The position numbers and the translations under genes were made by a program. Positions 1-64,000 of a DNA stretch of 64,000 nt are shown here, one piece after another. The stretch spans positions 1,054,001-1,118,000 of the forward strand of contig NZ_CP142396.1 in NCBI RefSeq assembly GCF_035934735.1, given 5' to 3'. Within the stretch, counting starts at the first letter, position 1; every line of letters starts with the position of its first letter. Source of the stretch: Sedimentibacter sp. MB31-C6. GTDB taxonomy: Bacteria; Bacillota; Clostridia; Tissierellales; Sedimentibacteraceae. The notes under the pieces were generated by a model. The model was not told where the DNA came from. It searched no databases and worked only from the letters and a program-made list of their open reading frames with translations.

Positions 1-136
1 TATCAGCAGTAGGGTCAAAACCTATATAAAATGTTACAGATTCTTTTCCTAAGAGTTCTCTAATTTCATCTTCATGAGTACATTGCTCTAAATATCCTCT
101 TTCTTTTAACACATCAAATACATTTTCCTTATTCAT
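1..136 (-). CDS. tyrS: Tyrosyl-tRNA synthetase, N-terminal fragment
   Basis: This is the first 45 codons of a gene that runs off the left edge. The reverse-strand product begins [15 protein letters not shown] and reaches [10 protein letters not shown], the block that in bacterial class I TyrRS immediately precedes the HIGH-type ATP-binding motif. The enzyme attaches tyrosine to tRNA-Tyr in the cytoplasm. The start is the ATG at 136, with a GGAGG ribosome binding site a few bases upstream (near 143-148). A T-box leader lies directly upstream and its apparent specifier is the Tyr codon TAC, which independently supports the assignment. The rest of the enzyme, including KMSKS and the S4 domain, is outside the window. 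Confidence 0.93.
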
Positions 137-149
137 AATTTAACCTCCA

Positions 150-385
150 TTATATAAAAAAGGGCTTTTCTCCATAAAGGACGAAAAACCCGTGGTACCA
201 CCTTAATTTACACATATGTGCCTTATACTGATTTAACGTTCAGATATTCCGCTATGGTTTCCCACAGTAACTCCAGAGCCGTAATTCACATCTTGTACTA
301 TGAACCTTTCACCACCCAGTTCACTCTCTAATTTTGTAACCAAAATGTTACTTAAAACTATCATTGTTATTATAATATATATTTA
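150..385 (-). promoter_or_regulatory. T-box leader of tyrS (specifier TAC, Tyr)
   Basis: The leader between the tyrS promoter and its start codon carries the T-box core GGTGGTACCACGG (reverse strand, about 205-191), which base-pairs with the NCCA end of uncharged tRNA. A stem I region contains the typical GAGAGTGAACTGGG entry. A TAC triplet at 283-281 sits in the context GAA-T-TAC...GGAG, matching the specifier position of the other three T-boxes in this window. The terminator pairs GGGTTTTT with AAAAGCCC followed by a T run (about 195-155). Uncharged tRNA-Tyr should favour the antiterminator and readthrough into tyrS. Confidence 0.92.
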
Positions 386-391
386 TTCATT

Positions 392-420
392 AATATAATA
401 TATATTGATGCCATTGTCAA
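392..420 (-). promoter_or_regulatory. Sigma-A promoter of tyrS
   Basis: On the reverse strand TTGACA (420-415) and TATATT (397-392) are separated by exactly 17 bases, just upstream of the T-box leader. The stretch from 421 to about 590 between this promoter and the CAP gene promoter is very AT-rich, and I see no gene in it. Confidence 0.8.
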
Positions 421-596
421 GAATTTATATTATTATTTTCTGCATACGATAGTAATAAATGTAAAATATATTTCATATTTCTTAAGATATGAGCATATCT
501 CATTTATATTATTAATGAATATTTAATAATTATGTTATATGTTTTTTATTTTTCAATATTGTGTAATTTTCTTGACACATTTGCCAATTTAAGAAT

Positions 597-635
597 TTAT
601 TGATGATTTATTTAACAAAATGTACATGCTATAAT
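597..635 (+). promoter_or_regulatory. Promoter of first CAP-domain gene
   Basis: An extended -10 element TG-C-TATAAT (627-635) lies 17 bases after a weak -35 TTTATT (607-612). The whole 39-base block, starting TTATTGATG, is repeated with identical length and spacing in front of the second CAP gene (1689-1727). That conservation is the main evidence that it is a functional shared promoter. The leader from about 642 to 741 contains nothing else I can identify. Confidence 0.65.
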
Positions 636-741
636 TCATTATGACGTAAAACTCATTAAAAAGTTCAATATTTTATAGAAGATATGTGTATAAAAATATA
701 CCTGTCTTCCCAAAAAAATCTAAAACTAATAGGAGTGAATT

Positions 742-1515
742 ATGAAGCATAAGGTATTAGCACTAACATTATCTACGGTATTAGCATTATCATCTACAAC
801 AGCATTTGCTGCGGAAGAGACATATTGTACTAAAAAGTATGACATTAATAACTTACTTAGAAATTTTAATCAAAATTATAGTCAAACAAGTAATACAAAA
901 TATAAACTGACTATAAACGGTAAAAGTGTAGATTTAAATTCAATTAATTGGAAAGAGTTACTTAACAAAAATTTATCTAAATCAAAGGTTACAGAGCCAG
1001 TTGAACAGGAACAAGAGGTTACAGAGCAAGTTGAGAAGAAACAAGAGGTTACAGAGCCAGTTGAAAAGGAACAAGAAACACCTGAAAAAGAGAATACTCA
1101 AAATGAATCAAAGGATTCAACAATTTCTTCTAGCTTAGAATATGAGCAAAAAGTAGTAGAACTTGTTAATGTGGAAAGACAAAAAGCTGGTTTGTCTGCT
1201 CTTACGCTAGATACATCTATTTCTAACGTTGCTAGAACTAAATCAAAAGATATGGCGAATAATAATTACTTTGCACACCAATCTCCAACTTACGGAAGTG
1301 CTGGAGACATGTTAAGACAATTTGGAATTAGCTGGTCTGCATGGGGTGAAAATATTGCATATGGTCAAAAAACTCCTGAAATAGTAGTAGATGCATGGAT
1401 GAATTCTCCAGGTCATAGAGCTAACATCCTTTCATCAAACTTTAACAAAATAGGAGTAGGATACGTTACAAACTCAAACGGAAGACCATACTGGACACAA
1501 ATATTCACAAATTAA
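742..1515 (+). CDS. Secreted CAP-domain protein with Glu-rich repeat linker
   Basis: A 257-residue exported protein. Residues 1-24 form a signal peptide (MKHKVLALTL... ending AFA) without a lipobox Cys. A low-complexity linker follows at about 75-125, including three 10-residue repeats of the type VTEPVEKEQE. The C-terminal 120 residues are a CAP/SCP-PR1 domain of the bacterial YkwD type, with the characteristic NYFAHQSP, WGENIA and GHRANIL blocks that supply the His and Glu residues of the CAP cavity. The biochemical role of bacterial CAP domains is largely unsettled. The start is supported by AGGAG at 731-735. The next gene is a paralogue with the same promoter block, so the pair is a tandem duplication. 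Confidence 0.9.
   Translation: MKHKVLALTLSTVLALSSTTAFAAEETYCTKKYDINNLLRNFNQNYSQTSNTKYKLTINGKSVDLNSINWKELLNKNLSKSKVTEPVEQEQEVTEQVEKKQEVTEPVEKEQETPEKENTQNESKDSTISSSLEYEQKVVELVNVERQKAGLSALTLDTSISNVARTKSKDMANNNYFAHQSPTYGSAGDMLRQFGISWSAWGENIAYGQKTPEIVVDAWMNSPGHRANILSSNFNKIGVGYVTNSNGRPYWTQIFTN
988..1077 (+). repeat. Three 30-bp in-frame tandem repeats in CAP gene
   Basis: Units at 988-1017, 1018-1047 and 1048-1077 begin GTTACAGAGC and encode VTEPVEQEQE, VTEQVEKKQE and VTEPVEKEQE. Because the unit is in frame, copy number can vary without breaking the gene. The paralogue at 1809 lacks these repeats. Confidence 0.9.
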
Positions 1516-1538
1516 ACAAATGACAATAATTTTACATT

Positions 1539-1590
1539 GTAGGGTATGCATTGTATGCATACTGAGGGACGCATACAATGCGTCCCCTAC
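1539..1590. repeat. 52-bp double-hairpin repeat, copy 1
   Basis: The element opens GTAGGG and closes CCCTAC. Inside it are two adjacent palindromes, GTATGCATTGTATGCATAC and GGGACGCATACAATGCGTCC, so it can fold as a closing stem with two hairpin arms. Related copies are at 2500, 6173, 49900, 50001 and 59304. It sits just after the first CAP gene. Confidence 0.92.
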
Positions 1591-1688
1591 AGCTTAGATT
1601 GCCTTTGGTAGTCTTTTTTTATTATCGAATATTACAATACTATTACAAATATTTGTAATATACTTGTAACATTAGGAACTTGATGTAG

Positions 1689-1727
1689 TTATTGATGGTT
1701 TATTTATACAAGTTTGCATGTTATAAT
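1689..1727 (+). promoter_or_regulatory. Promoter of second CAP-domain gene
   Basis: This is the counterpart of the block at 597-635: TTATTGATG, then TTTATT (1699-1704), 17 bases, then the extended -10 TG-T-TATAAT (1719-1727). The two blocks are the same length and mostly identical, while the flanking DNA differs. Confidence 0.65.
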
Positions 1728-1808
1728 ACATTCATAACGAAAAAGTTGTTAATAATAATTTTAGAGCTTTTCGTTAAAAAATCCAATAAAATATTAAGGA
1801 GAAAATTT

Positions 1809-2480
1809 ATGAAAAATAAGATAATTGCAATGGCATTAACATTAACATTAGCACTATCATCTACAACAGTCTTTGCTGCAGGAATGGAAAGCTATCCAAC
1901 ATATGATTGGTCATTTATAAATAATTTATTTGCATCTGAACCATGGAATACTCAATCAGTAGAACCTTTAGAAGATACTACACAAACTGAAACTCCTTCT
2001 ATTGAAAATACACAACAAGCAAATACCTTTAGTGATAATACACAATTAACTGAACAGGAAAATATACAAACAAACAACACTACAGCTCCTACATCAAAAT
2101 CAAATTATGAACAAAAAGTAGTTGAACTTGTAAATGTAGAAAGACAAAAAGTTGGTCTTCCTTCTCTTTCATTTGATTCAGCTATTTCCAATGTAGCTAG
2201 AGCTAAATCTAAGGATATGGCTGACAACAATTACTTTGCACACCAATCACCAACTTACGGTAGCGCAGGTGACATGTTGAAGCAAAATGGAATTAATTAT
2301 TCTGCATGGGGCGAAAATATTGCAAAAGGTCAAAGATCTCCTGAAGAAGTAGTAAATGCTTGGATGAACTCAGAAGGTCACAAAGCAAACATCCTTTCAC
2401 CTAACTTTTCAAAATTAGGTGTAGGTTATGTAACAAACTCAACAGGAACACCATACTGGACACAAATGTTCACAAATTAA
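1809..2480 (+). CDS. Secreted CAP-domain protein
   Basis: A 223-residue exported protein. It has a signal peptide (MKNKIIAMALTL... ending VFA, about residues 1-22), a Thr/Gln/Asn-rich linker, and a C-terminal CAP domain of about 122 residues. That domain is very similar to its neighbour at 742-1515 and has the same NYFAHQSP, WGENIA and GHKANIL blocks. I chose the ATG at 1809 because AAGGAG at 1797-1802 precedes it and the signal peptide begins there. An upstream in-frame ATG at 1692 would add 39 residues, lacks a ribosome binding site and overlaps the promoter. It is probably secreted to the cell surface; enzymatic or binding function is unknown. Confidence 0.9.
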   Translation: MKNKIIAMALTLTLALSSTTVFAAGMESYPTYDWSFINNLFASEPWNTQSVEPLEDTTQTETPSIENTQQANTFSDNTQLTEQENIQTNNTTAPTSKSNYEQKVVELVNVERQKVGLPSLSFDSAISNVARAKSKDMADNNYFAHQSPTYGSAGDMLKQNGINYSAWGENIAKGQRSPEEVVNAWMNSEGHKANILSPNFSKLGVGYVTNSTGTPYWTQMFTN

Positions 2481-2499
2481 AAGATAACAATAATGTAAT

Positions 2500-2551
2500 G
2501 TAGGGTTTGCATTGTATGCAAACCGCGGGACGCATACAATGCGTCCCCTAC
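2500..2551. repeat. 52-bp double-hairpin repeat, copy 2
   Basis: Same architecture as copy 1, but the first arm reads GTTTGCATTGTATGCAAAC: the A-T pair of copy 1 has become T-A on both sides of the stem. The second arm is identical to copy 1. Confidence 0.92.
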
Positions 2552-2566
2552 GTTTATTTGTAAGTT

Positions 2567-2600
2567 AACAGGTTACAAAATGTAACCTGTTTTTTATTTT
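2567..2600 (+). terminator. Rho-independent terminator after CAP genes
   Basis: AACAGGTTACA and TGTAACCTGTT form an uninterrupted stem with a short A-rich loop, followed by a T-rich tail (TTTTTATTTTTTT). It separates the CAP pair from the exporter operon. Confidence 0.85.
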
Positions 2601-2694
2601 TTTATTGATGTTCTAAAACACAATTCCATCACATTTAAATAATATTATTAAATAAATTACTAATAAAAATTAAAATCAGAAAGGACTATTTTAT

Positions 2695-4290
2695 ATGAAA
2701 AACAAAAAATTTAAATGGATTGTTATTATTGCAGCAATTCTTACTGTTGTATTTATTGGTTTCAAATTCGTTACTTATAGAACTACCAACAAAACTAATG
2801 CAACTGAAATTTTAAACAATGAAATTGAATATACCGTTTCAAAAGATAACATATCTGTTTCTGTTTCAGAAAGCGGAAGTGTTAATCCATCAGATAAAAG
2901 GGAAATAAAATCCGAAATTGATGGAACTGTTGATAAAATTTATGTTACAGAAGGAGATTTAGTGGAAAAAGATCAAATACTTACATCCTTAAAGTCTGAT
3001 ATGGCAAGCGATAGTCAAACAGAAATTAATGGAATTGAATTAAATATTGAAAAAACTCAACGAGAACTAAACGAATTATACAAAAATCAAGATGATTTAA
3101 ATATATATGCCCCAGTTTCCGGAGTGATTTCTGGCATGGATATTGAGGTTGGAGATGAAATCAGCACTAATTATAATATAGCCACTGTTAAAGATACTGA
3201 CAATTCATATGTCGAAGTATTTTTTACTAAAGGTCAATTTGACAAAATATCTATTGACGACGAAGCATCTATATTTATGACCAAATATTTATCAACTCAT
3301 TCAGGAACTGTAATTGAAAAGAATAGCACTCCTGTTCAACAAGGCGGAGGTACATTTGGATACATAGTAACTCTTAAGATGAAAAATCCCGGTGGATTCA
3401 GTGTAGGGGACCTAGCTCAAGTCACTGTAACCAATAGTCAAGGCTCATATGAAGGTATGAGCAACGGTAAAATTATTGATGTAAAAGAAGAAAATATTAC
3501 TGCTAAAGTAGGTGGTAAGATTAAATCTGTAAATACTGAAAATGGAAAGTACATCGATAAAGGTGATATTATAGCAATTATTGAAGGTGAAGACTTAGCC
3601 CTTGAAATAGCTGAAAAACAAAATTCAATTGCAAAGTATCAATCTCAAATAGAAGATTTAGTTGAAGGAGATACTATTTACTCTCCCATGAAAGGCACTG
3701 TTCTTCAAATTAATGTATCAGAAGAAGAGGTTGTTGACAGAACTACAACTTTAATGACTGTTGCAGACCTTGAAAATATGGAAGTAGTTATTGCTGTTGA
3801 TGAACTCGATATAGATAAAATAAAATTAGGACAACAAGCCAATATTTATAGTGATGTTTATCCTGATGATAAATTCACCGGCAAAGTAGCTAAAATATCA
3901 ATGGAAGGAAAAAGTCAAAACGGAATTACTACATATGATGTAACTGTTAAATTAGATGATAGAAAAACTCTTATGTCAGGTATGAATGTAGATGTTGAAA
4001 TATTAGCAGATAGCAAAAAAAATGTACTAGTCATCCCTATCGATGCTGTTCATAGACTAAATGGAAATTATATGGTAACTGTTAAAGATGAATCTGGCAA
4101 TAAAAAAGATATGAAAGTAAAGCTGGGATTAGCTACAAAAGATAAAGTTGAAATTATTTCAGGAATAAATGAAGGTAATGTAATTGTTTATAATTCAGTT
4201 CAATCTAACTCCTCTGAGATGCCTGGGAAAAATGTAAACATCATGCCTGGTATGGGCGGAAGCAGAAAAGGAGTGGTGGTTACAAAATGA
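2695..4290 (+). CDS. MacA/HlyD-like adaptor subunit of ABC exporter
   Basis: A 531-residue membrane-anchored adaptor of the HlyD/MacA periplasmic-adaptor family. One N-terminal transmembrane segment lies at about 7-28. Two biotinyl-lipoyl-like halves follow, at about 60-160 and 260-350, each with a short helical segment. Then comes a beta-barrel with the typical VVIAVDELDIDKIKLGQ and GMNVDVEI segments. The C-terminus is Gly/Met-rich. In Gram-positive bacteria such proteins link a MacB-type ABC pump to extracellular substrate such as peptides or drugs. Its stop overlaps the ATPase start by four bases (ATGA), and the permease follows, so the three form one operon. The duplicated lipoyl-type arrangement makes it longer than a typical MacA. 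The substrate cannot be deduced. Confidence 0.85.
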   Translation: MKNKKFKWIVIIAAILTVVFIGFKFVTYRTTNKTNATEILNNEIEYTVSKDNISVSVSESGSVNPSDKREIKSEIDGTVDKIYVTEGDLVEKDQILTSLKSDMASDSQTEINGIELNIEKTQRELNELYKNQDDLNIYAPVSGVISGMDIEVGDEISTNYNIATVKDTDNSYVEVFFTKGQFDKISIDDEASIFMTKYLSTHSGTVIEKNSTPVQQGGGTFGYIVTLKMKNPGGFSVGDLAQVTVTNSQGSYEGMSNGKIIDVKEENITAKVGGKIKSVNTENGKYIDKGDIIAIIEGEDLALEIAEKQNSIAKYQSQIEDLVEGDTIYSPMKGTVLQINVSEEEVVDRTTTLMTVADLENMEVVIAVDELDIDKIKLGQQANIYSDVYPDDKFTGKVAKISMEGKSQNGITTYDVTVKLDDRKTLMSGMNVDVEILADSKKNVLVIPIDAVHRLNGNYMVTVKDESGNKKDMKVKLGLATKDKVEIISGINEGNVIVYNSVQSNSSEMPGKNVNIMPGMGGSRKGVVVTK

Positions 4291-4967
4291 TAGATTTAAA
4301 AGATATTACAAAAACTTATGATATGGGTTCTGTACAGGTACAGGTTCTAAAAGGTATATCCTTACATGTTAACGAAGGTGAATTTTTATCAATTATAGGA
4401 CCTTCAGGTTCAGGCAAGTCTACTCTAATGAACATGATAGGTTGTCTAGATGCGCCTACAACAGGCGAATACTATTTGGATGGCAAGGAGATTAGCACTT
4501 ACAATGAAAAACAACTGTCCAAAATAAGAAATCAAAAAATAGGATTCATATTTCAAAAATTTAATCTTCTACCTAAACTAACAGCTTTAGAAAATGTTGA
4601 GCTACCTCTCATTTATAGAGGAATGAACAGTAAAGAAAGAAGAAAACTAACTTTAGATGCATTAGAAAAAGTTGGATTAAATGACAGGATGAATCACAAG
4701 CCAACAGAATTGTCTGGTGGGCAGCAGCAACGTGTTGCTATTGCAAGAGCACTAGCAGGAGACCCTCCTGTATTATTGGCAGATGAACCTACTGGAAACT
4801 TAGATTCTAAATCAGGAAGTGATGTAATGAATTTAATAAAAGAACTTAGTAAAGAAGGTAAAACTATAGTTCTTATAACCCATGACAATGAAGTGGCTAA
4901 AGTAGCCAAAAGAACTATAACTATTAAAGACGGATTGCTTTTAAACAGTATTACAAATCAGAGTTAA
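4287..4967 (+). CDS. MacB/LolD-type ABC transporter ATPase
   Basis: A 226-residue ATP-binding subunit. Walker A is GPSGSGKST (about 38-46). The Q-loop is in IFQKFNLLPKL. The signature is LSGGQQQRVAIARAL, followed by Walker B LLADEPTGNLD and the switch His in ITHD. The sequence places it in the LolD/MacB/FtsE-like group that pairs with FtsX-fold permeases. It is translationally coupled to the adaptor (4-base overlap), and the permease starts 15 bases downstream behind AAAGGAAA. Confidence 0.93.
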   Translation: MIDLKDITKTYDMGSVQVQVLKGISLHVNEGEFLSIIGPSGSGKSTLMNMIGCLDAPTTGEYYLDGKEISTYNEKQLSKIRNQKIGFIFQKFNLLPKLTALENVELPLIYRGMNSKERRKLTLDALEKVGLNDRMNHKPTELSGGQQQRVAIARALAGDPPVLLADEPTGNLDSKSGSDVMNLIKELSKEGKTIVLITHDNEVAKVAKRTITIKDGLLLNSITNQS

Positions 4968-4982
4968 GAAAGGAAATTTAAA

Positions 4983-6146
4983 ATGAATATAAAAAGCGTA
5001 ACAAAAATGGCCTTTCAATCTATTTTTTCAAATAAAATGAGAACATTTCTTACAATGCTTGGAATAATAATAGGTGTATTTGCTGTAGTAGTCCTTATAT
5101 CCATAGGACAAGGAGCCACGTCAGGTGTTACTGATAGTATATCCAGCATGGGTTCAAACATAATCAGTATAAATATCTTTGATAGAAGAAAATCTATAAT
5201 ATATAATGATGTTTATGATTTTGAAAAACTAGATGGAGTTAAAAATGTAACGCCTGTATATAACTCTAATGCTACTGTTAAGTATGATTTAGAGACAACA
5301 ACTGTAAATATAAACGGTGGAAATGAAAACTACATGAACATTAATAACTATAAAATTGGTTCTGGAAGAAAAATAAGCCCTGTTGATGTAGACTACAGAA
5401 ATAAAGTAGCAATTATAGGTCTAACAACTGCTGAAGATTTGTTCGGTAAAGATAACCCTTTGAATAAGGATATTTCTATAAATGGAGAAAAATATACGGT
5501 TGTAGGTGTTCTTCAAGACAAAGAAAGCTCTATTGCTGGTGACAGCAATGACATTGTTATCGTCCCAGTAACTACATTAATGAGACAAAATAGTACCAAA
5601 GAAATTAACAGTATAACTATACAGGCAAATTCATCTGAGGAATCAACTTTAGCTAAAGAAAACATTGAAAATTATTTATTTGACTACTTTGAAGATGAAG
5701 ATTCATACATGGTTTTTAGCCAAGATGAAATGCTAGATGTTATAAATGAAACTACAGCAATGCTTACTGCTATGCTTGGTGGTATAGCAGGAATTTCACT
5801 TTTAGTAGGTGGTATAGGAATTATGAACATAATGCTTGTTACAGTAACTGAAAGAACAAGAGAAATAGGTATAAGAAAAGCAATAGGTGCCGGAAGAGTT
5901 AATATACTAATTCAGTTTTTAATTGAATCCTCTGTAATGAGCGGAGTTGGAGGTATCATTGGTGCTGTACTAGGTGTGATTGTTTCTTCTGCAATAAGTG
6001 ATATAATGGCTATTAATTATGTTGTTAATATACCTGTAATTATTGGAGCATTTGGTTTTTCTTTAGCTGTAGGTGTTTTCTTCGGATTATATCCTGCTAA
6101 TAAGGCTTCAAAATTAAAACCAGTTGATGCATTACGATATGAATAG
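4983..6146 (+). CDS. MacB/FtsX-type ABC transporter permease
   Basis: A 387-residue permease with the MacB topology. A first transmembrane segment lies at about 18-42 (TFLTMLGIIIGVFAVVVLI). A large extracytoplasmic MacB_PCD domain spans about 45-250. Three C-terminal transmembrane segments form the FtsX domain, with the family signature GGIGIMNIMLVTVTERTREI followed by GIRKAIGA. It forms a dimeric mechanotransmission-type pump with the ATPase and adaptor encoded just upstream. A double-hairpin repeat follows the stop codon in place of an ordinary terminator. Confidence 0.92.
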   Translation: MNIKSVTKMAFQSIFSNKMRTFLTMLGIIIGVFAVVVLISIGQGATSGVTDSISSMGSNIISINIFDRRKSIIYNDVYDFEKLDGVKNVTPVYNSNATVKYDLETTTVNINGGNENYMNINNYKIGSGRKISPVDVDYRNKVAIIGLTTAEDLFGKDNPLNKDISINGEKYTVVGVLQDKESSIAGDSNDIVIVPVTTLMRQNSTKEINSITIQANSSEESTLAKENIENYLFDYFEDEDSYMVFSQDEMLDVINETTAMLTAMLGGIAGISLLVGGIGIMNIMLVTVTERTREIGIRKAIGAGRVNILIQFLIESSVMSGVGGIIGAVLGVIVSSAISDIMAINYVVNIPVIIGAFGFSLAVGVFFGLYPANKASKLKPVDALRYE

Positions 6147-6172
6147 TTATAATAGTGAATTATATTTACATT

Positions 6173-6224
6173 ATAGGGTATGCATTGCATGCATACCGCG
6201 GGGCGCATACAATGCGCCCCCTAC
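6173..6224. repeat. 52-bp double-hairpin repeat, copy 3
   Basis: It lies between the convergent permease and BASS-transporter genes. The second arm reads GGGGCGCATACAATGCGCCCC: relative to the other copies one A-T pair has become G-C on both sides. The first arm is GTATGCATTGCATGCATAC. The opening GTAGGG is ATAGGG here. Confidence 0.92.
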
Positions 6225-6227
6225 AAT

Positions 6228-7163
6228 TTAACTTTCTTTTCTAGAAAGTATGTTAGCAGCAATAGCTCCAGATATATTATGCCATACACTAAATACAGCA
6301 CCTGGAATTGTTGCTAATGGATATTGAGCAAATGAAGTTGCAGCAAGTGATGTTGCTAACCCTGAATTTTGCATTCCTACTTCAATAGCAATAGCTTTCT
6401 GTTTTGATAAATCTAAACCTAAAACTTTTCCAACTATAAACCCAATTACATATCCTAAACAATTGTGTAAAACAACAACTAATATTATTATAAGTCCACT
6501 AGTCAAGATTTTTTCTGAATTTGAGGCAACAACTGAAGCTACGATAGCAACAATAGCAGTTACAGATACCAATGGTAGAACTTTAACAAATTTTTCAGTG
6601 ATTTTACCAAAGAAACTATTTATAATAAATCCAAGTCCTATAGGAAGAATTACTACTTTCACTATAGATATAAACATACTCATAACATCTACCGATACAG
6701 TTTGTCCAATTAGTAGCTTAGTAATTAAAGGAGTTAATATTGGAGCTAATACAGTCGAAACACTTGTCATTGCAACCGAAAGGGCTATATCACCCTTAGC
6801 TAAATATGTCATTACATTAGAAGATGTTCCTCCTGGACAAGTTCCTACAAGTACAACACCAACTGCTAATTCTGGTGGCAAATTAAATATTTTTGTTAAT
6901 AATAATGCTATCAAAGGCATTATCGTAAATTGTGCCAAACATCCAATTAAAACATCTTTAGGTCTGCTAAATACTAATTTAAAATCATCAAATTTTAAAG
7001 TTAATCCCATTCCAAACATTACTATCATTAATAAAGGTGTTATATAAGATCCCTTAATCCAAAGAAATGTTGTAGGAACAAATAACGCCATTGCAGCTAT
7101 AACCAATACTATTACAGCCATAAATTTTCCAACTAAACCGCTTATTTTTTCAAGTACTTTCAT
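6228..7163 (-). CDS. BASS-family (bile acid:Na+ symporter-like) transporter
   Basis: A 311-residue polytopic membrane protein with about nine or ten hydrophobic segments and the SBF family blocks VGVVLVGTCPGGTSSNVMTY and IAIEVGMQNSGLATSLA. These contain the crossover-helix and sodium-site residues typical of BASS proteins. Bacterial members carry organic anions such as bile acids, keto acids or pantothenate precursors with sodium. The position just downstream of ilvD on the same strand makes a branched-chain keto-acid or ketopantoate-like substrate possible, but that is inference. A GGAGG site precedes the ATG. The gene ends three bases from repeat copy 3. Confidence 0.88.
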   Translation of the reverse strand: MKVLEKISGLVGKFMAVIVLVIAAMALFVPTTFLWIKGSYITPLLMIVMFGMGLTLKFDDFKLVFSRPKDVLIGCLAQFTIMPLIALLLTKIFNLPPELAVGVVLVGTCPGGTSSNVMTYLAKGDIALSVAMTSVSTVLAPILTPLITKLLIGQTVSVDVMSMFISIVKVVILPIGLGFIINSFFGKITEKFVKVLPLVSVTAIVAIVASVVASNSEKILTSGLIIILVVVLHNCLGYVIGFIVGKVLGLDLSKQKAIAIEVGMQNSGLATSLAATSFAQYPLATIPGAVFSVWHNISGAIAANILSRKES

Positions 7164-7255
7164 TTTAATCCTCCAGTTTTTAAAAATTAATTTTAAATTA
7201 TTGCAATTATTTATTTCTATGTGGAGCTGAAGCTATTATCCTTAAGCTCTTAATA

Positions 7256-8923
7256 TTATTTATTAACTTCTAATACTGCTCCCCTATTGCCAGATGTAAC
7301 AAGTGAAGCATATCTAGCCAAATAGCCTGTTGTAATCTTTGGTTCTCTTGGCTGCCATTTAGCTCTTCTATTTTCTAATTCTTCATCCGATATAACAAAG
7401 TCTATTTTATTTTCATTAATATTAATTTTAATTACATCTCCTTCTTCAACTAAAGCAATATTTCCTCCAACAGCAGCTTCTGGAGAAACATGTCCTATTG
7501 CTGCACCTCTTGTGGCACCAGAGAAACGACCATCAGTTATTAATGCTACACTATCTCCTAAACCTCTACCCATTATAGCCGATGTAGGATTTAGCATTTC
7601 TCTCATACCAGGTCCACCTTTTGGCCCTTCATAACGAATTACCACAACATCACCTTGTACAATTTTTCCTTTGTTTATAGCCTCTATTGCATCTTCTTCA
7701 CAATCAAATACTCGTGCAGGACCTTCATGTATCATCATTTCAGGTGAAACAGCTGAACGTTTAACAACACATGTATCAGGAGCTAAATTGCCCTTCAGTA
7801 CTGCAATACCACCAGTCTGACTATATGGGTTTTCCACAGGTCTTATTATTTCATTATTATTATTTACACAACCTTTAATATTTTCACCTACAGTTAAGCC
7901 ACTACATGTTAATAAACCTGTGTTAATCAAACCTTTTTTATTTAATTCATTCATAACTGCATAAACACCACCTGCATCATCTAAATCTTCCATAAAAGTA
8001 TTTCCAGCAGGTGCAAGGTGACATAGATTTGGAGTTTTTGCACTTATTTCATTTGCTATATCTAAATTCAAATCTACTCCTGCTTCATAAGCTATAGCTG
8101 GTAAATGAAGCATACTGTTTGTACTACATCCAAGAGCCATATCTACTGTTAAAGCATTCATAAATGCATCCTTAGTCATTATATCTCTAGGTCTTATATT
8201 TTTTTCTACTAGCTCCATTACTTTCATTCCAGCATGTTTAGCAAGTCTTATTCTTTCAGAATACACAGCAGGGATTGTACCATTTCCTTTTAATCCCATT
8301 CCTAATGCCTCAGTTAAACAATTCATACTATTAGCTGTATACATACCTGAACATGAACCGCAAGAAGGACATGCCTTATTTTCGTACTCTTCCACTTCAT
8401 CAAAACTCATTTTCCCTGCATTATAAGCTCCTACGGCTTCGAACATGTCTGATAAACATGTTCTTTTTCCATTTAATTTACCAGCAAGCATTGGTCCTCC
8501 ACTAACAAATATAGTAGGAATATTTACCCTTGCAGCTGCCATTAAAAGTCCAGGAACATTTTTATCACAGTTTGGTACCATAACTAATGCATCAAAACAG
8601 TGCGCCATTGCCATTGCTTCTGTAGAATCTGCTATTAAGTCCCTAGTAACAAGTGAATATTTCATTCCTTGATGACCCATAGCTATACCATCACATACTG
8701 CTATTGCTGGAAAAACCACAGGTGTTCCACCTGCCATAGCAACTCCCATTTTCACAGCATCAACAATTTTATCCAAGTTCATATGCCCTGGAACTATATC
8801 ATTTTGTGAACTCACTATCCCTATTAAAGGTTTATTTAATTCTTCCTTTGTATATCCTAAGGCATTAAATAATGAACGGTGAGGTGCCTGTTGTACTCCC
8901 TTAGTTACTGAATCGCTTCTCAT
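7256..8923 (-). CDS. ilvD: Dihydroxy-acid dehydratase
   Basis: A 555-residue enzyme that converts 2,3-dihydroxy-isovalerate and 2,3-dihydroxy-3-methylvalerate to the keto acids preceding valine and isoleucine. The Fe-S ligand Cys residues lie in PNCDKNVPG and [18 protein letters not shown]. The C-terminal family blocks [12 protein letters not shown] and [20 protein letters not shown] are present. Length is normal for IlvD. A second, divergent IlvD/Edd paralogue lies at 36926. The gene is preceded by a T-box leader whose specifier reads ATC (Ile), so expression should rise when charged tRNA-Ile falls. Confidence 0.96.
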
Positions 8924-8959
8924 TTATTTTCCTCCTAATAATTATATTATATTTTTCTC

Positions 8960-9285
8960 CCTCAAGGCCGAAAAAATAAAGACCTTTCATCTCTATATAC
9001 ATCTAACTATAGATATATATAGGGACGAAAGGTCTTTCCGTGGTACCACCCTAATTTACGATAAAAAAATATCGCCTCATTCAAGTCGAAAAAATTTATT
9101 TGTATTTTTTGAACTCTATCCTATTAACGCAGGAATACGTCCTTGCCTACTAAAAAATTTCGACTTGGAAGCTCAGGAGTGATCATTGCATACTTTATAA
9201 CACCGATTTTCACCAACCATCGGTTCTCTAAAGTTATTTTTCAAGTATTTTTGTCTCCGTCAACGCTTTTTTAATTAACTTGTTT
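8960..9285 (-). promoter_or_regulatory. T-box leader of ilvD (specifier ATC, Ile)
   Basis: The reverse strand contains the T-box core GGGTGGTACCACGG (about 9054-9041). A long terminator hairpin follows, pairing AAAGACCTTTC with GAAAGGTCTTT and ending in a T run (about 9035-8972). The triplet ATC at 9183-9181 lies nine bases before GAG, the same spacing as the Val and Cys specifiers of the other leaders here, so Ile is the likely ligand tRNA. A neighbouring reading of GAT cannot be fully excluded by eye. Confidence 0.9.
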
Positions 9286-9288
9286 CTC

Positions 9289-9317
9289 ATTATACATATA
9301 CACAATTATTATGTCAA
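9289..9317 (-). promoter_or_regulatory. Sigma-A promoter of ilvD leader
   Basis: Consensus TTGACA (9317-9312) and TATAAT (9294-9289) on the reverse strand, spaced 17 bases. Both hexamers are perfect. Confidence 0.9.
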
Positions 9318-9414
9318 TATTTTTTTTATCTTTTTATCTTAATTTTTTATCTTAATATGCAATAAAGATAATTTATAAATAAGACAAAATACTACAAAAA
9401 AATACGAAAATCTA

Positions 9415-9443
9415 TTGCTTATTCTCACTAATTAGGATATAAT
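9415..9443 (+). promoter_or_regulatory. Sigma-A promoter of purine permease leader
   Basis: TTGCTT (9415-9420), 17 bases, TATAAT (9438-9443), placed just upstream of the guanine riboswitch and divergent from the ilvD promoter. Confidence 0.8.
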
Positions 9444-9464
9444 ACAAAAGTCAAAATCAAATAT

Positions 9465-9600
9465 TAATGCATCAATATAATGTGGAAAATATGGTTCCTA
9501 AGTTTCTACCAAACGACCGTAAATTGTTTGACTATTGAGTAGTTTTCTATTTTTATTTTTTCAAGTATTGATGCGAATAGTTTTTCTATTCGTTTTTTTA
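9465..9600 (+). promoter_or_regulatory. Guanine riboswitch with terminator
   Basis: The aptamer (about 9470-9540) has the purine-riboswitch core: TATAAT in J1/2, the P2 hairpin GGAA/TTCC around AATATGG, the J2/3 string AAGTTTCTACC, the P3 hairpin with CCGTAAAT, and GACTAT at J3/1. The C in GACTAT is the specificity base that reads guanine; adenine sensors have T. A terminator hairpin CGAATAG/CTATTCG with a T run lies at 9574-9600. The P1 3' strand GACTATT can instead pair with the terminator 5' half AATAGTT, as in the classic OFF switch. It should shut off the permease when guanine or hypoxanthine is plentiful. Confidence 0.95.
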
Positions 9601-9728
9601 TTATTTAAAATGTTTTACTAACTGTAAAGAGAACAATGTAACTTAAGTATATTTATATTAGATGAGGAAATAGTAAACATTAATATTTGAATTATTTTAA
9701 AAAATTTATAATTAAATTAGGAGGAATA

Positions 9729-11186
9729 ATGGAAAAATTTTTTAAGCTTAAAGAGCAAGGAACAAATGTTTCTACTGAAGTAATGGCTGGTTTTACTACA
9801 TTCTTTGCAATGTCCTACATTATTTTCGTAAATCCCGCAATATTATCTCAAACCGGAATGCCATCACAAGCAGTTTTTCTTGCAACAATAATAGCAGCAG
9901 TAATAGGAACTTTAGTAATGGGGTTATTTGCAAATGTTCCATATGCTCAGGCACCAGGTATGGGACTAAATGCATTCTTCACTTATACAGTAGTTTTTGC
10001 ATTAGGTTTTACCTGGCAACAAGCGCTAGCTCTCGTTTTTATTTGCGGTATATTAAATATTTTAATAACAATTACAAAAATTCGAAAAAGTATAATTAAA
10101 TCAATACCAGAAAGTTTACAAAATGCAATAAGTGGTGGTATAGGAATATTTATAGCTTATATAGGTATTAAAGGTGCTAACCTTGTTCAATTTACATCTG
10201 AATCAGCAAATATACTTTCAATAAATAACCAACCATTTATAGCAGATGAAACATATGGTGGAATCTTTTCAGTAATAACAGATGGTGGTATTATACCAGC
10301 ACTTGTTGATTTTACTAACCCTGGTACGCAACTTGCATTAATAGGCCTTGCAATATTAGTTATATTATTGGTTTTAAAGGTCAAGGGAGCAATACTTATA
10401 AGTATTATTACTACAACTTTAATTGGTATACCCTTTGGCGTTGTTGATATTTCAAACGCAAGCTTAAGTACTCAAGCTATAGGTTCAGCTTTTGAAGAAT
10501 TAGGCACTACATTTGGTGCTGCCTTTGGATCAGAAGGAATGATGTCCTTATTCTCAGATCCATCTCGTATACCACTTGTAATTATGACTATATTTGCATT
10601 TAGTTTATCAGATGTATTTGATACCATAGGAACATTTATAGGTACAGGTAGACGTGCAGGTATTTTCAGTGAAGAAGATCAAAAAGCCCTTGAAACAAGT
10701 ACTGGTTTTAAATCAAAAATGGATAAAGCATTATTTGCAGATGCTATTGCTACATCCATTGGTGCAATCTTTGGAACATCAAACACAACAACATATGTAG
10801 AAAGTGCAGCTGGAATCGGTGCTGGTGGACGTACAGGATTAACAAGTGTCGTAACATCTTTATTATTCATGGCTTGTATATTAGTTGCACCAATTGCAGG
10901 TATAGTACCAAGTGCAGCTACATCACCTGTATTAATAATTGTTGGCGTAATGATGATGTCTTCATTTACAAAAATTAATTGGGAAGACCTTGAAGAAGCA
11001 ATTCCAGCATTCTTTGCTTCAGTGTTCATGGGATTTGCTTATAGTATATCTTATGGTATAGCAGCTGGTTTTATTTTCTACTGCATTATTAAGCTATGTA
11101 AAGGAAAATTAAATGAAGTTCATCCGATTTTAATTGTTTCAACATTACTTTTCATTTTAAATTTTGTAATATTAGCTATAATTTAA
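9729..11186 (+). CDS. NCS2-family guanine/hypoxanthine permease
   Basis: A 485-residue permease of the AzgA-like branch of NCS2 (PbuG/PbuO type), with about 12-14 transmembrane segments. It imports guanine or hypoxanthine across the cytoplasmic membrane. Family blocks include MAGFTTFFAMSYIIFVNP near the N-terminus, QAPGMGLNAFFTYTV, FDTIGTFIG and TTTYVESAAGIGAGGRTGLT. I chose the ATG at 9729, preceded by AGGAGG at 9719-9724. An in-frame ATG at 9687 would add 14 residues without a ribosome binding site. The guanine riboswitch directly upstream supports the substrate. Confidence 0.94.
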   Translation: MEKFFKLKEQGTNVSTEVMAGFTTFFAMSYIIFVNPAILSQTGMPSQAVFLATIIAAVIGTLVMGLFANVPYAQAPGMGLNAFFTYTVVFALGFTWQQALALVFICGILNILITITKIRKSIIKSIPESLQNAISGGIGIFIAYIGIKGANLVQFTSESANILSINNQPFIADETYGGIFSVITDGGIIPALVDFTNPGTQLALIGLAILVILLVLKVKGAILISIITTTLIGIPFGVVDISNASLSTQAIGSAFEELGTTFGAAFGSEGMMSLFSDPSRIPLVIMTIFAFSLSDVFDTIGTFIGTGRRAGIFSEEDQKALETSTGFKSKMDKALFADAIATSIGAIFGTSNTTTYVESAAGIGAGGRTGLTSVVTSLLFMACILVAPIAGIVPSAATSPVLIIVGVMMMSSFTKINWEDLEEAIPAFFASVFMGFAYSISYGIAAGFIFYCIIKLCKGKLNEVHPILIVSTLLFILNFVILAII

Positions 11187-11282
11187 AATTAGTTATAACA
11201 TTATATTGAGTACGAAACTGTAGAATCTCATGTATAGATTACTCATAGCAATGAAAATTATGAAAAATGATTTTAATCACTA

Positions 11283-11314
11283 AACAACCTCTACTTTAAG
11301 TAGAGGTTGTTTTA
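11283..11314 (+). terminator. Terminator of purine permease
   Basis: AACAACCTCTACTT pairs with AAGTAGAGGTTGTT and is followed by TTTTA. Between this hairpin and the small gene at 11544, the roughly 230 bases contain no gene I can support. Confidence 0.85.
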
Positions 11315-11543
11315 TATATGCGATGATTGGAAAAATTCAGTTCTTGCAGTATTCATCTTAAAAGTTGCTAATCTACGAAAGCTAAATCTTTCGATTATAT
11401 GACTTTATCATATATTATATTGCATATTTTTATAATAATTCCACTATTTTAAGTATATATTTTTTTATTTTTGCATTTTTATATTTACATCTTGCATTTT
11501 GTATGTTATAATTAATTATCAAACTAAATATGGAGGTAACAAT

Positions 11544-11696
11544 ATGAATATGGCTATGAAAGATATTAGAGAAGTTGTTGCAAAAATGAATTTTAAAAAA
11601 TGTGGTACTATTACATGTATATATAATGTTGATAACAAATGTAGTCAAAAGGAATGCGAATTGCATGAAAGGGGACTTAAGCAGGAAGAAGACTAA
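11544..11696 (+). CDS. Small Cys-rich protein, DUF1540-like
   Basis: A 50-residue cytoplasmic miniprotein starting MNMAMKDIREVVAKMNFKK and containing four cysteines spaced C-x4-C-x7-C-x4-C (CGTITC...NKCSQKEC). This resembles the metal- or cluster-binding pattern of DUF1540-type clostridial miniproteins; the family match is from memory and tentative. The ATG at 11544 has a strong TGGAGG site at 11531-11536. The gene stands alone between two terminators. Function unknown. Confidence 0.75.
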   Translation: MNMAMKDIREVVAKMNFKKCGTITCIYNVDNKCSQKECELHERGLKQEED

Positions 11697-11710
11697 AGTA
11701 TATGAACATA

Positions 11711-11763
11711 AAAAATTAAGGCAGAAAGAATTCTAATATCAATTCTTTCTACCTTAATTTTTT
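11711..11763. terminator. Bidirectional terminator
   Basis: AAAAATTAAGGCAGAAAGAA pairs with TTCTTTCTACCTTAATTTTT around a short loop, with an A run on one side and a T run on the other. It can serve both the Cys-rich miniprotein and the convergent DUF4179 gene. Confidence 0.85.
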
Positions 11764-11810
11764 ATGTTGCTAATTTAATTATCATTAACAATCTTATACT
11801 CATAAAATAT

Positions 11811-13250
11811 TTATTTATTATCTATTTGTATTTCTAAATCTCCTATTTTGACAATGTCAATTTGTTTTATATCAATGGGTTGGTTGAATAATAAATTTAT
11901 AGTTGATGTTAAGGAATTTGTACTAGATCCTCTGCTTGAAACTTCAACTAATGAGCCATCCTTCATCACAACTGACACTTCATCAAAAAAATCATGGTTA
12001 GCATCTTCCTTATAATCTAACAAATTATTTATTAATTTAACATTTAATGATATAGGCGATAACTTTATATTCTTAACGGTATATCTTTTATCTTGTATTT
12101 TAACTTTTTTGTTTACATATATAGTATCTGTTGTATTTTTATAGTCAGCTTTAAATGTAACCGTCCATTCGCCTTTTATTGTATTTATTTTATTAATCAT
12201 ATTATACTTCAACTCATAATTTTTTAGTTCTTCCATATCTTTTATATCGAAAATATAATATAAATATTCTACTTCTTCCTTTTCTTCTGTAAAACTGTAT
12301 TCACAGAATTTTTCTTCCTTATTGTTCTTATTTACAAATAATAAATCTCCAAAGCTATAATTTTCTGAATCTGTCATTGCAAGCCTAATACATAATTTAT
12401 CTTCTGCAAAACCTATATTATCAATATAAATTTCATCGTTACCCTCTTCAATTGAAAAAATAGAAGATTTTATAGGCAAAATTTTATCAGGTGTTTGATT
12501 ATATATTTCATTAATTTTATCTATTTCTTCTTGTGAAGCATTTTCATTAATATCTATAGGCAATTTTTGTATATTGTCTTCAAGGTCTTGATTTATAAAC
12601 TCATTGTTATTTGATAAAAACTCATATACATCAAAATTGTTATATTCCTTTATATTATATTCAACAAAATCTTTCATCTGAAGAGTTAATTTATCTCCTA
12701 CTGTTTTTTTCTCTGTATTTCCTGAAAGAATAAATGTTGCCTTATTATCATTTTCATTGTCGTCTTCAATTTCATACCATGTATATCCTCCCGAACCACT
12801 AAAATTTAAATGAAAATCTTCAAAATAAATATAATCGGACTCCTTAAAACTATCACCATTTTCCTTTATTAGTTCAAATACTATATAAAATGAATTTTCA
12901 TCGCCAACCATACTAGCAACATTAAATTTAATACCATTTTCACTGTAACTCTCATCAATTACAGTTCCCATGTCATTAATATATTTTATATTCTCTCCAA
13001 ATATACTGTTATAAATATTTGAAAGACCACCTTGAGCAAATACCACTGCAAAAGAAAGCATTAGTGTTAAAGTTGCAGCCAAAGGTAATATAAATCTTTT
13101 ATTTTTAGCTTTATTGTTCGTTAATCTAGCCTTATTTAAAGTTTGTTCTATTATCCTGCTTTTTTCTTCTTTTGTCATATTTTCTTCATTTACTCTAATA
13201 TTAATATTTTGAATATCGAGATCATCAAGTAATTCATGAATTTTTCTCAT
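11811..13250 (-). CDS. DUF4179-type putative anti-sigma factor
   Basis: A 479-residue protein. A cytoplasmic N-terminal segment (about 1-50) contains a KARLTNNKAKNKR basic stretch. One transmembrane helix follows at about 52-70 (LPLAATLTLMLSFAVVFA), then a large extracytoplasmic region rich in Asp, Glu, Asn and beta-strand-like repeats. This architecture fits the DUF4179 family commonly found immediately downstream of ECF sigma genes in Firmicutes, where it is thought to be the cognate membrane-bound anti-sigma. Only 17 bases separate it from the sigma gene. The signal sensed by the external domain cannot be read from the sequence. Confidence 0.8.
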   Translation of the reverse strand: MRKIHELLDDLDIQNINIRVNEENMTKEEKSRIIEQTLNKARLTNNKAKNKRFILPLAATLTLMLSFAVVFAQGGLSNIYNSIFGENIKYINDMGTVIDESYSENGIKFNVASMVGDENSFYIVFELIKENGDSFKESDYIYFEDFHLNFSGSGGYTWYEIEDDNENDNKATFILSGNTEKKTVGDKLTLQMKDFVEYNIKEYNNFDVYEFLSNNNEFINQDLEDNIQKLPIDINENASQEEIDKINEIYNQTPDKILPIKSSIFSIEEGNDEIYIDNIGFAEDKLCIRLAMTDSENYSFGDLLFVNKNNKEEKFCEYSFTEEKEEVEYLYYIFDIKDMEELKNYELKYNMINKINTIKGEWTVTFKADYKNTTDTIYVNKKVKIQDKRYTVKNIKLSPISLNVKLINNLLDYKEDANHDFFDEVSVVMKDGSLVEVSSRGSSTNSLTSTINLLFNQPIDIKQIDIVKIGDLEIQIDNK

Positions 13251-13267
13251 TTATTATCATCCTTTCA

Positions 13268-13819
13268 TTATAAAATAATACCCTTATTTAATAGTTCAGT
13301 TTTCAATTTTTCTTTACACCTATAAAGTTTATTTTCAACCGCTTTATTTTTTAAATTTAAATATGTAGCTATTTCTTTAACAGATTCAAATAAATAATAT
13401 CTTCTTATAAATATTTCTTTGTCAGGATGAGGCAAACTATATATTGCTTCTTTTATAATCTCTTTGTTAATATTTTTTGAAATCTCTTTGTCTAAATCTA
13501 AATCAAGCTGTAAATCATTATCCTCAAAAGGTAATAATTCTACTTTAATTATCTTACGATTATACATATTAATACTTCTAAACCGTGCTATAGAAATAAT
13601 ATAATTTTTAAGTATGCCCTTATTAGAGTCAAATTTATCTATTGATTTCCATAACTCAACAAAAACATCAGATATGCATTCCTCTATATCCTGTTGATTT
13701 TCATATCCTAATACCCTTGTAACAATTGTTTTCACTAAAGGACCATATATTTCAATAGCACAAGTTAAACCCTTGGAAGGTTTTTGTTTTAAGAGCTTTA
13801 CTAACTTTCCATCATTCAT
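13268..13819 (-). CDS. ECF-type RNA polymerase sigma factor
   Basis: A 183-residue sigma-70-family factor. Region 2 is recognisable at about 25-95 (ECISDVFVELWKSIDKFDSNKG, ISIARFRSINMYNR). Region 4 is at about 115-175 (YSLPHPDKEIFIRRYYLFESVKEIATYL, LKNKAVENKLYRCKEKL). I use the ATG at 13819 behind GGAGG (13824-13828). A TTG four codons earlier overlaps the ribosome binding site itself. Transcribed together with the DUF4179 protein, it probably directs a small envelope-stress or surface regulon. Target promoters were not identified. Confidence 0.9.
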   Translation of the reverse strand: MNDGKLVKLLKQKPSKGLTCAIEIYGPLVKTIVTRVLGYENQQDIEECISDVFVELWKSIDKFDSNKGILKNYIISIARFRSINMYNRKIIKVELLPFEDNDLQLDLDLDKEISKNINKEIIKEAIYSLPHPDKEIFIRRYYLFESVKEIATYLNLKNKAVENKLYRCKEKLKTELLNKGIIL

Positions 13820-13934
13820 TACGACCTCCAATTATTAAGAAGCTTCTCATATATATATTCACATGTTTTAATCATTTTCACTCATAAAATATAATATAAA
13901 AAATATCATCCACCATATTCATACTTATATTATT

Positions 13935-13977
13935 TTAACATCATATAAAAAATCTTAACATCATTTTTATACTTTTT
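13935..13977 (+). promoter_or_regulatory. Candidate KdpE-type operator and promoter of ktr operon
   Basis: Two copies of TTAACATCAT (13935-13944 and 13955-13964) are spaced 20 bases, about two helical turns. The second runs into CATTTTTATACTTTTT (13962-13977), which matches the E. coli kdp promoter KdpE site as I remember it. A weak promoter TTAACA-16-TATGCT overlaps. The genome is AT-rich, so chance similarity is possible, but the position upstream of the potassium genes and next to a KdpDE pair is suggestive. Confidence 0.45.
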
Positions 13978-14019
13978 ATGCTAAACTTATTAAACGTTGT
14001 GGATAAGAGGTGACATAAC

Positions 14020-14511
14020 ATGGATTACTTTATAGCTATTTTAATGATGGGAATATTTTTTTTAGGCTTCGTTTTTATTGACAATATTTACAGTATTGCA
14101 GCAACTGATACTAAAGTTAAAGAAATGAATTTAACAGAAAACAAAAAAGTGAAAGCCCTAATATTAGGTGATATTGTATTTTCAAGTGAAATAAAAAAAA
14201 TACTTGAAGAAGAATATGACATTTCATCAATAATAGTACCTGATACAAAAGACTTAAATAAGTCTGAAAAATATGAATATGTACTTGCAGTTAGCAAATT
14301 AGATTTAGAAAATCTTATGTTATGCTCTATTAGTGCAAATATGATGAATGTTAAAAATATAATAGCGATATGCAATAATTCATATAATAAAAAAATATAT
14401 GAAGATAATAATTTTTCTTATTTATATGGAAATGTATCATCATATCAGCTAGTTTCTACTTTCTTTTCATCTATGCAAAAATCAGGAGGTGATTCTGATG
14501 TTCATTATTAG
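14020..14511 (+). CDS. Membrane-anchored RCK-N-like protein upstream of ktrB
   Basis: A 163-residue protein not matching a named family that I recognise. It has one N-terminal transmembrane helix (about 3-25). A Rossmann-like domain follows, whose later half (YVLAVSKLDLENLML...NVKNIIAICNNSYNKKI...SYLYGN) follows the pattern of TrkA/KtrA RCK-N domains. The nucleotide-binding GxGxxG loop is degenerate (ILGDIVFSSEI), so NAD or ATP binding is doubtful. It overlaps ktrB by 14 bases and contains that gene's ribosome binding site, so the two are translationally coupled. An accessory or regulatory subunit of the potassium channel is the natural inference. AAGAGGTG supports the ATG start. Confidence 0.7.
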   Translation: MDYFIAILMMGIFFLGFVFIDNIYSIAATDTKVKEMNLTENKKVKALILGDIVFSSEIKKILEEEYDISSIIVPDTKDLNKSEKYEYVLAVSKLDLENLMLCSISANMMNVKNIIAICNNSYNKKIYEDNNFSYLYGNVSSYQLVSTFFSSMQKSGGDSDVHY

Positions 14512-15841
14512 AAACATAAAGCTGACATATACGCAAATAATTGCTTTCGGTACACTTGCAATTATGCTTTTGGGAGGCGTATTGTTAAGTCTGCCAATAT
14601 CATCACGAAGTGGAGATTCAACTCCTCTTATAAATGCATTTTTTACCGCTGCTTCTGCAACAAGTGTAACAGGTTTAGTCATATATGACACATATAGCCA
14701 TTGGTCATCTTTTGGACAGGTCATTATTCTTTTCCTTATACAAATTGGTGGTCTTGGTTTTATGACTGTTGTTACTCTATTTTCAATGTTCTTAAGGCGT
14801 AGAATCGGTCTGAGAGAAAGACGACTATTAATGGAGTCTGCTAACACCCTAAAAATAGGTGGAATTGTACTTCTTATAAAAAAAATATTAATTGGAACTT
14901 TTATTTTCGAAAGTATTGGTGCAATTTTACTTTTTATAAGATTTTATCCAGAGATGGGGTTAAAATCAGGTTTATTCAATGCAATATTTCATTCTGTATC
15001 AGCTTTTTGCAATGCTGGTTTTGATATTATGGGTAAATATGGAGAATTCACATCATTAACTAGATATTCAAAAGATATAGTTGTAAATATCACAGTAATG
15101 ACTCTAATAATAATAGGAAGTATTGGTTTTGTTGTTTGGGATGATATAGGTAAAAATCGTCTTAACTTTAAAAAATACCTGTTGCATACAAAAATAGTAT
15201 TAACAACGACTGCTATTTTGATTTTTGTTAGCGCTATACTTTTCTATATTTTTGAAGTCAATAGAACCATGGTAAATATGACAATATCAGAAAAAATATT
15301 AGCATCATTTTTTCAATCGATTACACCTAGAACTGCTGGATTTAATACAATTAATATGACAAGACTCTCCGAAAGCAGTAGTCTTTTAACAATAATACTT
15401 ATGTTTATTGGAGGTAGTCCTGGTTCTACAGCTGGAGGTATTAAAACAACAACATTTGTTGTTCTAATTATAGGTGCAATCTCATCCGCAAAACATAAAC
15501 AAGATCTTTCAATTTTCAAGCGAAGATTAGAAAATAATGCACTCAAAAGAGCAAGTTCTATTACGTTTATTTATATGTTTTCAACACTTCTTTCAATATG
15601 TATTATATGCGGAATTCAGGATTTCACTATGAAAGAAGTATTGTTTGAAGTATATTCTGCAGCAGGTACAGTTGGATTATCTATGGGAATCACACCATAT
15701 TTAAACAGTATATCAAAACTTATTATTATAGTGTTAATGTATGGCGGCAAAGTAGGTAGCTTGTCTTTAGCTCTTGTGTTAGCAGAAAAAAAAGAAGTTA
15801 TACCAATAAGTAGACCTATTGAAAAAATTATTATAGGTTAA
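14498..15841 (+). CDS. ktrB: KtrB/TrkH-type potassium translocating subunit
   Basis: A 447-residue integral membrane protein of the SKT superfamily that moves K+ (usually Na+-coupled). The four pore loops with selectivity-filter glycines are visible: ATSVTGLVIYDT, SAFCNAGFDIMG, TPRTAGFNTINM and AAGTVGLSMGIT. The GGSPGSTAGGIKTTT segment before the fourth repeat contains the gating-loop region of KtrB. I start at the ATG at 14498 (MFIIRNIKLT), eight bases after AGGAGGTG. A GTG three codons earlier overlaps that site. The gating subunit gene ktrA follows 21 bases downstream. Confidence 0.93.
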   Translation: MFIIRNIKLTYTQIIAFGTLAIMLLGGVLLSLPISSRSGDSTPLINAFFTAASATSVTGLVIYDTYSHWSSFGQVIILFLIQIGGLGFMTVVTLFSMFLRRRIGLRERRLLMESANTLKIGGIVLLIKKILIGTFIFESIGAILLFIRFYPEMGLKSGLFNAIFHSVSAFCNAGFDIMGKYGEFTSLTRYSKDIVVNITVMTLIIIGSIGFVVWDDIGKNRLNFKKYLLHTKIVLTTTAILIFVSAILFYIFEVNRTMVNMTISEKILASFFQSITPRTAGFNTINMTRLSESSSLLTIILMFIGGSPGSTAGGIKTTTFVVLIIGAISSAKHKQDLSIFKRRLENNALKRASSITFIYMFSTLLSICIICGIQDFTMKEVLFEVYSAAGTVGLSMGITPYLNSISKLIIIVLMYGGKVGSLSLALVLAEKKEVIPISRPIEKIIIG

Positions 15842-15862
15842 TTTTTAAGAATGGAGATTAAT

Positions 15863-16513
15863 ATGAAATCAGTTTTAATTATAGGTATGGGAGCCTTTGG
15901 TCAACATTTAGCTTTAAAAATGGTAGATTTAAAAAATGATGTAATGATTATAGATAAAAATGAGGAAATTGTTGAAGAGCTTTCTTCTATAGTAACAGAT
16001 GCAAATATAGGTGATTGTACAAAAGAAGAAGTTCTCAAATCCCTTGGTGTAAGTAACTTTGACATATGTTTTGTTACGATAGGAGATAATTTTCAATCGT
16101 CTTTAGAAATAACTTCACTATTAAAAGATTTAGGTGCAAAGTATGTTATTTCAAAATCAAGCCGTGATTTGCAAGAAAAATTCCTACTAAAAAATGGAGC
16201 CGATGAAGTAATATATCCAGATAAAGATATGGCTGAAAAACTAGCAGTAAGATGTAGTGCTAGCAGTTTATTTGACTTTATAGAAATAACACCTGATTAT
16301 TCAATCTTTGAAATGAATGTTATGAAAAGCTGGATAGGATTTACTATTGAAGAAATTAATGTAAGGAAAAGATATCACATTAATATTTTAGTAATTAAAA
16401 ACGGAAAAAATGTATTAACAATGCCCAAAGCCGACTATATATTTCAAAGAGAAGATTATGTTATAGTTATGGGTAAATCATCAGATATAATAAAATTAGC
16501 AAATAATATATAA
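15863..16513 (+). CDS. ktrA: KtrA/TrkA-type potassium channel gating subunit
   Basis: A 216-residue cytoplasmic RCK protein. An RCK-N Rossmann domain carries GMGAFGQHLA and an acidic residue (IIDKN) for nucleotide binding. An RCK-C domain begins near residue 135. It forms the octameric ring that gates KtrB in response to ATP/ADP and, in many Firmicutes, c-di-AMP at RCK-C. The ATG at 15863 follows TGGAG at 15854-15858; an ATG at 15851 lies before that site and is less likely. The gene ends at a strong terminator shared with the convergent kdpE. Confidence 0.93.
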   Translation: MKSVLIIGMGAFGQHLALKMVDLKNDVMIIDKNEEIVEELSSIVTDANIGDCTKEEVLKSLGVSNFDICFVTIGDNFQSSLEITSLLKDLGAKYVISKSSRDLQEKFLLKNGADEVIYPDKDMAEKLAVRCSASSLFDFIEITPDYSIFEMNVMKSWIGFTIEEINVRKRYHINILVIKNGKNVLTMPKADYIFQREDYVIVMGKSSDIIKLANNI

Positions 16514-16515
16514 AC

Positions 16516-16563
16516 AGATGAATAAACAGATGACTCTATACAGAGTCATCTGTTTATTCATCT
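16516..16563. terminator. Terminator between ktrA and kdpE
   Basis: AGATGAATAAACAGATGACTC pairs with its exact complement around the loop ATAC, an uninterrupted stem of about 21 bp. It lies between convergent genes and includes the last codons and the stop of kdpE. Confidence 0.8.
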
Positions 16564-17249
16564 GCAAATCTATAACCTACTCCAATTTCCGTTAAAATAA
16601 AGCGAGGACTAGATGTATCTTTTTCTATTTTTCTCCTCAAGCTTGCCATAAATACACGTATACTCTTTGAATCACCAGTTTCCCCATATCCCCAAACTTC
16701 CTTTGATATCTGGCTATGAGTAACAACCTTTCCTCGATTTGATATTAAAAGCAATAAAAGTTTATATTCAATAGGTGTTAAATGAATTTCCTTATCATCA
16801 ATTAAAATTCTATGTTTATCAAAGTCTACAGTTAAATAATCTAATTTATATATACTTTCTTGAATATTGGAATTTTCCCTTTCTATCAATCTTTCCATCA
16901 CTCGTATACGCGCTAATAATTCTCCCATAGCAAAAGGCTTAGTAACATAGTCATTAGCACCTGCATCAAGAGCTGTAATTTTATCTCTTTCATGTTCACG
17001 AGCAGAAACTACTATTATAGGAATCTCAGACACATTACGCACCTCTTCTATTATTTCTACCCCATCTTTATCAGGTAGCCCTAAGTCCAATAAAATAACA
17101 TCTGGGTTTTCAGTACAAAAACATAGAATTCCTTCTTTCCCATTTCTTGACACTATACATTTATAATCTTTTGCCTTTAAAGCCATAGTCATAAAATTAG
17201 CAATCTTAATATCATCCTCAATGATGAGTATTTTAATATCCTTTACCAC
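16554..17249 (-). CDS. kdpE: KdpE-like response regulator
   Basis: A 231-residue OmpR/PhoB-class regulator. The receiver domain (1-120) has EDD at 11-13, the phospho-acceptor Asp55 (DVILLDLGLPDKDG), and Lys in DYVTKPFA. A winged-helix DNA-binding domain occupies about 130-230 (LTPIEYKLLLLL, ISKEVWG, VGYRF). The start is a GTG at 17249 behind GAGGAGG. That site overlaps the end of the kinase gene, whose stop lies two bases upstream. It is adjacent to and convergent with the Ktr genes, and no kdpFABC pump is in the window, so it probably controls Ktr instead. Confidence 0.88.
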   Translation of the reverse strand: MVKDIKILIIEDDIKIANFMTMALKAKDYKCIVSRNGKEGILCFCTENPDVILLDLGLPDKDGVEIIEEVRNVSEIPIIVVSAREHERDKITALDAGANDYVTKPFAMGELLARIRVMERLIERENSNIQESIYKLDYLTVDFDKHRILIDDKEIHLTPIEYKLLLLLISNRGKVVTHSQISKEVWGYGETGDSKSIRVFMASLRRKIEKDTSSPRFILTEIGVGYRFADE

Positions 17250-17251
17250 AA

Positions 17252-18694
17252 TTATGCCTCCTCTAAAGGTAAAGCAATTTTAAAAGTCGCCCCACCATCT
17301 TTATTTTTATCTACTATTATTGTTCCATTATGAGCATTAACTATTGCTTTACATATAGCGAGGCCAAGTCCCACTCCACGACTTCCATCTGCAATATTTT
17401 TATGTTTAGTAACAAATCCTTCAAAAAGTGTATCGTAGATTTTCATATCAATACCTTTTCCATTATCTGATACTTCAAAAATAACATTACTATTATCATA
17501 ATATGCCTTTAAATAAACCTTAGCATCATCTCCTGCGTGTTTATATGCATTATCTAACAGATTTACAAGAGCCTGCACAACAAGTCTTCCATCAACATAA
17601 ACAATAATAATCTCATTTGGTCCTGATACATGAAGTCTTCCTGACAAAGAAAGTTGAGAAACATGAGTAACAGCTTCATTAATAAGATCGTCAACATCTT
17701 CATAATCTTTGTTTACTAAAAATTTATCCTCACTTATTCGTGTCATATCAAGAATGTTTTGTACGGTCTTTATTAACCATGTAGATTCTTCCCTTATATC
17801 AGAAACTAATTTTTTTATTGAGTCAGAATCCAAATTGTCATAACTATCTAATATAAGGTCACTTGCTCCTATCATACCAGTAAGTGGCGTTCTTAAATCA
17901 TGAGAAACGCTTCTTAATAATGTGCTTTTTAAACGTTCACTTTCAATAGCAACTAATATTTTCTCACGTTCATTATAAATAAACTCTCTGTCTAATACAA
18001 GTGCCATCTGATATACTATTGTCTTCAATATCATATCATTTTCTGAAGGTATTGGCATTTTTACATTTATAACTTCTACCACTCCTATTTGATTGGCTAA
18101 CCCCTTAATGGGAATAGTATAAGAAGTTTGATCCTTAATATTTTCATATTCCTGCAAACCTTCAGTACTAAATGTTTTACTTTCTGAATCAAGTTTTACA
18201 TAACAATCATATCCTACATAATCATGAATATATGTTATTCCCTTGTTAATAATGTTGTCTTTATCAGTAACATTCAAAAATCCCTTCGTTATATCATACA
18301 ATAAACGAGCTGTTCTCTCATTACGCTTAGCAATTTCAATTTGATGTTGAAACTTAGAGGTCATTGTACTTGATATTAGTGAGGCAATTAAGAAAAATAC
18401 GATTAGGATAAAATCTTGGGTGTTGTTTATTATCAAAGTATGAATAGGCGCAGTAAAAAAGTAATTAAATAATAATACACTTAATACAGCAGCTACTGCT
18501 CCATAAATATACCCTCTAGTAACTGAAGTTACTGTTAAAACACCTACCAAAAAAACCATTAATGTATTTTCTTTACCTATACCCATATTATTCATCAAAA
18601 TAGACAGGGCTGTAGAAACTATGCAAATTAATACAAGTATAGAAAAATATTTTAAATGTTTTAAATTTAAATTTTCTTTTATATTATATTTCAT
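17252..18694 (-). CDS. kdpD: KdpD-like sensor kinase lacking the KdpD/Usp N-terminal domains
   Basis: A 480-residue histidine kinase. It begins almost directly with the four transmembrane helices of the DUF4118 sensor region (about 15-110), then a GAF-like domain (about 130-240). The dimerisation/phosphoacceptor helix has His265 (SVSHDLRTP). The ATPase domain carries LLDNAYKHAG, VSDNGKGI and GVGLGLAICKAIV. Canonical KdpD is about 900 residues, with an ATP-binding KdpD domain and a Usp domain at the N-terminus. Both are missing here, and the ATG with AAGGAG just upstream argues this is the true start, not a truncation. It pairs with the kdpE gene downstream. Confidence 0.87.
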   Translation of the reverse strand: MKYNIKENLNLKHLKYFSILVLICIVSTALSILMNNMGIGKENTLMVFLVGVLTVTSVTRGYIYGAVAAVLSVLLFNYFFTAPIHTLIINNTQDFILIVFFLIASLISSTMTSKFQHQIEIAKRNERTARLLYDITKGFLNVTDKDNIINKGITYIHDYVGYDCYVKLDSESKTFSTEGLQEYENIKDQTSYTIPIKGLANQIGVVEVINVKMPIPSENDMILKTIVYQMALVLDREFIYNEREKILVAIESERLKSTLLRSVSHDLRTPLTGMIGASDLILDSYDNLDSDSIKKLVSDIREESTWLIKTVQNILDMTRISEDKFLVNKDYEDVDDLINEAVTHVSQLSLSGRLHVSGPNEIIIVYVDGRLVVQALVNLLDNAYKHAGDDAKVYLKAYYDNSNVIFEVSDNGKGIDMKIYDTLFEGFVTKHKNIADGSRGVGLGLAICKAIVNAHNGTIIVDKNKDGGATFKIALPLEEA

Positions 18695-18894
18695 ATTACT
18701 CCTTATTACTATATATAAAGTACTTTTCCTTTAATTAATCATTAATGAAATATTTTTTTTGCTTCATTATATTATATCACAAAATAGTAACTAATGAATA
18801 TTTTTTAAACTAAACTTGTTTATATTCCATGTATATATGAAACTATATTAGAAACAATAATATTTATCAATACTATAATTTCAAAGGAAGATTT

Positions 18895-19917
18895 ATGTTT
18901 ATACCAAGAAGAATATTATTTGAAAAAAATACCTTAGATTATGAAATAGGAAAGAATATATATGGTTATTTTAAGGATGATAAAAGAGTAGAAATAATAA
19001 ATTTAAGTAACAATAAAATTAAAGAAAATATACCAGGGGATGATGTTTTTACATTTTATAGAGAAGGTAAAAATACATTAGTAGTTGGTAAAAAAAGAGG
19101 CATGAAATTTCAATCATGTAAACCTTCTGCTCATTATCAACTACCTCTATTATCTGGTTGTACAGGACAATGCGAATACTGTTACTTAAATACTAATATG
19201 GGCGATAAACCATATATGAGAATTAATGTAAATATAGATGATATACTTTTTAATGCACAAAAATATATCGATGAAAGACTGCCAGAAGAAACAATATTTG
19301 AAGGTTCTGCTACATCTGACCCAGTTCCTGTTGAGCCTTATTCAAATTCACTAAAACAAACAATTATTTTTTTCAGCAACAATGAGAACGGAAGATTTCG
19401 TTTTGTTACAAAATATACAGATATTGATACATTACTTGATTTAAACCACAAAGGAAGAACAGAAATTAGGTTTACGTTGAACACTAATAAGATTATAAAA
19501 AATTTCGAAAATAAAACTCCGTCAATGGAAAAGAGAATTGATGCATGCAAAAAAGTAATTAATTCTGAATACCCAACAGGTTTTATAATAGCGCCTGTTT
19601 TTTTGTATAATGAATGGAAAGAAGAATACAAAAATTTATTATTATCATTAAAAAATAATTTACCAGAAAAAACAGCTTATCCAATTACTTTTGAAGTTAT
19701 TTCTCATAGATATACTTCACGAGCTAAAAATGTTATCTTAGAAGCATTTCCTAAAACAACTTTACCAATGAATGATGATGAACGAACGTTTAAATATGGG
19801 CAATTTGGTTACGGAAAGTATTTATACAACAAAGAAAAGATTACAGAAATTAAAGATTTTTTTAATAGTGAAATTAATACTTATTTTAAAGATGCTATAA
19901 TAAAATATATTATATAA
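18895..19917 (+). CDS. splB: Spore photoproduct lyase family radical SAM protein
   Basis: A 340-residue homologue of SplB, the radical SAM enzyme that reverses spore photoproduct (5-thyminyl-5,6-dihydrothymine) in germinating spores. The cluster motif is Cys89-x3-Cys93-x2-Cys96 (SGCTGQCEYCYLNT). The following blocks (KPYMRINVNIDDIL, RFRFVTKYTDIDTLLDL, GKYLYNKEKI) track Bacillus SplB along its length. At the position of the Bacillus hydrogen-donating Cys141 the sequence reads FEGSATSD, so Ala139 replaces the expected Cys. The gene stands alone, with AAAGGAAG before the ATG. I found no convincing sigma-G promoter upstream. Confidence 0.88.
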   Translation: MFIPRRILFEKNTLDYEIGKNIYGYFKDDKRVEIINLSNNKIKENIPGDDVFTFYREGKNTLVVGKKRGMKFQSCKPSAHYQLPLLSGCTGQCEYCYLNTNMGDKPYMRINVNIDDILFNAQKYIDERLPEETIFEGSATSDPVPVEPYSNSLKQTIIFFSNNENGRFRFVTKYTDIDTLLDLNHKGRTEIRFTLNTNKIIKNFENKTPSMEKRIDACKKVINSEYPTGFIIAPVFLYNEWKEEYKNLLLSLKNNLPEKTAYPITFEVISHRYTSRAKNVILEAFPKTTLPMNDDERTFKYGQFGYGKYLYNKEKITEIKDFFNSEINTYFKDAIIKYII

Positions 19918-19924
19918 TCTATTT

Positions 19925-19984
19925 TCTCTCATTAATTTCATTTTAAAAATAAGAAAGAATCTCTTGAAATGAAATTAATGAGAT
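19925..19984. terminator. Long hairpin between splB and valS
   Basis: CTCATTAATTTCATTT and its complement AAATGAAATTAATGAG enclose a loop of about 20 bases containing AAGAAAGAATCTCTTG. It lies between convergent genes and probably terminates both, although the flanking T runs are modest. Confidence 0.65.
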
Positions 19985-20019
19985 TCTTCCCTTTGTTCAT
20001 TGTTTATATATAACAACAG

Positions 20020-22674
20020 CTATTTATTTTTTAATGATTCTAGTCTTTCAACTACTTTTTCCATCATAGATTCATATTTTTCCAGCTTTTCTTTTTCTTC
20101 ATTAACTACCTTTTCAGGAGCTTTACTCGTGAACTTTTCATTATTCAATTTACCACGAACACGTTTAAGCTCACCTTCTAATTTAGATTTTTCTTTTTCA
20201 AGTCTTTCAATTTCTTTTTCAAAGTCTATTAAATCTGATAGTGGAAGGTATATTTCCGTACCATCTATAACTGATGAAGCTGTATCTTCCCCAATTTTTG
20301 ATTTATCATCAACTATCTTCGCTTCTACAATATTAGCAAGTGTTGCAAAGTATGAAGCTCCTGTTTCAATATAATTTCTACATTCTGCCTTTGATGGTAC
20401 AAATATAGCTCTTGCTTTTCTAGATGGAGCGACATTCATTTCTGCCCTTGTATTTCGAATGCTTCTAATGGCATCCATAATAAACTCCATGTTAATTTCT
20501 GCTTCTTCAAAGTTTTCTTCATCATTATATAATGGCCAATTCGCCTTAACTAATCTTGAATTTGTATCTAGTAAATAGGACCAAATTTCTTCTGTTATAA
20601 ATGGCATAAATGGATGAAGTAACTTTAACATATCCTTCAAAACTTTAATTAGTACAAATCTTGCAGTATCTTTATCAATACCATCTTCACCATATAATCT
20701 TGGTTTTACTATTTCAATATACCAGTCACAGTATTCATTCCAAATAAAGTCGTAAACTCTTTGAGCAGCCAGACCTAATTCAAACTTATCTAAGTTATCT
20801 GTCATTTCCTTTGCTGTTTTATTAGCTCTTGATATTATCCATTTATCTTCAATTTTATAATTTTCTTTAGCTGTTTTTTCGTCTATTAAATCACCTTCAA
20901 TATTCATTAAAACAAATCTAGATGCATTCCACAATTTATTAGCAAAGTTTCGACAAGATTCAAGTTTCTCCATTTTAAATCGAGTATCATTACCAGGAGA
21001 AATACCAGTCATAAGCATAAATCTAAGTGCATCTGCTCCGTATTGTTCTATAACTTCTAGAGGATCAACACCATTTCCAAGAGATTTACTCATTTTTCTT
21101 CCTTCTGCATCTCTCACTAATCCATGAATAAAAACATGTTTAAATGGTACTTCTTCAGTTATTTCTAAAGCAGAAAATACCATTCTTACAACCCAAAAGA
21201 AAATTATATCGTAACCCGTTACTAAAACATCTGTTGGATAAAAATATTTTAAATCTTCTGTTTCATTAGGCCAACCTAATGTTGAGAAAGGCCAAAGTCC
21301 CGAGCTAAACCAGGTATCAAGTACATCTTCGTCTTGTTTAATATTTGAACTATTACATTTAGAACATTTATCAGGAGCATCTTTTTGTACCATTACTTCA
21401 CCACAATCCTGACAATAATAAGCTGGTATTCTATGCCCCCACCATAATTGTCTAGAAATACACCAATCTCTTATATTTTCAAGCCAATGTGTATATATTT
21501 TAGTAAAACGCTCTGGTACAAATTCAAGAGTTTTTTCTAAACCTGCTTTTATAGCTGGTTCAGCTAATGGTTTCATATCTACAAACCATTGATCCGATAT
21601 GCGAGGCTCAATTATATTGTGACATCTATAACATGTTCCTACATTATGATCTGTATCTTCAATTTTTAAAATAAATTCATTTTCCTCTAATTCTTTTACA
21701 AAAGCTTTTCTACATTCAAAACGATCCATACCGTCATATTTACCTGATACATCATTCATAGTTCCATCTTCATTCATACAGCTAATCTGCTCTAAATTAT
21801 GACGAAGCCCTATTTCAAAGTCGTTAGGATCATGAGAAGGAGTTATTTTTAATGCACCTGTACCCTTTGATATATCCGGATATTCATCTGCTATTATCGG
21901 TATTTCTCTGCCTACTAAAGGAACAATAACCTTTCTTCCAATTAAATCTTTATATCTCTCGTCATCAGGGTGAGCTGCAATAGCAACATCCCCAAATATA
22001 GTTTCTGGTCTTGTAGTTGCTACTACAAAATACTCATCTGGATTATCAACATATGGGTATTTTACATAATAGTATTTACCAGGGGTGTCTTCATGTTCAA
22101 CCTCAGCATCAGATAATGTTGTATGACAGTCAGGACACCAATTTATTATTCTATTTCCTCTGTATATTAATTTTTTATCATATAATTTAATAAAAAATTC
22201 TTTTACTGCTTCATTACAACCGTCATCCATTGTAAATCTTTCCCTAGACCAGTCACATGAGTTTCCAAGTTTTTTTACTTGTTCAACGATTCTTCCACCG
22301 TATTCTTCTTTCCACTTCCATGCTCTATTAAGAAATTCTTCTCTTCCTATGTCTTCTTTTGTTTTACCTTCTTCTTTTTTTAGTCTTTCTACTACTTTAA
22401 CTTCTGTTGCAATACTTGCATGATCTGAACCTGGTAACCACAAAGCTTCAAATCCTTCCATTCTCTTCCATCTAATTAATACATCCTGTAATGTTTGATC
22501 TAAAGCATGCCCCATGTGAAGTTGCCCAGTAATGTTTGGTGGAGGCATTACAATAGTAAATGGTTTCTTTTCAGGATTAACCTCTGCTTTAAAGCAGTTT
22601 TCTTTTATCCAAATATTATAAATTTTATCTTCAAATTCTTTTGGATTATACTTGCTTGGTATATTTGTTGTCAT
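20020..22674 (-). CDS. valS: Valyl-tRNA synthetase
   Basis: An 884-residue class Ia synthetase that charges tRNA-Val and edits mischarged threonine. Motifs are [17 protein letters not shown] (HIGH) near 45, an editing domain at about 200-330 including the [16 protein letters not shown] block, and [11 protein letters not shown] (KMSKS) near 525. An anticodon-binding domain and the C-terminal coiled coil ([19 protein letters not shown]...) typical of ValRS follow. I start at the ATG at 22674 ([10 protein letters not shown]) behind AAAGGA. A 28-codon upstream extension would lie inside the T-box leader. The T-box has a Val specifier. Confidence 0.97.
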
Positions 22675-22694
22675 AATTTTCAATCCTTTCTTTT

Positions 22695-22942
22695 TAAAAT
22701 AAGCAAAATAAAAGCGAGTGTTCTCATCTAATAAGGACGAGAAAACCCGCGGTACCACCTAATTTCCAATTTGGCTCTTAATTAATTTAACGGTAATCCG
22801 TTTAATCTTACTACTATTTCAGATTAAATGCTCAAAAGCTACCTTCAATATAAATTAACTTATGAAACCTTTCAGCCTATGGATTTCACTCTCTAGAAGT
22901 TTTTATATCTACTCCTCTTTATCATAGCAAACTATTATATTA
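22695..22942 (-). promoter_or_regulatory. T-box leader of valS (specifier GTA, Val)
   Basis: The reverse strand shows GAGAGTGAAATCC of stem I. The specifier GTA at 22842-22840 is in the context GAAG-GTA-GCTTTTGAG. The T-box core reads GGTGGTACCGCGG (about 22758-22746). The terminator GCGGGTTTTCTCGTCC pairs with a GAGAACACTCGC arm and ends in TTTTATTTT. Readthrough should follow accumulation of uncharged tRNA-Val. Confidence 0.93.
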
Positions 22943-22948
22943 TAATTC

Positions 22949-22977
22949 ATGATAATCAAATTTTATAACTTTGTCAA
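22949..22977 (-). promoter_or_regulatory. Sigma-A promoter of valS leader
   Basis: TTGACA (22977-22972), 17 bases, TATCAT (22954-22949) on the reverse strand. Its -35 region forms one arm of an inverted repeat with the divergent cobalamin-leader promoter. Confidence 0.8.
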
Positions 22978-22990
22978 TAGCTTTTTTCTA

Positions 22991-23019
22991 TTGACAATAA
23001 CTTAAAGCTGTACTATACT
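22991..23019 (+). promoter_or_regulatory. Sigma-A promoter of cobalamin riboswitch/btu operon
   Basis: TTGACA (22991-22996), 17 bases, TATACT (23014-23019). The -35 boxes of this and the valS promoter lie in the perfect inverted repeat TTGTCAATAG...CTATTGACAA at 22971-22997. Confidence 0.85.
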
Positions 23020-23035
23020 CTAATCAAATAAACAT

Positions 23036-23225
23036 CTTTCGATATTGGTGCCCATAACTTTAATGGGATAATAGGGAATTAGGTTAAAATCCTAAACAGT
23101 CCTGCTGCCGTAATGAGAGAGCAGTTTTTATGGCTTTGCCAACCACTGGATTATCCGGGAAGGTTAAAAACTTGCTATGACCTCTAAGTCGGAAAACCTG
23201 CCAGTATCATTTGCGTAAATACTGC
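23036..23225 (+). promoter_or_regulatory. Cobalamin riboswitch
   Basis: The leader contains the conserved elements of the adenosylcobalamin riboswitch: TTGGTGCC near the 5' end, GGGAATTAGGTTAAAATCC, CCTGCTGCCGTAATG, ATCCGGGAAGG, and the B12 box variant GTCGGAAAACCTGCCAGTA (23190-23208). A terminator follows at 23312. B12-bound aptamer should reduce expression of the uptake genes downstream. Between the aptamer and the terminator (about 23226-23311) I see no other element. Confidence 0.95.
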
Positions 23226-23311
23226 AAATGCTATGCTTTACAGAGATATAAGCGATAGTCTTTTATTATACCTATGGAATATTAACATCCAAAGTTATTT
23301 GTGGTTATTTG

Positions 23312-23338
23312 CGTTTCAATAAATTGAGACGTTTTTTT
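23312..23338 (+). terminator. Riboswitch-controlled terminator before btuF
   Basis: CGTTTCAAT pairs with ATTGAGACG (one G-T pair) and is followed by TTTTTTT. It sits between the cobalamin aptamer and the first gene and is the likely expression platform. Confidence 0.8.
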
Positions 23339-23399
23339 ATTGCAATCTTTGTATTACAACTAAAGAAGATGTTTGACCTAAAATAATGGAGGAATAAAA

Positions 23400-24300
23400 A
23401 TGAAAAAAATTATCTCAATAACTATTATAATTCTTATAATAGCCATGATTACAGGATGCTCATCTGAAAAACCTAAGGAAACAGTATTAACTATTGATCC
23501 TGCTGGAAATGAAATTACTATACCTGAAGAAATTAACTCAATAATATCTATGGCTCCATCTATTACAGAAGTTTTAGTTGAATTAGGTTTTGGTGATAAA
23601 ATCATTGCTGTTGACAATTATTCTGTTAATATTCCTGGTTTACCTGACAATATCCCTAGTTTTGATATTATGACTCCTGATGCAGAGCAACTTACAGCAC
23701 TGAACCCTGATATTATTTTCGCAACAGGAATGAGTAAAAGCGATGGAACTGATCCTTTTAAACCAATAAAGGATTTAGGAATTTCCATAGTTTATATACC
23801 TTCTAGTGATAGTATTGAAGCTATTTATGATGACATAATATTTATTGCCAAAACAATGCAAGTTTCTGATAAAGGAAATGAGCTTGTAGATGAAATGAAA
23901 GCTAAAATTAATGAAATTTCAAAAGAAATAACTGATAAAAAAAACAGTATATTTTGAAATAAATGGCAAGCCAAAATTGTATAGCTTTGGAAAAGGTGTG
24001 TTTTTAAATGAAATGATTGAATTAGTTGGTGCAACTAATGTATTAAACAATCAAGATGGTTGGATTGCCGTTTCAGATGAAGTTATTGTAGCATCAAATC
24101 CTGATATAATATTTACTAATGTAAATAACACAAAAAATGCAGTAGATGAAATTAAAGCCCGTCCTGGTTGGGAAAATATAAATGCTGTCAAAAATGATAA
24201 TGTTTATTTCATTGATAAAAATTCTAGTTCCCATCCAAATCATAACATCATAAAAGCATTGGAACAGATAGCTGAAGCTATTTATCCTAACATATACTAA
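23400..24300 (+). pseudogene. btuF: Cobalamin ABC transporter lipoprotein (BtuF-like), one-base frameshift
   Basis: Two abutting reading frames together encode one BtuF/FecB-type substrate-binding lipoprotein. Codons 1-185 (23400-23957) include the lipobox ITGC (Cys near residue 20) and the PSITEVLVELGFGDKI block. The remainder continues in the -1 frame with YSFGKGVFLNEMIELVGATNVL to 24300. The switch is in a run of eight A bases at 23937-23944. With seven A the product would be a normal 299-residue protein reading DKKTVYFEINGKP across the join. This may be a sequencing or assembly error, a genuine pseudogene, or an A-run transcriptional-slippage site. The neighbours btuC and btuD look intact. 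Confidence 0.88.
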
Positions 24301-24305
24301 TTGAC

Positions 24306-25328
24306 ATGAATACAAAATTAAAAATCATAATTTCATTACTACTCTGTGCAATAGTAATTATTTTTGGAATTGGTATAGGAAGTGTTTATATACCCCCTAA
24401 AGATATACTTAACATCATATTAAACAAGTTATTTTCTATACCACTATATTCTCATATTTCTGATGTTACAATTTCTATACTTTGGAATTTAAGATTGCCA
24501 AGAACATTATTAGCATTTATCGTTGGTGGAGCTCTAGCTGTTAGTGGAACTGTAATGCAGTCTGTTTTAAAAAACCCTTTAGCTTCTTCCTATACATTAG
24601 GAGTATCATCAGGAGCCTCTGTTGGAGCAGGTTTAGTAATAATTACTGGATTTAGCATTCCTATTTTAGGAATGTTTACACTACCTTTAGTTGGATTGTT
24701 ATGTGGCTTACTAACTGTTTTTCTTGCGGTAAGTTTTGCATCTTCCATGGATAAAAACATGGAAAATAATACTATAATTTTAGTAGGTATGGTCTTTTCT
24801 TTGTTTATTAATGGTATACTCACACTAATAACTGCTCTTGCAAAAGACCATCTTGAACAGCTTACATTTTGGCAAATGGGTAGTTTTTCACTAAAGGAAT
24901 GGTCTAGTGTATTAATTCTTTTTCCTATTGTTATAATAGGCATAATAATTTTAATGCATTATTCTAAAGAATTAGATATTATGACATTTGGAGAAGAACA
25001 GGCTCGAGCCATTGGTGTAGATATACAAAAAGTAAAATGGATATTACTAAGCCTATCTGCTGCCCTTACTGGAAGTTCTATTTCTTTTGTAGGTATTATT
25101 GGTTTTATTGACTTGATTGCTCCCCATGTAGTTCGAAAAATCTTTGGCTCATCTCATAAACTTGTAATACCAATGTCCATTGTTTTTGGAGGTGCTTTTA
25201 TGATACTATGTGATTTAGTAGCTAGGACAATTATATCTCCATCAGAACTGCCAGTTGGTGCTATAACTGCCATAATTGGTGCACCATTTTTTGCCTATGT
25301 ATACTTTTCAAGAAGAAGGAAGGTCTAA
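24306..25328 (+). CDS. btuC: Cobalamin (FecCD-type) ABC transporter permease
   Basis: A 340-residue permease with the FecCD/BtuC fold. Family blocks are LWNLRLPRTLLAFIVGGALAV, GTVMQSVLKNPLASSYTLGVSSGA, and the ATPase-contact segment FGEEQARAIGVDIQKVKW. The C-terminal block GFIDLIAPHVVRKIFG...ELPVGAITAIIGAPFF is also present. It forms the dimeric channel for the corrinoid handed over by BtuF. The start lies five bases after the btuF stop, and no ribosome binding site is visible, so translation is probably coupled to btuF. That makes the upstream frameshift more consequential. Iron-siderophore transport is the alternative for this family, but the B12 riboswitch argues for cobalamin. Confidence 0.93.
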   Translation: MNTKLKIIISLLLCAIVIIFGIGIGSVYIPPKDILNIILNKLFSIPLYSHISDVTISILWNLRLPRTLLAFIVGGALAVSGTVMQSVLKNPLASSYTLGVSSGASVGAGLVIITGFSIPILGMFTLPLVGLLCGLLTVFLAVSFASSMDKNMENNTIILVGMVFSLFINGILTLITALAKDHLEQLTFWQMGSFSLKEWSSVLILFPIVIIGIIILMHYSKELDIMTFGEEQARAIGVDIQKVKWILLSLSAALTGSSISFVGIIGFIDLIAPHVVRKIFGSSHKLVIPMSIVFGGAFMILCDLVARTIISPSELPVGAITAIIGAPFFAYVYFSRRRKV

Positions 25329-25329
25329 T

Positions 25330-26139
25330 ATGCTTACTTTAAATAATGTATATGCTGGTTATAAAGGAATTGATGTTTTAAAGAACATTTCTATGACTGT
25401 AAATAAAGGAGAAAACTTATGTATTCTCGGCCCTAATGGTTGTGGTAAAACAACACTTATAAAGGCAATAGCTGGATTAATTCCTATTAAAGGAAATGTT
25501 CAAATTGATGGGATAAATATTTCTAATATGAAGCGTTATGAAATTGCAAAAAAAATTGCAGTTATGAGTCAAATATCAACTATTTATTTTTCATACACAG
25601 TATTTGAAACTGTACTTTTAGGCCGCTATTTACACATGAAAGGAAAAATTTTTAAAGAACCTTCTGAAAAGGACAAGAAATATGTTTATGACTGTATAAA
25701 AGCTGTTGGAATGTATAAATTTCGAGATAGACAAATTACAACCCTCTCAGGAGGGCAACTACAAAGAGTATTTTTAGCTAGAACTTTAGCACAGGAACCT
25801 AACATAATATTATTAGATGAACCTACTAACCATTTAGATTTAAAATACCAAGCTGAATTAATCGATTATCTTAAAGAATGGTCAAAATCAGGAGAACACT
25901 CTGTAATCGGTATATTACACGACATTAATCTTGCTATGCGACTTGCAGACAATATATTGCTTTTAAAAAATGGAAAAATAACTGCACATGGGCCAACAGA
26001 AGATGTAATATCATCTAAAAATTTAAATGAAGTTTATGATATGGATGTTGTCGAGTTTATGTTGAACTCATTAAATAAATGGAAAAAATTCGATACTAAT
26101 TCTTATTTACATAATACACAATTACGTAAAATAAAATAA
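25330..26139 (+). CDS. btuD: Cobalamin ABC transporter ATPase
   Basis: A 269-residue FecE/BtuD-type ATPase. Walker A is GPNGCGKTT, the signature is LSGGQLQRVFLARTLAQEP, Walker B is IILLDEPTNHLD, and the switch His is in HDINLA. The ATG at 25330 is chosen because AGAAGGAAGG precedes it. An ATG 18 codons upstream lies within btuC and would give a non-homologous extension. It is cotranscribed with btuC and the PP-loop gene. Confidence 0.94.
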   Translation: MLTLNNVYAGYKGIDVLKNISMTVNKGENLCILGPNGCGKTTLIKAIAGLIPIKGNVQIDGINISNMKRYEIAKKIAVMSQISTIYFSYTVFETVLLGRYLHMKGKIFKEPSEKDKKYVYDCIKAVGMYKFRDRQITTLSGGQLQRVFLARTLAQEPNIILLDEPTNHLDLKYQAELIDYLKEWSKSGEHSVIGILHDINLAMRLADNILLLKNGKITAHGPTEDVISSKNLNEVYDMDVVEFMLNSLNKWKKFDTNSYLHNTQLRKIK

Positions 26140-26155
26140 TAGGAGGAGATTATCA

Positions 26156-26812
26156 TTGACAAATAAAAGGAAAAAATTCATTGCTTCATACAGTGGAGGT
26201 AAAGACAGTACCTTGGCTATTTATAGAGCTATATCACAAGGCTTGGAGCCTATAGAATTAATAACTACTTATAATACAGATATGAAAAGATCATGGTTTC
26301 ATGGCATACCACAACCATTACTAAATAGAATCTCAAAAGAAATTGGTATACCAATTTCACTTATTCTTACATCAAGTGATAAATATAAAGAAAATTTTGA
26401 AACAAAACTTAAAAATGCCAAAACACAAGGTGTAGAAGTTTGCGTTTTTGGTGATATAGATTTAGAAGAACATTTAAAATGGTGTACTGATAGATGTAAT
26501 ATTGCTAAAATCGAAGCATATTTTCCATTATGGAATGAATCACGCAAAAAATTAGTATATGAATTCATCGACTCAGGGTTTAAAACAATTATTACGGTTG
26601 TTGATACCACACGTATGCCTGAATACTTTTTAGGTCAAATATTAACAAGACAGATTGCAGATGAAATAGAAAAATGTGGTGCAGATATATGTGGCGAAAA
26701 TGGAGAATTTCATACATTTACATTTGATGGACCTTTATTTAATAATGCAGTTAAATTTAATACTGGAGAAATAATAAAAAATGACAAGTATTTAACCCTA
26801 CCAATAAGCTAA
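26156..26812 (+). CDS. PP-loop ATP pyrophosphatase, Dph6-related (ATP_bind_4)
   Basis: A 218-residue cytoplasmic protein of the family that includes eukaryotic diphthine-ammonia ligase. The PP-loop SYSGGKDSTLAIYRA lies near the N-terminus. Further family blocks are GIPQPLL, VFGDIDLEEHLKWCTDRC and the C-terminal CGENGEFHTFTFDGPLF. The start is TTG at 26156 behind AGGAGG (26142-26147). Bacteria lack diphthamide, so the substrate must differ. Its place as last gene of a B12-riboswitch operon suggests a role in corrinoid salvage or amidation, which is inference. Confidence 0.85.
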   Translation: MTNKRKKFIASYSGGKDSTLAIYRAISQGLEPIELITTYNTDMKRSWFHGIPQPLLNRISKEIGIPISLILTSSDKYKENFETKLKNAKTQGVEVCVFGDIDLEEHLKWCTDRCNIAKIEAYFPLWNESRKKLVYEFIDSGFKTIITVVDTTRMPEYFLGQILTRQIADEIEKCGADICGENGEFHTFTFDGPLFNNAVKFNTGEIIKNDKYLTLPIS

Positions 26813-26827
26813 AAAACAAACTAATAT

Positions 26828-26860
26828 CCACCACCTACAGAGGTGGCGGACTATTTTTTA
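26828..26860 (+). terminator. Terminator of btu operon
   Basis: CCACCACCT pairs with AGGTGGCGG (one A-C mismatch) around ACAG, followed after a few bases by TTTTTT. Confidence 0.7.
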
Positions 26861-26911
26861 TCTGGTTTATTAATTTTGTTCCTTTTTTATCTGGTTTATT
26901 AATTTTGTTCC
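26854..26911. repeat. 29-bp perfect tandem duplication at end of DUF421 gene
   Basis: The unit beginning TTTTTTATCTGGTTTATTAA is present twice in direct succession (26854-26882 and 26883-26911). The second copy contains the last codons and stop of the convergent DUF421 gene; the first lies just beyond the stop. This looks like a recent slippage duplication. Confidence 0.9.
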
Positions 26912-27606
26912 TTTTTTATTTTAGATTTATCAACGGGCATTATAAATAAACTACCATTACTATCAATTTCAGCATAGGTTATATCTTTCAAATTTTTGTA
27001 GCCTTTCTTTTTTATTTCATTCTCTAACCATTTCACATCTAAATTAAATTCATCTAATGTTTTAGTATTCATTTTACCTTTGCTAATAACTTGAGTTGTA
27101 ATATTTTTGTTTGCCTTTATAGAATTATTTGAGTCTTTTTTTATATAATTTTGATATTCTACCTTTTTTAAAATATTTAGCTCTCCACTATTTTCGAGAA
27201 TTGCATAATCAACTTCTTCTATATTAAAAATATTAGACTTGCGTAACATCATATTTAATTCATCTATATTATATCTAGTTTTTACTAAGGCATCTTCAAT
27301 TAACTTACCTTGCTTTATTAAAATAGTAGGTCTACCATCAGTAAGTTCTCTTAATTTAATGGATTTTAAAGTTATATATTCTAATAATACCGTAAGTACA
27401 GACCACAATATTATACTATAAGTGCCTTGCAAAATTTGCAAATTACTATCTGTTACTAGTGATGCAGCCATAGAACCAATGGTTATACCTGTTACATAGT
27501 TAAAAAATGTCAAATGACTTAATTGTTTTTTCCCCATTACTCTAGTCATAATTATTAAAACTAGATAAGATACTAAAGTCCTTAATGTAATTTCTATCCA
27601 TGACAA
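26899..27606 (-). CDS. DUF421/YetF-type membrane protein
   Basis: A protein of about 235 residues. Three N-terminal transmembrane helices (about 4-80) include the conserved MGKKQLSHLTFFNYVTGITIGS segment. A soluble domain follows with GRPTILIKQGKLIEDAL, NIDELNMMLR and VDYAILENSGELNI, characteristic of YetF/YkjA-like DUF421 proteins. Several paralogues in spore formers are linked to sporulation or germination; the molecular function is unknown. I prefer the TTG at 27606, eight bases after AGGAG. A GTG three codons upstream overlaps the ribosome binding site. Confidence 0.85.
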   Translation of the reverse strand: MSWIEITLRTLVSYLVLIIMTRVMGKKQLSHLTFFNYVTGITIGSMAASLVTDSNLQILQGTYSIILWSVLTVLLEYITLKSIKLRELTDGRPTILIKQGKLIEDALVKTRYNIDELNMMLRKSNIFNIEEVDYAILENSGELNILKKVEYQNYIKKDSNNSIKANKNITTQVISKGKMNTKTLDEFNLDVKWLENEIKKKGYKNLKDITYAEIDSNGSLFIMPVDKSKIKKEQN

Positions 27607-27728
27607 TATAATCACTCCTATAAAATGATTTAAATTTTTAAGCCTTAGTTAATTATTTATTATAGTATCTTATCTATTTTATATTTAATTATTCTAAGTT
27701 CTGTATATATTAAATCAAAATATATAAA

Positions 27729-27766
27729 TTAGCCACTAAGAATTATTTTTGACTTTTAGTGGCTAA
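27729..27766 (-). terminator. Terminator of cysK-cysE
   Basis: TTAGCCACTAA and TTAGTGGCTAA form a perfect 11-bp stem downstream of cysE on its strand, with an AT-rich tail. Confidence 0.75.
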
Positions 27767-27790
27767 TAATTTTCATACAATTTTAACTTA

Positions 27791-28348
27791 TTATATTACA
27801 TATTCCATTAAATTTATTATTCTTTTATCTTTTTTAACTTCTTTTCCTGGTATTCCTACTACTGTTGAATTTGGACTAGTATCTTTCAGAACAACTGCAT
27901 TTGCACCAACCCTCGTTCCTGAAGCTATATAAATATTACCAAGTATCTTTGCTGAAGACCCTATTGTAACATTATCTCCTACTGTAGGATGCCTCTTTCC
28001 TTTTTCATTGCCTGTTCCTCCTAGTGTTGCACCATGGAACATTGTAACATTATCGCCAACTATAGCTGTTTCTCCAATAACAACACCCATTCCATGATCT
28101 ATAAATAATCCCTTGCCTATTGTAGCTCCAGGATGTATTTCAATTCCTGTCCAAAACCTTCCTATATTGGAAATCAATCTAGCCATGAAAAATAAATTTT
28201 TATTATAAAACTTGTTTGATATCCTATAAGCTATAATAGCCTTTATATGAGGATATAAAAGAAATACTTCAAGCCTGTTTCTTGCTGCTGGATCTCTATC
28301 AAAAACAGAATCTATATCACTTATTATTGATTTAATAAATTTTATCAA
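27791..28348 (-). CDS. cysE: Serine O-acetyltransferase
   Basis: A 185-residue enzyme of the short CysE class. An alpha-helical N-terminus ([20 protein letters not shown]) is followed by a left-handed beta-helix of hexapeptide repeats ([29 protein letters not shown]). The His residues in IDHGMG and FHGAT form the usual acetyl-CoA/serine site. It makes O-acetylserine, the substrate of the CysK encoded 106 bases upstream. Both are expressed from one Cys-specific T-box leader. Confidence 0.94.
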
Positions 28349-28454
28349 ATTATCATCCCTTTCTTTACATTTTGATTGCTTTTATAAACGTATTATGGAT
28401 TATTCCTAATATTGCCCAATAAGACACGATATCTTCACTTCGAAATACTATTCA

Positions 28455-29348
28455 TTAAATATAGCTTATAACTGACATATATTTTTCTCCACCATCTGGG
28501 GATATTGTAACAATTTTTTTATTTTCACCGTATTTTTCAGCAAGTTTCCTAGCTACCGCAACATTTGCTCCTGTAGAAATACCTACCAATATTCCTGTTT
28601 TAGCAGAAACCTCAACTGCTGTATCAATGGCTTCTTCATCTGATACCGTTAATATTTCATCTACATTGTCACCATTGTATGTTCCCGGTATAAAACCAGC
28701 ACCAATTCCTTGTATTTTGTGAGAAGATGGCTTTCCTCCCGATAAAACAGGAGATTTCTCAGGCTCAGAACCAGCAACAATAATATTTCGATTATATTCT
28801 TTCAGTTTTTTTGAAACACCTGACAATGTTCCACCTGTTCCCACTGCAGCTGTAAATATATCTAAATCATTAATTTGCTCAATTATCTCCTCTGCTGTTG
28901 TCATATAATGCATCTCAGGATTTGCCGGATTATTAAATTGATCAGGCATAAAGAATTTTTTGTCTTCCTTTAACATTTCATTAGCTCTTGCAATAGCTCC
29001 ATTCATACCTTTTTGACCTTCTGTCAAAATTAAAGTAGCTCCATATGCAGCTATTAAATTTCTTCTTTCTATGCTCATCGTTTCAGGCATTGTAATCATT
29101 ACTTTATATCCTTTAAGCCTTCCTATTAGTGCTAAACCTATACCTGTATTTCCACTAGTTGGCTCTACAATAATACTGTCATTTTTTAAATATCCTTTCT
29201 TTTCTGCATCAAGTATCATACCTAATGCAGTTCTATCCTTAATGCTTCCTCCTGGATTGAATTTTTCCATTTTTATAAAAATATTCTCGTTTGGTAATTG
29301 TACCATAGGAGTATTGCCTATTAATTTTAATGTGTTATAATTTTTCAT
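28455..29348 (-). CDS. cysK: Cysteine synthase (O-acetylserine sulfhydrylase)
   Basis: A 297-residue PLP enzyme joining O-acetylserine and sulfide to make cysteine. The Schiff-base Lys is in GSIKDRTAL (about residue 38), the substrate loop is PTSGNTGIGLAL, the phosphate-binding Gly loop is VGTGGTLSG, and the PLP-ring Ser is in the C-terminal TISPDGG. It is first in the operon after the T-box; cysE follows. Slightly shorter than E. coli CysK, normal for clostridial forms. Confidence 0.94.
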   Translation of the reverse strand: MKNYNTLKLIGNTPMVQLPNENIFIKMEKFNPGGSIKDRTALGMILDAEKKGYLKNDSIIVEPTSGNTGIGLALIGRLKGYKVMITMPETMSIERRNLIAAYGATLILTEGQKGMNGAIARANEMLKEDKKFFMPDQFNNPANPEMHYMTTAEEIIEQINDLDIFTAAVGTGGTLSGVSKKLKEYNRNIIVAGSEPEKSPVLSGGKPSSHKIQGIGAGFIPGTYNGDNVDEILTVSDEEAIDTAVEVSAKTGILVGISTGANVAVARKLAEKYGENKKIVTISPDGGEKYMSVISYI

Positions 29349-29422
29349 ATCTATCCATCCTTTTATTTTATTTTAACCACTAAAGAAGAAAATATCATCA
29401 TAGCAAATGCTTAGAACAACAT

Positions 29423-29700
29423 CAAAAAATAAAAACTCCATCTCAATAAAGAGACGGAGTATATCCGCGGTTCCACTCAAATTGGCATAAAGCCCACCTT
29501 TTCTAGCACCATCATGCTATACTTATTATAACGGATAAGTTCCGCAGCAGCCTACTTTATTCGGTGCTGTACTCCAAAGGGCACTTCATATATATATCCA
29601 ATAAGTATCCTTTCAGCCTTAAGACACTCTCTCTAAAAATTCAATATATATTACTTTCCTTCTTCCTCGTATTTCCTACTAATTTAGTTGGGTTTAATTT
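29423..29700 (-). promoter_or_regulatory. T-box leader of cysK-cysE (specifier TGC, Cys)
   Basis: The reverse strand carries GAGAGAGTGTC of stem I. The specifier TGC at 29583-29581 is in the context GAAG-TGC-CCTTTGGAG. The T-box core is the variant GTGGAACCGCGG (about 29479-29468), which needs a tRNA discriminator base different from the other leaders. The terminator ACTCCGTCTC/GAGATGGAGT ends in TTTTATTTTTT (29460-29423). It should switch on cysteine synthesis when tRNA-Cys is uncharged. Confidence 0.93.
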
Positions 29701-29706
29701 TTCTTT

Positions 29707-29735
29707 ATTATATTATATGACTTCCAAAAATGCAA
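29707..29735 (-). promoter_or_regulatory. Sigma-A promoter of cys leader
   Basis: TTGCAT (29735-29730), 17 bases, TATAAT (29712-29707) on the reverse strand, immediately upstream of the T-box and about 70 bases beyond the hypD stop. No clear terminator separates hypD from it. Confidence 0.8.
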
Positions 29736-29805
29736 CAGTTTTTTTGAAAAAATTTTATATTTTTATTTCTAGTATATATACGTGATTATAACTTCACATT
29801 TCAAA

Positions 29806-32178
29806 TTAGTTAAAGGTTTGTTCAGTTCTATCTATTATTTCATCTTGTAACGCTTTCTCTAAATTATTAAAGTGATCTGAATAACCTGCAACTCTAACAA
29901 TCAAATCTTTATAATCATCAGGATTCTTCTGAGCATCAAGAAGTACAGAACGATCCACAACATTAAATTGAATATGATGTCCCATCATTTTAAAATATGC
30001 TCTTATTAAGGAAGACATATTAACAATTCCTTCTTCTCCTTCTATTGATGATGGAGTAAACTTCTGATTCAATAATGTTCCACCCGTAGATGTATGCTCC
30101 ATCTTAGCACAGGATTTAATGACTGCTGTAGGTCCATTAACATCTGCTCCCTTTTCAGGAGATATACCGTCAGTAACTGGTTTTCCAGCTAATCTTCCAT
30201 TAGCTGATGCAGTCATTACAGATCCAAAATATACATGACATGTTGTAGGAAGCATATCAATTTGATATGTAGCCCCACAAACAGACTTTCTGCCTCTTAT
30301 TTTATCTCTTACATTTTTAAATATATCTAACATAATGTCATCTGCATAATCATCATCATTTCCATATTTAGGAGTATGATTTAAAACTAAGTTTTTAATC
30401 ATATCACATCCTTTAAAGTTAACATTTATTGCTTTTAAAAGTTCATTCATGTTAATTCTTTTTTTCTCAAATACATTGTACTTAATGGCCGCTAAGCAGT
30501 CTGTAATTGTTCCAATTCCAACTACTTGAATATATCTTGTATTATACTTAGAGCCACCAGCATTATAGTCCTTTCCACTTTCTTTGCAGCCCGTTGTTAA
30601 TACTGACATAAACGTTGATGGCATATGTTTAGCAAATATTTTTTCTATAACCTGGTTTCCCCTTATTTTGATGTTAATTATATAATCTAATTGTTTCATA
30701 AATGCATCATACAATTCATTATAGGATTTAAAATCTTCAGCATTTCCAGTTTTTAAACCTATCTGTTTATTTGTATATTTATCGAAACCATTATTCATAG
30801 TTAATTCAAATATTTTAGGAACGTTTAAATATCCAGTTAATACATATGCTTCTCTTCCATGACAACCTGTTTCAACACACCCACTTGATCCACCAAATCG
30901 AGCATCTTCTAAAGTTTTACCTGCATTTAAAAGTTCTTGAATTAATTCCTCTGTATTGTAAAATGCCGGCTGTCCCCAACCTTTTCTTGAAATTTCAACA
31001 GCCCTTTTTAGAAACTCTTGAGGATTTTTTTCACTAATCTGTACATTAGAACTTGGTTGTAATAATTTTAACTCATCCATAGTATCAAGAATCATATATG
31101 ATACATCATTTACTCCATTTTCTCCATTTAATGGATTTATGCCACCTGTGTTAATATTTGCAAAATCAGTATATGTTCCACTTTCTTTTAATGTTATACC
31201 AACTTTTGGAGGAGCAGGCTGATTATTAAACTTAATCCATAAGCATTCAAGTAATTCTCTTCCTTTATCATAATCAATTGTTTTATTTTCATATTCCTTC
31301 TTATAAAAAGGATAAATATATTGATCTAATTTACCGGGTGAAAATGCATCCCACGTATTTGTTTCAGTTGTTACACCTATATGAACAAACCAATACATCT
31401 GTAAAGCTTGTGCGAAAGTTTCAGGTTTATGAGCTGGGACAACATCACAATTTGAAGCTATCCATAAAAGTTCCTTTTTCCTTTGAATATTTGTTTCTTT
31501 AGAAGCTAATTCTCTTGCATATTTAGCATATCTTTGTCCATATATAATTATAGCATCACATGAAATAGCCATTCCTTCTAATTGAGCTTTTTTATCATAA
31601 GCATCATCATCATTTAAAAAATCCAACTTTTCAATTTCTTCTTCTATTTCCTTTTTAAAGTCTAAAAATCCCTTTTCATAAAATTTACTATCTGCTACTG
31701 TATGACCTGGTGCCCTTTGCTCCATAAACTCTGTAAACATACCAGCACTATAACAATCTTTCCATTCTGAAGTCATTGCTTCTAATATTTTGTACCTGGT
31801 AGACCTTTTTTCCCAATATGGTATTATTTTTTCTAACTGTATTTTCTTATCCTCTTCATTAACTTTAAAACTAATATATTTTCTATCATTCATCACTTCC
31901 ATATCTTCAATTGTATGGCAGCAAAGTTCAGGAAAAGTGGGAACAATTTGAGGACCTTCACTTTTTTCACCTACTATTAATTCATAATCACCTATATATA
32001 ATTTTCTTTTTTCCATTAAATTTTTAAAATTCAATGCCCTTAGAACAGGAGTTTCCACAGTTCCAAAATATTTTTCATAAAATTCTGTTTCTATTATTGC
32101 TCTTTCTAAACTAACTCTAGGCTGCGTAGATACACTTTCATTTCTTAATTTTTTAGTTCTATCTGTATAACCTCTCAT
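29806..32178 (-). CDS. hypD: Glycyl radical dehydratase, trans-4-hydroxyproline dehydratase type
   Basis: A 790-residue oxygen-sensitive glycyl radical enzyme, closely similar along its length to what I recall of C. difficile HypD, which dehydrates trans-4-hydroxy-L-proline to pyrroline-5-carboxylate. The thiyl-radical Cys434 and Glu436 lie in SSGCVETGC, Asp277 in NTWDAF, and Tyr450 in LTGY. The C-terminal radical-Gly loop is VRVAGYSDHFNNL. Other family blocks are NNQPAPPKVGITLKES, NINTGGIN and KSCAKMEHTSTGGTLLNQ. Three bases separate it from its activase gene. It links collagen-derived hydroxyproline to Stickland proline metabolism. Action on another hydroxyproline isomer cannot be excluded by sequence alone. 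Confidence 0.9.
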   Translation of the reverse strand: MRGYTDRTKKLRNESVSTQPRVSLERAIIETEFYEKYFGTVETPVLRALNFKNLMEKRKLYIGDYELIVGEKSEGPQIVPTFPELCCHTIEDMEVMNDRKYISFKVNEEDKKIQLEKIIPYWEKRSTRYKILEAMTSEWKDCYSAGMFTEFMEQRAPGHTVADSKFYEKGFLDFKKEIEEEIEKLDFLNDDDAYDKKAQLEGMAISCDAIIIYGQRYAKYARELASKETNIQRKKELLWIASNCDVVPAHKPETFAQALQMYWFVHIGVTTETNTWDAFSPGKLDQYIYPFYKKEYENKTIDYDKGRELLECLWIKFNNQPAPPKVGITLKESGTYTDFANINTGGINPLNGENGVNDVSYMILDTMDELKLLQPSSNVQISEKNPQEFLKRAVEISRKGWGQPAFYNTEELIQELLNAGKTLEDARFGGSSGCVETGCHGREAYVLTGYLNVPKIFELTMNNGFDKYTNKQIGLKTGNAEDFKSYNELYDAFMKQLDYIINIKIRGNQVIEKIFAKHMPSTFMSVLTTGCKESGKDYNAGGSKYNTRYIQVVGIGTITDCLAAIKYNVFEKKRINMNELLKAINVNFKGCDMIKNLVLNHTPKYGNDDDYADDIMLDIFKNVRDKIRGRKSVCGATYQIDMLPTTCHVYFGSVMTASANGRLAGKPVTDGISPEKGADVNGPTAVIKSCAKMEHTSTGGTLLNQKFTPSSIEGEEGIVNMSSLIRAYFKMMGHHIQFNVVDRSVLLDAQKNPDDYKDLIVRVAGYSDHFNNLEKALQDEIIDRTEQTFN

Positions 32179-32181
32179 TAA

Positions 32182-33084
32182 TTAACCTCCTATTTTAACT
32201 TCATATCCACATTTATCAAATATTTCCTTATAACTATTCATTATTTCATTAGTTGGTTTTGACATTTTATCCTCATCATAAAATATACCAAGTTTCTGGT
32301 ATTTATGTTTTGCAATATCATGATATGGAAGTAAATTAATCTTTTTAATATTTAACCCCTTAATTAGTTTTATAATTTTGAATATGTGTTCCTTATCAGC
32401 ATTTATCCCTTCAATAATAGGCAGTCTTAAATTTATATTATTATGTATTTTTGATAATTTGTTTAAATTATCTATAATATTCTTATTTGATATACCAATA
32501 TATTTCCTATGCTTTTCATCATTCATTAACTTTATATCATATAAAAATAAATCAGTATATTTAGCTGCTCTTTCTAAAACATCAAAATTAACCGCACCGC
32601 TTGTATCTACTGCAGTATGAATATTTTCATTTTTTAATTTTTTTAATAATTCTTCAGTAAAATCTATTTGAGCTAATGGTTCTCCACCAGAAAGTGTTAC
32701 GCCTCCATTTGACTGTTCATAAAAAATCTTGTCTTTCATAACCTCTTTTAATACATCCTGAACAGTATACTCATTGCCAGCAATTTCTCTAGCCCCTGGA
32801 ATACAATATATTACACATTTATTACAGAATGTACATTTCTCTATAACAGTTGTTAAAATATCATTCTCTATTTTTATTGCTTGTGTTGGACATATTTCCT
32901 TACACTTTCCACATAAAACACACTTTTCCTTATCGTAAAGCATTTCTTTTTTAAAATTCTGGCTCTCAGGATTATGACACCATTTACATTTCAATGGACA
33001 ACCTTTAAAAAATACAGTTGTTCTAATTCCAGGACCATCATGAATAGAAAATTTTTGTATGTTAAAAATTATAGCCTTATTCAT
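32182..33084 (-). CDS. hypE: Glycyl radical enzyme activase
   Basis: A 300-residue radical SAM enzyme that installs the glycyl radical on the dehydratase encoded next to it. The SAM-cluster motif is C-x3-C-x2-C in GCPLKCKWCHNPES, preceded by FSIHDGPGIRTTVFFKG. An inserted ferredoxin-like domain carries two cysteine sets (CVLCGKCKEICP and CTFCNKCVIYC), as in the two-auxiliary-cluster activases of dehydratases. GGVTLSGGEPLAQ follows. I use the ATG at 33084, seven bases after GGAG; a TTG one codon earlier is also possible. Confidence 0.93.
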   Translation of the reverse strand: MNKAIIFNIQKFSIHDGPGIRTTVFFKGCPLKCKWCHNPESQNFKKEMLYDKEKCVLCGKCKEICPTQAIKIENDILTTVIEKCTFCNKCVIYCIPGAREIAGNEYTVQDVLKEVMKDKIFYEQSNGGVTLSGGEPLAQIDFTEELLKKLKNENIHTAVDTSGAVNFDVLERAAKYTDLFLYDIKLMNDEKHRKYIGISNKNIIDNLNKLSKIHNNINLRLPIIEGINADKEHIFKIIKLIKGLNIKKINLLPYHDIAKHKYQKLGIFYDEDKMSKPTNEIMNSYKEIFDKCGYEVKIGG

Positions 33085-33119
33085 CAATTTACTCCATAAT
33101 TATTTTAATATAATAATTG

Positions 33120-33138
33120 AAAGCAATTTACATGCCAA
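33120..33138 (-). promoter_or_regulatory. Candidate sigma-54 (-24/-12) promoter of hypE-hypD
   Basis: On the reverse strand TTGGCATG-TAAA-TTGCTTT matches the sigma-54 consensus TGGCACG-N4-TTGCW with one deviation, and the GG and GC dinucleotides are exactly 12 bases apart. It lies 36 bases upstream of the hypE start. The approximately 130 bases further upstream contain TTTTAC direct repeats that could be activator sites, but these are not convincing alone. Confidence 0.7.
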
Positions 33139-33275
33139 TTTTGAATTATTAATTTCCCTTGATTTTACAAGATTTTACTATTATTTTGATTTACCTGTAT
33201 AAATTTCAATACATGGAAACGCCGAATTTTTTTACAGTTGTAATAATAAATTAGCAAAATATAGGCATGTCATAA

Positions 33276-33326
33276 AATCAAAAATACTGAGACTATTAGG
33301 ACATAATCTCAGTATTTTTGATTTTA
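33276..33326 (-). terminator. Terminator at the end of the Nudix gene
   Basis: AAAATCAAAAATACTGAGA pairs with TCTCAGTATTTTTGATTTT around a 14-base loop; the stem is about 19 bp. It includes the last codons and stop of the Nudix gene and terminates leftward transcription ahead of the hyp promoter. Confidence 0.8.
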
Positions 33327-33922
33327 TTTATAAAGCTATATGTTATTTTAGCAGTAAGTCCCCAAATTATATAATCATTATATTTATAAAAATAAACTGG
33401 ATACTTTATATTTTCCCAGTTGTAATTCTCTCCATTATTTATCATATGATGAGGGAAATCATCATCTGCTTCTGGACGATAGTTTATATAGTATTTCTCT
33501 GGTTCATTTTCCATAAAAAAAGATAACGGTACAAAAAAGAGCTCAGAAACTTCATCTTTGTTAAAATCCATTTTATAATAATCTTCATTTTTTATATGTC
33601 CAAGAAATGAATATACAAATGATCCACTTTTACTAGATGCATAGTCAAGTTCTGTGATTATATCTATATTATCTTTTGATACTCCTATTTCTTCCCACGT
33701 TTCTCTTATTGCTGCTTCCTTCGGCAATTCATTAGCTTCAATCTTTCCTCCAGGAAATGATATTTCACCTGGTTGCCTAATATTTTTTGATCTTACTTCA
33801 TAAATTAAATTTAATTCATTGTTTATCTCTATTATTGGTACTAATATAGAAAAGCTTATTTCTTCATCTATTGGTTTTGGAATGTTGTTCTTTAATCTTT
33901 CTTTAATTTTTTTTATATTCAT
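33296..33922 (-). CDS. Nudix hydrolase, CoA-pyrophosphatase type
   Basis: A 208-residue hydrolase. The Nudix box GGKIEANELPKEAAIRETW continues into EEIG and supplies the Mg-binding Glu residues. It is preceded by the CoA-pyrophosphatase (NudL/YeaB, UPF0035) block YEVRSKNIRQPGEISFPGG, which distinguishes this subgroup from general Nudix enzymes. The likely reaction is cleavage of CoA or acyl-CoA to 3',5'-ADP and phosphopantetheine. Four bases separate it from the upstream TMEM165-type gene, so the two are cotranscribed, although no functional link is evident. Confidence 0.85.
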   Translation of the reverse strand: MNIKKIKERLKNNIPKPIDEEISFSILVPIIEINNELNLIYEVRSKNIRQPGEISFPGGKIEANELPKEAAIRETWEEIGVSKDNIDIITELDYASSKSGSFVYSFLGHIKNEDYYKMDFNKDEVSELFFVPLSFFMENEPEKYYINYRPEADDDFPHHMINNGENYNWENIKYPVYFYKYNDYIIWGLTAKITYSFINKIKNTEIMS

Positions 33923-33926
33923 TATG

Positions 33927-34580
33927 TTACCTTTTTTTTATTTTTAGTATTTGTAAAAATGAAATCAATATAATAATAATAATTAGTATACTTTGATAAA
34001 TATAGTTACTTTTAAATATCTCAAGAGTAGTAATAATCTTAGTTACACCAAATATTATAAATATTGTTCCAGATATTATTTTTATTATAAATGAAGGTAT
34101 ATGTTTAGTCAATGTTGTTCCAACAATTATTCCTAATATTCCTTCTGCTAGCATAGCTGCAATGGAACCAAATAATATCATTAAATGATATTTTCCTTCC
34201 ATAGCCAATGTCATAGCAGTTAATTGAGTTTTGTCCCCTAATTCACCTAAAAAAAACGTTAAAGCAACTGTTAATACAGGACTGAATTTACATTTTTTGC
34301 TTTTTTCTGTTTCACAATCTTCATCTGCAAATGAAAAAAATCCGAAAACTATGAATATAAACCCTGCAAATACTTGTAGTAATTCATTTGCAACAATGTT
34401 TGATATATAACTTCCAATTATTATAGCTAATCCATGATTCAATGTCACACCAATAAAAATACCAATAAGAACTTTAACCATAGAAAACCTAGCAGCTAAG
34501 GTCATAAGCATTACCTGTGTTTTATCTCCTAGCTCTGCTACGAAAATTAGAAAAAATGTTTCTATAAATTCATGTAACAT
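33927..34580 (-). CDS. TMEM165/GDT1-family cation exporter
   Basis: A 217-residue membrane protein with six or seven transmembrane helices. It contains the two inverted family motifs AELGDKTQVMLM (near residue 17) and GELGDKTQLTAM (near 135), whose Glu and Asp residues bind the divalent cation. Bacterial members mostly export Mn2+, sometimes Ca2+. I start at the ATG at 34580 behind GGGGG, which places the first motif at the usual distance. An in-frame ATG 28 codons upstream has no ribosome binding site. I looked for a yybP-ykoY Mn2+ riboswitch upstream and did not find one. Confidence 0.87.
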   Translation of the reverse strand: MLHEFIETFFLIFVAELGDKTQVMLMTLAARFSMVKVLIGIFIGVTLNHGLAIIIGSYISNIVANELLQVFAGFIFIVFGFFSFADEDCETEKSKKCKFSPVLTVALTFFLGELGDKTQLTAMTLAMEGKYHLMILFGSIAAMLAEGILGIIVGTTLTKHIPSFIIKIISGTIFIIFGVTKIITTLEIFKSNYIYQSILIIIIILISFLQILKIKKR

Positions 34581-34718
34581 TATTGCCCCCGTATATAATA
34601 TTTTACATAAAATACTCTTTAATAAATTAGTATTATATATTATAATATTTGATGTAATAAACAATAAGAACTCTTTTTTTATTTCTATGCATTATATAAC
34701 TTTAGGGGGGACTATGAA

Positions 34719-35816
34719 TTGAATATATTAATAACAACTGCACCTTTTGGAAATGGTCATAAAATGGTTGCGACAGCATTAAAAAATGCGTTTATAAACA
34801 AAGGATATTCAAATGTTTTTGTCGTAGATTTATTTACAGAATCTCATCCACATATAACGGAAACAATAAAAAAAGCATATATAAAAAGTTATGAATTTGG
34901 AGAAGCATATTCTTTGTTATATTATGGGTCAGAAAAACTTACAGATAAAAAAATTATTGAGTTATATAGAAATTTCGGGTTAAACAAACTTAATGAAATA
35001 TCTAAAAAAGTTAAACCAGATATAATAATAAACACATTTCCAATATTAGCATCATTAAAAGTAAAAAATGATAATAAAGAAAATATACCTGTTTTCAACA
35101 TTGTTACAGATTTTTATGTACACAAACTATGGCTTAGTGAAGAAATAGATAAATTTTATATTGCAACTAGCGAACTTCAAGAAGAACTTAAGAAATTAAA
35201 TGTTCCAATAGAAAAAACCGTAGTTTCAGGTATACCAATAAGAGATGCATTTGAAGAGATGGATAATATTAATAAACTATACAAAAAATATAATTTTAAA
35301 AAAACGAAAAAAATTGTTTTAATCAATGCAGGAGCATTTGGTGTTTTAAAAGATATAAAAAAAATATGTGTGGAGTTATGCCAATACAACAGAATACAAG
35401 TAGCTGTAGTATGTGGTAATAATCATGATTTAAAATTGCAACTTGAATCATTAAAAATAAAGAACCTAAAGGTTTTTGGTTTTACTGAAAGTATTCATGA
35501 GTTGTATAAAATTTCTACATGTATGATTACAAAATCTGGTGGAATAACATTAAGCGAAGCCCTGGCAGTTCAAATTCCTTTAATAATTTTTAAACCTGTC
35601 CCAGGACAAGAAAAAGAGAATGCTTTATATTTTGAAAAAAAGGGAGCTGCAATTATAGCCAAAAATTCAAATGAAGTTATAAATGGAACTTTAGAATTAA
35701 TTAGCAACCAGACCATATTAAACGCTATGAGGAAAAACATGAAGAAAATGTTTAATAAATCATCTACTGAAATCATAGTAGATGATGTAGTTGGTAGTAT
35801 AAAAAAGATAATTTAA
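34719..35816 (+). CDS. MGDG-synthase-like glycosyltransferase (processive diacylglycerol type)
   Basis: A 365-residue GT28-fold glycosyltransferase. The N-terminal MGDG-synthase domain has TTAPFGNGHKMVATAL and a conserved INTFPI region. The C-terminal nucleotide-sugar domain has GGITLSEALAVQIPLIIFKPVPGQEKENA, the UDP-sugar-binding block of UgtP/MurG-like enzymes. The likely role is transfer of glucose or galactose to diacylglycerol for membrane glycolipids or lipoteichoic acid anchors. The start is TTG at 34719, preceded by GGGGGG; the ATG five bases earlier is out of frame and closes at once. Confidence 0.85.
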   Translation: MNILITTAPFGNGHKMVATALKNAFINKGYSNVFVVDLFTESHPHITETIKKAYIKSYEFGEAYSLLYYGSEKLTDKKIIELYRNFGLNKLNEISKKVKPDIIINTFPILASLKVKNDNKENIPVFNIVTDFYVHKLWLSEEIDKFYIATSELQEELKKLNVPIEKTVVSGIPIRDAFEEMDNINKLYKKYNFKKTKKIVLINAGAFGVLKDIKKICVELCQYNRIQVAVVCGNNHDLKLQLESLKIKNLKVFGFTESIHELYKISTCMITKSGGITLSEALAVQIPLIIFKPVPGQEKENALYFEKKGAAIIAKNSNEVINGTLELISNQTILNAMRKNMKKMFNKSSTEIIVDDVVGSIKKII

Positions 35817-35826
35817 CTCCTTTATT

Positions 35827-35878
35827 AACAAATCTCCACTCAAACATCTAACTGTAATAGTGGAGATTTGTTTTTATT
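35827..35878 (+). terminator. Terminator of glycosyltransferase gene
   Basis: AACAAATCTCCACT pairs with AGTGGAGATTTGTT, followed by TTTTATTATT. Confidence 0.85.
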
Positions 35879-35922
35879 ATTAAGTTTAAAATAAGAAAAC
35901 TATTTAAACATTTAGCTTGAAT

Positions 35923-36903
35923 TTAATTTAACTCTTTTTTATTTACAGCATTATAAGGTATTTCTTTCTTTACAATAACATTAACTGCTGATAATGCTAC
36001 TTTTTCGTGTTGCTCATAAGATGCCTCTTCTGAATTATATGCAGTATGTGGATTAACTATTAAGTTTTCATATTTATATATTTCATTATTTGCATCAGTA
36101 ATTGGTTCAGTTTCTACAACATCTAAACCAGCTGCTTTAACCTTTCCACTTTCCAAAGCTTCAAGTAAATCACTTATTTTAATAATTGCACCACGTGCAG
36201 TATTAACTATTAATACACCATCCTTCATTTTTGACAAACTTTCTTTATTAATTAAATGTTTTGTATTAGGAGTAAGTGGTGTATGTATCGAAATTGCATC
36301 TGCTTGAGCATATAGCTCATCTAATGATACACGCTTTACATTTAATTCCTCAAATAAGCTGTCTGGAGCACTAGGATCATATGCAATTATATTCATTTCA
36401 AAACCACTCATATATTTTGCAAATAATCTTGATATTCTACCAAAGCCAACTAAACCTAATGTCATAGAGCTTAATCTATTAATCGGGTAACCATAATTAG
36501 AATTCCAATTTCCCTTTCTTACATATCTATCAAAGATTGTAACTTTTCTACAAAGATCAAGTAACAAAGCCATAGTATGTGTTGCTACATCAGGCTGACA
36601 ATAATCAGGTAGATTACATACAACAATTCCTTTTTCAGTTGCTGCTTTAACATCAACAGAATCATAGCCAACACCGTAGCGAACTATAACCTTACAATTA
36701 TCTAACTTATCAATAAGTTCTTTATTTATATCAAAATAAACTAATCCAATACCATCTGCATCCTTTGCAATTTTAAGTACTTCTTCTACACTCTTACATT
36801 CTGCAATTATGCATTCAACTCCATTTTGCTCTAAAATTTCTTTTTCGATGTTAAAATTACTGCCTGCCAATTCATGACTGTCAAGTATAACAAATTTACT
36901 CAT
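35923..36903 (-). CDS. D-2-hydroxyacid dehydrogenase (phosphoglycerate dehydrogenase-like)
   Basis: A 326-residue NAD-dependent dehydrogenase of the D-isomer-specific family, close to C-terminal-binding-protein/SerA-like forms. The nucleotide-binding motif is GLVGFGRISRLFAKYM. The catalytic residues are Arg in NTARGAII, Glu in the ETEPI region and His in NPHTAYNS. It lacks the ACT domain of biosynthetic SerA. It follows an IlvD/Edd-type dehydratase with a short gap, and a GntR regulator lies upstream. It therefore probably reduces or oxidises a sugar-acid-derived hydroxy acid, not 3-phosphoglycerate. The exact substrate is unknown. Confidence 0.85.
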   Translation of the reverse strand: MSKFVILDSHELAGSNFNIEKEILEQNGVECIIAECKSVEEVLKIAKDADGIGLVYFDINKELIDKLDNCKVIVRYGVGYDSVDVKAATEKGIVVCNLPDYCQPDVATHTMALLLDLCRKVTIFDRYVRKGNWNSNYGYPINRLSSMTLGLVGFGRISRLFAKYMSGFEMNIIAYDPSAPDSLFEELNVKRVSLDELYAQADAISIHTPLTPNTKHLINKESLSKMKDGVLIVNTARGAIIKISDLLEALESGKVKAAGLDVVETEPITDANNEIYKYENLIVNPHTAYNSEEASYEQHEKVALSAVNVIVKKEIPYNAVNKKELN

Positions 36904-36925
36904 ATCGTTCCTCCAAAATTAATTT

Positions 36926-38647
36926 TTAATAACCTGCACCCTTCATAGCTGATAATGCAGAAGTTGTATATCTTTTATATAATCCTTTTCTAGGTGGTCT
37001 AGGAATAATTCCTTCCTTAGATCTTTCATCAAATACTTTTTTTACATCTTCCAAAGACATATCTACACCATTAATTCCAACAACATTAACTGTTCTTTCA
37101 GGAATGTTATATTCTATTATATCCCCAGTTTTTACCCACGCCAATGGTCCCCCTGAAGCTGCTTCTGGTGAAACGTGACCAATTGCAGCACCACGAGTAG
37201 CACCTGAAAATCTACCATCAGTTATTAATGATACTGTACCATCAAGACGTTTATCAAATACAATTGCATCTGTTGTCATTAACATTTCTGGCATACCGTT
37301 TCCACGAGGTCCTTCATAACGAATTACAATTACATCCCCTGGATTAATTTGACCTTGAGCAACTGCATTATATGCATCTTCTTCACAATTATAAACCCTT
37401 GCTACACCTTTATGAATAAGCATACTTTCAGTACAAGCAGAATATTTGACAACAGACCCCTCTGGAGCTATATTCCCCTTCAAAATTGCAATAGATCCTA
37501 TTTCTTTTGCTTTTTCAAGCGGTAGAATTACATCTTCACGCTTAAGTCCATAGTTTGTCAAATATCCTAAATTTCTATCAAAGAAATTATCTTTTTCTAA
37601 TTCTTCTAAGTTCTCTCTTAATGTTTTTCCTGTAACTGTCATAACATCAAGATATAAATAATCCTTAATCATAAGTTGTACCATTGGAATGCCCCCAGCA
37701 AACCAAAATGATTCAGTTAAATGTTCACCACTTGGATTAACATTTCCTATGTGTGGTATTTTATGATTTATCTCATCAAATAACTCAGGAGTTAACTCAA
37801 TACCTAATTCTAAAGCTATAGAAGGAAGATGAATTGTTGCATTAGTTGAACCGCCTATGGCAGCATGTACAATAATTGCATTAACAAAAGCTTCTTTTGT
37901 TAATATTTTACTAGGTGTTATATCTTTTTCAACTAATTCCATAATCTTTCTTCCAGCTTTTCTAGATTCACGAAGTATGTCTGTCATAGTTGCTGGCATT
38001 AAAGCAGTTCCAGGTAAAGCCAAACCAAGAGCTTCTGACAAACATTGCATTGTACTTGCTGTTCCTAAAAATGTACAAGCACCAGCTGATGGACATCCTG
38101 TTATTTTATAATCTCTAAGTTCTTGTTCCGTAATTTCACCACGTTTTTGACGCAAAGAAATATCTCCGTCACCTAAAGATGTTGTCATATTCGGACCAAC
38201 TCTCATACTGCCACCAGGTATAAATATTGTTGGTATATCAAGTCTAGCTGCTGCTTTCAAGTGTGCCGGTATAGACTTATCACATGAAGAAGTTAAAATC
38301 ATACCATCCCAAGGAAAAACAGACCCATGAACCTCTACAATATCACATAGTGCTTCACGAGAAGCTAGTACATAGTTCATACCATCATGTCCTTGAGCAC
38401 ATCCATCACAAATATCTGTAGCATGATATTGTGCAGGAAAACCACCAGTTTCAAATACACCATACTTTACTTGCTCGGTAATTTTGTTTAAATGAACACT
38501 ACCAGGATGACTATCACCATATACATCATCAATTAATATTTGTGGCTTCTTAATATCATCCTCATCCATTTTCGTTCCAAGTTGCAATGCATCAAACTGT
38601 GCCCATTGTTTTCTTTCAGGAGCACTTTTTTGCTTAATCTTCCTCAT
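36926..38647 (-). CDS. IlvD/Edd-family sugar-acid dehydratase
   Basis: A 573-residue Fe-S dehydratase paralogous to IlvD at 7256 but clearly different in sequence. Cluster Cys residues lie in TDICDGCAQGHDG, TSSCDKSIPAH and TGCPSAGACTFLGTAST. The C-terminal block [21 protein letters not shown] is conserved. Pentonate and hexonate dehydratases (for example arabonate, xylonate, gluconate type) belong to this family. Linkage to a GntR regulator and a hydroxyacid dehydrogenase favours sugar-acid catabolism over branched-chain synthesis. Unlike ilvD it has no T-box. The specific sugar acid cannot be assigned. Confidence 0.85.
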   Translation of the reverse strand: MRKIKQKSAPERKQWAQFDALQLGTKMDEDDIKKPQILIDDVYGDSHPGSVHLNKITEQVKYGVFETGGFPAQYHATDICDGCAQGHDGMNYVLASREALCDIVEVHGSVFPWDGMILTSSCDKSIPAHLKAAARLDIPTIFIPGGSMRVGPNMTTSLGDGDISLRQKRGEITEQELRDYKITGCPSAGACTFLGTASTMQCLSEALGLALPGTALMPATMTDILRESRKAGRKIMELVEKDITPSKILTKEAFVNAIIVHAAIGGSTNATIHLPSIALELGIELTPELFDEINHKIPHIGNVNPSGEHLTESFWFAGGIPMVQLMIKDYLYLDVMTVTGKTLRENLEELEKDNFFDRNLGYLTNYGLKREDVILPLEKAKEIGSIAILKGNIAPEGSVVKYSACTESMLIHKGVARVYNCEEDAYNAVAQGQINPGDVIVIRYEGPRGNGMPEMLMTTDAIVFDKRLDGTVSLITDGRFSGATRGAAIGHVSPEAASGGPLAWVKTGDIIEYNIPERTVNVVGINGVDMSLEDVKKVFDERSKEGIIPRPPRKGLYKRYTTSALSAMKGAGY

Positions 38648-38688
38648 AAACTTAATCTCCTTTATTAAATATAATTAACTGTATGCTG

Positions 38689-38704
38689 CCTGTTGTCATA
38701 CAGG
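38689..38704. promoter_or_regulatory. Candidate GntR operator before the dehydratase
   Basis: The palindrome CCTGTTGTCATACAGG contains TTGT-CAT-ACAG, matching the TTGT-N3-ACAR pattern found upstream of the gntR gene (39509-39519). It lies 42-57 bases upstream of the dehydratase start. A hairpin ATAAGAAAAGT...ACTTTTCTTAT at 38712-38738 at the end of gntR may attenuate readthrough. Confidence 0.5.
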
Positions 38705-38734
38705 TTTTTAGATAAGAAAAGTAGCATACTTTTC

Positions 38735-39427
38735 TTATTCATTGCCTTTTTTAAATATTATTTTATTATCTAGCATGTGTTCATCCATGATTTTTTTAAC
38801 TTCTTTTGAATCGCGTTTTTTAATATTATCTAACAACAATTTATGATAACTAAGACCAGCAGAAATACCCTTTTTCATTACTACTTTAGTCATAGCATCA
38901 TATAAAACATCATAGATAATATTAAATATTTGAATAAACATTGAATTTTTAGTAGACTTAGCTATTATTAAATGAAATTCAAAGTCTGCCTTAGCAAACA
39001 ACTCCAAATCATCCTTATAAAGATTCATTTCATTATAGCAATTCTCAAGCTTCCTTATATCGTCTTCAGTTATTTTTTGTGTAGCTAACTCGGCAACTAC
39101 ACCTTCAATCGTTCCACGAAACTCTAATACTTCCTCTAAAGAATCTTCTCCAAGGTAAGCTATGGGAATTATTGTATTCATATATAATCCTGGTTTTACT
39201 TTTTTTACAAAAGACCCTTCACCTAATCTTGTTTCTAACAATCCTAAAACTGTTAGCTTTTGTATTGCTTGACGAACTGTTACACGACTAACTCCAAATG
39301 CCTCTGCTAATTCATTCTCAGATGGAAGCTTTTCACCTTGTTTCCATTCATTTTTTATAAGCTGTTGTTTAAGTTGTTCAAAAACCTGTTCACTTACACT
39401 TGATTTCTTCACTTGTTTAATAGCCAT
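38735..39427 (-). CDS. GntR/FadR-type transcriptional regulator
   Basis: A 230-residue regulator. The N-terminal winged helix has ENELAEAFGVSRVTVRQAIQKLTVLGLLETR (about 40-70). An FCD all-helical effector domain (about 95-220) contains the metal-site His residues in ADFEFHLIIAK and the C-terminal region near SYHKLLLDNI. FCD regulators usually bind sugar acids or related carboxylates and repress catabolic operons. The two genes downstream on the same strand fit that role. Confidence 0.9.
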   Translation of the reverse strand: MAIKQVKKSSVSEQVFEQLKQQLIKNEWKQGEKLPSENELAEAFGVSRVTVRQAIQKLTVLGLLETRLGEGSFVKKVKPGLYMNTIIPIAYLGEDSLEEVLEFRGTIEGVVAELATQKITEDDIRKLENCYNEMNLYKDDLELFAKADFEFHLIIAKSTKNSMFIQIFNIIYDVLYDAMTKVVMKKGISAGLSYHKLLLDNIKKRDSKEVKKIMDEHMLDNKIIFKKGNE

Positions 39428-39508
39428 TATCTATACTCACTCCATTTTAATAAAAAATTAGACTATATCTGCTATTCTTCATCTTAATTTTAAGCTATGT
39501 GATGACAG

Positions 39509-39519
39509 CTGTCCTACAA
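39509..39519 (-). promoter_or_regulatory. Candidate autoregulatory GntR operator
   Basis: TTGTAGGACAG on the reverse strand, with an overlapping ACAGCTGT palindrome, lies about 80-90 bases upstream of the gntR start. It shares the TTGT-N3-ACAG pattern with 38693-38703. Confidence 0.4.
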
Positions 39520-39576
39520 GTCCTATAAACATCATATAACTTAGAATTGTTTATGTCAATAATTTTTATTGAATTT

Positions 39577-40035
39577 TTATTTATATTTTTTTCTACCTAG
39601 TTTTTCACTTAAAACTTTATAAAGACATTTCTTAAAATTGTCATCTTGTTCTTTTCTTCTTTTAGAGGGACCTTTGGTTTTACCACCTTGTTTTCTAATT
39701 CGTTCACCAATATATCGTGATTGAAGAAGATTATCTATATTATTTTTATTAATAAAAAACCCAGCTGTATGAATAATGGCTTCTGCTTTACCTAAGGTTA
39801 AGCTAGCTAATCCATAATCTTGAGTTACTAAAATATCTCCTTCTTTAAAAATTTGAACAATTTTATAATCAACTGAATCTCTTCCTTGTTCTACAACTAT
39901 AATTTCATAATCACTTACTATATAATGATCCATATCTACAACTATAATTAATTCTATTCCATATTCCCGCGCAGCTTGTTCACAAATTTCTTTAACTCTT
40001 TGTGGACAAGCATCTCCATCTATTATAATTCTCAT
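39577..40035 (-). CDS. YaiI/YqxD family protein (DUF188)
   Basis: A 152-residue cytoplasmic protein with the DUF188 N-terminal block MRIIIDGDACPQRVKEICEQAA and later blocks DILVTQDYGLASLTLGK and KTKGPSKRRKEQD. The fold is PIN-like, with conserved Asp residues consistent with nucleic-acid binding or cleavage, but no activity is established that I know of. Single gene, AAAGGAGC before the ATG. Confidence 0.9.
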   Translation of the reverse strand: MRIIIDGDACPQRVKEICEQAAREYGIELIIVVDMDHYIVSDYEIIVVEQGRDSVDYKIVQIFKEGDILVTQDYGLASLTLGKAEAIIHTAGFFINKNNIDNLLQSRYIGERIRKQGGKTKGPSKRRKEQDDNFKKCLYKVLSEKLGRKKYK

Positions 40036-40171
40036 AAATAGCTCCTTTTATTTATTTTATAATATCATAACATCTTTATATAAACAATTATACAATATAT
40101 TATGCTATCTTAATCTAAAAAGGTATACTATAATAAAAATTTGTAACAAACAGTTCTCTATTAGACTATAT

Positions 40172-41005
40172 CTACTTTTCACTGTCAAATTTACTTAATG
40201 AATATACATCATTTCTAATATGATTCATTAATGGAAGTTCATTTCTAATTTTTGTAATATAATCTAAATCTAATTCCTGTATGATATATCCTTCCTTTTC
40301 ATTCATTCGATTTAATATATTTCCCCAAGGTGATACTACAATAGAATTGCCATATGAATGATATGTTGAATTGTAATTCCTCGCTGGAGCAACTCCAACA
40401 GTAAATACTTGATTATCAAGAGCCCTACCTCTAAAAAGTAGCTCCCAGTGAGCTGGTCCAGTTGTCATATTAAATGCACCTGGAACAATAATTACTTTCG
40501 CTCCATCAGCAACCATCAATCTACTTAGTTCGGGAAATCTAATATCATAACAAATGGCTAGACCAACTTTACAAAATTCAGTTTCAAATACTGTAACATC
40601 CTTTCCTGAAGCAAGAGCATCTGATTCTTTAAAGTACTGTCCTCCTTTAACATCAATATCAAATAAATGCATCTTTCTATGTTTACCTATTTGTTCACCA
40701 TGAGGATTGAATACATATGATGTGTTATATACCATATCTCCTTCTAATTCTGGAATGGAACCTCCAACTATATATATTTCATTATCTTTTGCAGCTTTTC
40801 TTAAAGCACTATAAGCAATTCCTCCTTCTTCCTCACCATACTCTCTAAAATAAGAATTATCATAGGGACAACAAAACATTTCAGGTAGTATTGCCATCTT
40901 GGCACCTTCTTCGGATGCCTTTTTAATTATTTTTACTGCATTATTTATATTTTTAATTTTATCATCATATACCATCATTTGCAAAAGAGCTATATTAAAC
41001 TTCAT
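40172..41005 (-). CDS. Carbon-nitrogen hydrolase, omega-amidase-like
   Basis: A 277-residue nitrilase-superfamily enzyme. The Glu-Lys-Cys catalytic triad is visible: Glu in LPEMFCCPY (about 45), Lys in HRKMHLFDID (about 110) and Cys in GLAICYDIRFPEL (about 150). The local sequence resembles Nit2/omega-amidases that hydrolyse alpha-ketoglutaramate or similar deaminated amides. I start at the ATG at 41005 (MKFNIALLQM) behind AGAAGGAG; a 17-codon extension upstream is unlike the family. No operon partner: the agrC gene ends about 57 bases upstream. Confidence 0.87.
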   Translation of the reverse strand: MKFNIALLQMMVYDDKIKNINNAVKIIKKASEEGAKMAILPEMFCCPYDNSYFREYGEEEGGIAYSALRKAAKDNEIYIVGGSIPELEGDMVYNTSYVFNPHGEQIGKHRKMHLFDIDVKGGQYFKESDALASGKDVTVFETEFCKVGLAICYDIRFPELSRLMVADGAKVIIVPGAFNMTTGPAHWELLFRGRALDNQVFTVGVAPARNYNSTYHSYGNSIVVSPWGNILNRMNEKEGYIIQELDLDYITKIRNELPLMNHIRNDVYSLSKFDSEK

Positions 41006-41061
41006 GATTTCTCCTTCTAAAATATTATTTATTACCTGATAAAAATCGGGAAACATATTCG

Positions 41062-42405
41062 CTAATTATAACTTTTGGTTACTTTTTCTTCTAGTAATAA
41101 TATGTTACAGGAGAACATATTATCCTTCTCATAGTAATTTATTATTCCGTCATATTTTTTTATTATTTTTTTAATACTCTTTAATCCCATTCCATGATTG
41201 GACTTATTAAACTTCGTTGTTAAAAGATTAGGGTTATCTTTTAACACTGATTTATCTATTGTATTTTTAACTTTAATTAATATATAATCTCTTTTTTTAT
41301 CGATTAATAAACTTATTTCTTTATCGCCTTTTAATTTATCGCATGCTTCTATTGCATTATCCAACAAATTTCCAAATAAAATATTTATGTCTCTTTCTTC
41401 CATGAAATTATCTAACTCATAATTAATTATATAGCTTGTTTTAATTCCATTTGAATTAGCTTCAGATAATTTGTTATTTACTATAGCATTAAACATATCA
41501 TTTTTTGTAAATATAAATTTTTTTGTATTATTTATATCCTTTATTATACTATTAATATATTGCACTCCTTTTTCATAATTTTCATCTTGAATATAAGAGA
41601 GAATACAAATAATTTGATTTCTCATATCATGTCGCATAGCCTGAATTTCATTGTAAAGTTCCTTTATTTCCCAACTATGTTTGTTTTGTAACATAAGATT
41701 TCGTTTTAAAAGTTCATTTTCTGTTGATATTTCATACTCTTGACCTAACTTAACAAACAAATAATAAAAAATAATATTAATGAGTATTAATCCTACTATT
41801 GATAAGAATAAATAAACATTAATTCTCATATCATTATTCAAAACCTCTGTTTCAGTAATAGTAACCATTACAAATATCGTAAGTAATGGAAGAAGAGTTG
41901 TTAATATCCATGAAGTTGAATGAATTTTATCATATTTGTATTTATTGATTTTTAATTTCAATATTATTCTAGATACATAAAATAATAATATTTTAGATGC
42001 TACTAAACTAACAATTCTATATATTCCAAAAGTAGTTATCATATTATCAACACTTACATTAAAAATCATACTAAATATAAATAAAGAAAAACTGTTAATT
42101 AGAATCACAACAACGTTAAAGGTAATACAACTCATTAACTTTTCAATGAATTTTCCTTCAAGAGCTATAATGCTATATATAATCATTACAATTAAAGCTA
42201 CATAACTTGGTATTTCTATAAACGATTCAATATAATTTGCTATCGATACTTCTACAAACAATATTAAAATCGCAAAAACAAAAAGTATGTTTCTTTTTAT
42301 TTTATTATATCTATAACCATTAAATTTTGAAATAAAATCAATCATCAAATATGACTCAAATAAATTAATTAGTAGTTCAAATATAATTATTTGCATCTTA
42401 TTCAT
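41062..42405 (-). CDS. agrC: AgrC-like GHKL sensor histidine kinase
   Basis: A 447-residue kinase with an N-terminal membrane domain of six or seven helices (about 1-220). A short coiled linker (about 222-245) follows. The HPK10-type phosphoacceptor is His259 in QAMRHDMRNQIICIL. The GHKL ATPase has FGNLLDNAIEACDK and NHGMGLKSIKKII. This is the architecture of AgrC receptors that bind cyclic peptide autoinducers. It lies four bases downstream of agrA and last in the locus; in Staphylococcus the order is agrC then agrA. It is preceded by AAGGTG. Confidence 0.88.
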   Translation of the reverse strand: MNKMQIIIFELLINLFESYLMIDFISKFNGYRYNKIKRNILFVFAILILFVEVSIANYIESFIEIPSYVALIVMIIYSIIALEGKFIEKLMSCITFNVVVILINSFSLFIFSMIFNVSVDNMITTFGIYRIVSLVASKILLFYVSRIILKLKINKYKYDKIHSTSWILTTLLPLLTIFVMVTITETEVLNNDMRINVYLFLSIVGLILINIIFYYLFVKLGQEYEISTENELLKRNLMLQNKHSWEIKELYNEIQAMRHDMRNQIICILSYIQDENYEKGVQYINSIIKDINNTKKFIFTKNDMFNAIVNNKLSEANSNGIKTSYIINYELDNFMEERDINILFGNLLDNAIEACDKLKGDKEISLLIDKKRDYILIKVKNTIDKSVLKDNPNLLTTKFNKSNHGMGLKSIKKIIKKYDGIINYYEKDNMFSCNILLLEEKVTKSYN

Positions 42406-42408
42406 ATT

Positions 42409-43119
42409 TCACCTTAGATATTCTATGAGCTTTTGTTGTACATATTGTATGCGAGACCTGCTTATAGGTATTTTTTGATTGTTTTTAATTATTACATTTT
42501 CGTTACTTATCCTTTGAATATATCTTTGATTTACTAGATATCCTAAATGAGTTCTTATAAACCCATATTCCTCTAGTTCCCTTTCCTTTTGATTGATACT
42601 ATCTTTGTATTTATATTGTTTGTTACTCACTGTATTTATAATTATATAGTTTCTACTGCTTTCTATATACAAAATACTATTAACATCAATCTCATACGGT
42701 TTATTATCAATTTTAATATGTATTTTATATGTATTTTTTTCTAATAATTTATGTGCTTCTATAATAGCTTCTGTAAGTTCTTCAACTAATTTAGATTTCA
42801 ATATAAATCTAAATGGCTGAACCTTAAAAGACTCGTAAACAAGTTCATCCTTACCTGTTACAAAGATAATTATTGTATTTGGACTACTTATCCTTATATT
42901 TTGAGCTACTTCTATACCATTTATTTTAGGCATATCAATATCTAAAAAAACAATGTCATAATCATCCTTTGAATGAGAATTAATAAGAGATTTTGCATTA
43001 TTAAATTTATTTATGTCAAAATCACAATTAATTTTCTCAAATTTATTCCTTATTAACTGATATAACTTGTCCAATATTATTTCTTCATCATCACAAATAC
43101 CAATTCTAAAGTAGCTCAT
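42409..43119 (-). CDS. agrA: AgrA-like LytTR response regulator
   Basis: A 236-residue regulator. The receiver domain has DDEE at 10-13 and phospho-acceptor Asp60 in FLDIDMPKING. A LytTR DNA-binding domain occupies about 135-236 (ILYIESSRNYIII, GFIRTHLGYLVN, IPISRSR). It is the presumed partner of the adjacent AgrC-like kinase. It has its own sigma-A promoter at 43230-43258 in addition to any readthrough from agrBD. A strong GGGGGG-type ribosome binding site precedes the ATG. Confidence 0.9.
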   Translation of the reverse strand: MSYFRIGICDDEEIILDKLYQLIRNKFEKINCDFDINKFNNAKSLINSHSKDDYDIVFLDIDMPKINGIEVAQNIRISSPNTIIIFVTGKDELVYESFKVQPFRFILKSKLVEELTEAIIEAHKLLEKNTYKIHIKIDNKPYEIDVNSILYIESSRNYIIINTVSNKQYKYKDSINQKERELEEYGFIRTHLGYLVNQRYIQRISNENVIIKNNQKIPISRSRIQYVQQKLIEYLR

Positions 43120-43229
43120 ATTATCCCCCCTAAATCAAAATGCACAATGCTTTAATGAAAATGAATATATATTATCAGTAACTGCATAATAAATTATATC
43201 TGCATAGTAATAACTTTTATAATATAAAC

Positions 43230-43258
43230 ATTTTAACATAATTTTTTAATTTGCTCAA
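43230..43258 (-). promoter_or_regulatory. Sigma-A promoter of agrA-agrC
   Basis: TTGAGC (43258-43253), 17 bases, TAAAAT (43235-43230) on the reverse strand, followed by a roughly 110-base AT-rich leader with no other feature I recognise. Confidence 0.7.
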
Positions 43259-43353
43259 GAATTCAGGTATCTTATAGTAAGAGTTGCATTAAGCTAAATC
43301 CAATAAGTATAAATAAGATTCAATATTTATGAATATAATAATCTACTATGCAT

Positions 43354-43415
43354 AGAAGATGTATCTCTGATATTTGTAATTTCGACAAAATCTACATATC
43401 AGTGATACATCTTCT
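43354..43415 (-). other. Long hairpin between agr peptide genes and agrA
   Basis: AGAAGATGTATC and GATACATCTTCT pair, extended by CTGATAT/ATATCAG across a single T-T mismatch, giving a stem of about 20 bp with a 21-base loop. No T run follows on the coding strand, so it is not a textbook terminator. It may be an RNA stabiliser or attenuator separating agrBD from agrAC expression. Confidence 0.6.
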
Positions 43416-43522
43416 TATAAATTCTCTTTCAATCAAATCATTCATAGGCTAATTAAAATCCTATTAGAGTATTAACTCTACCTTCCTTTAAATTTCAAAT
43501 CAAATACTAACTACTAGTTACT

Positions 43523-43651
43523 TCAACGATAATCAATGTACGAGTTTTCATTTATTAGCATTCCTTGATTAGCAAATGTAATATTAATCTGAACTGATAT
43601 GAAAGCTAATGTTAAGAAAACCAAAACCACTATTTTTAGTTTTTTTTTCAT
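43523..43651 (-). CDS. Small exported peptide precursor in agr locus
   Basis: A 42-codon gene that I do not recognise. The product begins MKKKLKIVVLVFLTLAFISV, a classic lysine-rich plus hydrophobic signal peptide, and has a TFA|N type-I signal peptidase site near residue 27-28. Cleavage would release the 15-residue peptide NQGMLINENSYIDYR. The ATG at 43651 follows the strong ribosome binding site AAGGGGGGA. It lies 79 bases downstream of agrD on the same strand and upstream of agrA. It resembles neither AgrD nor a bacteriocin that I know. A second signal, an AgrB/AgrC partner or a regulated effector peptide are all possible. Confidence 0.72.
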   Translation of the reverse strand: MKKKLKIVVLVFLTLAFISVQINITFANQGMLINENSYIDYR

Positions 43652-43730
43652 TTATTATCCCCCCTTACTAAAATAATAGTGTTTAATTAACTTTCCCAAT
43701 GGAATCACCCCAAAAACAGATTAACATTGT

Positions 43731-43868
43731 TTACTTATTACTTCTTAGACATTCTGGCTCTTTTGGCTGATGCAATCCCCAGAATGATGTAGAACCTGCT
43801 GCCGAACTAGCTGTTTTCTTAACCTGTTTTGCTATCATTCCAAGTACAGTTTTTTTCATATTATTCAT
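43731..43868 (-). CDS. agrD: AgrD-like cyclic autoinducer peptide precursor
   Basis: A 45-residue precursor with AgrD layout. A basic amphipathic N-terminal helix (MKKTVLGMIAKQVKKTA) is followed by a small-residue stretch and the core STSFWGL. The C-terminal recognition tail HQPKEPECLRSNK parallels the DEPKVPTEL tail of staphylococcal AgrD. By that alignment the five-residue ring is Ser-Phe-Trp-Gly-Leu, closed through Ser (lactone), not Cys (thiolactone). The start ATG at 43868 overlaps the end of agrB by eight bases. Its GGAGGTG ribosome binding site encodes the last residues of AgrB. A second in-frame ATG at 43859 is possible. Confidence 0.9.
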   Translation of the reverse strand: MNNMKKTVLGMIAKQVKKTASSAAGSTSFWGLHQPKEPECLRSNK

Positions 43869-44445
43869 TAGTTACACCTCCTTCTTCTATTATTTTTTTT
43901 ATAATTAAAGCTGCCACAAAAAACATGGTAACTATAATTGTATAAAAAATCTGACTATTTATTTTATATGTAGCTATTCCAATTAAATAAAATGTAAATA
44001 ATAGTATAAGTGTTACCTTCTTATTTCTCTTTTTCTGATTATTTGTTAATTTTTTATTTTTATTATCAACTGGAGAATATTTTATAATAATATATATAGT
44101 TAAAATTATCATACTTATATACATTATTGAAATATAGTTATATGGTATAATTGATATTACTACTATTGATAATAAATATATAATTACTAAAGATACATTG
44201 CATTTAATATATGAATTTGCATGATATCCTCCTGAATACATCCTTATAGATATAAAGGTAATTAAAAACAATATAGAATTTATAATATTATTTAAAATAA
44301 AACCTAAAGAAATTATTAATATTATTCCTACAACTGATGATATAATTAATTGCAATCCATAAATATATATATCTTTTTCATCGTCTGTAATAATATTATT
44401 TGAACAAAAATATTCAGTTATATTATTTGTTAAATAATTAATCAT
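43861..44445 (-). CDS. agrB: AgrB-like peptide-processing membrane endopeptidase
   Basis: A 194-residue membrane protein with about six hydrophobic segments. The AgrB catalytic pair His75 and Cys82 lies in RMYSGGYHANSYIKCN, matching the spacing of S. aureus His77/Cys84. It cleaves the AgrD tail and forms the ring-closed thioester or ester intermediate. I start at the ATG at 44445. A TTG four codons earlier forms part of the GGAGG ribosome binding site and is not used. It is the first gene of the locus and is translationally coupled to agrD. Confidence 0.92.
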   Translation of the reverse strand: MINYLTNNITEYFCSNNIITDDEKDIYIYGLQLIISSVVGIILIISLGFILNNIINSILFLITFISIRMYSGGYHANSYIKCNVSLVIIYLLSIVVISIIPYNYISIMYISMIILTIYIIIKYSPVDNKNKKLTNNQKKRNKKVTLILLFTFYLIGIATYKINSQIFYTIIVTMFFVAALIIKKIIEEGGVTNE

Positions 44446-44480
44446 TGCTACCTCCAATAATTTAATTATATCTTATCTTT

Positions 44481-44527
44481 AATATAACTGATTTTTAAAA
44501 TATGTCAATAGTTTGTGGACAGTTGGT
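44481..44527 (-). promoter_or_regulatory. agrB promoter with candidate LytTR site
   Basis: On the reverse strand TTGACA (44508-44503), 16 bases, TATATT (44486-44481). Just upstream, ACAGTTGGT at 44519-44527 (forward strand) fits the 9-base AgrA/LytTR half-site pattern (W-M-M-GTT-N-R-K). A convincing second half-site one or two turns away is not evident. Autoregulation by AgrA is therefore plausible but unproven. Confidence 0.55.
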
Positions 44528-44564
44528 TGTTTACGTGTACAATCAGTAAATAATATTAAACTAA

Positions 44565-44597
44565 AATAATACAGGTAATAATACCTGCATTATTTTT
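44565..44597 (-). terminator. Terminator of pyruvate carboxylase gene
   Basis: On the reverse strand AATAATGCAGGTA pairs with TACCTGTATTATT (one G-T pair) and ends in TTTTAG. Confidence 0.75.
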
Positions 44598-44603
44598 AAT
44601 ATA

Positions 44604-47600
44604 TTATTCTAATTCTGCTACTAATTCGCCTGCCACTACTCGTTGACCTTCTTTTACATGTATTTTGTTAACAGTTCCAGCTAAAGGAGCTAATACATTA
44701 GTTTCCATTTTCATAGCCTCTAATACTGCTATAGGCTGACCTGCCTCAACCTTATCTCCTTCCTTAATAAGAATTTTAAATACATTCCCAGGTATATTAG
44801 CACCAACCTCATACTGATTGCCTGTATCTGCCATTACCTTTTCTGCAGATGTACTTTTAGCAATTATAGCATTTTTATCTTTAATAGTAACTACTCTTCT
44901 GTTTCCATTTACTTCAAAAGCTAAATCCTTTGTACCATCATCGTTTATTTTTACTTCAACAAGCTTAATAACTAATTTTTTACCTTCTGCTATTTTAACT
45001 TCACAAGTTTCTCCTTCTTCCAATCCATGAAAAAATATATCACTTCCCATAAGCCTAAGGTTTCCATTTATTTCTAAGCTGTTGATATAATCTTCAAATA
45101 CTTTTGGATACAAAGCATAGCTCAATGCTTCTTCATCAGTTCCTAATAAATTATATTTTTCTTTAAGCATTTTTTTAATTTCATCAAAATTCTCTGATTC
45201 TAATAACTCTCCCGGTCTACAATCAATTGGTTTTTTATCCTTTAACACTAATTTCCTAAGTTCTTCTGGGAAACCTCCTTCAGGTTGACCCATCATTCCT
45301 TCAAAGTAAGATACTATAGAATCTGGGAAGTCCATATCCTTAGCTTTATTGTAAATATTTTCAGAAGTTAAGTCATTTTGCACCATAAATATTGCCATGT
45401 CACCAACTGCTTTAGATGAAGGTGTTACCTTTACAATATCCCCAAGCATTTCATTTACTGTTTTAAACATTTCTTTGACTTCCTCAAATCTATGTCCTAA
45501 TCCAAAACTTTCAACTTGTGGTTTTAAATTAGAGTATTGACCGCCGGGTATTTCATATTTATAAATCTCTGCAGTCCCTGTTTTTAACCCTGATTCAAAC
45601 TTATTATATACTGGCCTTACAGATTCCCAATAATCAGATATTTGTTGCATATGATCTAAGTTAAGCATTGTATCTCTTTCAGTATTCATTAAAGCAGCAA
45701 CTACTGAGTTAAGAGGAGGCTGGCTTGTTAAACCTGCCATTGAATTAAAAGCTGTATCAACGATATCTACACCTGCCTTTGCAGCAGAAAACACAGTTAC
45801 AACTCCATTACCACTTGTATCATGTGTGTGTAAATGAATGGGTATCATCAATTCGTTTTTAAGTGCCTTGACAAGTTTTTCAGCAGCCATTGGTTTTAAA
45901 AGAGCAGACATATCTTTTATTGCTAATATATGAGCTCCTCTTTTTTCAAGTTTTTTAGCAAAGTCTACATAATATTTTAAAGTATATTTGTCTCTAGATT
46001 CATCTAATATATCACCAGTATAACAAATACTTGCTTCAGCTATTTTATTTTGATTTAATACTTCATCTATTGCTACTTCCATCCCTTCCATCCAGTTCAA
46101 TGAATCAAAAATACGATATACATCAATACCTGCTTTTGCTGAAGATTTGATAAATTGCCTGATTACATTGTCAGGATAATTCTTATACCCAACTGCATTT
46201 GCTCCTCTTAACAGCATCTGAAATAAAATATTAGGCATTTTGCCACGTAAAACCTTTAGTCTTTCCCAAGGATCTTCTTTTAAAAATCTATATGCGACGT
46301 CAAAAGTTGCTCCCCCCCACATTTCAACAGAAAATAAATCACTTGCATAATGTGATATTGTAGGTGCTATTTTTTCCATATCAACAGTTCTTACTCGAGT
46401 TGCCATTAAAGATTGATGAGCATCCCTCATTGTAGTATCAGTTAATAAAAGTTTTTTTTCTTTTAATACAAATTTAGATACTTCAGTTGGACCATTTTCA
46501 TCTAATAATTGCTTCAATCCTGGTTTAATCTTATTATCTGATTTAGGCACAACAGGTACATCAAACTGGGGTTTTACACCTTTTGTTTCATTTACAAATA
46601 TATTACCTATATAATTAAGTACTTTTAACTCTTTATCTTCTCCACCTCTTACATTTAATAGAGATGGATTATCAGCAATAAATCCAGTATCACATAAACC
46701 TTTTCTAAAGCTTTCATGATTTAATACATTTAAAAGAAATCCAATGTTGGTTTTAACTCCAAGTATTTTTACCTCTCTAAGGGCTCTAGCATTTTTATTT
46801 ATAGCATCATTAAAACTTCTAGCCCAAGAAGTTACTTTAACTAGCAAACTATCATAATAAGGACTAATAACCGCTCCTGTAAAGCCATTATCTCCATCTA
46901 ATCTTATACCAAATCCAGAACCCGTTCTGTAAACATCTATCTTACCTGTATCTGGTGCAAAGTTATTAGCAGGATCTTCTGTTGTTACCCTGCATTGTAT
47001 AGCAAAACCTCTATGTTCTACTGAATCTTGCGATTTTATATTTACTTCATCAGAATCCAATCTATAGCCTTGAGCAATTAAAATTTGTGACTGTACAATA
47101 TCAATTCCTGTTGCCATTTCAGTTACTGTGTGTTCAACCTGTATTCTTGGATTCATTTCTATGAAATAATGATTACCTTCTTTATCAACTAAAAATTCTA
47201 CGGTACCTGCACTTCTATAATTAACCGCTTTTGCAATTTTCAAGGCATCATTACAGATTGATTCTCTCTGCTTTTTAGTAATATTTATTGCTGGTGTAAA
47301 TTCTACAACCTTTTGATGCCTTCTTTGAATTGAGCAATCTCTTTCATATAAATGAACAATATTGCCATAGTTATCTCCTAAAACTTGGACCTCTATATGC
47401 TTAGGTTTGTCTAAGTATTTCTCTATAAATATATCATCAATCCCAAAGGCTTTCTTAGCTTCACTTTGAGCACTTTTGAATTCTCTTATTAAATCCTCTT
47501 GGCGGCCAACAATACGCATACCCCTTCCGCCACCTCCGGCAGATGCCTTTAATATTACAGGATATCCACAATATTCTGCGAATTTTCTTGCGTCTTCCTC

Positions 47601-48029
47601 AGATTTAACAGCTCCTTCAATACCTGGTATTGTTGGAACACCTACAGATTTAGCAACAATTTTTGATTTAATCTTATCCCCAAGTTTATCCATCATCATA
47701 TAATTCGGGCCAATAAATACTATACCTTCTACTTCGCATTTGCGAGCAAATTCTGTATTTTCTGACAATAGTCCATAACCAGGATGTATTGCATCTACTC
47801 CTTTGGACTTAGCAAGACTTATTATTTCATCTATTCCTAAATAGGCATCAACAGGCTTTTTGTTTTTCCCTATTTGGTATGACTCATCAGCTTTTGTTCT
47901 AAAAAGTGAATTTTTATCTTCTTCTGAATAAATAGCTACACTTCTAATACCTAGTTCCCTGCAAGCTCTAAAAATTCTTATCGCTATTTCACCACGATTA
48001 GCAACTAAAATCCTCTTGAAACTTTTCAT
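44604..48029 (-). CDS. pyc: Pyruvate carboxylase
   Basis: A full-length 1141-residue enzyme carboxylating pyruvate to oxaloacetate with ATP and bicarbonate. Domains in order: biotin carboxylase (about 1-450, starting KRILVANRGEIAIRIFRACRELG, with GGGGRGMR and EMNPRIQVEHTVTE); carboxyltransferase (about 525-800, TTMRDAHQSLMATRVRT and metal ligands in HLHTHDTSGNG); a PYC/OADA allosteric-linker region; and a C-terminal biotinyl domain with the biotin Lys in VLEAMKMETN. GGAGG precedes the ATG. The gene is monocistronic, with its own promoter and terminator. It supplies C4 acids for biosynthesis. Confidence 0.97.
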   Translation of the reverse strand: MKSFKRILVANRGEIAIRIFRACRELGIRSVAIYSEEDKNSLFRTKADESYQIGKNKKPVDAYLGIDEIISLAKSKGVDAIHPGYGLLSENTEFARKCEVEGIVFIGPNYMMMDKLGDKIKSKIVAKSVGVPTIPGIEGAVKSEEDARKFAEYCGYPVILKASAGGGGRGMRIVGRQEDLIREFKSAQSEAKKAFGIDDIFIEKYLDKPKHIEVQVLGDNYGNIVHLYERDCSIQRRHQKVVEFTPAINITKKQRESICNDALKIAKAVNYRSAGTVEFLVDKEGNHYFIEMNPRIQVEHTVTEMATGIDIVQSQILIAQGYRLDSDEVNIKSQDSVEHRGFAIQCRVTTEDPANNFAPDTGKIDVYRTGSGFGIRLDGDNGFTGAVISPYYDSLLVKVTSWARSFNDAINKNARALREVKILGVKTNIGFLLNVLNHESFRKGLCDTGFIADNPSLLNVRGGEDKELKVLNYIGNIFVNETKGVKPQFDVPVVPKSDNKIKPGLKQLLDENGPTEVSKFVLKEKKLLLTDTTMRDAHQSLMATRVRTVDMEKIAPTISHYASDLFSVEMWGGATFDVAYRFLKEDPWERLKVLRGKMPNILFQMLLRGANAVGYKNYPDNVIRQFIKSSAKAGIDVYRIFDSLNWMEGMEVAIDEVLNQNKIAEASICYTGDILDESRDKYTLKYYVDFAKKLEKRGAHILAIKDMSALLKPMAAEKLVKALKNELMIPIHLHTHDTSGNGVVTVFSAAKAGVDIVDTAFNSMAGLTSQPPLNSVVAALMNTERDTMLNLDHMQQISDYWESVRPVYNKFESGLKTGTAEIYKYEIPGGQYSNLKPQVESFGLGHRFEEVKEMFKTVNEMLGDIVKVTPSSKAVGDMAIFMVQNDLTSENIYNKAKDMDFPDSIVSYFEGMMGQPEGGFPEELRKLVLKDKKPIDCRPGELLESENFDEIKKMLKEKYNLLGTDEEALSYALYPKVFEDYINSLEINGNLRLMGSDIFFHGLEEGETCEVKIAEGKKLVIKLVEVKINDDGTKDLAFEVNGNRRVVTIKDKNAIIAKSTSAEKVMADTGNQYEVGANIPGNVFKILIKEGDKVEAGQPIAVLEAMKMETNVLAPLAGTVNKIHVKEGQRVVAGELVAELE

Positions 48030-48089
48030 TTCGTCCTCCTATCCACAAAACACAAACTACTGTGCTTCATATATAAACTTATAGAAAAC

Positions 48090-48118
48090 AGTGTAACATT
48101 GTTTTATTAACTTTTCAA
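48090..48118 (-). promoter_or_regulatory. Probable promoter of pyc
   Basis: TTGAAA (48118-48113), 17 bases, TACACT (48095-48090) on the reverse strand, about 60 bases before the start codon. The rest of the 48119-48223 stretch is AT-rich without recognisable elements. Confidence 0.55.
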
Positions 48119-48223
48119 CAAATAATTTTAATAAAATTAAATTTAAATAGTTTAAACTTTATTTTATTAGATTTCACTAATTAAATAAGACATGCTAACG
48201 TTTGCCACCTTTCTATGTTTTGC

Positions 48224-48268
48224 ATAAAAAAACTCTATCATACTATTTATAAAATCCATGATAGAGTT
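48224..48268 (-). terminator. Terminator of histidine phosphatase gene
   Basis: AACTCTATCAT and ATGATAGAGTT form a perfect 11-bp stem, and on the coding strand the hairpin ends in TTTTTTT. Confidence 0.85.
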
Positions 48269-48284
48269 CTAAATTTACTATAAT

Positions 48285-48914
48285 TTAATTATTAACTAAA
48301 CTTCCTTTTAGATGTTCTGTATCATTATAGAAAATTCTCTTTATTTGATTATTATCATCTATTTCAATACATGATAAGCTACAATTTTCTACTACACTTC
48401 CCATCCAATTCTTATTTATTTTTAATTTATTTATATAAGATTCAATGCATTTAATAGTTCCACCATGGGCAACAATTAATGTTTTTTTACCTTTATGTTT
48501 TTCTACTACTTCTTTAAAAGCACTAACAACCCTATTGTAAAATTCATGTAAATTTTCTCCATTAGGATATCTGTTTTCAAATGGATTTTCTTCAATTTTC
48601 TTAAGAGTATCTTCATTACTTATCATTATTTCATCGTAACGCATACCCTCAAAGTCTCCTAAACTTATTTCTTGAAAACCTGAATGTTTTATTATTTCTA
48701 TATTTTTATTACCCCTAGCTATTTCGGCAGTATGATAAGCTCTTTTTAGAGGGCTTGATATTATATAATCTAAATCTATTTCTTCTATACGATGAGACAA
48801 TAGTTCTGCTCCTAAAATTCCCTTTTCTGTTAATTCAGAATTTATACTACCTTGAAATCTACATTGCCTATTCCATTCAGTTTCACCATGTCTTGTAATA
48901 TATATTATAGTCAT
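48285..48914 (-). CDS. Histidine phosphatase family protein
   Basis: A 209-residue phosphatase of the phosphoglycerate-mutase-like branch 1 fold. The phospho-acceptor is in ITRHGETEWN at the N-terminus, with SPLKRAYHTAEIA (second Arg), GDFEGMRYDEI, and the second catalytic His in VAHGGTIKC. Substrates in this family range from alpha-ribazole phosphate to sugar phosphates and phosphoserine and cannot be assigned here. I start at the ATG at 48914 behind GGGGAGTG; an ATG 14 codons upstream lies before that site. Confidence 0.88.
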   Translation of the reverse strand: MTIIYITRHGETEWNRQCRFQGSINSELTEKGILGAELLSHRIEEIDLDYIISSPLKRAYHTAEIARGNKNIEIIKHSGFQEISLGDFEGMRYDEIMISNEDTLKKIEENPFENRYPNGENLHEFYNRVVSAFKEVVEKHKGKKTLIVAHGGTIKCIESYINKLKINKNWMGSVVENCSLSCIEIDDNNQIKRIFYNDTEHLKGSLVNN

Positions 48915-48972
48915 TTTTTCACTCCCCTTCTTATATTTATGCTTACCCATTGGCATTTTATTCCCATAATTA

Positions 48973-49569
48973 TTACATTAGTCCTACAAAAATTGGAACT
49001 AGAAAAGTAACGGATAATGATAATATTACTCCACTAATAAAAGATATTATTACAACCTCTTGGCTTGTATTTCTTGTAATAATAGGCAAACCTGTATCCA
49101 TGCTTATTGCTGCTCCAGCAGCTATTGTTTCTAAATATCCTATATGTTTAGCAATCATTGGAATAGTAATAAAAGCAATTATTTCTCTAAAAACATTAGA
49201 TAAAAATGCTACTGCACCTAATTCAGCAGAAATTGGTGTAATAATTATAGCTGATAATGTATACCATGACATTCCAGAAGCAACTGCCAATGCTCCAAAT
49301 ATATCTATATCAAATATTATACTACAAATTACTCCCCCTAGTAAACTCCCAATAATTGTTGCTGTTGGTACTATGAGTATTTTAAATCCAACTTGCTTTA
49401 AATTTTTGAATATATCCTTATTGCTTCCTAAATCTATACCAACAAAGAATAGCAAAAGACACAGACCTATATCTAATAATATGCCTGTACTATTATAAAC
49501 GCTTTCAGGCAATAAAAATAAGCCAGATAATATTCCTACAACTAATACTAACAATATATTTTTAGTCAT
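48973..49569 (-). CDS. LysO-type lysine exporter, C-terminal subunit
   Basis: A 198-residue membrane protein with six or so helices corresponding to the C-terminal two thirds of E. coli LysO (YbjE, DUF340), including the SGMSWYTLSAIIITPISAELGA and AAISMDTGLPII blocks with conserved Asp/Glu residues. In E. coli the protein is a single chain of about 299 residues. Here the N-terminal third is a separate gene overlapping this one by eight bases, so the two products probably form a heteromeric exporter of lysine or its analogues. Confidence 0.85.
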   Translation of the reverse strand: MTKNILLVLVVGILSGLFLLPESVYNSTGILLDIGLCLLLFFVGIDLGSNKDIFKNLKQVGFKILIVPTATIIGSLLGGVICSIIFDIDIFGALAVASGMSWYTLSAIIITPISAELGAVAFLSNVFREIIAFITIPMIAKHIGYLETIAAGAAISMDTGLPIITRNTSQEVVIISFISGVILSLSVTFLVPIFVGLM

Positions 49570-49870
49570 TTGTGCCTCCAGTAATGTTTATATCAGTAAT
49601 AAGTTTTTTCCTAGCTATAAATACAAATAACACACTTAACCCTGCAGTTATTACTGCAAAAACTGCAGCCTTTATTCCTATTTGACCTATAGATGATACT
49701 ACCTGTTCGTCCATTCCTACTCTTATACCCATTATAAATATTAGTGAAAATAAGATTATAGATTGGATATTAGAAATTTTCATCATAAGTTTTTCATGTA
49801 TTAATCCTTTGCTACTAAGCATCCAACCTACTACTAAAAGACCAAAATACATTAAAATCCTAAGTGCCAT
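49562..49870 (-). CDS. LysO-type lysine exporter, N-terminal subunit
   Basis: A 102-residue protein with three transmembrane helices matching the N-terminal DUF340 portion of LysO (MALRILMYFGLLVVGWML, IILFSLIFIMGIRVGMDEQVV). The ATG at 49870 has ACGGAGG upstream. A longer frame reaching 49975 runs through a double-hairpin repeat and is spurious. Translation is coupled to the second half by an eight-base overlap. The ribosome binding site lies only about 20 bases from repeat copy 4. I found no lysine riboswitch. Confidence 0.82.
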   Translation of the reverse strand: MALRILMYFGLLVVGWMLSSKGLIHEKLMMKISNIQSIILFSLIFIMGIRVGMDEQVVSSIGQIGIKAAVFAVITAGLSVLFVFIARKKLITDINITGGTND

Positions 49871-49899
49871 TTTTACCTCCGTCTTTTTTATATATAATG

Positions 49900-49951
49900 C
49901 CACGGGACGCATGCAATGCATATTTCGGGACGCATACAATGCGTCCCCTAC
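49900..49951. repeat. 52-bp double-hairpin repeat, copy 4 (degenerate)
   Basis: It ends with an intact second arm, GGGACGCATACAATGCGTCC then CCTAC. Its first arm is replaced by CGGGACGCATGCAATGCAT followed by ATTTC, so that arm no longer pairs well. Confidence 0.85.
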
Positions 49952-50000
49952 TTGTCTGATAGTGAAAGATCTCACGAATATCGAAAATCAACTTTACATT

Positions 50001-50052
50001 GTAGGGTATGCATTTTATGCATACCGCGGGACGCATGCAATGCGTCCCCTAC
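50001..50052. repeat. 52-bp double-hairpin repeat, copy 5
   Basis: A complete copy, GTAGGG...CCCTAC, with arms GTATGCATTTTATGCATAC and GGGACGCATGCAATGCGTCC. It is 49 bases from copy 4, between the IclR gene and lysO. The intervening sequence has no obvious promoter. Confidence 0.92.
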
Positions 50053-50087
50053 GATATGAAACATCAATTATTTATATATTATTAAAT

Positions 50088-50888
50088 TTAATAGTTAAAA
50101 TCAAATTTTATCTTAATAAGTATATCATTTATTACTGATGCCTTATCAATTAATTTTTTTTGAATTAAATCGATATTTTTCATTTTCATTCGCACTTTAG
50201 GACCAGTAATACTAACTGCAGCGTTAATTATACCATTATGATTTTTTAAAGGTGTTGCTATACAGAAAAGCCCATATTCATATTCTTCATCATCAAATGA
50301 TATTTGTGAATTTAATATTGAATTTTGTTCTACTTTAAATTTATCCAAAGTACAAATAGAATTTTCTGTCCTTTTTTCATAATTATTGTTAGAAAAATAT
50401 GTAATTAATTCTATATCATTTTTTATCGCTAAAAATATCTTACCTATTGATGAACAATTAAGTGGAGATATTGGTATTAATTTTGAAGTTAATACTGATT
50501 CTTCACCTTTCACTGACAAAATATTTAAAACACTATCATTATAAAGAATTCCTATATTAACTGTTTCACCAATTTCATTAGCTAAATCTTTTAATATGCT
50601 TTCAGATATTTTTGATAATGTTAAATTTGATTTTATAGTTTCACCATAATATATAAATTTAACTCCTAAGCTATATTTGTCAGATACATCATTTCTAGAT
50701 ATATACCCTCTTTTTTCTAGAGAAAGTAATATTCTATGTAATGTAGATTTCGGAATATTTAACTCTTCTTTGATTTCTGTAAAAGAAATTTCTTTTTCTT
50801 TAAATATACACTCAATTACATTTAATATTTTATCTGTTGAGTTTATATCATTAGTACTTTTTCCTTTTTTTTTAGTTTCTTTTACCAT
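50088..50888 (-). CDS. IclR-family transcriptional regulator
   Basis: A 266-residue regulator. The N-terminal winged helix (about 25-85) has the helix-turn-helix EIKEELNIPKSTLHRILLSLEKRGYISR. The C-terminal IclR effector domain (about 95-260) includes CSSIGKIFLAI and ATPLKNHNGIINAAVSITGP. I use the ATG at 50888 with a GAGGA-like site. A TTG 11 codons upstream has no ribosome binding site. It lies downstream of the opp-aminopeptidase-aminotransferase genes on the same strand and may regulate them, but no shared operator was recognised. Confidence 0.87.
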   Translation of the reverse strand: MVKETKKKGKSTNDINSTDKILNVIECIFKEKEISFTEIKEELNIPKSTLHRILLSLEKRGYISRNDVSDKYSLGVKFIYYGETIKSNLTLSKISESILKDLANEIGETVNIGILYNDSVLNILSVKGEESVLTSKLIPISPLNCSSIGKIFLAIKNDIELITYFSNNNYEKRTENSICTLDKFKVEQNSILNSQISFDDEEYEYGLFCIATPLKNHNGIINAAVSITGPKVRMKMKNIDLIQKKLIDKASVINDILIKIKFDFNY

Positions 50889-51038
50889 TACACATTCATC
50901 CTCAATAATAATTTTTTTCAAAGAACCGAATAGATTGATTATTTGTTTATTTTACCACATTTTGTATAAATAGTCAACTTGCACGAGCCTATGTTCTATA
51001 TAATGGTTTCTTTATATCATTGCTATATTAATCTTCTT

Positions 51039-52199
51039 TTAATTGAAAATATCCATCTTTTCTATTCTATCAAATGCTATTTTTAATTTTTCTATGCTTA
51101 CTGTTAAAGCTAATCTTATATATCCTTCACCACAACTCCCAAATGTGTTTCCTGGAAGGGCTAATATATGTGCTTCATCAAGTAATTTATTACATACTTC
51201 AGTACTGCTTAGTCCTGTTTTTTTAATATTAACAAATAAATAAATACTTCCTCTTGGAGAAAGAGTAGACATATTTGGTATATTACATATTCTTTTATAT
51301 GAATAATACATTCTTTTTTTATATTCTTCTACGATGTAATTACTAATTTCTTTTCTCATTCTTAAAGCATAAATTGCAGCCCTTTGTGAAACTGAAGGTG
51401 CTGTAAATACATTGTTTTCATTTATATTTACTATCGTTTTAATAATATAATCTGGAGCTACTACATAACCAACTCTCCACCCCGTCATAACAAAATTCTT
51501 CGAAAAGCTTCCAATAGTTATAGTTCTTTCTTTCATACCATCAATAGATGAAATTGGAATAAAAGGTTCCGAATAACTAAAAGATGTATATATATCATCA
51601 GCTATAATTATTAAATCATATTTTTTAGCAATAAATGATATATCATTTATTGTATCTTCGCTAAAGCATGTACCTGTCGGATTATTAGGCGTATTTACAA
51701 TTAATGCCTTTGTTCTATTTGTAATTAATTTTTCTAATCTTTCTACATTAACTTGGAATTCCTCTTCTTCATATGTTTCTAAAACAACTGTCCTACCTCT
51801 TGCAAGTTCTATTTGTTGTGGGTATGGAGTAAAACATGGTTCATGAATAATTACTTCATCTCCATCATCTAAAATAGCCTCTAAAACCAACCACATTGCA
51901 TGGCATCCGCTTGTAGTTACCATTATCTCATCATCTGTATAATTTAAATTGTAATCATCTTTATAATATTTTAATATTTCATTTCTTAATTCCAAATCAC
52001 CTAAAAAATCAGTATAATGAGTATGACCACATTTTGCATCATTCATAGCAGCATCTATAATTCTTTCATCAGTAATTAAGTCTGGATCTCCTAAACTTAA
52101 ATTTATTAAATCACTATATTCATTTGTTAGTTTTCCACTCTCACCCATTGCAGTTTCTTTAGAATTCCAATACCTTTTTGATAAAAAACGGTGCTTCAT
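51039..52199 (-). CDS. PLP-dependent aminotransferase, class I/II
   Basis: A 386-residue fold-type I aminotransferase. The Asn-Asp pair is in VNTPNNPTGTCFSE and IIADDIYTSFSY, the Schiff-base Lys is in TIGSFSKNFVMTGWRVGYV, and the carboxylate-binding Arg is in the C-terminal GEGYIRLAL. The substrate may be an aromatic, branched or other amino acid. It follows the M29 aminopeptidase and the Opp genes on the same strand, so it probably deaminates amino acids released from imported peptides. Confidence 0.9.
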   Translation of the reverse strand: MKHRFLSKRYWNSKETAMGESGKLTNEYSDLINLSLGDPDLITDERIIDAAMNDAKCGHTHYTDFLGDLELRNEILKYYKDDYNLNYTDDEIMVTTSGCHAMWLVLEAILDDGDEVIIHEPCFTPYPQQIELARGRTVVLETYEEEEFQVNVERLEKLITNRTKALIVNTPNNPTGTCFSEDTINDISFIAKKYDLIIIADDIYTSFSYSEPFIPISSIDGMKERTITIGSFSKNFVMTGWRVGYVVAPDYIIKTIVNINENNVFTAPSVSQRAAIYALRMRKEISNYIVEEYKKRMYYSYKRICNIPNMSTLSPRGSIYLFVNIKKTGLSSTEVCNKLLDEAHILALPGNTFGSCGEGYIRLALTVSIEKLKIAFDRIEKMDIFN

Positions 52200-52248
52200 T
52201 GCATTTCTCCTGTAATTTTATAGTAATACAAACGTCACTTAATTATAT

Positions 52249-53478
52249 TTAAATAATAAATAAACCATTTTTAAATATTGTTATTTCTTTATTATCATAT
52301 GTTGTTCCAATACATTCCATGTCTTCTGAGCCAAACATAAAATCAACATGTAATGCTGAAGTATTCAAACCCTTGTCTATCAGTGCAGACTTACTTCTGT
52401 CTTTTCCTTTTATAACATCTGTATAACCAGCTCCCAAAGCAAGATGACATGAAGCGTTTTCATCAAATAAAGTATTATAAAATATAATTCCCATCTTATT
52501 AATAGGTGAATTATACGGAACAAAAGCTACTTCTCCTAAACGTCTAGTTCCTTCATCTGTATCTAAAATACCTTTTAGAATTTCCTCGCCTATAGCTGCA
52601 TTGTAATCAACAACTATACCATCTTTAAATTTTAAATAAAATTTATCAATAATATTTCCTGAATAAGATAAAGGAAATGAATTATATACTGTTCCATTAA
52701 CTTTAAATCTATGTGGAGTAGTTAATATTTCTTCACTAGGTATATTTGGAGCAAATATAACACCATCTGGTTCTGGACAATGACAAATTCCTCCTGCAAA
52801 TATTCCATCTTCACATATACCAATTTCTAAATCTGTTCCCAGCTTATTTTTAAAGCGAAGAGTTTTTAAATTTAAGTTGTTTAATTTTACTACGTTATTT
52901 TTTAAATCTTCAATATGTTCATCCCAACCTAATAAACCACTTTGTTCATTAACATAACATGATTTTAATATGGATTTCCAAAGTTCATTAAATGCTTCAT
53001 CTTCTTTTAAATTAGGAAATACTTTTTGAGCCCATTTTTTATTAGGTACTGCTGCTGCACTCCACTTTAACATATTTTCTTTTTTCTTGAAATTTAATTC
53101 ATTTAAAGGTGTTGCAGTAGCTTTTTTCCAAAGAGAAAGTTTTTCATGATCAACTTCTCGCAATCCATCTGGGTCTTCACTTATCAATCTTAGAAAACAT
53201 GCATCGTTATCACCGTAATATGTTTGGGATTCTATCCACCAGTTAGGAACATCTGTTAATGTCTCAACGCTTGCATGCTGTAATCGAATTTTAGTTAGTT
53301 CATGATCTGTATAATGTACTACAACATCTTTTGCTCCTAATTCATAAGCTTGTTTTGTTAATATTCTTAAAAAATCAATTGTGTCAGTTGATGTTTCTAT
53401 GACTAAAATTTGATTTTTTTCTAATGCTACTCCTCTTTGTAATATAAGATCTGCGTAATTAAATAATAGTCGATCCAT
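52249..53478 (-). CDS. M29-family aminopeptidase (AmpS/thermophilic metalloprotease type)
   Basis: A 409-residue cytosolic metallo-aminopeptidase. Recognisable M29 blocks are the N-terminal DLILQRGVALEKNQILVIE, VFAPNIPSEEILTTPHRFKVNG (metal-binding Glu and His region), GEVAFVPYNSPINKMGIIFYNTLFDENASCHLALG, and the C-terminal LHVDFMFGSEDMECIG. I favour the ATG at 53478, nine bases after GGGGAGG. An ATG three codons upstream and a TTG six codons upstream overlap that site. Downstream of oppF in the apparent operon, it fits peptide degradation after uptake. Confidence 0.9.
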   Translation of the reverse strand: MDRLLFNYADLILQRGVALEKNQILVIETSTDTIDFLRILTKQAYELGAKDVVVHYTDHELTKIRLQHASVETLTDVPNWWIESQTYYGDNDACFLRLISEDPDGLREVDHEKLSLWKKATATPLNELNFKKKENMLKWSAAAVPNKKWAQKVFPNLKEDEAFNELWKSILKSCYVNEQSGLLGWDEHIEDLKNNVVKLNNLNLKTLRFKNKLGTDLEIGICEDGIFAGGICHCPEPDGVIFAPNIPSEEILTTPHRFKVNGTVYNSFPLSYSGNIIDKFYLKFKDGIVVDYNAAIGEEILKGILDTDEGTRRLGEVAFVPYNSPINKMGIIFYNTLFDENASCHLALGAGYTDVIKGKDRSKSALIDKGLNTSALHVDFMFGSEDMECIGTTYDNKEITIFKNGLFII

Positions 53479-53520
53479 TAAATCCATCCTCCCCAATTTT
53501 AATATAGCTACAATTTACCG

Positions 53521-54474
53521 CTAAATCAGAATGCAAGCTGCATAATGATTATCATCTACTTTTTTTAAACTAATATTTTCTTCTTTACATCGCTGACTTA
53601 CATATTTACATCTAGAAGCAAAACGACAACCTACAGGTGGATTAATTGGTGATGTAACCTCACCTTTCAAAAGATCTGGCTTTTTACCTTTTTTTGTTAT
53701 GTCTATAACAGGTATAGCAGCTAATAATGCTTTTGTATAGGGATGAGTAGGATTTTTAAACAATTCTTCTGTTGAAGCATATTCTACACATTGACCTAAA
53801 TACATAACAGCTATATTATCTGATATATGCTTTACAACACTAAGATCATGAGTTATAAACATATATGAAAGTTCCTTATTTTCTTGTAAATCCATCATTA
53901 AATTTAAAATTTGAGCTTGTATTGAAACATCTAATGCAGATACTGGCTCATCGCATACAATAAAATTTGGGTTAGTTGCTAATGCCCTTGCTACACCTAT
54001 ACGTTGACGACGACCACCATCTAATTCATGAGGATATGAATTCATTAATCTAGGAGCTAATCCAACTGTTTCCATTAACTCGCGTACCTTTTCATTTAAT
54101 TCAGATTTACTTCTATACATTTTATTTACAATCATAGGTTCTGCAATAATTCCAGCAACAGATAAACGAGGATTTAACGAAGAATAAGGATCTTGAAAAA
54201 TTATCTGCATTTTTAACCTTAGCAGTTTCATTTTTTCTTTATTATATGATACTATATTTTCATTATCATAATATATTTCACCTTCAGTTGGCTCTATTAG
54301 CCTTAATACAGTTCTTCCCAGTGTACTTTTACCACAACCAGATTCACCAACTATTCCAAGAGTATCACCTTTATTAATTGATAAATTAATTCCATCTACT
54401 GCATGAAGTTTTCCCTTAGGTGTATCAAAATATTTTTTTAATTTGTTTATCTTTAAAAGTGGTGTTTTATTCAT
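53521..54474 (-). CDS. oppF: Oligopeptide ABC transporter ATPase (OppF type)
   Basis: A 317-residue ATPase. Walker A is GESGCGKST, the Q-loop is in [14 protein letters not shown], Walker B is [12 protein letters not shown], and the OppD/F C-terminal domain has [17 protein letters not shown]. The signature reads [10 protein letters not shown] with Asp in place of the usual Ser, a variant I recall in other OppF-type subunits. It starts at the ATG at 54474 inside the last codons of oppD (eight-base overlap). Confidence 0.93.
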
Positions 54475-55456
54475 GGTCTTTTCCTTTCTTATAAAGATGA
54501 CATTTAATTTTATGTTCACCATTTATATCAATAACATCTGGTTCAATTGTTCTACATTTATCAAAACATTTAGGACAACGAGGATGAAAGATACAACCTT
54601 TTGGTAAATCCATAGGATCTGGCATCAAACCTTCAATAGGCGAAAGTCTACTTGTAGATACTTTTATGTCTGGTATAGAACCAAACAAACCTGTTGTATA
54701 TGGATGATGGCTGTTTCCTAAAAAAATTTCTTCTGCTGTACCATATTCAATAATAGAACCAGCATACATTACAGCTACTTTCTCGCAAGTTTGAGACACT
54801 ATTCCCAAGTCATGAGTAATTAATATCATTGATGTATTTAATTTAGTTTTTAGGTTATCCATCATATGTAATACTTGTGCTTGTATCGTAACGTCAAGTG
54901 CTGTTGTTGGCTCATCTGCAATTAACAACTCAGGTTCACATGATAAGGCAATTGCAATTACTACTCTTTGTTTCATTCCTCCTGAAAACTGATGGGGATA
55001 TTCATTTTTTCTTGAAGATGGAATCCCAACCATTTCCAATATTTCATCAACTCTTTTATCCATTTCAGTATTTGTCATATCAGGACGATGTATTTCAAGA
55101 GATTCGCGAATTTGATCTCCTACCTTAATAACAGGATTCAAACTTGTCATAGGATCCTGAAATATCATTGAAATCTTTTCTCCTCTAATCAAACGCATTT
55201 CAGCTTCTTTTAGATTTAGAAGATTTTTATTTTCATCAAATATTATCTCACCATTTTTTATATAACCTGTCTTTTTAGGTAAAAGACGCATTATAGAAAG
55301 TGCAGTTGTTGTCTTTCCAGCTCCTGTTTCTCCTACTAGTCCTAATGTCTCACCTTTATTAATAGAAAGAGTTACATTATTTAATACATGAGATATTCCT
55401 TCATCAGTCTTATATTCTACATTTAAATTTTTAATATTTAATAAGTTACTTGACAT
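54467..55456 (-). CDS. oppD: Oligopeptide ABC transporter ATPase (OppD type)
   Basis: A 329-residue ATPase. Walker A is GETGAGKTT, the Q-loop is in MIFQDPMTSLNPV, the signature is FSGGMKQRVVIAIAL, and Walker B is LLIADEPTTALD. The C-terminal oligopeptide-transporter domain has GCIFHPRCPKCFDKCR, whose cysteines are commonly associated with an Fe-S site in this family. ATG at 55456 behind AAAGGA. Coupled to oppF. Confidence 0.93.
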   Translation of the reverse strand: MSSNLLNIKNLNVEYKTDEGISHVLNNVTLSINKGETLGLVGETGAGKTTTALSIMRLLPKKTGYIKNGEIIFDENKNLLNLKEAEMRLIRGEKISMIFQDPMTSLNPVIKVGDQIRESLEIHRPDMTNTEMDKRVDEILEMVGIPSSRKNEYPHQFSGGMKQRVVIAIALSCEPELLIADEPTTALDVTIQAQVLHMMDNLKTKLNTSMILITHDLGIVSQTCEKVAVMYAGSIIEYGTAEEIFLGNSHHPYTTGLFGSIPDIKVSTSRLSPIEGLMPDPMDLPKGCIFHPRCPKCFDKCRTIEPDVIDINGEHKIKCHLYKKGKDHE

Positions 55457-55482
55457 ACATATCGTTCCTTTCAATAGTATAA

Positions 55483-56361
55483 TTAATCCTTTAATCTAGG
55501 ATCAAGGGCATCTCGTAATCCATCGCCTAATAGATTAAGGGATATAACTGAAATTGTAATTGCCGCACCTGGGAACAAAATCAAATATGGAGCTTGACGA
55601 ATAAAGTCACGCCCTTCAAATAACATAGTTCCCCATTCTGGTGCAGGAGGTTTGATTCCTAAACCCATAAAACTTAATGAAGAAATAATCAATATAGTAG
55701 CACCCATTGCAAGAGTTGCTTGTACTATTATTGGACCAATTGCATTTGGTATAATATGTTTAAATATAATTCTTTTATCACTAGTACCACAAGCTTTAGC
55801 CGCCTCAATAAATTCCTCACCTTTAACTGATAAAATCGAAGACCTGATAACACGTGCAAAAACAGGAACATATGCAATTGATAATGCAATTAACAAATTT
55901 ATTATACTTTGTCCTAATGCTGCAACAATAGATATTGACATCAATATAGGCGGTATAGCAAGTAAAATATCCATAAATCGCATAATTATATTATCTATTC
56001 TACCTCCATAATAACCAGCAACGGCTCCTATGATTGACCCAGTTGCTACTGCAATAAACATTGCTATAATTCCAAGAGATAGTGAAATTCTAGATCCATG
56101 GATTATTCTAGCAAATATATCACGACCAAAATGATCAGTTCCAAACCAATGATCTTTGGAAGGTGTTTGAAGACGCAACTCTATATTTTGACCAATAGCC
56201 ATTTCATCGTAATCAACTATAATATCTGCGAATATAGCAATTATCACCATAAAAATTAACAATAAAAGACCAAACATCGCCAGTTTATTTTTACTTAAAC
56301 GATATAATACTGATACTATTTGACTTCTGTTTTTATATATTTTTTTATCACTATTCTTCAT
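55483..56361 (-). CDS. oppC: Oligopeptide ABC transporter permease (OppC type)
   Basis: A 292-residue inner-membrane permease. The OppC N-terminal helix is followed by HWFGTDHFGRDIFARIIHGSRISL, and the EAA loop is EFIEAAKACGTSDKRIIFKHIIPN. Six transmembrane segments are visible. It follows oppB by four bases. Confidence 0.94.
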   Translation of the reverse strand: MKNSDKKIYKNRSQIVSVLYRLSKNKLAMFGLLLLIFMVIIAIFADIIVDYDEMAIGQNIELRLQTPSKDHWFGTDHFGRDIFARIIHGSRISLSLGIIAMFIAVATGSIIGAVAGYYGGRIDNIIMRFMDILLAIPPILMSISIVAALGQSIINLLIALSIAYVPVFARVIRSSILSVKGEEFIEAAKACGTSDKRIIFKHIIPNAIGPIIVQATLAMGATILIISSLSFMGLGIKPPAPEWGTMLFEGRDFIRQAPYLILFPGAAITISVISLNLLGDGLRDALDPRLKD

Positions 56362-56365
56362 GTTA

Positions 56366-57298
56366 CTAACTCCTTACATATTGTGATTTGATACGTGGAT
56401 CTATAAAAGCATAAATAATATCAACCACTAAATTAACAAAACTATATGCTAATGTAACAAACATTACAGTTGCCATAACAGAAGGCGTGTCCTTCATACG
56501 AATAGAATTAATCAGTAAGGTTCCTAAACCTGGAATAGCAAAAACCGACTCTATTATTACTGTACCACCTAATAAGTATCCAAAATCAACACCTATTACA
56601 GTTATAATAGGCAATAATGCATTTCTTAATGCATGTCTAAGTATAACTGACTTTTCTGGAACTCCTTTAGCTCTACTTGTCCTTATATAATCTTGTTTTA
56701 TTACTTCAAGCATTGTAGATCTTGTCATACGAACTAATGTAGCCATAGTAGCTGTAGACAAAGTAATTGCAGGAAGAATATAACTATCCCATGAATAAAC
56801 TCCTGTAGCAGGAAACCAATGTAAATTAAGACTAAATATCAACATTAAAATTAATCCCATAACGAATGATGGAATAGAAGCAAATAACATTGCAGTTACC
56901 ATACTGACAGCATCAGTAAAAGAATATTGTCTAACTGCAGAAATTACTCCAACTGGTATTCCTATTATAGTTGCAACGAGCATTGCAATACTTGAAAGTT
57001 TGAATGTTATTGGAAAGCGAACCATGATTTCTTCAAATACTGGCAAGCGAGTTTGATATGATAGCCCAAAGTCACCTTTCATAGCATCAAAAATAAATTT
57101 AAAGTATCTAACAAAAAAAGGTGAATCAAGTCCTAATTCCGCCTCTAATTTTGCTACATTCTCTGCTGAAGCACTTTGCCCTAAAATCAATTGTGCAGGG
57201 TTACCTGGTGTTAAATTCATAATAAGAAATATAATAAAAGAAATACCCAGCACAACAAAAAGCATCATAAATAACCTTTTTAATATATACTTTAACAT
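56366..57298 (-). CDS. oppB: Oligopeptide ABC transporter permease (OppB type)
   Basis: A 310-residue permease. The N-terminus has LKRLFMMLFVVLGISFIIFLIMNLTPGNPA typical of OppB/DppB. The EAA loop is DYIRTSRAKGVPEKSVILRHALRN. Six transmembrane helices are present. It is separated from oppA by an 80-base gap containing a hairpin, which may reduce permease relative to binding-protein expression. Confidence 0.94.
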   Translation of the reverse strand: MLKYILKRLFMMLFVVLGISFIIFLIMNLTPGNPAQLILGQSASAENVAKLEAELGLDSPFFVRYFKFIFDAMKGDFGLSYQTRLPVFEEIMVRFPITFKLSSIAMLVATIIGIPVGVISAVRQYSFTDAVSMVTAMLFASIPSFVMGLILMLIFSLNLHWFPATGVYSWDSYILPAITLSTATMATLVRMTRSTMLEVIKQDYIRTSRAKGVPEKSVILRHALRNALLPIITVIGVDFGYLLGGTVIIESVFAIPGLGTLLINSIRMKDTPSVMATVMFVTLAYSFVNLVVDIIYAFIDPRIKSQYVRS

Positions 57299-57324
57299 CT
57301 GCTTCTCCTTCTAATCAATAAATT

Positions 57325-57363
57325 ATAAGTGATTTCAAATAATAAATATTTAAAATCACTTAT
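57325..57363 (-). other. Hairpin between oppA and oppB
   Basis: ATAAGTGATTT pairs with AAATCACTTAT around an AT-rich loop. The stem lies between the binding-protein and permease genes, where mRNA-stabilising or attenuating hairpins are common. The T run is weak, so readthrough is expected. Confidence 0.6.
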
Positions 57364-57378
57364 ATAATATATTTCAAA

Positions 57379-58923
57379 TTACCATGAAAAATCTTTAAAC
57401 ATATATATTCCTAAAGGACTTGGAGCAACTCCTTTTAAATTTGCATTTGTTGTTATAGTTGTTTGTTCAAATATCAAAGGTATATTATATGCATTTTCAA
57501 AAATATTTTCTACTACTGCTTCATATGCACTAACTTTTTCTGTTTCACTTACTTGAGCAGCTTCATCTAATAGATTAGAAAGATCTTCAGCTACTACATG
57601 AGTTATATTACCAGTTGGACCATAACAATCCTTGTGGAACTGACTATAAACTACTGAATAAGCATCTAAAAACATAGCTGACCATGAACCTAAAGTAAGT
57701 TCATAATTTCCATTTGAATAAATATCTGTTGAATAAGCGCCTGCTTCCATTACTTCAATATCAAGATTAATTCCTGCTTCTTTCAAATTTGATTGAATAA
57801 TTTGAGCAACTTTTTGATTTTTAGCATCTTCTTTTAATTTTAATACTAATGTAACATCATTTAATCCAGCTTCATTCAATAATTCTTTCGCTTTTTCTAT
57901 ATTATGTTCGTACCCTTTTACATCTGCAGAATATCCATCGCAAACTGTTGGTATAGGTGAATTTGCTGATTTCCCAAAACCTTCTAATGCTCCTGCAATA
58001 ATATCTTCTCTATTAATTGCATAACTAATTGCTTTACGCAATCTAACATCATCTAAAGGTTTTGCTTCTATATTCATATTGAGGGTTAATACTGAAGCCT
58101 GGTCTGTACTATAAAAAGCTAAATCTTTATTTTCTTCTACTATTGATATATCAGATGTATTTACATTTAAATATGCATCTATTTCTTTATTTTCAAGTGC
58201 TATTAATCCTGTGTTTTTATCTGTAATAGGTCTTATATTTATAGTCTTCATTGAAGGAGCACCTTGGAAATATTCTTCATTAGCTTCTAATGTAATATGA
58301 TCTCCTATAATCCATTCCTTCAATATATATGCTCCTGTTCCCATTGGTTCACGTTTTATTGCATCATCTCCCTTTGTCTCAACGTAATTTTTACTCATAA
58401 TCGCAAAAAACGGTGATGCTAAACTACCAATCATTCCACCAAATGGTTTAATTAATGTAATTTTAACTGTATTTTCATCAACAAGAGATACACTATCTAT
58501 AAAAGCTGTCATATCTGCTGCCCAGCCCTTTTCAATTGTACGATCTATTGAAAATTTTACATCTTCTGCTGTTAAAATGCTTCCATCATGGAATTTTACA
58601 TCCTGTTTTATAGGTATCGTATATTCTAGACCATCTTCAGAAACTATTATTTCTTCAGCTAAGCTAGGTTTATATGTACCATCATCTGCCACTTCTACTA
58701 AGTTATCATATAATCCATATGTTACTGTAAATGCACTCATCATAGCAAATGTCATAGGATCAAGCGAATATGGCTCTGAACTTATACCATAAACAAAATC
58801 TGTTCTTGTTTCACCATTTTCATTAGAAGTATTTTGATTTGTGCTTGAGCTGCATGCTGTAATAGTTGTTAAAGCTATTGTAATTACTAGAAAAAACGCA
58901 ATATATTTATTGAATGTTTTCAT
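57379..58923 (-). CDS. oppA: Oligopeptide ABC transporter substrate-binding lipoprotein
   Basis: A 514-residue family-5 extracellular solute-binding protein. The lipoprotein signal peptide ends in the lipobox ITAC (Cys near residue 24). The SBP_bac_5 body includes EYTIPIKQDVKFHDGSILTAEDVKFSIDR and AISYAINREDII. It captures peptides (or possibly other ligands such as nickel chelates) at the cell surface for OppBCDF. I start at the ATG at 58923 behind GAGGAG; an ATG nine codons upstream lies before that site. It is the first gene of the operon after a near-consensus promoter. Confidence 0.92.
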   Translation of the reverse strand: MKTFNKYIAFFLVITIALTTITACSSSTNQNTSNENGETRTDFVYGISSEPYSLDPMTFAMMSAFTVTYGLYDNLVEVADDGTYKPSLAEEIIVSEDGLEYTIPIKQDVKFHDGSILTAEDVKFSIDRTIEKGWAADMTAFIDSVSLVDENTVKITLIKPFGGMIGSLASPFFAIMSKNYVETKGDDAIKREPMGTGAYILKEWIIGDHITLEANEEYFQGAPSMKTINIRPITDKNTGLIALENKEIDAYLNVNTSDISIVEENKDLAFYSTDQASVLTLNMNIEAKPLDDVRLRKAISYAINREDIIAGALEGFGKSANSPIPTVCDGYSADVKGYEHNIEKAKELLNEAGLNDVTLVLKLKEDAKNQKVAQIIQSNLKEAGINLDIEVMEAGAYSTDIYSNGNYELTLGSWSAMFLDAYSVVYSQFHKDCYGPTGNITHVVAEDLSNLLDEAAQVSETEKVSAYEAVVENIFENAYNIPLIFEQTTITTNANLKGVAPSPLGIYMFKDFSW

Positions 58924-59130
58924 AAGATTTTTCTCCTCGTTTGTTTTCATAGTTTTAGTTCTAAATAATAATTTATTGATTTATTATTCTATTTTTACAT
59001 ATTTTGAAATCAATTTCCTAAAAATTTTTCTACATTAGTTTTTAAACAGCTATGTAAATCCCCCTTTGTCAAAAATTCAAATAAAACGCTATTACAAAAA
59101 TATTTTTTCCACTTTTGTACGTACTTTCTG

Positions 59131-59176
59131 GAACTTAGTTCTCATTTATTCTACAACAATTTAATAATATTGTCAA
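59131..59176 (-). promoter_or_regulatory. Strong promoter of opp operon with palindrome at start site
   Basis: Reverse strand TTGACA (59176-59171), 17 bases, TAGAAT (59153-59148). The perfect inverted repeat GAACTAAGTTC (59141-59131) begins seven bases after the -10, where an operator would block the start site. The leader between here and oppA (about 58950-59125) contains no riboswitch I recognise. Confidence 0.75.
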
Positions 59177-59250
59177 TAATTATAAAATTTTAATAAATAT
59201 TACTAAAATTTATAATTATTATTGAACAAGGTTCCAATATCGAGTGATTT

Positions 59251-59283
59251 AAAACAAAAAAGGTCTGCTATTAAAGCAAACCT
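59251..59283 (-). terminator. Terminator of ligA transcript
   Basis: On the reverse strand AGGTTTGCT pairs with AGCAGACCT (one T-G pair) and is followed by TTTTTTGTTTT. It lies beyond the repeat array, so the array is transcribed as the 3' end of the pcrA-ligA message. Confidence 0.85.
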
Positions 59284-59303
59284 CTACACATTATCAAGTC
59301 ACA

Positions 59304-59524
59304 ATCGTATCACGGTATGCATGCAATGCATACCCTACAAAATATCGGGGCACAATCGTTTCGCGGTATGCATGCAATGCATACCCTACAAAATATCGGG
59401 GCACAATCGTTTCGCGGTATGCATGCAATGCATACATACAAAATATCGGGGCACAACGTTATTGCGATATGCGTCAATACATACATTACAAAATGTAGGG
59501 AACGCATTTTATGCGTCCCGTGGT
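59304..59524. repeat. Tandem array of double-hairpin repeat units (51-bp period)
   Basis: Successive units carrying the palindrome GTATGCATGCAATGCATAC start near 59311, 59362 and 59413, each followed by CCCTACAAAATATCGGGGCA. A fourth, degraded unit starts near 59463. The array ends with GTAGGGAACGCATTTTATGC and GTCCC. The last part overlaps the final codons and stop of ligA. It is a tandem form of the dispersed 52-bp element. Confidence 0.9.
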
Positions 59525-61488
59525 GTTTCTCCATTATCAAGCCATTCAACAAATTGGTTTTCTGTAATAATTGGAATATTTAATTCCTTCGCCTTTTTAT
59601 TTTTTGATGAATTAGACAAATTATCATTGTTAATTAAAAAATTAGTTTTAGATGTAACAGAGCCTGTTACTTTTCCCCCCATTTTCTCTATAGTTTCTTT
59701 TAGTTCATCTCGGTTCTTGAAATGTGTTACTGATCCTGTTATAACAAAATTAATATTTTCAAATATTTGCTTAACTATAGTTTCTTCAAATTCCTCAAAT
59801 TCTATTTCTTTAAGAATATCTTCAATAATACTTATTTTCTTATCATCCCTAAAAAACTTAATATATGCATTAGCCATAACCTCACCAATGCCATTAATTT
59901 CTATTAATTCGTCAAAGTTTGCATTTTGAATTAATTCCCACTTATAATTGAATTTTTTGCATATTAACTTTGCATTAGATAAACCAACATTAGGTATTCC
60001 GAGACTATAAAGAAGCCTTGCAGGTGTCGTTTTCTTTGCTTTATTAACAGAAGACACTAAATTATTAAATGATTTCTCTCCGAATCCTTCCATGACAATA
60101 ATTTCATCTTTGAATTTTTCTACGTGAAAAATATCTGCAAGTTCCTTAATTAAACCCTTTGCTATTAACTTTTCTATTGTAGCTTCTGATAATCCTTCAA
60201 TATTCATTGCATCCCTGCTAACAAAATGAGTAAACCACTTAATTTGCTTAGCTAAGCATTCATCGTTAATACAATAAAGTGTTTTTATGTCCTTGTCATT
60301 TTTTATTGCAGTTGCACCATTACATACTGGACAATGATTAGGAATATTAACTTTCCCACTTCTTGTTAAATTGTCAGAAATTTGAGGAATTATCATATTA
60401 GCTTTATATACATTTATAGTATCACCAATTCCTAGCTCCAAGTTTTCTAATATACTCAAATTATGAACACTTGCACGACTTACAGTTGTTCCCTCCAACT
60501 CAACCGGTTCAAAAATTGCTATAGGATTTATTAAACCTGTTCGTGATGCACTCCATTCTATTTCTAATAATTTTGTTTCTTTAATTTCATCTTTCCACTT
60601 AAAAGCAATTGAATCTCTTGGAAATTTAGCTGTAGCCCCCAAAGATTGACCAAATTCGATATCATCATAAGTTAAAACTAAACCATCAGATGGCATATCG
60701 TTTTTTGTTATATGTTCAGCAAACCATTTAACTGTTTCTTCAACATTTGAAGAATTCACTTTTTTATATTCAACAGTACTAAATCCTTGCTCATTTAACC
60801 AATTCAGTTGCGATGACCTTGAATTTTTAAAATCTACTTTATCTGCCTTCACCACTGAAAAAGCAAAAAACTTAACGCTTCTTTCAGCTGTTATCTTATT
60901 GTTCAATTGCCTTACTGAACCGCTACATAAATTCCTAGGATTTTTATATTTTGCATTTATATCTTCTATTTCATTATTAATTTTATGAAAATCTGAGTAA
61001 CTTATAACAGCTTCCCCCCGTAATACCAATAAATCATCATATGAAATATTTATTGGTATATTCGAAAACACTTTAGCATTATTTGTTACTACCTCTCCTA
61101 TTTCACCATTTCCTCTTGTAACAGCTTTAACAAGTTTTCCTCCATTGTATGTCAGTACAATAGTCAAACCGTCTAATTTCCATGAAAGTACACCTTCTTT
61201 GTTTCCTAACCAATTTCTCAAGGCAAATATATCTTTTGTTTTATCCAAGGATAACATCACCCTATCATGGCGCTCTTTAGGTAAATTAGAAAGTAATTCA
61301 TAACCTACATGAATTGTTGGACTATTAGATAATGTTATGCCCGTTTCCTTTTCCAATTGTACCAATTCATCGTATAAGGCATCATATTCTAAATTAGTCA
61401 TTATTTCTCTATTTTCTTGATAGTAAGCTTTATTAGCTTTATTTAATGATTCAATCTTTTGCTTCATTAATTGAATTTTATTTTCCAT
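59509..61488 (-). CDS. ligA: NAD-dependent DNA ligase, divergent
   Basis: A 659-residue LigA-type ligase that seals nicks using NAD+. Domains: Ia helical (1-60), adenylation with the AMP-accepting Lys104 in SWKLDGLTIV, OB fold, a four-Cys zinc finger (CPVC...YCINDEC), helix-hairpin-helix repeats, and a C-terminal BRCT (INFVITGSVTHF to QFVEWL). The motif usually reading TRGDG-GEDVT is TRGNGEIGEVVT here, and other blocks also depart from typical LigA. The last codons (PRDA, stop) lie inside a repeat element. I start at the ATG at 61488 behind AAAGAGGA. It follows pcrA by 13 bases. Confidence 0.88.
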   Translation of the reverse strand: MENKIQLMKQKIESLNKANKAYYQENREIMTNLEYDALYDELVQLEKETGITLSNSPTIHVGYELLSNLPKERHDRVMLSLDKTKDIFALRNWLGNKEGVLSWKLDGLTIVLTYNGGKLVKAVTRGNGEIGEVVTNNAKVFSNIPINISYDDLLVLRGEAVISYSDFHKINNEIEDINAKYKNPRNLCSGSVRQLNNKITAERSVKFFAFSVVKADKVDFKNSRSSQLNWLNEQGFSTVEYKKVNSSNVEETVKWFAEHITKNDMPSDGLVLTYDDIEFGQSLGATAKFPRDSIAFKWKDEIKETKLLEIEWSASRTGLINPIAIFEPVELEGTTVSRASVHNLSILENLELGIGDTINVYKANMIIPQISDNLTRSGKVNIPNHCPVCNGATAIKNDKDIKTLYCINDECLAKQIKWFTHFVSRDAMNIEGLSEATIEKLIAKGLIKELADIFHVEKFKDEIIVMEGFGEKSFNNLVSSVNKAKKTTPARLLYSLGIPNVGLSNAKLICKKFNYKWELIQNANFDELIEINGIGEVMANAYIKFFRDDKKISIIEDILKEIEFEEFEETIVKQIFENINFVITGSVTHFKNRDELKETIEKMGGKVTGSVTSKTNFLINNDNLSNSSKNKKAKELNIPIITENQFVEWLDNGETPRDA

Positions 61489-61501
61489 AGTTTTATCCTC
61501 T

Positions 61502-63739
61502 TTATATCTTTTCAATTGGAGCGTAGCTAATTAGAACATTTTTTATTCCTTTATTATCAAAAGCAATGACAGCCATTCTGTCATCTCCTTCTCCTGTCAT
61601 CTGTACTATAGTTCCTATTCCCCAAGCCTTATGCATTATTTTATCTCCAGTATTTAATTTGTCTGATTTAAGCTTTGGTTTAGGTTCTTGTTTTTCTTCG
61701 TAGTTCATTACGCCTTTAAATAAATTATTATTTTTATAAGATTTCCTTCTATTAGTAGAATTATTCTTTTCTATGGTTTCCAGCTTTTTATTTGCAAATG
61801 TCTCAGAATCTGAAGATTCAAAACATTCCTCTGGAACCTCCCTCAAAAATCTCGACCTGCTTTTAACTTCATGATTTCCAAAACGCATTCTTTCATTAGC
61901 ATAAGTTATATATAACATTCTTTTTGCTCTAGTAACAGCAACATAGAAAAGTCTTCTTTCTTCTTCTATATCGTCTTCTTCATCTTGATGAATTATCGGA
62001 AATATTCCTTCTTCCAATCCTGTCAAAAATACAGTATCATATTCCAGTCCCTTAGCACTATGCACTGTCATTAATGTTACGCTATCCTGTTGTGATTCAT
62101 CTGTTTTATCAACATCAGCCAGCAAAGATGTATGTGATAAAAAGTCTTCTATACTATTTTCTTCATATCTTTCTTCAAAGTCCATTGCTGCTGATAAAAA
62201 TTCATCTATATTTTCTACACGACTTCTACCCTCTATTGTAACATCTTCAGATAACATTGATTTATATCCAGTATCTTCATATACTTCTTGAATAAATTCA
62301 CTAAGAGACATTACATCCTTTTTTATCATTAACATTTCCATTATAGATATGAAGTTTTGAACACTTCTTGTAGCAGAAGGAGTAATGCCAAGTTCTTTTA
62401 CATCATAACAAGCATCAAACATTGATATGTTATTTGATATTGCATATTCATAGATAGTATCAATTGTTTTTTGACCTATTTTCCTTTTTGGCACATTTAT
62501 TATTCTTTTAAAACTAATATCATCTTTTTGATTAAATACTAGCATCAAATATGCCATTATATCCTTAATTTCTCTTCTTCCATAGAACTTCAGACCACCA
62601 ACGATTTTATATGGTATTCCTTCTCTAATTAAACCTTCTTCTAATGCTCTTGATTGAGCATTTGTCCTATAAAGAATTGCCATATCAGAATAAGAAATAT
62701 TATTTTCTCTTCCTTCTTTTCTCATTAATGCTGCAACTGTAAAAGCTTCAGCTTTTTCATTATCAGTTTCAAAGAGTCTAATTAAATTTCCCCCTTCGAA
62801 ATCAGTATAAAGATTTTTTCCTTTTCTTTGGCAATTATTTTTAATAACACCGTTAGCAGCATTTAAAATAACATTTGTAGAACGATAGTTTTTTTCTAAC
62901 TTAATCGTTTTTGCTTTTTTGAAATCTTTTTCAAAATCAAGGATGTTATTTATATCTGCCCCTCTCCAACCATATATGGATTGATCTTCATCTCCTACTA
63001 CAAATACATTACTTTCACCTGTTTTTTTAATCCCTAGTATTTTTACTAAATTATATTGAACATTATTAGTATCTTGATACTCATCTACAAGTATGTATTT
63101 GAAACGTTCTTGATATAAATGCAATATTTCCTCATCAACTTCTAAAAGCTTAAGTGTTTTAATAATTAAATCATCAAAATCAAGTGCATTAGCTGATTTT
63201 AATTTTTTTTCATAAAGAGAAAACACCTCTCCAGTATTTCGTAACTGAAAGTTACCATAATTCTCTGAAATAAATTTGTCAGGAGTATTTCTTTTGTTTT
63301 TTTCATTACTTATAATGCTTTTTATAACATTTACATTATACTTTTTTTTATCTAAATTTACTTCCTTTATGCAATCTCTCAATAAAGTTTTTTGGTCATC
63401 AGAGTCATAAATAACGAAATTTTTATCATATCCTAATCTATCTATATCTCTTCTCAATATTCGCACACATATGGAGTGAAATGTTCCTATCCACATTTTA
63501 TCAATTGAGTAGTCTATAAGTTGTCCAATTCTTTCTTTCATTTCATTAGCTGCTTTATTTGTAAATGTAATGGCTAAAATCTCCCATGGCTTTGCTTTTC
63601 CTGTTTCAATTAAGTTTGCAATGCGATGAGTTAAAACTCTTGTCTTCCCAGTGCCTGCCCCTGCTATAACAAGTATAGGACCTTTATCATGAGCTGCAGC
63701 TTCTCTTTGTTTTTCGTTTAATCCACTTAATAAACTCAT
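61502..63739 (-). CDS. pcrA: UvrD/PcrA-type ATP-dependent DNA helicase
   Basis: A 745-residue superfamily 1A helicase with 3'-5' polarity acting in repair and plasmid or replication-fork maintenance. The motifs appear in order: LNEKQREAA (Q), GAGTGKTRVL (Walker A), TFTNKAANEMKER (Ia), DEYQDTN (II), VVGDEDQSIYGWRGA (III), YRTNAQSRALEE (IV), LMTVHSAKGLEYDTVFL (V) and VAVTRAKRMLYI (VI). The C-terminal Tudor-like tail (DKIMHKAWGIGTIVQM) contacts RNA polymerase in PcrA. It forms an operon with ligA, a common clostridial and bacillar arrangement. GGAGG precedes the ATG. Confidence 0.96.
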   Translation of the reverse strand: MSLLSGLNEKQREAAAHDKGPILVIAGAGTGKTRVLTHRIANLIETGKAKPWEILAITFTNKAANEMKERIGQLIDYSIDKMWIGTFHSICVRILRRDIDRLGYDKNFVIYDSDDQKTLLRDCIKEVNLDKKKYNVNVIKSIISNEKNKRNTPDKFISENYGNFQLRNTGEVFSLYEKKLKSANALDFDDLIIKTLKLLEVDEEILHLYQERFKYILVDEYQDTNNVQYNLVKILGIKKTGESNVFVVGDEDQSIYGWRGADINNILDFEKDFKKAKTIKLEKNYRSTNVILNAANGVIKNNCQRKGKNLYTDFEGGNLIRLFETDNEKAEAFTVAALMRKEGRENNISYSDMAILYRTNAQSRALEEGLIREGIPYKIVGGLKFYGRREIKDIMAYLMLVFNQKDDISFKRIINVPKRKIGQKTIDTIYEYAISNNISMFDACYDVKELGITPSATRSVQNFISIMEMLMIKKDVMSLSEFIQEVYEDTGYKSMLSEDVTIEGRSRVENIDEFLSAAMDFEERYEENSIEDFLSHTSLLADVDKTDESQQDSVTLMTVHSAKGLEYDTVFLTGLEEGIFPIIHQDEEDDIEEERRLFYVAVTRAKRMLYITYANERMRFGNHEVKSRSRFLREVPEECFESSDSETFANKKLETIEKNNSTNRRKSYKNNNLFKGVMNYEEKQEPKPKLKSDKLNTGDKIMHKAWGIGTIVQMTGEGDDRMAVIAFDNKGIKNVLISYAPIEKI

Positions 63740-63884
63740 TTTTCCTCCGTATCTATATTAAACTTTTTTTACTGAACATATTACTAAATTATATCACATG
63801 GCTATAGTAGTCTCAATGATTTTCTCGTCAGGAAAATTTTGAATTTATCATATTTTAACAGATTCTTTCAAATTCTTATGTTAA

Positions 63885-63925
63885 TAAAAACCATGAAAGT
63901 TCTTAATTAGAAAATCCATGGTTTT
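63885..63925 (-). terminator. Terminator of the upstream partial gene
   Basis: AAAACCATG pairs with CATGGTTTT; on the reverse strand the hairpin ends in TTTTTATT. The stem includes the last codons of the partial gene at the right edge. The pcrA upstream stretch 63740-63884 shows no clear promoter. Confidence 0.75.
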
Positions 63926-64000
63926 GCTCTTTTAATATTTTTTTTATTGTTTCTGTTAATTCAATAAATATTGTTTTAAACTGCAAGTTATCAAGTCCAA
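63903..64000 (-). CDS. C-terminal fragment of an unidentified protein
   Basis: An open frame enters from the right edge and ends in TAA at 63905-63903. The 31 visible residues end in a Lys/Glu-rich helix-like tail (IELTETIKKILKEQNHGFSN). A terminator overlaps its end, which supports a real gene. The protein family cannot be determined from this fragment. Confidence 0.6.
   Translation of the reverse strand, partial: GLDNLQFKTIFIELTETIKKILKEQNHGFSN

What the first reader, a model, noticed from the sequence alone, without database searches (positions are those of the whole stretch)
43523..43651. Extra exported mini-peptide gene inside the agr locus
Seen: a 42-codon gene between agrD and agrA has a strong ribosome binding site, a textbook signal peptide and a predicted signal-peptidase cut that would release NQGMLINENSYIDYR. 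Known: agr loci normally consist of B, D, C and A only. Inference: this is a second secreted signal, a modulator of AgrB/AgrC, or an Agr-controlled effector carried with its regulator. I do not recognise it as any described agr component.
Basis: partly seen in the sequence, partly recalled or inferred. Interest (0 to 1): 0.75.

Follow-up and report, generated by a model that had tools for sequence, protein, structure and literature searches.

The report
Orphan exported peptide in agr operon
A small gene for a secreted peptide sits right after the signal gene of a bacterial quorum-sensing operon, in a position where related species carry different secreted-protein genes; it is probably the circuit's own output and looks real, but it has no known relatives and its job is untested.

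Summary
Window 43651-43523 (-) encodes a 42-aa ORF ("X") with a strong ribosome-binding site and signal peptide; a TFA|N cut would leave NQGMLINENSYIDYR. It lies 79 nt after agrD and 400 nt before agrA (order agrB-D-X-A-C). None of 4000 spacer shuffles gave such an ORF. Across 99 kb of non-coding DNA in 44 agr regions, the only other ORFs passing an equivalent filter were ten AgrD precursors.
X is not an AgrD and has no homologue in 249 genomes of its order or 391 of its class, so a conserved second signal has no support. The leader before X is homologous to that before a 413-aa exported protein in the nearest relative (chain score 65; shuffle maximum 54). The next relatives carry a different exported protein, or none, there. 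An AgrA-type tandem repeat precedes agrB, is shared with two relatives, and matches exactly only once in the genome.
Best reading: X is the Agr-controlled, lineage-specific output gene of the agrBD operon, in a turnover-prone exported-effector slot. Rivals: a stub of a larger effector, a linear second signal or Agr modulator, or part of a regulatory RNA. Function is untested.

The parts
43523..43651 (-). X: 42-aa exported mini-peptide ORF (signal peptide about 27 aa, predicted mature NQGMLINENSYIDYR)
43649..43735 (-). agrD-X spacer: element TGGGGTGATTCCATTGGGAAAGTTAAT plus X leader ACTATTATTTTAGTAAGGGGGGATAATAAATG, collinear with the agrD-exported gene spacer of G024
43731..43868 (-). agrD, 45 aa, TIGR04223; core STSFWGL-HQPKEP (a Ser lactone is inferred, there being no Cys in the core)
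43861..44457 (-). agrB (PF04647, E=2.3e-43)
44481..44508 (-). agrB promoter TTGACA-16-TATATT
   Evidence: consensus scan; conserved in relatives by inspection
44517..44547 (-). AgrA/LytTR-type tandem site ACTGATTGTAC-N9-ACCAACTGTCC, 8-9 nt before the -35; only exact match in the 3.02-Mb genome
43354..43415 (-). 29-nt-arm hairpin between X and the agrA promoter, unique in the genome; likely the 3' end of the agrB-D-X transcript (no U-tract)
   Evidence: (z=-3.3)
43230..43258 (-). agrA promoter TTGAGC-17-TAAAAT with TG extension, conserved in G024
42409..43119 (-). agrA (Response_reg + LytTR)
41062..42405 (-). agrC (GHKL sensor kinase)

Best explanation
X is the third gene of an AgrA-controlled agrB-agrD-X transcript and fills an exported-effector slot behind agrD. 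When the AgrD autoinducer accumulates, AgrC-AgrA act through the tandem site before agrB; the same transcript then raises AgrB, AgrD and X. X is exported by Sec, trimmed by type I signal peptidase, and releases a 15-residue, slightly acidic linear peptide as the circuit's density-dependent output. Its target is unknown; an effector acting on neighbours or on the producer's surface is my guess. Shown in silico: ORF, RBS, signal-peptide pattern, regulatory site, slot homology, lineage restriction. Inferred: co-transcription, AgrA binding, export, cleavage, activity.
For: The ORF is far above chance. No promoter-like site on this strand falls in the 79-nt agrD-X gap, so X should be read from the agrB promoter. 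The tandem site before agrB is shared with G024 and G008 and matches exactly only once in G000. agrA-agrC has its own promoter, conserved in G024, giving agrBD(X) and agrAC units, much as C. acetobutylicum has agrBD and agrCA (PMC10301443). The X leader is collinear with the leader of the 413-aa exported gene behind agrD in G024: score 65, against a shuffle maximum of 54 and a maximum of 47 for other G024 stretches. G008 has another exported protein (127 aa) plus a membrane protein and ABC ATPase in that slot. Exported genes adjoin agrBD in other loci of the order.
Against: X has no homologue, so selection on the mature part cannot be tested. No transcript or peptide data exist. G017 has an intrinsic-terminator-like sequence after agrD and no exported gene there, so the slot is dispensable. 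The exported neighbours are unrelated to X beyond signal-peptide likeness. The AgrA site rests on comparison and known LytTR architecture, not on binding, and its consensus was partly derived from this locus.
Confidence: 0.55

Rival explanations
1. X is a stub: the surviving 5' end of a larger exported effector gene that was lost by deletion, so the peptide has no function of its own.
For: The leader is homologous to that of a 413-aa exported gene in G024. In another family of the order (L107, G220) the 31-aa signal-peptide ORF between agrB and agrD is followed by shifted reading frames, as expected of a decayed exported gene.
Against: The 400 nt after X show no coding remnant in any frame and no similarity to the effectors tested. 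RBS, signal peptide and cut site are intact. The mature part does not match the 413-aa protein better than shuffles do.
Confidence: 0.22
2. X is a second, linear signal or a modulator of the Agr system: for example a Phr-like pheromone re-imported by an oligopeptide permease, or a small membrane peptide acting on AgrB or AgrC.
For: Signal peptide plus a short hydrophilic tail is the layout of Phr/Qss-type pheromone precursors (own knowledge). An oligopeptide-type ABC transporter lies about 10-15 kb away (53521-58950; named from its sequence, not searched).
Against: No TPR/HTH receptor gene lies beside X. Three related agr loci lack X. X is not AgrD-like. No conserved tail exists anywhere.
Confidence: 0.13
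3. The agrB-D-X transcript or its 3' part is chiefly a regulatory RNA, like RNAIII with hld, and X is an incidental or secondary peptide.
For: Agr regulons generally include a regulatory RNA (PMC10602386). A stable hairpin lies between X and agrA (z=-3.3).
Against: The fold of the whole spacer is only mildly better than shuffles (z=-1.86). No Rfam match there. The hairpin is not conserved in relatives by alignment.
Confidence: 0.07
4. X is a chance ORF in an untranslated spacer.
For: It has no homologue and is only 42 codons in an AT-rich spacer.
Against: 0 of 4000 shuffles matched it, and every other ORF passing the same kind of filter in 99 kb is an AgrD precursor.
Confidence: 0.03

Closest known systems
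C. acetobutylicum CA_C0082, LanM-like Agr effector gene directly downstream of agrCA (PMC10301443)
   Same: An effector gene carried at the agr locus and expressed under Agr control; agrBD and agrCA are separate units; not a core agr component.
   Different: CA_C0082 is a LanM-like protein with its own promoter region after agrCA and is tested genetically; X is a 42-aa exported peptide after agrD with no recognisable promoter of its own and no test.
S. aureus RNAIII/hld (delta-haemolysin), from own knowledge
   Same: A small peptide gene at the agr locus under AgrA control.
   Different: hld has its own promoter (P3), no signal peptide, and sits in a regulatory RNA; X has a signal peptide and is in the agrBD unit.
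C. difficile RgaR regulon (PMC10602386)
   Same: An AgrA-like regulator with few direct-repeat targets, including agrB1D1 and a small ORF of unknown function (CD15111).
   Different: The small ORF is at a separate locus; RgaS does not respond to AgrD1.
AgrD cyclic lactone precursors (TIGR04223)
   Same: Size, and the hydrophobic N-terminus seen in some AgrDs.
   Different: X lacks the core Cys/Ser ring segment and the QPxxP motif and has no family hit.

Membership tests
Agr quorum-sensing locus (the surroundings) | AgrB endopeptidase, AgrD precursor, GHKL sensor AgrC, LytTR regulator AgrA together | tested here: met
   PF04647 2.3e-43; Response_reg and LytTR; GHKL domain; TIGR04223 1.4e-11
AgrD family (for X) | TIGR04223 match; ring Cys/Ser segment followed by [QE]PxxP | tested here: not met
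   No NCBIfam hit; X scores 2.2 bits against a 51-sequence AgrD profile, equalled or exceeded by 178 of 200 shuffles
Agr-linked effector gene (functional class, cf. CA_C0082) | Located at the agr locus in the same orientation | tested here: met
   79 nt after agrD, same strand
Agr-linked effector gene (functional class, cf. CA_C0082) | Expression controlled by AgrA and the autoinducer | not testable with these tools
   In silico only: tandem AgrA-type site before agrB, exact match once in the genome
Agr-linked effector gene (functional class, cf. CA_C0082) | Mediates an Agr phenotype while not needed for AIP synthesis | not testable with these tools
   Needs mutants; G017 has agrBDCA without X
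RRNPP/Phr-type linear pheromone precursor | Adjacent cytoplasmic TPR receptor gene | tested here: not met
   Neighbours are agr genes, a pyruvate carboxylase-like gene and a nitrilase-like gene (the last two named by reading the sequences); receptors elsewhere in the genome were not searched
Delta-haemolysin/PSM-type peptides | No signal peptide; amphipathic helix as product | tested here: not met
   X has a signal-peptide pattern; the predicted mature part is hydrophilic and slightly acidic by inspection

The most novel reading that the evidence does not exclude
X is a second, linear secreted signal born inside an agr operon, so that one AgrA-driven transcript emits a cyclic and a linear peptide at once (a two-channel quorum system), in a slot where agr loci recruit new exported genes.
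Probability: 0.1. Interest if true: 0.75.

Novelty: new variant of a known kind. Interest (0 to 1): 0.42.

Why it matters
The outputs of most clostridial agr systems are unknown. Here the AgrA-type site matches exactly only once in the genome, and X is the only non-agr gene predicted on that transcript, so X is a specific candidate for the circuit's output. Comparison with relatives suggests the position behind agrD is a slot where different exported genes come and go, a way to guess agr outputs from sequence alone.

Tried and rejected
Homologues of X in 60 relatives, 249 order genomes and 391 class genomes and in plasmids: none; weak hits are signal-peptide likeness. Pfam, NCBIfam and PHROGs for X: nothing credible. 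X as a decayed AgrD: rejected. X as 5' end of a decayed gene: no remnant found in 400 nt, kept as a rival. L107 31-aa mini-ORF as an independent analogue: rejected, the following sequence looks like a frame-shifted exported gene. Hairpin 43354-43415 as a repeated element: rejected, unique. Other AgrA sites in the genome: only 3-mismatch matches, near the level of the reversed-pattern control. RNA family in the G024 spacer: none there. The G024 spacer as a repeat: weak AT-rich matches only; the best G000 match falls before an ABC permease gene.

Full report
Observation. The window's agr locus lies on the minus strand: agrB 44457-43861, agrD 43868-43731, X 43651-43523, agrA 43119-42409, agrC 42405-41062. 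Family searches confirm AgrB (PF04647, E=2.3e-43), AgrA (response regulator plus LytTR), AgrC (GHKL) and AgrD (TIGR04223, E=1.4e-11). Among 4000 dinucleotide shuffles of the 611-bp agrD-agrA spacer, 710 gave an ORF of at least 40 codons, 17 had such an ORF with an RBS, and none combined RBS and signal peptide. A second control scanned 98,872 nt of non-coding DNA in the window and 43 other agr regions. Eleven mini-ORFs of 30-60 codons passed: ten AgrD precursors and X. The filter therefore picks out real exported or AgrD-type genes, and X is unlikely to be chance.

No homologue. X has no homologue beyond signal-peptide likeness in 60 relatives, 249 genomes of the order, 391 genomes of the class, plasmids, Pfam, NCBIfam or PHROGs. 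It does not score as an AgrD: shuffled versions of itself usually score higher on an AgrD profile. The nearest available AgrB proteins are only 61, 55 and 45% identical, so an allele-level test was not possible.

Neighbourhood in relatives. The three nearest loci have the order agrA-agrC-agrB-agrD; the window has agrB-agrD-X-agrA-agrC. Behind agrD, G024 carries a 413-aa exported protein and a 161-aa protein. G008 carries a different 127-aa exported protein followed by a 644-aa membrane protein and an ABC ATPase (bacteriocin-like in layout, my reading). G017 has an intrinsic-terminator-like sequence and then a gene read here as dihydroorotase-like, with no exported gene directly behind agrD. 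The agrD-X spacer of the window aligns in two collinear blocks with the two ends of the agrD-exported gene spacer of G024: TGGGGTGATTCCATTGGGAAAGTTAAT just after agrD, and ACTATTATTTTAGTAAGGGGGGATAATAAATG at the X start; in G024 the second block ends about 20 nt before the start of the exported gene. The chained score is 65, with a maximum of 54 in 150 dinucleotide shuffles and 47 in 54 other G024 stretches; the same comparison with G017 and G008 is at background. X thus occupies the position of an exported gene in the nearest relative, although the products are unrelated beyond their signal peptides. Elsewhere in the order exported genes also adjoin agrBD, at various sides. About 10% of RBS-bearing ORFs of at least 100 aa pass the same crude signal-peptide test, so single cases mean little; the homologous leader is the stronger evidence.

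Regulation. Upstream of agrB, window, G024 and G008 share two direct repeats of the form ACYRAHYGTMC at 20-bp spacing, just before a TTGACA/T-type -35. G017 shows only the promoter-proximal repeat. The reverse complement of the window's proximal repeat reads GGACAGTTGGT, which contains ACAGTT, the core of the S. aureus AgrA repeat as I recall it. Paired direct repeats just upstream of the promoter fit AgrA (PMC4227749) and the C. difficile homologue RgaR, where G residues at -51 and -72 matter (PMC10602386). The tandem site has one exact match in the 3.02-Mb genome, before agrB; the next best matches have three mismatches and are near the level of the reversed-pattern control. In G024 and G008 the only exact match is likewise before agrB. 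agrA has a separate promoter conserved with G024. The predicted AgrA regulon by this strict site is therefore agrB, agrD and X alone. The pattern was built partly from this locus, and looser sites would be missed.

How it most likely works. Autoinducer accumulation activates AgrC-AgrA, AgrA raises the agrB-D-X transcript, and X is exported and cut to release a 15-residue linear peptide as the output of the circuit. Confidence is 0.55. Co-transcription, binding, export and activity are inferred. The strongest rival is a stub of a lost larger effector. L107 in another family shows a signal-peptide mini-ORF that is probably the front of a frame-shifted exported gene. The 400 nt after X show no such remnant.

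Comparison. The closest tested precedent is CA_C0082 of C. acetobutylicum, an Agr-controlled effector gene directly downstream of agrCA, not needed for active AIP (PMC10301443). S. aureus hld is a small peptide at agr, but lies in RNAIII and lacks a signal peptide (own knowledge). The C. difficile RgaR regulon holds few targets, including a small ORF of unknown function. X is of this general kind, an agr-linked output gene, but as a signal-peptide mini-gene in the agrBD unit it differs from each. No paper describing such a gene was found in four literature searches; the library does not hold most subscription papers.

Identity of the organism. G017, in the same genus, corresponds to the MAG Firmicutes bacterium UBA4845 (same 48,766-base contig). 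Sedimentibacter or a close relative is my guess and was not tested.

Noticed in passing
L054:4566-7440 (G000:C1 about 2973565-2976439): The same genome has a second agr locus with order agrA-agrC-agrD-agrB and a Cys-type AgrD (NTTSCCIMHQPKVP); no exported gene lies directly beside it.
   Followed up: partly
L053:5690-8960: In G008 the gene behind agrD is a 127-aa exported protein followed by a 644-aa membrane protein and an ABC ATPase, a bacteriocin-like layout; the two proteins searched (127 and 644 aa) have no credible Pfam hit.
   Followed up: partly
L107 (G220), between agrB and agrD: A 31-aa signal-peptide ORF followed by shifted frames, apparently a decayed exported gene; a 106-aa exported gene upstream of agrB resembles one upstream of agrB in G214 (L104).
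   Followed up: partly
window 23400-24300: A BtuF-like substrate-binding protein gene after a cobalamin riboswitch (23029-23219) is split into two ORFs in different frames (185 and 107 aa), suggesting a frameshift or sequencing error.
   Followed up: no
window 43656-43709: The agrD-X spacer holds a possible 17-codon GTG ORF (MIPLGKLIKHYYFSKGG) whose start MIPL matches a 6-codon ATG ORF (MIPLKR) in the G024 spacer; meaning unknown.
   Followed up: no
window 61895-61990: Match to Rfam RF03531 (n00280, a C. difficile sRNA within a helicase gene) inside the pcrA-like helicase gene.
   Followed up: no
L051:3785-5601: G024 carries a group II intron downstream of its agr-linked exported genes.
   Followed up: no
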